Origin: a virus
Length of the DNA stretch: 20,161 nucleotides
IMG/VR virus record: IMGVR_UViG_3300046331_000316
Location: 1-20,161 of that record
Direction: 5' to 3' (one strand)
Shown: positions 1 through 20,161 of the stretch, piece by piece
How positions within the stretch are numbered: position 1 is the stretch's first letter
Layout: each line of letters opens with the position of its first letter
The notes under the pieces: generated by a model
The model's database searches: none
Told to the model about the DNA's origin: nothing
The model's input: the letters and a program-made list of their open reading frames with translations, nothing else
Position numbers and translations under genes: made by a program

Positions 1-39
1 CCGGTGAAGGCTGCACCAGCAAAGCGCGGTAAGTTCTAA
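1..39 (+). CDS. C-terminal end of an unidentified gene (partial)
   Basis: Frame 1 is open from the left edge and encodes a short Ala/Lys/Pro-rich tail (PVKAAPAKRGKF) ending in TAA at 37-39. The next start codon follows two bases later, so this is probably the end of an upstream gene in the same operon. Only twelve residues are visible, so the product cannot be named. A basic tail of this kind is common in phage DNA-associated proteins, but that is only a hint. Confidence 0.5.
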   Translation, partial: PVKAAPAKRGKF

Positions 40-41
40 CC

Positions 42-359
42 ATGCTGCGCAAGCAAGCCGAGTGGATGCTCACCCTCAAAACGGGCGACGTCATAAGCAA
101 CGGCCACGCTAACCGCGTGGTTCGTAAAATCACTCGGTTTGCTGACGGAGAATTGAAGTGCATCCAGCTGGCGATACGTAAATGCAGTTGGACGCACCGC
201 CCTACAACTACTATGAACTACACCGACATCCTGAAGCAGGGTTACACACCTGTGGGAGTCACCGTTAAACTCACATCCCCAGCTGACCGCAGAATCCTAA
301 AGGAAGACCACCACGGCCGCGCTGTGATGGATTGCTGCGAGGCCAAGGACTTACCTTGA
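42..359 (+). CDS. Hypothetical protein, 105 aa
   Basis: The ORF begins two bases after the upstream stop and ends nine bases before the next start, so it fits the operon packing. I do not recognise a family. The protein is mixed charged, probably cytoplasmic, with no signal peptide or membrane segment. It starts with a short basic/aromatic stretch (MLRKQAEW) and a segment TLKTGDVISNGHANRVVRKI that looks like a small beta-rich fold. A second in-frame ATG at residue 9 is possible, because neither start has a strong ribosome binding site. Function unknown. Confidence 0.6.
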   Translation: MLRKQAEWMLTLKTGDVISNGHANRVVRKITRFADGELKCIQLAIRKCSWTHRPTTTMNYTDILKQGYTPVGVTVKLTSPADRRILKEDHHGRAVMDCCEAKDLP

Positions 360-367
360 GAGCCGAC

Positions 368-848
368 ATGAAGAAAAAACACCTAATACTAGACCCATGC
401 TCGGGAAGCAGAATGTTCTGGTTCGACCGAAAAGATCCCCGAGTTATATTCGGGGATATACGCTCAGAGAGCCATATACTATGTGATGGAAGAGCGCTTG
501 ATATAAAGCCCGACAGAGTAATGGATTTCCGAAAACTTCCTTACAAAGATGCTACCTTTAATTTGGTGTCGTTCGACCCTCCCCATATACGCAATATGGG
601 GGGAGGGCGCTTGGATGGGTAAGAAGTACGGCATTCTCACCGAAAATTGGAAAGAAGATTTAGCTAAGGGATTTGAGGAATGTTTCAGAGTTCTTAAACC
701 GGGAGGTACGTTGGTTTTTAAATGGAACGAGACTCAGATAACCACAAAAGAAGTGCTGACCTGTACCCCCGAAAAGCCTCTGTTTGGACATATTTCAGGT
801 AAACGGTCTAACACCCACTGGATTTGCTTTTCAAAAGGAGAGGCATAA
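368..848 (+). pseudogene. SAM-dependent methyltransferase-like gene interrupted by a +1 frameshift at a G6 run
   Basis: Two frames together make one recognisable phage methyltransferase-like protein. The first part (ATG 368) reads LILDPCSGSRMFWFD, GDIRSESHILCDGR, VMDFRKLPYKDATFNLV and SFDPPH, where DPPH resembles the DPPY-type catalytic motif, then meets TAA at 620-622. The second part, in the +1 frame, reads WMGKKYGILTENWKEDL, GFEECFRVLKPGGTLVFKWNE, KPLFGHISGK and NTHWICF, and ends at 848. The frames join at the run of six G at 597-602. With five G the protein reads MGEGAWMGKKYG, as I would expect for the family. The gene could be dead, recoded, or a homopolymer sequencing error. GC is roughly 40-47 % in the lines I counted, lower than its neighbours, and it holds one of only two GATC sites in the window, so it may be a recent acquisition. 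Substrate unknown. The stop overlaps the polymerase start (TAATG). Confidence 0.75.
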
Positions 849-2770
849 TGCCACCTAAAATCCCCCGCCCCATAACTATAGACTTTGAGACTGAGAAAAT
901 CGAAGACCGACCCCGCTACCCGCCTAAGCCCGTGGGCGTGAGTATCAAGCTTCCCGGCCGCAAGTCTAAGTACTACGCATGGGGTCACCCCGTGAAGAAC
1001 AACTGCATCAAAGAAGACGCTATGCGACACCTTCGAACCGCGTGGGAAAGCACCTCCCCGATGCTGTTCCACAATGGTAAGTTTGACGTAGACGTCGCTC
1101 AGGAGCACATGGGTCTCATGGACGTCTACCTTGACCCGTTACGTGTACACGACACCCAATTCATTCTGTTCCTGCTAGACCCACACAGCTTCAATCTAGG
1201 GTTGAAACCCTGCGCTGAGAAGTTCTTAGGTATGCCCCCAGCCGAGCGCGACGCTGTGGCAGAGTGGCTAATGGAGCACCAGAAAGAGCTGAAGGCGGAA
1301 GGCCGCTTACCAGCCAATGTCCGCGTTACCACGGGTAACTTCGGAGCATGGATTAGCTTAGCTCCCGGAGACATTGTAGGGGCGTACGCGGCCGGAGACA
1401 CTGACCGAACCGAAGCCCTGTTCAACTGGGGATACCCTAAAGTGGTGGAGCTGGGGATGCTAGCGGCCTACGAGCGCGAATGCAAACTCATGCCAATTCT
1501 GCTGCGCAATGAGCGACAAGGTATGAAGGCCGACATTAGCGGTCTAGAGCGGGGGCTAACCGAATACGAAGCAGCCATGACAACCGTTGAAAAATGGCTG
1601 CGTAAAAAGCTGAAGTCACCTGACTTAGATTTTGAGAAAGACCGCGAGCTAGCGGCCGTACTAGACCGCGAAGGTGTCATAACCGAGTGGACTCTTACCG
1701 CTACAGGCCAGAAGTCTATGAACAAGAAAGTGCTCAAGCCTAGCCATTACAACGATGTCAAGGTGTTCAAGGCGCTGGGGTATCGCAATAAGCTGGCAAC
1801 CTGTCTGCAGACGTATTTCCGCCCGTGGCTGGAGACCGCTAGAGCTAGCGACGGACTCCTTTACGCGGGGTGGAACCAGACCCGCAACGACCGCGACGCT
1901 GGGGCTCGTACCGGGCGGTTAAGCAGCTCTCCAAACTTCATGGCCGTGGCTAAGGACTTTTCGGACAAGGGCGACGGATGGAGTCACCCGGACTTCATTA
2001 AGGACTTGGCTCATTTACCCCTAATGCGACAGTACCTGCTACCCGACAGCCCGAAGCACTGGTGGGGGCGTCGAGATTACAATCAGCAAGAGCTTCGTAT
2101 TCTAGGTCACTTCGAAGACGGCCGCATTATGCAAGCCTACCGCGACAACCCGCGCTTAGACATCCACACATTCGTGCAGGGCGCTATTAAGGAGCTGCTA
2201 GGCATAGACCTCCCGCGTACACCTATCAAGACGCTGAACTTCGGTTTGATTTACGGACAAGGTGTTGGCTCTATGGCTGAGAAAATTGGACGCTCCACTG
2301 ACGAAGTTGCTCAGTTCCGCAAGGCTCAGTTCAGCGCACTGCCCGGCCTGAAGGAGCTGGACAAAACCATCAAGCAACGCGGCCGCGCTGGTCAGCACGT
2401 CACCACATGGGGCGGCCGCGTGTACTATTGTGAAGACCCCAAGGTCATAAACGGTAGGCTCTGCACTTTTGAGTACAAGCTGCTGAACTACCTGATTCAA
2501 GGCAGCGCGGCCGACTGCACCAAAGAAGCTCTGATTCGTTACGACAGCATAGACCACAGCGACGCTCGGTTTGTGGTGACCGTACATGACGAGATAAACA
2601 TCAGCTCTCCAAAGGGCTGTTTCAAGCGCGAGATGCTCAAGCTGCGCGAATGTATGATGTCCGTTGAGTTCGACTTACCCATGCTGTCAGATGCTGAGTA
2701 CGGGGCTAATTGGGCGGACATGCAAGCGTTGAAAGAACCAGCTCCAGATTTCAGCAAGTGGTCAATCTAA
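848..2770 (+). CDS. Family A DNA polymerase with 3'-5' exonuclease domain
   Basis: Replicative phage polymerase of the Pol I type, about 640 aa. The N-terminal DEDDy-type exonuclease has motif I DFE at 12-14, HNGKFDVD at 75-82 and YAAGDTD around 180-186. The polymerase has motif A DYNQQELR from residue 410, motif B R457...K461...F465-GLIYG (the O helix), and motif C VHDE at 579-582. All catalytic residues I can identify are present, so it should be active. Phe at the O-helix position is the Pol I-like state. No 5'-3' nuclease domain is present. I place the start at 848 because AGGAGAGG at 836-843 lies just upstream and the ATG overlaps the previous stop; an upstream in-frame ATG at 824 lies inside the previous gene. 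It heads a block of nucleases and a helicase. Confidence 0.95.
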   Translation: MPPKIPRPITIDFETEKIEDRPRYPPKPVGVSIKLPGRKSKYYAWGHPVKNNCIKEDAMRHLRTAWESTSPMLFHNGKFDVDVAQEHMGLMDVYLDPLRVHDTQFILFLLDPHSFNLGLKPCAEKFLGMPPAERDAVAEWLMEHQKELKAEGRLPANVRVTTGNFGAWISLAPGDIVGAYAAGDTDRTEALFNWGYPKVVELGMLAAYERECKLMPILLRNERQGMKADISGLERGLTEYEAAMTTVEKWLRKKLKSPDLDFEKDRELAAVLDREGVITEWTLTATGQKSMNKKVLKPSHYNDVKVFKALGYRNKLATCLQTYFRPWLETARASDGLLYAGWNQTRNDRDAGARTGRLSSSPNFMAVAKDFSDKGDGWSHPDFIKDLAHLPLMRQYLLPDSPKHWWGRRDYNQQELRILGHFEDGRIMQAYRDNPRLDIHTFVQGAIKELLGIDLPRTPIKTLNFGLIYGQGVGSMAEKIGRSTDEVAQFRKAQFSALPGLKELDKTIKQRGRAGQHVTTWGGRVYYCEDPKVINGRLCTFEYKLLNYLIQGSAADCTKEALIRYDSIDHSDARFVVTVHDEINISSPKGCFKREMLKLRECMMSVEFDLPMLSDAEYGANWADMQALKEPAPDFSKWSI

Positions 2771-2789
2771 TTATACAGGAACTTACCTA

Positions 2790-3569
2790 ATGGCAACCTC
2801 AAGTAAACCCGGCGCTAAAACCGCTGTCTCCAAAGCAATCGACAAGGTCAGCAAGCCCGTCACCAGTTGGTCATTCAGCCGGTACATGGACTACAGCACA
2901 TGCCCCCGCAAATTCAAGCTGAAGCACATAGATAAAATAGCTGAGCCTAAAGGCGACGCTATGCAGCGGGGCATTGACATCCACAACATGGCTGAGGCTT
3001 ACGTAAAGGGTACGCTCGCCAAACTGCCTAAAGAGCTGACAAGCTTCCGCGACGAATTCGTCAAGCTGCGCAAGATGTGCAAGACTAAGAAACTCCCTAT
3101 GATTGTAGAGGACAATTGGGCGTTCACAATTGACTGGGATGAAACCCAGTGGAACAACTGGACACAGTGCTGGGTGCGAATCAAGCTGGACTGCGCTCAC
3201 TACGAAGAGCGTAACGTCATGTTCGTCACCGACTACAAGACTGGGAAGATGAGCGACTTCAAGAACGCTGAGTACATGATGCAGCTGGAGCTATACGCAT
3301 TGGCCGCGCTGCTTATGAGCGCCGTGGAAGACGTTACTATCAAGCCGCGTATCCTGTACACTGACACCGGAGACACTTACCCGCCTACAGGGAAAGAGGT
3401 CACGTACACACGCAAAGACCTACCAGCTCTCATGAAAACCTGGAACGGCCGTGTCAAACCAATGATGACAGCTACCAACTTTCCGCCTCGTGCCAATGGA
3501 ACGTGCCGCTGGTGCTGGTACGGTCAGGCTAAGAAAGCTGAGGGCGGTCCAGGAACTTGTCAGTACTAA
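2790..3569 (+). CDS. Cas4/RecB-like PD-(D/E)XK nuclease with four-cysteine Fe-S site
   Basis: Predicted 259-aa nuclease of the PD-(D/E)XK superfamily, probably processing DNA ends in replication or recombination. After a basic Lys/Ser leader (1-24) come the SFSRYMDYSTCPRKF segment with C38, RGIDIH..AE around 60-69, IKLD with D134, and TDYKTGK with catalytic D148 and K150. A QLELYA motif follows at about 164-169. The C-terminus has C239 and C242 (CRWC) and C257. One early and three late cysteines match the [4Fe-4S] arrangement of Cas4 and AddB nucleases. It lies 19 bases after the polymerase and 10 before a DEDDh exonuclease. No CRISPR array or other cas gene is visible, so it is a stand-alone phage nuclease rather than an adaptation protein. 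Confidence 0.88.
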   Translation: MATSSKPGAKTAVSKAIDKVSKPVTSWSFSRYMDYSTCPRKFKLKHIDKIAEPKGDAMQRGIDIHNMAEAYVKGTLAKLPKELTSFRDEFVKLRKMCKTKKLPMIVEDNWAFTIDWDETQWNNWTQCWVRIKLDCAHYEERNVMFVTDYKTGKMSDFKNAEYMMQLELYALAALLMSAVEDVTIKPRILYTDTGDTYPPTGKEVTYTRKDLPALMKTWNGRVKPMMTATNFPPRANGTCRWCWYGQAKKAEGGPGTCQY

Positions 3570-3579
3570 GGAGTTGTAA

Positions 3580-4119
3580 ATGAAACACGTCATGGTAGAT
3601 TTGGAAACGCTGGGTACTGTACCCGGCTGTACGATGCTCAGCATTGGGGCTGTGTATTTTAGTCCCGAAGGGCTTGGTGAAGAATTTCACGTCGTTATTA
3701 GCCGCGTCAGCTGTAAGCGGGCTAAGCTGGTGGAAGACCCAGATACGATGGAGTGGTGGTCTAAGCAAAGCCCGGCTGCTCGCAAAGTGCTGACCCACGC
3801 CACCAGCGCGGAAGCCGTGCCGCTGAAGGACGCTCTGTTACAGCTGGACGCGTTCCTCAAGCTGCGCAAGAATGTCAAACTGTGGGGCAACGGGGCAGAT
3901 TTTGACAATCCCATCTTAGCCGTCGGCTACAGCCGCGTCAAGCTCAAGCAAGCGTGGATAGCGTGGAACGGCCGCTGCTACAGGACGCTGAAGAACATCG
4001 CTCCCGGACCAAAGCTGGTGCGAGTCGGCTTGCACCACAACGCCCTAGATGACGCTAAGAGTCAGGCGCTCCACGCCATAGAGCTGTTCAAGCTGCACCC
4101 CAGCTTGGTCATGGGGTGA
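3580..4119 (+). CDS. DEDDh 3'-5' exonuclease, Rv2179c/RNase T-like
   Basis: The 179-aa protein has the RNase H-fold exonuclease signature: VDLETLG at 6-12 (first D and E), a WGNGADFDNPIL motif around 104-115 (second D), and HHNALDDAKSQA around 150-161 (catalytic His and last D). This is the DEDDh pattern of small phage 3'-5' exonucleases related to Rv2179c. Its substrate could be RNA or single-stranded DNA; the sequence does not decide. The ribosome binding site AAGGAG at about 3568-3573 sits seven bases before the ATG. The polymerase already carries its own proofreading domain, so this enzyme more likely works in nucleic-acid turnover or repair. Confidence 0.88.
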   Translation: MKHVMVDLETLGTVPGCTMLSIGAVYFSPEGLGEEFHVVISRVSCKRAKLVEDPDTMEWWSKQSPAARKVLTHATSAEAVPLKDALLQLDAFLKLRKNVKLWGNGADFDNPILAVGYSRVKLKQAWIAWNGRCYRTLKNIAPGPKLVRVGLHHNALDDAKSQALHAIELFKLHPSLVMG

Positions 4120-4123
4120 GCGT

Positions 4124-4714
4124 GTGAAAGAGGAATACTCTATACGCAAAGTCAACCGCGAGCAGTGTGTGTTTCTGCTGCGCACGTTTCACTACCTGAC
4201 TGCAGAGTCCAAAGGTTTCAAGTCTGGGTTTAACGTCGGATTGTTTCACAGAGACATGCTGGTGGGGGTGTGTATATTTACAGCCTTACCAGTTCCGGAG
4301 CTCAGCGTCAGTATGTTCGGGCTGGCTAGAGATGACCAGAGCGGACTATGGGAACTGTCCAGACTTGTACTAGACCCACTAGTGCAGCATACAGAACACA
4401 ACTTAGCCTCGTGGTTTGTAAGTCGCGCCTTGCGAAAACTGAAAAGTGACGAATATCTCAGAGCTGTGCTTTCGTACGCAGACACCCGATTCCACGCGGG
4501 GGTAGTGTACGCCGCTTCTAACTTCACCTACTGCGGACTGACAGCTCCTAAAGCCGACTGGTTCGTGGCCGGGGTTAAGTTGTCACGCGGGGTGTGCGCT
4601 GGAGTGGGTGAATGGAGACCCAGACCCCAGAAGCATAGGTTCGTGAAAATATTCGACAACAAACTGAATTTACGCTGGCAACCACAGGTCTGGTTTCCAG
4701 CACTCCCCGCATGA
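4124..4714 (+). CDS. Mom-like DNA-modification protein (GNAT-fold) candidate
   Basis: The 196-aa protein resembles the Mom-like family of phage GNAT-fold proteins. Landmarks are FNVGLFHRDMLVGVCIF at about 37-53, WELSRLVLDP at 76-85 with E77 and R80, and a conserved LSYAD block at 116-120 with D120. AGVVYAASNFTYCGLT follows at about 126-141, and the C-terminus has a KHRFVKIFD segment. Mu Mom modifies adenine N6 in DNA (methylcarbamoyl group) and protects phage DNA from restriction. Many family members are uncharacterised, so this role is inferred from family likeness only. The start is GTG, four bases after the exonuclease stop, and the end overlaps the next gene by ATGA. Its place among replication nucleases suggests it acts on newly made DNA, but a generic acyltransferase is possible. 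Confidence 0.65.
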   Translation: MKEEYSIRKVNREQCVFLLRTFHYLTAESKGFKSGFNVGLFHRDMLVGVCIFTALPVPELSVSMFGLARDDQSGLWELSRLVLDPLVQHTEHNLASWFVSRALRKLKSDEYLRAVLSYADTRFHAGVVYAASNFTYCGLTAPKADWFVAGVKLSRGVCAGVGEWRPRPQKHRFVKIFDNKLNLRWQPQVWFPALPA

Positions 4715-5100
4715 GAGATTTAGAAGTCGATATAGAAGAAGCGGTCTGCGCTAAAGCCCTGGAGCTCTGGGGAGTATTGAGCTTGAAGCTTAACGTACGC
4801 TCCAACACCGGCTGGCCAGACCGTCAATTCTTCATACCCTACACCCCGTTACTTATAGAATTCAAGCGGCCGGGTGAAGCACCTAGACCCCGCCAAACTT
4901 TCATACACGCTCAGCTAATAGCCCGAGGATACAATGTCCAAACTCACGACAACAAAGAAGAAGCCCTCAGCGCCATCAAAGCCGCGCTGGAAGCCGCACC
5001 AGTACCAGCGCAAAGCTGTGAAGTTTCTGCTAGAGCATTACTCAGCGGGCTTGCTACTAGACCCCGGACTGGGAAAAACCAGCGTAACCGTAGCCGCTAG
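4711..5100 (+). CDS. VRR-NUC domain nuclease
   Basis: Small 129-aa nuclease of the VRR-NUC (PD-(D/E)XK) type. Residues 1-20 hold an acidic helix with E9 and E10. GWPDRQFFIP at about 34-43 gives the D, and LLIEFKRPG at about 47-55 gives the E-x-K. RQTFIHAQLIARGYNVQTHDN at about 61-81 is the usual end of the domain. Phage proteins of this size often sit beside a SNF2 helicase, and this one does. The domain seems finished near residue 96, yet the ORF continues into the helicase gene in another frame, giving a C-terminal tail rich in Arg/Ala whose value is uncertain. It is coupled to the Mom-like gene by ATGA. Confidence 0.85.
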   Translation: MRDLEVDIEEAVCAKALELWGVLSLKLNVRSNTGWPDRQFFIPYTPLLIEFKRPGEAPRPRQTFIHAQLIARGYNVQTHDNKEEALSAIKAALEAAPVPAQSCEVSARALLSGLATRPRTGKNQRNRSR

Positions 5101-6430
5101 TAAAATCCTTCTGGCTGAGGGCGTTATGACCGGGGCGCTGGTCGTAGCCCCGTTGCGGCCGGTGCGCACCACATGGCCTAAAGAGCTGGCTAAGTGGGAG
5201 GACTTCAAGGAATTAGACTTGGTCGTGCTGCACGGTAAGGACTTCAGCAAGCTGTGCAGGGAGAAGCACGATTTCTACGCCATCAACTACGAAGGTTTGT
5301 CTAAGCTGTTCACCCGCCGTAAGGTCGGTAAAGTGTGGAAGCCTGAGATAACAGAGGACGGTAAAGCGCTGATGAAGAACGTCAATGCGCTGGTGTGGGA
5401 TGAGCTGTCTAAGATGAAGAATAGCAGTAGTCTGCGCTTTACTCTCATTAAGCCGTGGCTCAAGAAATTCCTGATACGCTGGGGGTTGACTGGGTCTCCG
5501 GCTAGTAACGGTCTGGAAGATTTGTTTGGTCAATGCTACGTGCTGGACGAAGGCCGCTCGCTAGGGCAGTTCATAACCCATTACCGTAGACAGTACTTCC
5601 TGCCAACGGCTGACGGCTTCGGCTGGCATGTAAAGGTCGGTGCAGAACCCGCCATTTACGAACGTCTCAAGCCGTTGGTGCTGCGCATGGACGCTGACGA
5701 CTACCTTACCCTACCTAAGCAGCTAGACCACGTCATCAAATTCGAATTGCCGGCCAGCGTACGCGACCAGTACGAAGAAATGGAAAACGACCTGCTCACC
5801 AACGTAGCCGACAACCTCATAACGGCCAGCAACGCGGGGGGTGCTAGCGGTAAGTGCAGACAGATATGCTCTGGAGCCGTGTACTTAGCCGAGTTAGACC
5901 CCCTAACTGGAGCGCCTAGGTTCAAGAAATCTCAGCGTCAATGGGAGCTGCTGCACTCAGAGAAGCTGGACATTCTACAGGACTTGGTAGACGAATTGCA
6001 GGGTCAGCAACTGCTAGTAGCCTACGATTTCAACCACGACCTTGAGCGCTTGCTGGAGCGCTTCCCCAATACGCCGTACATAGGCGGAGGGGTTAGCGGT
6101 AAGCGTGGCGAGCAGATAGAGGAGGCCTGGAACAAGGGTGAAATTCCACTGCTGTTCGGACACCCCGCGAGCATAGGTCACGGCCTTAACTTGCAGGAGT
6201 CCAGCGCTCACCATGTGGCGTGGTTCACCCTTACGTGGGATTTTGAGCTGTACGACCAGTTTAACCGTAGACTCCGTAGACAGGGAAACACGGCCGGAAA
6301 CATGCACGTTTACCACTTGGTCGCCAAAGACACCGTAGAGGAGAGCGTGTACTACGCTTTACGTCGCAAATACAGAGACCAGAAGAAGCTACTAGACGCG
6401 CTTAAGACCCGCAAGCGCGAAGCAGATTAA
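4934..6430 (+). CDS. SNF2-family DEAD/H helicase
   Basis: 498-aa superfamily 2 ATPase of the phage SNF2 type, expected to remodel or unwind DNA in replication or recombination. Motifs in order: an upstream WKPHQYQRKAV helix, Walker A DPGLGKT at 43-49 (K48), Walker B DELS at 156-159 (the DEAH position), and motif III GLTGSPASNG near 182. The second RecA lobe has the LVAYDF segment, GHGLNLQ (motif V) and QFNRRLRRQGN at 442-452 (motif VI arginines). The start at 4934 follows GAGG by six bases, and the next Met is past the Walker A site, so the 167-base overlap with the VRR-NUC gene is probably real. Both motifs blocks are intact, so it should be active. The gene ends the first plus-strand block. 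Confidence 0.93.
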   Translation: MSKLTTTKKKPSAPSKPRWKPHQYQRKAVKFLLEHYSAGLLLDPGLGKTSVTVAASKILLAEGVMTGALVVAPLRPVRTTWPKELAKWEDFKELDLVVLHGKDFSKLCREKHDFYAINYEGLSKLFTRRKVGKVWKPEITEDGKALMKNVNALVWDELSKMKNSSSLRFTLIKPWLKKFLIRWGLTGSPASNGLEDLFGQCYVLDEGRSLGQFITHYRRQYFLPTADGFGWHVKVGAEPAIYERLKPLVLRMDADDYLTLPKQLDHVIKFELPASVRDQYEEMENDLLTNVADNLITASNAGGASGKCRQICSGAVYLAELDPLTGAPRFKKSQRQWELLHSEKLDILQDLVDELQGQQLLVAYDFNHDLERLLERFPNTPYIGGGVSGKRGEQIEEAWNKGEIPLLFGHPASIGHGLNLQESSAHHVAWFTLTWDFELYDQFNRRLRRQGNTAGNMHVYHLVAKDTVEESVYYALRRKYRDQKKLLDALKTRKREAD

Positions 6431-6519
6431 TACCTGTGTAAACTCTAGGGGCTTGCGTTGGACAGAATATCAGATAATAATTCGTTCATCTGTAACCCGT
6501 AACACCTTGGAGCCTCAAC

Positions 6520-6732
6520 ATGAATCTGAAGTTAGTAACCGACACCAACATAGTCAGCGTCTTGCAAACCCTCAGCCCTAAAATGGCTGAGTTAGTGAGC
6601 GTCAAATTCAACGCCGGGACAGCTGTGGCCGTGTCAGAGGGCGGTTCTGTCACATTCGGTGCAACTGCCGACCGCTTGCGGGATGCAACCGATGCAGCCG
6701 AATTTACAGCCTTCAAAGCGGAGGCTGTATGA
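6520..6732 (+). CDS. Hypothetical protein, 70 aa
   Basis: Small ORF after an 89-base gap, preceded by a GGAG ribosome binding site and coupled by an ATGA overlap to the next small gene. It is acidic to neutral with a hydrophobic pattern suggesting a small alpha/beta protein. There is no signal peptide, membrane segment or known motif. I do not recognise the family. It may be the first gene of a new transcription unit, but I could not find a convincing promoter in front of it. Confidence 0.6.
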   Translation: MNLKLVTDTNIVSVLQTLSPKMAELVSVKFNAGTAVAVSEGGSVTFGATADRLRDATDAAEFTAFKAEAV

Positions 6733-6953
6733 TTATCTTTGTAGCCCGCGTGACATACCGCCGCATGACGCCTGGAAGCACCTCCCACGTGTTCAGCGCT
6801 CCAGACGAAGCCAATCTAGCGCTGACAGCGGCCGCTGTGCGCAGCGTGATGGGTAGTTCAGGTACACTCACTCTGGAGTTCCCAGAGCACATGCCCGAAG
6901 GCACAGCTGTCACCCAGCTCAGCCACAGAGATTGTGTGGAGGGTTCAAAATGA
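6729..6953 (+). CDS. Hypothetical protein, 74 aa
   Basis: Starts with ATG overlapping the previous stop (ATGA) and overlaps the following start in the same way, so it is probably translationally coupled. The protein begins MIIFVARVTYRRM, a likely beta strand, followed by a small alpha/beta segment ending in a short His/Asp/Cys tail. No known domain, no transmembrane segment. Function unknown. Confidence 0.6.
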   Translation: MIIFVARVTYRRMTPGSTSHVFSAPDEANLALTAAAVRSVMGSSGTLTLEFPEHMPEGTAVTQLSHRDCVEGSK

Positions 6954-7621
6954 GTGCCGCAGTTTTCCGTGAAATCGGCATGTCTTACACTTGCATACGC
7001 CTCAATGATGGTGTAAAATTCGTGCAGTTTATTTCCATGGCCAATTTGAGGCTAGAGAAGATGGAGGCAAGAGCCTTCTACCAGAAATGGGAAGAGTACA
7101 AAGAATACCCTGTACGCCGTGCTGCTGAGTTATACTTAAGGACTGGCGAGTACAGAGAAATTGGGGATAAGGAACGCGAGCACCTTACCGCCATAGTAGC
7201 CAATCCGGCTACAGCATACCAACTTGCTCCGACAACTGTAAAAGAGGATAACATTATGGCAACTGCCAAGAAAGCACCAGCTAAGAAAGCTGCTAGCAAA
7301 AAAGAAGTCAACGGTATCAACACCGTGGTCACCGGCGCTAAGCCTCCTGCAAAAGTTGCGGCCACACCAGCTAAGCAACCCGCCGCGAAGAAAGCCGAAA
7401 AGTCTGAGTCTGTTGGTCGCAAGTCCAACATTGACCCGACAACAAAATTGACTGTGCTGGTGAAAGAGAACCCTAAGCGTCCAGGTGGAGCATCTTACGA
7501 CCGCTTCCAGGCCGCATACCTGGATAGCAAGCCAAAGACCGTGCAAGACGCCTTGGACGCTGGCGCTAGCAGCGGTGACATCGCCCATGATGCAGCTAAG
7601 GAATTTATCAAGCTCGGTTAA
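6950..7621 (+). CDS. Lys/Ala-rich nucleoid-type protein with an N-terminal extension
   Basis: The 223-aa ORF has two parts. Residues 1-102 form a mixed, acidic-to-neutral domain of unknown family. Residue 103 is a Met followed by ATAKKAPAKKAASKK and further KPPAK/PAKKAE repeats, like the basic tails of histone H1-like bacterial and phage proteins. The end is a compact domain with GRKSNIDPTTKLTVLVKENPK (142-162 region) and a helical C-terminus. Phage proteins beginning MATAKKAPAK with that conserved end are familiar, so the gene may be a fusion or may have a second internal start at 7256. The start at 6950 overlaps the previous stop by ATGA and follows GGAGGG. DNA binding is inferred from composition only. 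Confidence 0.7.
   Translation: MSAAVFREIGMSYTCIRLNDGVKFVQFISMANLRLEKMEARAFYQKWEEYKEYPVRRAAELYLRTGEYREIGDKEREHLTAIVANPATAYQLAPTTVKEDNIMATAKKAPAKKAASKKEVNGINTVVTGAKPPAKVAATPAKQPAAKKAEKSESVGRKSNIDPTTKLTVLVKENPKRPGGASYDRFQAAYLDSKPKTVQDALDAGASSGDIAHDAAKEFIKLG
7244..7258 (+). promoter_or_regulatory. Internal ribosome binding site and start within the Lys/Ala-rich gene
   Basis: GAGG at 7244-7247 stands eight bases before an in-frame ATG at 7256-7258. Translation from it would give a 121-aa protein starting MATAKKAPAKK, the form in which such proteins usually begin. So the gene may give a long and a short product. Confidence 0.45.
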
Positions 7622-7643
7622 TACCGCGCTGCATCATCCGCAG

Positions 7644-7668
7644 CCCTAAGCCTCGTAACAGCTTAGGG
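7644..7668 (+). terminator. Terminator-like hairpin after the Lys/Ala-rich gene
   Basis: CCCTAAGC at 7644-7651 and GCTTAGGG at 7661-7668 are perfect inverted repeats with a nine-base loop. The sequence after it is only moderately T-rich (TCTGTTCATTT), so termination may be weak or partial. It lies between two gene blocks in the 113-base gap 7622-7734. Confidence 0.5.
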
Positions 7669-7702
7669 TCTGTTCATTTATAAGTCCGACAAATCCCCAC
7701 TC

Positions 7703-7719
7703 AGACGGCGTAACCGTCT
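7703..7719 (+). other. Small hairpin just upstream of the glycosyltransferase ribosome binding site
   Basis: AGACGG at 7703-7708 pairs with CCGTCT at 7714-7719 over a five-base loop. The Shine-Dalgarno AGGAG begins about four bases later. It may shape translation of the gene starting at 7735, or be incidental. Confidence 0.35.
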
Positions 7720-7734
7720 TATCAGGAGCTCCCA

Positions 7735-8514
7735 ATGAAGATATTTATCCCAACCTACGGACGCACTGACCGTCAGGTTACGTTCGATGGTCTGCCAAAA
7801 GCCTTACAGGCCAACGCCGTACTGGTCGTACAGCGCTCGGAGGCTAAGCTGTACGACGACAAATACCCGCTGCTGGTATGCACCCCCAGCGTCACATCCA
7901 TAGCTACTAAGCGTCAATGGATTGTCGACTATGCCCGCAAAGCTGCTCACCAGCACATAGTCATGCTGGACGACGACCTGCGATGGGCTGAGCGCCGCAC
8001 CGACGAACCCGACAAGTTTGCGGCCTCAGACGCTAAGAGCATCTCCCGTTTGTTCGCCACGCTTGCTAAGCAGTTAAAGATTAGCGCTCATGTGGGCGTA
8101 TCAGCCAGCGAAGCTGCGCACACTAACCCCGCCCCGCTGCGCTTCAGCACCCGCATGACTCGGGTTCTAGGTTACGATGTGGAAGTACTAGGGCGTGAGA
8201 AGATTCGTTTTGACCGCTTGCCAGTGCAGGAAGACTTTGACGTCACGCTCCAGCTGCTACGCAAGGGTTACACCAACACCGTGATAAATGGCTGGGTACA
8301 CAACCAAGACGGCTCCAACGCCCGTGGTGGGTGCAGCACCTTCCGCACCCCAGAGATGCAAGCTGAAACCAGCCGCAAGCTGGCCGAGCTGCATCACCCG
8401 TTTGTCAAAGTGGTGGAGAAAACTACGAAGACAGCTTGGGGCGGAGCTACTCGGGTAGACGTCGTGGTGCAGTGGAAGCAAGCGTTTCTGTCGCATTCTC
8501 GAGGTGCAAAGTGA
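7735..8514 (+). CDS. TET/JBP-associated glycosyltransferase-like protein (TAGT)
   Basis: 259-aa protein with a GT-A-like start, KIFIPTYGRTDRQVTFDGLP. An ATKRQWIVDYARK segment lies around residues 61-73, and an acidic triad at 79-81 (MLDDDLRW) sits where a metal/nucleotide-sugar binding motif is expected. VQEDFDVTLQLL (E166, D167) follows, then GGCSTFRTPEMQAETSRKLAELHHPFVK toward the end. This set matches my memory of the TAGT family, predicted to glycosylate oxidised pyrimidines in phage DNA. The usual partners, a TET oxygenase or a nucleotide hydroxymethylase, make the hydroxymethyl acceptor. No TET is in the window, but a TS/hydroxymethylase-family gene lies about 1 kb downstream. AGGAG precedes the ATG by seven bases. 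The end overlaps a GNAT-like gene by GTGA. A different small GT-A enzyme is possible. Confidence 0.75.
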   Translation: MKIFIPTYGRTDRQVTFDGLPKALQANAVLVVQRSEAKLYDDKYPLLVCTPSVTSIATKRQWIVDYARKAAHQHIVMLDDDLRWAERRTDEPDKFAASDAKSISRLFATLAKQLKISAHVGVSASEAAHTNPAPLRFSTRMTRVLGYDVEVLGREKIRFDRLPVQEDFDVTLQLLRKGYTNTVINGWVHNQDGSNARGGCSTFRTPEMQAETSRKLAELHHPFVKVVEKTTKTAWGGATRVDVVVQWKQAFLSHSRGAK

Positions 8515-8954
8515 AAGTCCAAGTAGCTGTGTTGGCGCATGAAGCCCAATGTAATCTGCTCGCTAGACAGCAAGTAAGCTCCATAGGCTTCGCAGACCCA
8601 TACCCTGAGGATGTAGAAGCCAGAAGAGAGGCATTTCCACGGCGTCAAGTTCTAGTGGTGGAGCTTCAGGGTGTATTGCAGGGGTTCGTATGGGCTGCAC
8701 CTGTACGGCGTGGGGCTGAGCGCCTGACTGTTATACGCTGTGTGGCTTCACGCTACAGACTGACCTCTTACATAATAGACGACGAAACTTCTGAAGCGCT
8801 AGTAAACGAAGTTGTCAACCGCTGCCCGTTTGGGCGTGTAGAGGTCACGTTGTCCGAAAGCAATTCCAGAGAACTAGCATTCTACGGCCGCATGGGGTTC
8901 TCCCACGAACGCGCTGAACGCGGCCGCGTTACACTCAGCAAATTCAAGGCATAA
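8511..8954 (+). CDS. GNAT-like acyltransferase
   Basis: 147-aa protein with the GNAT pattern. A helix/strand N-terminus ends in VLVVELQGVLQGFVWAAPV, a strand RLTVIRCVAS is followed by a helix region, and a late block VEVTLSESNSRELAFYGRMGFSHERAERG holds the typical N...AFYGRMGF end. The acetyl-CoA loop is weak: I do not see a clean RxxGxG/A motif, so cofactor use is uncertain. GTG at 8511 is preferred because GAGG precedes it by six bases and it overlaps the glycosyltransferase stop; the longer in-frame version starts inside that gene. Coupling to the glycosyltransferase suggests a joint role, perhaps acylating a modified base or sugar, but an unrelated target is equally possible. Confidence 0.65.
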   Translation: MKVQVAVLAHEAQCNLLARQQVSSIGFADPYPEDVEARREAFPRRQVLVVELQGVLQGFVWAAPVRRGAERLTVIRCVASRYRLTSYIIDDETSEALVNEVVNRCPFGRVEVTLSESNSRELAFYGRMGFSHERAERGRVTLSKFKA

Positions 8955-9015
8955 TTACCAGAGGGCGGAGTTGGTCGCCGCACTCTTTCTGTAACTGACC
9001 TTAATGGAGTAAACT

Positions 9016-9576
9016 ATGACAAACGCTAAAGTAGCTGGGGAGATGCTAGACCATCTCAAGCCAGAGAATAACCACTCTCGCAGCGAGGTGGAAAACACCC
9101 ATAAATGGTTCGTCGCCAGCGGACAGATGCCAGAACAGCCAGAGCCGAACGTCCGAGCGGCCGCGCTGTACATGGGTTTGCAGCTGGAAGAAATGGCTGA
9201 GAAACTGGGGGTTATAGGTATGGAGCGGCTGTCTAAAGCGCTGCACAGCCACGCAGATTTGTTCAAGTCTGGAGCCAACGACGATGCAGTACGCGAAGCT
9301 CTTACATTCGGTAAGGCTAAAGAGTTGCTGGACAGCGATATGGATTTGCTGTGGGTGACAATGGGTGCAGCCTACGCTCAAGGTGCTGACGTGACCGGGG
9401 CGTACGGCGCTGTGGGCGATGCCAATTGGGCTAAGTTCCCCAACGGCGTGGTAACTCTGGACGCCGTCACTGGCAAAGTGGTTAAGCCTGAAGGCTGGAC
9501 ACCACCTGACCTGACACCCTTCGTTCACCCTTCGTTCGTCGCTGACGAGAAAGTCGGTGTAAATGAGCAAGTCTAA
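9016..9576 (+). CDS. MazG/PRA-PH-like NTP pyrophosphohydrolase
   Basis: 186-aa all-alpha NTP pyrophosphatase candidate. LQLEEMAEKLGV at about 55-66 supplies the EExxE-type metal site. DSDMDLLWVTMGAAYAQGADV around 111-131 supplies the later acidic residues. The NWAKF and GKVVKPEGWTPPDL segments near the end are typical of phage phosphoribosyl-ATP pyrophosphohydrolase-like proteins. Such enzymes hydrolyse NTPs or dNTPs to monophosphates. Overlapping the TS-family gene by 14 bases, it may remove an unmodified dNTP or supply a dNMP substrate, but which nucleotide cannot be read from sequence. TGGAG lies six bases before the ATG, after a 61-base gap with only a weak hairpin. Confidence 0.8.
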   Translation: MTNAKVAGEMLDHLKPENNHSRSEVENTHKWFVASGQMPEQPEPNVRAAALYMGLQLEEMAEKLGVIGMERLSKALHSHADLFKSGANDDAVREALTFGKAKELLDSDMDLLWVTMGAAYAQGADVTGAYGAVGDANWAKFPNGVVTLDAVTGKVVKPEGWTPPDLTPFVHPSFVADEKVGVNEQV

Positions 9577-10627
9577 AATCATCACTGCTGGCAGCGTGAA
9601 CATCGCGCTGTACGAAGGCCTCTGGCACTTGAAGGAGCACGGAATCTCCAACCCTAGCCGTAACGGTTCGGTAATCCAGGCTCCCGGTCCGGTGCTGACT
9701 GAGTACACCAAGCCCGACCGCCGTGTTATGTTTAGTCCGCTGCGCGATGCTAATCCATTCTTCCACTTGTACGAAGCTGTGTGGATGCTGGCTGGTGCTA
9801 ATGACGTCGCCAGCGTGGCTAAGTACGCTAAGCAGATGGAAGCGTTCAGCGACAACGGAACCTCGCTGTGGGGGGCGTACGGCTGGCGCTGGCGTAAATT
9901 CTTCGGCTTTGACCAGCTTACAGCTATCATTGAGACGCTGCGCAAAGACCCGAAGAACCGCCGTGCAGTGCTAACCATGTGGGCTCCCGAAGGCGACTTA
10001 ACGGGGTTAGTGGTTGACGACGAAGAGTTAGGTGGACTGACAGCTAAGGATGTGCCCTGCAATACGCATGTGTACTTTGACGCCACGCAAGGTAAGCTGG
10101 AGATGACAGTCTGCAACCGAAGCAACGACGCTATCTGGGGCGCTTACGGGGCTAACATGGTTCACATGAGTGTGCTGCACGAGTTCGTAGCTAGCGCCAT
10201 TGGGCTGCCGATGGGAAGCTATTACCAGCTTAGCAACAACTTCCACATTTACACCGGCCGCGAAGATGTTGACCGTCTGTTTGAAGTTGGAAGCGAAGGC
10301 ACTGCGCTTGTGAAGTACGAGTCTGTAGACCTGTACGCTCAGGGTGCAGTGAAGCCTTACCCCATGATGCTGTTCGCAGACGACTGGATTGACTGGCTGG
10401 GTGGTGCCGAAAAGCTAGCTGCTAACCCTACTGGGGACTTCACAGGCTTGAATGCTGTACACCACTGGTTCACAGCTGTGTTCCAGCCGCTGATGCGCAG
10501 CCACGCTGCGTACAAAGCCGGTGACATGAAGGGGGCGTTGGAAATGGCCGAAATCTGCGCAGCTGAGGACTGGAGCCTCGCGGCCGTGCAGTGGCTCCAG
10601 CGCCGTGCCAAGAAAGCGTCCGTATGA
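9563..10627 (+). CDS. Thymidylate synthase / pyrimidine hydroxymethylase-family enzyme
   Basis: 354-aa enzyme of the TS superfamily, which transfers a one-carbon unit from methylenetetrahydrofolate to C5 of a pyrimidine nucleotide. The RRAVLTMW arginine block is at about 133-140, the catalytic cysteine is C166 (VPCNTH), and NRSNDAIWGAYGANMVHM follows with N198. Asn at this place, equivalent to E. coli TS N177, usually means a uracil nucleotide substrate; T4 dCMP hydroxymethylase has Asp. PCNT and RSND also occur in that hydroxymethylase group, so I cannot tell dTMP synthase from dUMP hydroxymethylase. The protein is longer than the E. coli enzyme (264 aa), with an extra C-terminal helical region. 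It overlaps the MazG-like gene by 14 bases and the HD hydrolase by ATGA. Confidence 0.88.
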   Translation: MSKSKIITAGSVNIALYEGLWHLKEHGISNPSRNGSVIQAPGPVLTEYTKPDRRVMFSPLRDANPFFHLYEAVWMLAGANDVASVAKYAKQMEAFSDNGTSLWGAYGWRWRKFFGFDQLTAIIETLRKDPKNRRAVLTMWAPEGDLTGLVVDDEELGGLTAKDVPCNTHVYFDATQGKLEMTVCNRSNDAIWGAYGANMVHMSVLHEFVASAIGLPMGSYYQLSNNFHIYTGREDVDRLFEVGSEGTALVKYESVDLYAQGAVKPYPMMLFADDWIDWLGGAEKLAANPTGDFTGLNAVHHWFTAVFQPLMRSHAAYKAGDMKGALEMAEICAAEDWSLAAVQWLQRRAKKASV

Positions 10628-11154
10628 TTAACGCTTTGCTACTTTCTCAGCTGGACATGGTGGGTCGCAGCGGCCGCGTGAAGCGCTATCACTCTCAACC
10701 TGCGGTTCACACCCAGACTGTGGGGGAGCACACCTACGGGGTCATGTGGCTGGTTCTGTTGCTCACCCGCTATGCTAGCCGTGACCTCATGGTGGCCGCG
10801 CTTATGCACGACGCACCTGAGTACTATACTGGCGATGTACCAGCCCCCACTAAGCGCCTAGCAGGTATGAAGGCCGCGTTTGACAACATTGAGGATAGTG
10901 TATTCAAGCGCTTAGAGCTACAGTACCCCCAGTTGTCCGAGGCTGAGGCTCGCACCCTCAAAATGGCTGACGTGCTAGAGGGTGCTCTGTTCTGCGCTTG
11001 GGAGCTCAACCGGGGCAACCGTGAGATTCACGAATGCCTTTACAACTACATCAGCTACGCTGATTCATTGGCTCCTGACGGAGCTGCTCTGGAAATTCTA
11101 AACTACGTGAAAGGTCAGTATGCACAAGTCTTCGGTAAATACATCGGCAAATAG
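10624..11154 (+). CDS. YfbR-like HD-domain nucleotidase
   Basis: 176-aa HD-family phosphohydrolase similar to the YfbR 5'-nucleotidases that dephosphorylate deoxynucleoside monophosphates. The visible metal site is E35-H36 (VGEH), H62-D63 (LMHDAPEYYTGD) and D116 (KMADVLEG), and R18 also matches the YfbR pattern. All the residues needed for catalysis appear present. ATG overlaps the TS-family stop (ATGA), so it is translated with that gene and probably tunes the same nucleotide pool. An upstream in-frame ATG at 10591 lies inside the TS-family gene and is not preferred. Confidence 0.88.
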   Translation: MINALLLSQLDMVGRSGRVKRYHSQPAVHTQTVGEHTYGVMWLVLLLTRYASRDLMVAALMHDAPEYYTGDVPAPTKRLAGMKAAFDNIEDSVFKRLELQYPQLSEAEARTLKMADVLEGALFCAWELNRGNREIHECLYNYISYADSLAPDGAALEILNYVKGQYAQVFGKYIGK

Positions 11155-11623
11155 CCGTCAGGTGGGTGGAGGTCACTACAGTCAAGGTGCAGCTATGCAG
11201 CACTGGGACTATGCGGCAGCTAACCAGATGGGGTACTTTGAAGGTCAAATCAGCAAGTACGTTACACGCTGGAAGGTGAAGCACCCCACGCTGGAGGGTA
11301 AGCTGATTGATTTAGGTAAGGCTGAGCACTTCGCGGCTAAGCTGTGGGAGCTGGCTCAAGAGGGTAAAGCCAGCCCGGTACAAACGCACACCGCGAACCT
11401 GACCGAAGAACCTACGGGCGTAAACGTAGTTGATTACTGTATGGGTCACAACCTCACCTTGCGCGAAGTAGGGGTTCTGGGGGCGCTCCAGCAGTGGGCT
11501 GACACCGGGAACATGAAAGCGCTGGCTAAGTGTCACGCTTTCATTCAAGAGCTCGTGGCTTGCGCTCCGGATTTGCTGTCAGAAGGAGCAGAACCGACCT
11601 CAGGGTACGTCAATCAGGGTTAA
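11120..11623 (+). CDS. DUF3310-containing protein
   Basis: 167-aa protein with a DUF3310-type helical domain around 15-77. It has QVGGGHYSQ at the start, QHWDYAAANQMGYFEGQISKYVTRW in the middle, and DLGKAEHFAAKLWEL at the end. These short domains are common in phages next to nucleotide-metabolism genes; their activity is unknown to me. A second helical segment with LREVGVLGALQQWADTGNM fills the C-terminal half. It overlaps the HD hydrolase by 35 bases, with AAGG five bases before the ATG. It is the last gene of the plus-strand block and is followed by two hairpins. Confidence 0.85.
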   Translation: MHKSSVNTSANSRQVGGGHYSQGAAMQHWDYAAANQMGYFEGQISKYVTRWKVKHPTLEGKLIDLGKAEHFAAKLWELAQEGKASPVQTHTANLTEEPTGVNVVDYCMGHNLTLREVGVLGALQQWADTGNMKALAKCHAFIQELVACAPDLLSEGAEPTSGYVNQG

Positions 11624-11637
11624 CCTAGCCTAACCCT
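11616..11637. repeat. Inverted repeat at the end of the DUF3310 gene
   Basis: AGGGTTA at 11616-11622 and TAACCCT at 11631-11637 form a 7-bp perfect stem with an eight-base loop. It contains the stop codon of the DUF3310 gene and has no T-run after it. It could help stop transcription from the minus-strand operon or stabilise transcripts at this convergent junction. Confidence 0.45.
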
Positions 11638-11646
11638 TACCCAAGA

Positions 11647-11672
11647 ACGTCAGCCTCTGCGCTGGCGTTTTT
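11647..11672 (+). terminator. Rho-independent terminator at the convergent junction
   Basis: ACGTCAGC at 11647-11654 pairs with GCTGGCGT at 11661-11668, with one G-U pair and a six-base loop, followed by a T-run through 11672. This is a clear intrinsic terminator for the plus-strand operon. The stop codon of the facing zinc-finger gene (11650-11652) lies inside the left stem. Confidence 0.85.
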
Positions 11673-11859
11673 CTTGTCTCTCGTAATCGTCGCGGCATGG
11701 TACTCCGCAGAATTGTGCAAAGCTGGCCACAGCCGCGCTGCAGACCAGACAGACACCTGTACAGGCCGGGCTAGGCTTGCGGAATGCAGTGGCCTTGACC
11801 CTGTCGGCTTCCTCTAACTCAGAGGCGAAGTCTAATACGTCACTTGTTCGTTCGCTCAT
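11650..11859 (-). CDS. Small four-cysteine zinc-finger protein
   Basis: 69-aa protein, last gene of the late operon. Its C-terminal half has CTGVCLVC around 33-40 and FCGVPCRDDYE around 49-59, the CxxC...CxxxC arrangement of small phage zinc-ribbon proteins, with a basic tail (KRQRRG). It is cytoplasmic, with no signal peptide. Its start overlaps the Rz stop (ATGA) and it also overlaps the end of Rz1. Function unknown; small zinc fingers of this kind can bind nucleic acid or protein. Its stop lies in the terminator stem. Confidence 0.75.
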   Translation of the reverse strand: MSERTSDVLDFASELEEADRVKATAFRKPSPACTGVCLVCSAAVASFAQFCGVPCRDDYERQEKRQRRG

Positions 11860-12139
11860 TTTCGCTCACAGTGGCTGATGTATTGCTCGACGACCCAGTT
11901 ACGCTCGTGGACGGCTTGGTCTGCGTCCCCTGCGATTTGTAATAAGTCGCTAATGAGCTTTCGGTCCTGCTCGCGAAGTTCGCCTCCACCGGCTGTCGCA
12001 GGGTCACGGGTAAGCGGGGTGCTGTCGGAGCGGCTTGAATCACACGCACTTCGGGCAGCTTTTGCAAGTTGCTGCACCCGCTGCTCAGCAGTGACAAGGC
12101 TAGTGCGGCCGCTACGGATGCTGCGCTGGAGTTCTTCAT
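11840..12139 (-). CDS. Rz1-like spanin lipoprotein, embedded in Rz
   Basis: 99-aa ORF in another frame within the Rz gene, running slightly past its end. MKNSSAASVAAALALSLLSSGC is a signal peptide ending in a lipobox-like SSGC, with C22 as the lipid-modified residue. The mature part has a Pro-containing stretch (RVIQAAPTAPRLPV, 33-46 region). This is the outer-membrane half of the two-component spanin, which links with Rz across the periplasm and disrupts the outer membrane at lysis. Embedded Rz1 is the classical arrangement. The lipobox position -3 is Ser rather than the usual Leu, a minor oddity. Confidence 0.85.
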   Translation of the reverse strand: MKNSSAASVAAALALSLLSSGCSNLQKLPEVRVIQAAPTAPRLPVTLRQPVEANFASRTESSLATYYKSQGTQTKPSTSVTGSSSNTSATVSENERTNK

Positions 12140-12392
12140 ATTTAACCTCTAAGTCTTTCTGTTTTGATATTTCTTCTTCTCTAGTTGCTTTAATGGCTGC
12201 TTCTATGGCCACGGATTCCAGCCTGATGCGGTCAACTAGAAAGGCTTCAGCCTTCAGCTTAGCATCGACGGCTGTATTTATCTGACCTCGCAGATACACG
12301 GTGTGGCCTTTCCAAGCCACTAGCAGCGCAGCGGCCGCAAGTGCAAACGCCGCGTAAGCTTGCCACCCAGCCCACTTGAGCAGCCACTTCAT
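11856..12392 (-). CDS. Rz-like i-spanin
   Basis: About 178 aa from the Met at 12392. N-terminal MKWLLKWAGWQAYAAFALAAAALLVAW gives one membrane anchor, followed by a long charged periplasmic helix (about 37-130) suited to coiled coil, then a Ser/Arg-rich and acidic end. This is the inner-membrane partner of Rz1. I start it at 12392 because it overlaps the preceding stop (ATGA) and leaves the anchor at the N-terminus; an upstream in-frame ATG at 12455 would add 21 non-hydrophobic residues inside the previous gene. Its host must have an outer membrane. Confidence 0.85.
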   Translation of the reverse strand: MKWLLKWAGWQAYAAFALAAAALLVAWKGHTVYLRGQINTAVDAKLKAEAFLVDRIRLESVAIEAAIKATREEEISKQKDLEVKYEELQRSIRSGRTSLVTAEQRVQQLAKAARSACDSSRSDSTPLTRDPATAGGGELREQDRKLISDLLQIAGDADQAVHERNWVVEQYISHCERK

Positions 12393-12625
12393 TTCACAAT
12401 CCAGTACAGCGCAAACCCTAACACGCAAACCGCGAACGGTATGCCAATTTTCCACTTGTACTTAGCCCAAAAGACTTTGTCCGGCTCTGTCCAATACTTA
12501 GTTCCTTTGTAAGAGCCAAACTCTTTCCGCTCGAAGTACCCCAGCTTCTTAGCCCGGTAAACAATCCACGCCGCTAGCAGCATTAGGGCTAGAACCACCA
12601 AGAATTTTCTAATCATTAACCACAT
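12389..12625 (-). CDS. Small two-helix membrane protein, possible holin or antiholin
   Basis: 78-aa protein with two hydrophobic segments: FLVVLALMLLAAWIVYRA near the N-terminus and IGIPFAVCVLGFALYWIV at the C-terminus. A charged, aromatic hydrophilic loop separates them (KEFGSYKGTKYWTEPDK). I place the start at 12625 because AAGGAG (12633-12638) lies seven bases upstream; the ATG at 12631 would have only one base of spacing. It sits between the endolysin and Rz, and another two-helix protein lies before the endolysin, so the pair may be holin and antiholin. The role is inferred from size and position. Confidence 0.75.
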   Translation of the reverse strand: MWLMIRKFLVVLALMLLAAWIVYRAKKLGYFERKEFGSYKGTKYWTEPDKVFWAKYKWKIGIPFAVCVLGFALYWIVK

Positions 12626-12640
12626 GTTCATTCTCCTTAA

Positions 12641-13102
12641 TTAACGAATACCCTTTGGGGTGATGCACGATGTATGCACCGCATCTACTAGCTTGGCAAA
12701 GTCACCGCCCCAGTAAGTGTCCAACCCAGCTATTTTACCCGCTTGCTTCCAAGTCTCACCTAGCAGCCTGTAATCTTCTACTTTGAACGACACAGAGCCG
12801 TCAGGCATGACGCGGAAGTTGTCCCACGCTAAGCTGTCTATGTGCGCTGAGTTTGCCGAGCCTTTACCCTCTTGTGAGTAAATGGACGCAACCCAGCGCG
12901 GCCGCTGAGCCTCCCCAGCTTTGAAGTAGTGGCCTTGCTTAGCCAGCTCGGTCATGACAGACACGTGGAGCGTATGGCACTGAGCTTGGTACAGCGCCAT
13001 CTGCTTATTCTCCAGAGCGGGCTCGTTCAGCCACGCTACGGTCACAGCTCCTAACGCTAGCACGGCCGCTGATGCAGCTGTGACGGTCTTGGCTGCGCTC
13101 AT
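12641..13102 (-). CDS. SAR endolysin, M15-family L,D-type peptidase
   Basis: 153-aa lysin. An Ala-rich weakly hydrophobic segment (about 5-25) at the N-terminus with few charges looks like a signal-arrest-release anchor. The catalytic part has SAHIDSLAWD with H87 and D94 as zinc ligands (SxHxxxxAxD of peptidase family M15). Y130-W131-G132-G133-D134 follows, with a later ligand H143 (VDAVH). Family members cut the peptide of peptidoglycan (L-Ala-D-Glu or D-Ala-D-Ala type). A SAR anchor would let the enzyme reach the periplasm without a large holin hole and become active on membrane release. AGGAG precedes the ATG by seven bases; ATG overlaps the holin stop. Confidence 0.82.
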   Translation of the reverse strand: MSAAKTVTAASAAVLALGAVTVAWLNEPALENKQMALYQAQCHTLHVSVMTELAKQGHYFKAGEAQRPRWVASIYSQEGKGSANSAHIDSLAWDNFRVMPDGSVSFKVEDYRLLGETWKQAGKIAGLDTYWGGDFAKLVDAVHTSCITPKGIR

Positions 13103-13338
13103 TTAGAAGCTCCTGTGTCTGTAACGCCCTTTTGAGCCACGAGCCTAGCCCACATACCCAGCAGATTGAACGCCACAGCCGCACCCGCAAACCCAGCCAC
13201 TTTCCACAACGTCAGCTGGGTGAAGCCGGGCAGTAACCCCAACGCCACCGCGACCCCAGAGCACAGAGCGCTGAGCGCCATGAACCGCATTGACCAAGCC
13301 TTGGTCAGTACAGCTTTCCAATTTTCTAATTTATGCAT
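13099..13338 (-). CDS. Holin-like protein with two membrane helices
   Basis: 79-aa protein with hydrophobic segments of about 20-36 (FMALSALCSGVAVALGLL) and 43-63 (TLWKVAGFAGAAVAFNLLGMW) around a short loop. A basic amphipathic N-terminus (HKLENWKAVLTKAWS) and a polar tail frame them. This matches class II phage holins of DUF-type families seen before endolysins. GAGGTG precedes the ATG by five bases. The end overlaps the endolysin start. With a SAR endolysin downstream it may be a pinholin-like protein that collapses the membrane potential, an inference from the pairing. Confidence 0.8.
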   Translation of the reverse strand: MHKLENWKAVLTKAWSMRFMALSALCSGVAVALGLLPGFTQLTLWKVAGFAGAAVAFNLLGMWARLVAQKGVTDTGASK

Positions 13339-13340
13339 AT

Positions 13341-13580
13341 TTACACCTCTATGGTTAGTGTAGTCAGCGCCGGAGCTGTACCTACGATTTTTCCACCCTC
13401 TACGAACACTCTGTCTGAGGCTGAGTACTCAGAACTGCCTATCACAGTCACTAACCCCCCACCCACTATTGTAACCGTGAAACGGTTAGCGCCGTCTACC
13501 GTCAGCACGACCCCTACGTATCGGGGTGTCTTTGGTAACAGGTCTACAAACTTTCTCCAAACTCCACCTAAAGCGCTCAT
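13341..13580 (-). CDS. Hypothetical small protein after the tail-tip gene
   Basis: 79-aa protein, mostly beta-pattern (YVGVVLTVDGANRFTVTIVGGGLVTVIG), with no signal peptide or membrane helix and no motif I recognise. It sits two bases before the holin and just after the tail-tip gene, with GGGAG six bases upstream of its ATG. Similar-length proteins of unknown role occur at this place in phage late operons. It may be a virion or tail accessory protein. Confidence 0.7.
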   Translation of the reverse strand: MSALGGVWRKFVDLLPKTPRYVGVVLTVDGANRFTVTIVGGGLVTVIGSSEYSASDRVFVEGGKIVGTAPALTTLTIEV

Positions 13581-13582
13581 GC

Positions 13583-15439
13583 TTAGCTCCCGTAATGACG
13601 CTCTACGCGTAATGATTGATTGACTGTCAGTCCGCGACCCCAGTTAGCGGCCACGCTGGACGAACGCACTATACCACGCCACGCTGGAGCAGTACCCAGC
13701 CCGCCGTTAGTAACTTCCACCATAACCCCAGGACTCACCAGCCCCAGCGAGGCTTCCATCGGCAAATCCAAGCTCACAGTGGCTTGCTTACCGCCCGCAC
13801 TCAGGATGCTCATACCTTTGTTACGAGCGGCCGCTGCTGCACTAATCATTGGGTTGACGAACATAGGCGCTTGGAATTCTCCGGCCGTACCTGTACGCTT
13901 TACAAACGCGGTGACCCCGGTGTTCTCACCACTGACATAGACGCCGTTGTAAGCGGGCTTCTCATGCCACTCTAGACTCTGTCGTTTTACAAACGACCTA
14001 GGAATGGTCAGCAGCCCTGTAGCGGCCGACCATTCCCAGTAAGGTGTTGGGTACTTAGCTTTGACTAGAAGTTGTTTGTCAGCGGGGTGACTATTGACGT
14101 ACCCTCCCGCACCCTGTACAATGTTCTGTATCACCTGAATGGGTGTCAACTCGCTGTAGCTCCAGGTGTCAGCTGGCATGAGCCAACCCAAAGAATCAAT
14201 GAGCTGCCAATCCAAGCTGTACCCAGTTACTAGGCCGGGGCGCGTTAGCTCAGCCTCTGCAAATTGTCTGCTGTTGAGGGCGGTAGCTTGCTTAAAGCTG
14301 CGAGTGGGAGCGTAAGGGTCTTCTAGGTACGCTGTAAGGCTTCGGCCTTTTACGGTTATGTTGGTCTTGGCAAACTCTTCGTCGTCGGTGTAACCTTCTA
14401 TGGCGAAGCGCCACACTTGGCTGTTGATTGCCAACTCCACCTCCACCGGTCCAGAAGCTGTAGGCTCTATCTTCTCCAGTTCGGAATATGGTACAGAGGC
14501 CGTAAAGCTCCAACACCAGCTGTCGTCGTCAGTACCTGTAGACACTGACGTGAAATGTATCGGTACGTTGTCCGATATACGTTTTAGGGATACTTCGTTC
14601 ACGATGAAATAGACCTTTCTAATAGGAATGAGCAGCCCAGTGTCCGGGCATGGGTGCAATCCAAAGTTGAGGTTGACGCCCCGAGGGTTTACGCCGGTGT
14701 ACTTGCATTGGAATTTCAGCAGGGTAGCCCCGACGTAATCTGGTTTAGGAGGAGTGACAACTGGAGGGTCTGCAGCTCTGCCCGGTGGAGGTCTACGCCC
14801 CAGTTGCCACAGCAAATCTTTTGTTACGGGTTTGCCAAACGCACGTCCAAAATTGAACGAGCGCGTTACGACCGCTTGGTGTCCGTAACTCCAACCCACG
14901 CACTTACCCCTCTTGAAGGGTGTGAGCTGCTTAAACCGGCTGTCAGCGGTTGCGTTTAAAGGTTTGGTGAGGCTCCACGGAACGCTTGAGTTTAGCTTGG
15001 AAGTAGCAAGGGCTTTTACCCCTATTTTTAAACCTGGAGTGGGCAGTGGTTTAGCAAGCTCCCACCCCTCTTTCACGCTTGACCTCTTCTGTCTAAGCTG
15101 CTCTACGGAAGCTGAAACAGAAGCGGTTAGAGTCCTAGCCTCACCCCAAGGCTGGATGCTAGACACCCTCCGGTTAGCGCTCTGCTGCCAAAGCTGCTCC
15201 GCCGATTTGGATTCTGGAGCAGCTTTGGACCAAGAGAAGTCCTGCTCAGAAGTCACCAACCTTACAACGTTGGTTGAGTACACTGCGCGGGCGCTTAGCA
15301 CCGGAGCCGCTCTTACGGCTGCAAACCGCACAACCCTAGGGTCTACAACTACAGAAACGTTGAGACCAAAGTTAAGCCGCACACTGGAGGCTGGAGCGAC
15401 CTGAAAAGCCCCTGTGAAGTTCAAATCAACAGCGCTCAT
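13583..15439 (-). CDS. Tail-tip/baseplate hub-like protein, 618 aa
   Basis: Large virion protein of two parts. The N-terminal 213 residues contain LNF motifs (VDLNFTGAF, VRLNFGLN) and spaced Trp motifs such as PWGEARTL, GWELAKPL and PWSLTKPL, probably a repeated beta/binding region. A Pro-rich linker spans about 214-235 (RRPPPGRAADPPVV). The C-terminal part resumes with a second LNF motif (VNLNFGLHPCPD) and a folded domain with SLDWQLIDSLGWLMPADTW and IVQGAGGYVN, resembling phage hub or tail-tip proteins of unknown detail. I cannot assign a host-binding role, although tail tips carry one. Start ATG overlaps the upstream stop (ATGA). Confidence 0.7.
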   Translation of the reverse strand: MSAVDLNFTGAFQVAPASSVRLNFGLNVSVVVDPRVVRFAAVRAAPVLSARAVYSTNVVRLVTSEQDFSWSKAAPESKSAEQLWQQSANRRVSSIQPWGEARTLTASVSASVEQLRQKRSSVKEGWELAKPLPTPGLKIGVKALATSKLNSSVPWSLTKPLNATADSRFKQLTPFKRGKCVGWSYGHQAVVTRSFNFGRAFGKPVTKDLLWQLGRRPPPGRAADPPVVTPPKPDYVGATLLKFQCKYTGVNPRGVNLNFGLHPCPDTGLLIPIRKVYFIVNEVSLKRISDNVPIHFTSVSTGTDDDSWCWSFTASVPYSELEKIEPTASGPVEVELAINSQVWRFAIEGYTDDEEFAKTNITVKGRSLTAYLEDPYAPTRSFKQATALNSRQFAEAELTRPGLVTGYSLDWQLIDSLGWLMPADTWSYSELTPIQVIQNIVQGAGGYVNSHPADKQLLVKAKYPTPYWEWSAATGLLTIPRSFVKRQSLEWHEKPAYNGVYVSGENTGVTAFVKRTGTAGEFQAPMFVNPMISAAAAARNKGMSILSAGGKQATVSLDLPMEASLGLVSPGVMVEVTNGGLGTAPAWRGIVRSSSVAANWGRGLTVNQSLRVERHYGS

Positions 15440-15855
15440 GGCTCAGTCAGTCTTATCAGGGCTGCGCTTAGTAACCCACCTGTGTACATCTGGGCTGTAG
15501 GGGCTGGTACTCCTGTTTCGTCAGTTATGACAATGTCCTCTGCGCCAACCCCCACGCTGGCGTCAGCTACAAATTGTCCAGCCCCGTTGAACATTCTTCC
15601 CCACGTAGGGGCTCCGGTACTGAGCACCAGCGTTTGGGCTGGATTTCTGATGGTGAGTGTGTTTTGCAACACGTTATCTAGGCTGGGTTTCTCGAAAACT
15701 AGTTTACCCACGGCCGCGCTGGAGTGACCCGCCCCGTTGGCAGGGCGTGTGCCGTCGTACATCACCAGATAACCCGGTAACGTGGCGTCTGCATCTAACG
15801 CACGGGTTAGAGCCTGTAGTCGGTCTGAAACCACGGATGCAGCGAACGATATCAC
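15436..15855 (-). CDS. Phage virion-associated protein, 139 aa
   Basis: The 139-aa protein has a helix at 1-25, then LVMYDGTRPANGAG and LVFEKPS, then a beta-rich half with GAPTWGRMFNGAGQFVADASVG. I recall this pattern from conserved phage proteins near tail genes, always of unknown function. Start is GTG overlapping the upstream stop (GTGA), and the end overlaps the tail-tip start, so the three genes are coupled. Probably a minor tail protein, by location. Confidence 0.7.
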   Translation of the reverse strand: MISFAASVVSDRLQALTRALDADATLPGYLVMYDGTRPANGAGHSSAAVGKLVFEKPSLDNVLQNTLTIRNPAQTLVLSTGAPTWGRMFNGAGQFVADASVGVGAEDIVITDETGVPAPTAQMYTGGLLSAALIRLTEP

Positions 15856-16196
15856 GGCTTAACCATATCCGATATCACAGCGTTGTAAACCCGCAGATGA
15901 TCGTGAGCCACCACGAAGTATTCCAAAGCGGGGTTAAGGTTGACAAATGAGTACTGGCCAACGCTGTTGGAAAATGTCTCCCTAACTAATCGGCCGTCTT
16001 GCTTCAGGTACAGTCTGACTCTACGGGATTTAGGTACGTTCTCCACTGTGGTGACACCTGATATAGTTCCGGCTCCAGCGTCAAAAGCGTCAAATCTGTG
16101 AAGTTCAGTTTTCAACTTGCGTAGGTTGTAAACCGATTGTACAAGGGCGTTCCCGTTCAATCTGTTTGGGAATGAGCCTATTAGCCGTAGAGTCAC
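15852..16196 (-). CDS. Small beta-domain protein, carboxypeptidase-regulatory-like
   Basis: 114 aa starting with GTG, one base after the previous stop. The second half (AGTISGVTTVENVPKSRRVR, YLKQDGRLVRETFSNSVGQYSFVNLNPALEYFVVAHD) has the pattern of a carboxypeptidase-regulatory-like beta sandwich, with G-x-V...Y-x-F-x-N-L. Such domains often bind sugars or surfaces in tail proteins. No catalytic motif is visible. Probably a tail accessory protein. Confidence 0.65.
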   Translation of the reverse strand: MTLRLIGSFPNRLNGNALVQSVYNLRKLKTELHRFDAFDAGAGTISGVTTVENVPKSRRVRLYLKQDGRLVRETFSNSVGQYSFVNLNPALEYFVVAHDHLRVYNAVISDMVKP

Positions 16197-16197
16197 T

Positions 16198-17394
16198 TTA
16201 TCTCCAAGCGCTTGAAAGTTTCAGCGTCAAGGCCGAGTCCCCGGCCTGGGAGGAGTTAACGCCTTTAAATACTATGAATTTTGCGTTTGTTCCATCCGTA
16301 GCTGTCATCACATCACCCCCTAGTACGTTAGGTAAATCCGTGTAGCGGCAAAGCATGTGGGCTAATCCGGGTATAACCCCTCGCACGGGATGGTTCTGGG
16401 CTGTCAAATTCTCCACTACCAAACTAGGTTCTGCAAACAACGCCCCGTTGTCTACCGGGCTAGGGTAATTTGGAGCAGCTAGTCCTGAAGTTACAGCGTT
16501 TATATTTGCACCTGGATGGTTGAACGCCACATTTACGGACTTAGTGATTCCCGTATGCTGTCTGCATATATACGAAAAATCTACCAATGACGGAACTGCC
16601 CCTAATGAGGTGTGTTTGACCGCTGGTAGGGACGTTATGATGTTGCCTGTAGAGTAAGAGCCCCCTACAATGCACCCGTAAGCCTCCCCATTTTTAAATG
16701 ACAGTATATCTCCAAAAAATCCGCCCGCATGACCAACTCTAGACACAGAGTAGGCTCCATTTCTAGCGCTGTCCTCTGTGACGTAGTAAAAGAATCTTTC
16801 GTCCCCAACAATCGCCCAGACTTTAGCTGCGGTTGTATTGGCAGCTTTAGGCCAGTAGCCTCCGCCGGATAACTGTGCAGCGGTCGGAAATGCATCCGTA
16901 TAGGTGTCAATCGCTGTGGGGTTTTCCACGCCTATAACCCGTGCATCAAAACCTACCGCCGTATCGTCAATTCTTAACTGCTGCCCGTAGGAAGCGACGT
17001 CGGACATCTTATAAATAGCTTTGTTAGTCCCTGTGAACTGTTTAACCCAACCTAGCGATGCTCTCTTTGAAGATGCTCCGCTCGCAGAGTTCGTGGTGTC
17101 AGCTGTAGCGCATGCGGCTGTATATGTGGTTGCTGACGGAACAGTGAGTACAGTTAGATTTCCGTTGGCTGCAACTACACCAGAGTCCGCTACAGCGGCG
17201 ACTTGACCCACAGCCAAACCGTGAGCCGCGCTGGTAGTTACAGTCGCCACATTGGATGTAATCGAGATAGAGCTGACACCCACTGAGTTGAACCCTGTAA
17301 CTAGACATGCATCTAACACGCTGATTAACGCCCCTGCTGCGTTGTTCAGCACCGGAGCTCCTGCATCTGTACTTCTGAAAAGAATTGGTAACAT
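16198..17394 (-). CDS. Phage tail/virion structural protein, 398 aa
   Basis: The N-terminus (LPILFRSTDAGAPVLNNAAG, ALISVLDACLV) and the middle parts (WVKQFTGTNKAIYKM, LRIDDTAVGFDARVIGVE, FPTAAQLSGGGYWPKA) match conserved siphophage tail proteins of unknown detail. A probable inserted beta domain (about 36-108) has NVATVTTSAAHGLAVGQVAAV, typical of the G-H-G-L beta modules in tail proteins. AGGA six bases upstream supports the ATG at 17394. It lies between the large repeat protein and two small genes in one operon. Confidence 0.75.
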   Translation of the reverse strand: MLPILFRSTDAGAPVLNNAAGALISVLDACLVTGFNSVGVSSISITSNVATVTTSAAHGLAVGQVAAVADSGVVAANGNLTVLTVPSATTYTAACATADTTNSASGASSKRASLGWVKQFTGTNKAIYKMSDVASYGQQLRIDDTAVGFDARVIGVENPTAIDTYTDAFPTAAQLSGGGYWPKAANTTAAKVWAIVGDERFFYYVTEDSARNGAYSVSRVGHAGGFFGDILSFKNGEAYGCIVGGSYSTGNIITSLPAVKHTSLGAVPSLVDFSYICRQHTGITKSVNVAFNHPGANINAVTSGLAAPNYPSPVDNGALFAEPSLVVENLTAQNHPVRGVIPGLAHMLCRYTDLPNVLGGDVMTATDGTNAKFIVFKGVNSSQAGDSALTLKLSSAWR

Positions 17395-17406
17395 CGCTAT
17401 CCTTTG

Positions 17407-20161
17407 TTAACGGTCTATATCGCCGCGAATTTGAACCTGGAAACTGTCGCTTAGAGCAGCTCCCGCCCCTTGAAGAACTGTACGTGCCAACCACAGCGGG
17501 AAATTAGCTCCGGCCGTGTTGAAGCGCAATACGTTACCAGCCGACCAGCCCGTACCCCAGCCAAGATTAGTAAGTGTGAAGTACGGCTGACCTGTGGCGG
17601 GGTTTAAAGGGGACAGCAACGTGTTGATATCGCCCGTAGCTATCTGCCCGATGCTTTTACCCACTACTCTGAACGCCGTGCTGTTGGTGAAAATCAGCGC
17701 CCACTGCTCCTCTAAAGCGCCACGATTTGTGGTTAGTATAGGGTGTAGGGTGTCGTTGTACTGGCTTGTAGTGGGGTTGCCAATTAAGCTGTTAGACCAT
17801 GCGTTAGTCCACGCTTCTTGACTGAATTTACCGTACACACGGGCTTGCAAATCTCCGATAATCAAAGCGCTGCTGACTAACGTCTCATCTACTGGGAATG
17901 TGTGGGACAATAGACGGTTCAGCGCTAAGCGTCCGTTTATCTGAACATCTATAACCACGGCCATATCCTCAGCGCGATGCTCCGCTCGTAACGGCAGAAC
18001 CAGAGCACCTTGTGCGTAAGCCCCGCTGAGGGTCACTACACCCGCGTCTAAGTCTGTGGTGAACATGGTCGTTGGAACGGCCGTGTTGTTAGCGTCGTAC
18101 AGCTTTATGTAGCTGACCCTGACACGGCCGACATTCAAAGAAGTGCCCGTTGTCGGAGTGCCCGGGAACAAGGTGTTGTCCGTGTGGTTAACCACTACGA
18201 CATCCCCCGCACGATAGATGGGAACACGGCCGTCGCTTGGTAAGCGCACTGGGTCTAGCCCTAAAACGTCTGCGCTTAGCGGTAAGTAAGAGTATCCCAC
18301 CGCGTTGTACAGTATGCTGTCTGCGTAAACGGGCTTAGGCTTAATGATTTTCAACACGCTGTTCTCAGTGAATACGGCGTCTGCGTTGTAGTAAGCCTCT
18401 AGCTGTACGGCCGGGGTGACAGTAACTTTCTGCCCGAAGCGCACCCGCACGACACCGCTTTGAAAATCAACAGTGCCTACGGTGTTCGGTCCGTCCAAAC
18501 GTCCAGAGCCATCTACAGTCACAAAGGTCTGTGCTCCGCCGTCAATGGGTGCAAACCGGAGCTGTACGCTACCCGGCCGCACTGGGGTAATTGGAACGCG
18601 GAATACTACCTCGTCCACAGCTTGAACGTTAGTTTCAGTCACTAGGCTTTGTAGCGTGAACGAGTTAGCCGTTCCGGGTTGCCATGCAGTTAGTTCTGCG
18701 ACCCCGCTGTCGTACTGTATAGACCCAGCGGCTGTGCCCGCACCTGTAGAACCGTTGACACTGTGATACAGAGTACCAGCGCGGTCTATGTACGTTAGTC
18801 CGCCCAAAACGAATCGAACTGAACCTTGCAAGATAGACTCTGCGAAGCCCGGTGTCAAATCGAACTTCAGTGCTCCGGCCGTAAACACCTCAGTAGCACT
18901 CGTAGCCCCAGCTGATGTACGCCATTTTACAATCAAGTAACCTTTTTCATCGTACGGCATAGTAGCCACTGTCGGAACCATGTCCCAGCGAGCTATGATA
19001 CGACGGTACGTGTTGACCGTTGTGTTGAGATTACCCCCGTTTATAGATTGACCAGTTGTCTGCGTTCCTAGCAGCTGATTTTCCCACACGGGCTTTGGCA
19101 CAGCTACTGGGAACTCCGGTGACAACGACAAAGTCCGAGTCGCGTAGTTGATGGTCGTGGCCGCTTGGGTTGTACCGTCAGCTTTCTTGAATCCGCCTGT
19201 TCCGTTGTCAAACGCCTGCACCAGCGGGTCTCTTCTAAACACAGGTGGGGGAGGGTTCCACGTTTGCTCAGTAGTGGTGAATATTTCACCTAGCGCCGCG
19301 CTGTCTAAAATGTCTACATTCCAAGACAGTTCGACAGACTTAGGAATAACGCTGCCCCCTACGTTGTTCAGCACCACATCCACCGTCCCAGTACCTGACC
19401 GCGTAGGCATGTCAAATCGCTGCTCGTTAGGTGTTCCAAACTGGTACGCCACGCTGAACTCAGTGCCTTGGGTGTACAGGGTGGATGGGACTAGCTTGAT
19501 TTTAGAGCTCGCGTAGTTTATCGCACCTGTAGCATGGCCGGTTATGTTGCCGTTGCCATCGTCTACGGCGGTTCTAGGTGTTGCCCCCTCCATCCAGGTT
19601 ATGGTTACTGAGCCCGGAGTTGCTTGAGGGTTAGCCAGCTGAATGTCCACGCGGGCGGGAGCTACAGTTAACCCGCTGCGTATGAACGTGTCAACTTTCT
19701 TGCTCCACGAAAACAAGATATCAGAGTTAGCGTCGGGCAATGCCCCCGTGGTAATCAGTACTGTACCTGTGGAGAAGTTCACGACCCCAGACCCAAACGC
19801 CGCGTCAGAACCCTTCAGCAAGCCGTTACCGCTGTCCCGTAGAACGTACACTTTACCCTGACTCATGTAGCTGACCTGCAGACTACCTGGAACTGGAATA
19901 GGCTTCAGCGTGATGGTGTAGTTGTAGCCTCGTGTACCTTGTACAATGGATATGCTGGCTGTGTCTGACACGCGGTTAGAAGCTCCAGCCGGTACAAAAA
20001 GCACACCCAATCCACCGCTGATGTTGGGGGCTGCTGCGTTCCAAGTTATTAAACCACGGCCGTAATCTATAGTGCCTATAGTAGTTCCGCCCGTGGTTAC
20101 CACATCACCGCCGTTGTCAGAGGCTATAGTGCCCCCGGCGTTCAGCGTGAACGTGCCGGGC
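17407..20161 (-). CDS. Large tail/baseplate protein with repeated beta modules (5' partial)
   Basis: The frame is open to the right edge, with no stop before 20161, so the real start is outside; the GTG at 20103 is probably internal. About 917 residues are visible. Six or so modules share a short beta motif of type G-x-(I/V)-(D/N/Q)-(Y/F)-x-(T/S)-G-x-(V/I): GTIDYGRGLI, GVVNFSTGTV, GAINYASSKI, TTINYATRTL, GSIQYDSGVA and GTVDFQSGVV. They lie at about 20070, 19780, 19520, 19150, 18710 and 18470. Asp/Asn-Gly turns precede several of them (DGNGN, DGSGR). Such repeated sandwich-like modules are typical of tail spikes, fibres or baseplate proteins. The C-terminal 130 residues (AWSNSLIGNPTTSQYNDTLH onward) form a different domain. 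Attachment is inferred only. Confidence 0.8.
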   Translation of the reverse strand, partial: PGTFTLNAGGTIASDNGGDVVTTGGTTIGTIDYGRGLITWNAAAPNISGGLGVLFVPAGASNRVSDTASISIVQGTRGYNYTITLKPIPVPGSLQVSYMSQGKVYVLRDSGNGLLKGSDAAFGSGVVNFSTGTVLITTGALPDANSDILFSWSKKVDTFIRSGLTVAPARVDIQLANPQATPGSVTITWMEGATPRTAVDDGNGNITGHATGAINYASSKIKLVPSTLYTQGTEFSVAYQFGTPNEQRFDMPTRSGTGTVDVVLNNVGGSVIPKSVELSWNVDILDSAALGEIFTTTEQTWNPPPPVFRRDPLVQAFDNGTGGFKKADGTTQAATTINYATRTLSLSPEFPVAVPKPVWENQLLGTQTTGQSINGGNLNTTVNTYRRIIARWDMVPTVATMPYDEKGYLIVKWRTSAGATSATEVFTAGALKFDLTPGFAESILQGSVRFVLGGLTYIDRAGTLYHSVNGSTGAGTAAGSIQYDSGVAELTAWQPGTANSFTLQSLVTETNVQAVDEVVFRVPITPVRPGSVQLRFAPIDGGAQTFVTVDGSGRLDGPNTVGTVDFQSGVVRVRFGQKVTVTPAVQLEAYYNADAVFTENSVLKIIKPKPVYADSILYNAVGYSYLPLSADVLGLDPVRLPSDGRVPIYRAGDVVVVNHTDNTLFPGTPTTGTSLNVGRVRVSYIKLYDANNTAVPTTMFTTDLDAGVVTLSGAYAQGALVLPLRAEHRAEDMAVVIDVQINGRLALNRLLSHTFPVDETLVSSALIIGDLQARVYGKFSQEAWTNAWSNSLIGNPTTSQYNDTLHPILTTNRGALEEQWALIFTNSTAFRVVGKSIGQIATGDINTLLSPLNPATGQPYFTLTNLGWGTGWSAGNVLRFNTAGANFPLWLARTVLQGAGAALSDSFQVQIRGDIDR

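Follow-up and report, generated by a model that had tools for sequence, protein, structure and literature searches.

The TET/JBP-associated glycosyltransferases (TAGTs) have a reported relative in JGT, which belongs with JBP1/2 to the kinetoplastid base J system. TET/JBP-dependent TAGT systems of phages are reportedly the subject of Iyer et al. 2013 and Pyle et al. 2024. Base J (PMC4111573) is eukaryotic, represents ~1% of T and is formed by oxidising T in DNA (PMC6449724). The characterised TAGTs act on cytosine, including that of phage T6, where the modified base is glucosyl-hmC (PMC13216743). The DNA of phage M6 contains a base derived from 5-hmdU, which is the common intermediate of its pathway (PMC6449724). 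In Bacillus phage SP-15, the sugar is carried on a dihydroxypentyl side chain (glucosylated dihydroxypentyluracil), and a different gene cluster is found (PMC5977210).

The locus analysed here combines a TAGT gene with a gene of the thymidylate synthase (TS) family. The window, i.e., the whole analysed stretch of 20,161 nucleotides, is a 20-kb fragment of an incomplete phage genome, the rest of which may hold additional modification genes. No near DNA match to the window exists among public phages. The locus probably encodes a thymine-glycosylation cassette, in which dUMP would be converted to 5-hmdUMP, 5-hmdU would replace T and the TAGT would glycosylate 5-hydroxymethyluracil (5-hmU) in the DNA.

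Gene content and order of the cassette

The initial annotation had placed five genes on the + strand within 7735-11154, and all five were found there. For the HD gene, the start was revised from the GTG at 10591 proposed before to a better one, an ATG at 10624 that overlaps with the stop of the TS gene. The cassette runs on to 11623, and the following features are relevant:

824-2770, + strand: PolA-family DNA polymerase (ORF, homology), predicted to incorporate 5-hmdUTP
7735-8514, + strand: TAGT (PF20691, phrog_842, GT-A-like model), predicted to glycosylate 5-hydroxymethyluracil in DNA
8511-8954, + strand: GNAT-fold acyltransferase (phrog_1249, model matches); its GTG start overlaps the TAGT stop
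9016-9576, + strand: putative MazG-like nucleotide pyrophosphohydrolase (phrog_671), predicted to remove dTTP and/or dUTP
9563-10627, + strand: predicted dUMP 5-hydroxymethylase of the TS superfamily (phrog_5131, residue signature)
10624-11154, + strand: YfbR-like HD 5'-deoxynucleotidase (PF12917), predicted to remove competing dTMP or dUMP
11120-11623, + strand: DUF3310/T7-gp1.7-like protein (phrog_5839, phrog_236), candidate 5-hmdUMP kinase

The five-gene set belongs together, and its grouping is more than chance, because phages that have diverged strongly share the order TAGT-TS-HD-DUF3310 and the TAGT gene lies on the same strand as the TS gene, less than 5 kb away, in all 41 loci. Both genes touch or overlap in about half of the loci with a TAGT near the TS gene. 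The polymerase of the window is homologous to the one located by the TS gene in M6, CN1 and Bhz59, as well as to that of most TS relatives.

The TS-family enzyme and the origin of the hydroxymethyl group

The TS-family enzyme matches phrog_5131 (E 1e-109), and its nearest named phage homologues (41-45% identity) belong to the Rabinowitzvirinae, with M6 and Bordetella CN1 among them. The catalytic Cys and the phosphate-site residues of the TS type are in place (C166, R186-S187 and D189). Three positions before Cys166 stands an Asp (D163), where thymidylate synthase has a Leu; Asp at this position is a signature of hydroxymethylation (PMC6400193). The position equivalent to E. coli 177, at which Asn decides between dUMP and dCMP (PMC8670742), is occupied by Asn (N198), Asp being the residue for dCMP. 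At the key sites, D163, N167, N198 and H228/Y230 match the M6 homologue and SPO1 gp29, an annotated dUMP hydroxymethylase. From this signature, we strongly infer that the enzyme is a dUMP 5-hydroxymethylase. Two other identities considered for 9563-10627, thymidylate synthase and dCMP hydroxymethylase, were rejected because of the residues.

A cassette modifying cytosine, with the TS-family enzyme as a dCMP hydroxymethylase and the TAGT glycosylating 5-hmC, would follow the logic of T4 and T6, and the TAGTs of T6 and of TET-type phages act on cytosine (PMC13216743, PMC13390438). It is, however, very improbable, given the Asn instead of Asp at the base-specificity position and the Asn after the Cys, as in the SPO1 dUMP hydroxymethylase (PMC8670742). 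In addition, the closest TS homologues come from 5-hmdU phages, and the TAGT is exchanged with a 5-hmdU-DNA kinase, as described below.

A TET/JBP dioxygenase (PF12851) was found in none of the 50 long related records, nor in the 20-kb window. As controls, phage Nigel and two TET-TAGT contigs gave TET matches in this search, and the TET type is represented by the loci L011 and L012. For these records and the 20-kb window, the TET route was rejected on the basis of this profile search with working controls. The complete circular genome MW202897 (40 kb), one of the 50 records, has the arrangement TAGT-hydroxymethylase-HD-DUF3310, and searches for TET, the kinase, alpha- and beta-glucosyltransferase in it were all negative. 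The previously proposed route, in which a hydroxymethylase working on nucleotides supplies a TAGT and no TET is involved, is borne out at the level of gene content (Asp at Cys-3, dUMP-type Asn, no TET in the records or the window).

The TAGT and its exchange with the 5-hmdU-DNA kinase

By its sequence, the product of 7735-8514 is a member of the TAGT family. It matches PF20691 over the whole profile (positions 1-205 of 205; E 3.4e-24; 86.4 bits against a curated cut-off of 27.5) and phrog_842 (E 2.6e-46), and D79-D80-D81 and G198-G199 are invariant across 30 relatives. The profile match agrees with the initial annotation, which had set the choice between TAGT and a lipid- or protein-sugar family as a test. 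The confident structure model (pLDDT 92.8) is GT-A-like, so that the model and the conservation together provide both the fold and an acidic metal-binding motif (D79-D81). The model resembles TarP-UDP-GlcNAc and other UDP-sugar transferases with modest TM-scores; a sequence search against solved structures returned nothing meaningful.

The best PDB match of the model is TarP, a wall-teichoic-acid glycosyltransferase, although the TM-score (0.47) and identity (10%) are low. This match would favour an enzyme whose acceptor is a protein, lipid or wall polymer of the host or phage, the DNA being unmodified or containing plain 5-hmU and the proximity of the TS gene being a matter of operon convenience. 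Such a function is most unlikely in view of the profile match far above the cut-off, the same-strand position of the 41 TAGTs near a TS gene, about half of them touching or overlapping it, and the mutual exclusion of the TAGT and a DNA kinase.

This exclusion was observed among relatives collected via the TS enzyme, a sample that covers only TAGTs with a TS partner. The 89 loci with a TS relative comprise 42 with a TAGT, 32 with a homologue of the 5-hmdU-DNA kinase, 15 with neither and none with both (Fisher p 6e-13). When 50 whole records were searched with curated Pfam profiles, 25 had the TAGT, 16 the kinase, nine neither and none both (p 8e-7); these Fisher values are too optimistic, as the loci are kin. 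The TS tree requires around 11 exchanges between the TAGT and kinase states, only four of which are independent on well-supported branches. The M6-type kinase model found no 5-hmdU-DNA kinase in the 20-kb window, and PF18748 is absent from all 25 TAGT-bearing records.

The exchange can be located by comparison with L030, which is syntenic with the window over most of its length and differs at the TAGT slot. There, L030 carries the genes of amino-acid hypermodification of thymidine (the M6/ViI/phiW-14 type): ADDT, an FAD enzyme, the 5-hmdU-DNA kinase and a helical protein. ADDT, an amino-acid:DNA transferase (PF18724), is missing from the slot of the window and is present only in records without a TAGT (13 of the 50). 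ADDT acts downstream of the 5-hmdU-DNA kinase. The occupation of the kinase slot by the TAGT is the stronger evidence for the route. The acceptor proposed at first, a generic hydroxymethyl-pyrimidine, can be narrowed: the TS residues and the kinase exchange indicate that it is very probably 5-hydroxymethyluracil, placing the route in the 5-hmU branch.

The helical-domain protein of the 5-hmdU-DNA kinase (HMUDK_hel, PF18723) is kept in 37 of the 42 TAGT loci and is missing from the window, L007, L027, L031 and MW202897. Because these five TAGT members lack it, either HMUDK_hel is dispensable or the TAGT works differently in them.

The 5-hmdU route could also be real with the TAGT adding a second sugar, acting on another group or glycosylating the nucleotide rather than DNA. 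The TAGT of T6 puts a second glucose on an already glucosylated base (PMC13216743), and the multiple TAGTs of some phages (two adjacent ones beside the TS gene in LuckyBarnes, two in L014 and three in L062) could be sequential transferases. We consider this unlikely, since most TAGT records have a single TAGT gene and none has an alpha- or beta-glucosyltransferase for the first sugar, T4 serving as the positive control of that search. Moreover, the kinase with which the TAGT is swapped acts on 5-hmU already in DNA (PMC6449724). Direct sugar transfer to 5-hmU in DNA is the predicted activity.

Proposed pathway and comparison with known systems

In the proposed pathway, the TS-family enzyme would turn dUMP into 5-hydroxymethyl-dUMP, a step strongly indicated by its residues. 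A kinase, possibly the DUF3310 protein together with host enzymes, may then produce 5-hmdUTP. Depletion of dTTP, dUTP and dTMP would be the task of the MazG-like and HD enzymes. The phage polymerase would incorporate 5-hmdU instead of T. Finally, as the gene replacement suggests, the TAGT would move a sugar from a nucleotide-sugar to the hydroxymethyl group of 5-hmU in DNA, the same acceptor as that of the 5-hmdU-DNA kinase in related phages. The expected product is glycosyl-5-hydroxymethyluracil, chemically base J or a base J analogue.

The pool-cleaning roles of the HD and MazG-like enzymes are plausible. The HD gene is YfbR-like (PF12917, E 2.8e-12), and an HD gene also follows the TS gene in M6, CN1, L013, L015 and L030. 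The MazG-like gene matches phrog_671 (E 2e-20) and no Pfam family; its homologues lie directly upstream of the TS gene in L026, L027, L029 and L030, and the one in L027 also matches phrog_12019 ('MazG-like'). M6 gp56 (Nmad5) was compared with it and rejected as a homologue. The DUF3310 gene, which follows the HD gene in M6 and most relatives, matches phrog_5839 (E 1.6e-23) and phrog_236 ('nucleotide kinase', E 3.9e-8), and the domain corresponds to the C-terminal part of T7 gp1.7. A function as 5-hmdUMP kinase is only a guess from these matches.

The GNAT gene has a weak match to phrog_1249 (E 0.001) and a Pfam match under the cut-off. Its AlphaFold model, a modest one (pLDDT 65, two-row alignment), matches GNAT structures (best E 7e-7). 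The protein may tailor the glycosylated product. Acylation of the sugar, in particular, is unsupported, because L030, with the kinase and no TAGT, carries a diverged homologue (25% identity) at the equivalent position.

Beyond the window, it is somewhat more likely than not that a widespread, hitherto undescribed class of phages replaces T by directly glycosylated 5-hmU, a base J analogue of prokaryotes. Interchangeable decorating enzymes (the kinase, the TAGT, or GT-B-like/radical-SAM enzymes) would be combined with a conserved block for making hmdU, and many of them would have HMUDK_hel as a common partner on 5-hmU-DNA. Some orphan TAGTs would gain a specific substrate, 5-hmU in DNA, and the results suggest a modular decoration of 5-hmU in phages. 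If this holds, bacterial viruses could supply base J-like DNA as well as the enzymes for making it, and modification-dependent defence would have a new class of targets.

The deposited sequences of the Brevibacterium phage LuckyBarnes and the metagenomic phage MW202897 already show TAGT-type genes next to one for a TS/pyrimidine hydroxymethylase, as annotation only; no description of a modification was found for either. Pseudomonas phage M6 and its relatives, with their thymidine hypermodification pathway (5-NedU; Yuavirus), share the TS-family enzyme (41% identity for M6), and the HD and DUF3310 genes follow it in an identical arrangement. However, M6 lacks a TAGT and encodes the 5-hmdU-DNA kinase, HMUDK_hel and ADDT together with a PLP and a radical SAM enzyme, whereas the 20 kb of the window hold a TAGT and none of those five. 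T4 and T6 also hydroxymethylate at the nucleotide level and glycosylate in DNA, and T6 shares the TAGT family, but their hydroxymethylase is of the cytosine type and is combined with alpha/beta-glucosyltransferases, in contrast to the uracil-type enzyme of the window and the TAGT records without them. SP-15 is similar in its sugar-bearing thymine replacement and in its predicted hydroxymethyl-dUMP synthase and glycosyltransferase genes. The TET/JBP-dependent systems use the same TAGT family, but in them a dioxygenase creates the hydroxymethyl group on the DNA itself, and no dioxygenase was found here. Base J is of the same type as the predicted product, 5-hydroxymethyluracil that carries a sugar within the DNA; there, T is oxidised within the DNA, whereas here 5-hmdU is predicted to be incorporated.

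The glycosyltransferase cassette

A comparison with 50,697 phage records found nothing close to the window, a genome fragment of 20,161 bases from an IMG/VR virus record. Six plus-strand genes follow one another nearly without gaps. Five of the six overlap an adjoining gene, and the sole gap separates the GNAT and MazG-like genes.

Genes of the cassette
7735-8514, +, TET/JBP-associated glycosyltransferase (TAGT; PF20691, phrog_842)
8511-8954, +, GNAT by fold (model)
9016-9576, +, MazG-like
9563-10627, +, thymidylate-synthase (TS) family, residue signatures in the alignment
10624-11154, +, HD (YfbR-like 5'-deoxynucleotidase)
11120-11623, +, DUF3310, resembling the C-terminal portion of T7 gp1.7

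Assignment of the glycosyltransferase to the TAGT family, as in the initial annotation, is borne out by a Pfam profile search (PF20691, 86 bits, cut-off 27.5) and a confident AlphaFold model (pLDDT 92.8), whose matches, at modest TM-scores, are GT-A UDP-sugar transferases including TarP. The protein also matches phrog_842, a T6-type glucosyltransferase, and its D79-D81 triad is invariant across 30 relatives.

The gene at 4124-4714 (+) encodes a Mom-like DNA (adenine) modification protein, which matches phrog_1384 (E 5e-27) and, above cut-off, PF25680 (E 1.2e-19). A search model made from this protein hit none of the related loci, the syntenic relative L030 among them, so the phage may modify its DNA in two separate ways.

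Source of the hydroxymethyl group

The nearest named phage relatives of the TS-family enzyme are Rabinowitzvirinae, with 41-45% identity (Stenotrophomonas Bhz59, Bordetella CN1, Pseudomonas PaMx11, Ab18 and M6). It was aligned with SPO1 gp29 (annotated dUMP hydroxymethylase), T4 gp42 (dCMP hydroxymethylase) and E. coli ThyA. The residue at catalytic Cys-3, which is Leu in ThyA, is Asp, a proposed hydroxymethylation signature derived from the T4 enzyme (PMC6400193). Asn occupies the position deciding dUMP against dCMP (PMC8670742) and, as in SPO1, follows the catalytic Cys. All aligned TAGT-associated and M6-type homologues have the same residues at these sites, and Asp-x-x-Cys-Asn is present in 89/89 TS loci examined. 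Because these signatures agree with SPO1 gp29 and the cited rules, dUMP hydroxymethylase is a well-supported prediction, in line with the earlier proposal of a nucleotide-level hydroxymethyl source.

The route had also been proposed to run without a TET gene in the window, and related records agree with this. A profile search found no TET/JBP in the window, where absence from a fragment is weak evidence, or in 50 related records, and was positive in the controls (phage Nigel, L011 and L012). The short contigs L011 and L012 carry a TAGT together with a TET/JBP domain that scores strongly (E about 5e-30), a TET-type TAGT system. In Mycobacterium phage Nigel (NC_011044, 776-1744), the match (E 4e-8) is below cut-off, and the annotation 'queuine tRNA-ribosyltransferase' may be wrong.

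No alpha- or beta-glucosyltransferase was found in 28 records, mostly TAGT-bearing (the T4 control scored), which makes the TAGT the probable first transferase. In the complete circular 40-kb genome of metagenomic phage MW202897, TAGT, HD and DUF3310 genes accompany a 'pyrimidine hmase', and searches for TET/JBP, 5-hmdU-DNA kinase and alpha-/beta-glucosyltransferase found nothing.

Exclusion between TAGT and 5-hmdU-DNA kinase

L030 is syntenic with most of the window (identities: polymerase 76%, SNF2 helicase 74%, MazG 56%, TS 55%, HD 57%, tail genes 45-66%). Between the same flanking genes, the TAGT and GNAT are replaced by an amino-acid:DNA transferase (ADDT, PF18724), an FAD oxidoreductase, a kinase homologue (PF18748 score just below cut-off), a diverged GNAT and HMUDK_hel, a 5-hmdU-DNA-kinase helical-domain protein (PF18723). 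The TAGT therefore occupies the position of enzymes that act on 5-hmU in DNA. In the close relative L027, a TAGT lies immediately upstream of MazG-TS-HD-DUF3310.

Scanning viral contigs with the TS alignment yielded 80 loci. Among 89 TS loci, profiles built here detected TAGT in 42, an M6-type kinase homologue in 32, both in none and neither in 15 (Fisher p 6e-13, optimistic since the loci are not independent). In 50 whole records, likewise not independent, the curated Pfam profiles gave 25, 16, 0 and 9. ADDT, which acts downstream of the kinase, occurs in 13 of these 50, never with TAGT. The TS tree requires about 11 exchanges between the two states, four of them independent on well-supported branches; the exclusion thus arose repeatedly. 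TAGT and TS share a strand in all 41 loci having both nearby and touch or overlap in about half.

Though named for the kinase, HMUDK_hel is retained in 37 of the 42 TAGT loci, which suggests that it serves 5-hmU DNA generally. It was not found in the window (a fragment), its near-copy L007, L027, L031 or MW202897. On a 231-kb contig (L062:3335-8142), three TAGT genes lie upstream of HMUDK_hel and TS.

Several loci with neither enzyme carry other genes at the slot, suggesting possible further 5-hmU decorations.

dUMP-hydroxymethylase loci without TAGT or kinase (slot: GT-B-like or unannotated proteins, SPASM radical-SAM enzymes or FkbM methyltransferase)
L032:4281-5429
L033:6692-9121
L055:7952-9987
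L096:970-3304

At L014:442-3984, the TS lies between two TAGTs, and an intervening ORF resembles SPASM-type radical-SAM proteins; the locus is a candidate for a modification that is C-linked or carries a disaccharide.

Proposed pathway and known systems

Sequence analysis establishes the families, the residue signatures, the gene order and the TAGT/kinase exclusion; the steps of the pathway are inferred. The TS homologue would convert dUMP to 5-hmdUMP, which would be phosphorylated to 5-hmdUTP; given its likeness to T7 gp1.7, the DUF3310 protein is, as a guess, the candidate kinase. The MazG-like and HD enzymes would clear dTTP/dUTP and dTMP, comparable to the dTTPase recorded in phage phiW-14 (PMC5977210). 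PolA would incorporate 5-hmdU, and the TAGT would put a sugar on 5-hmU in DNA. Judging by its modelled fold, the GNAT probably does belong to that family, and its homologue in the kinase-type L030 argues against a dedicated sugar-acylation role.

Pathways to 5-hmdU have been described (M6, ViI, phiW-14), and so, separately from them, have TAGTs (T6, TET-dependent phages). The TAGT/hydroxymethylase pair is already present in the deposited annotations of Brevibacterium phage LuckyBarnes and MW202897. Iyer and Aravind, as cited in PMC4111573, proposed that TAGTs may glycosylate 5-hmU produced by JBP-like enzymes, and in SP-15 the glucose is borne on a different thymine derivative (PMC5977210).
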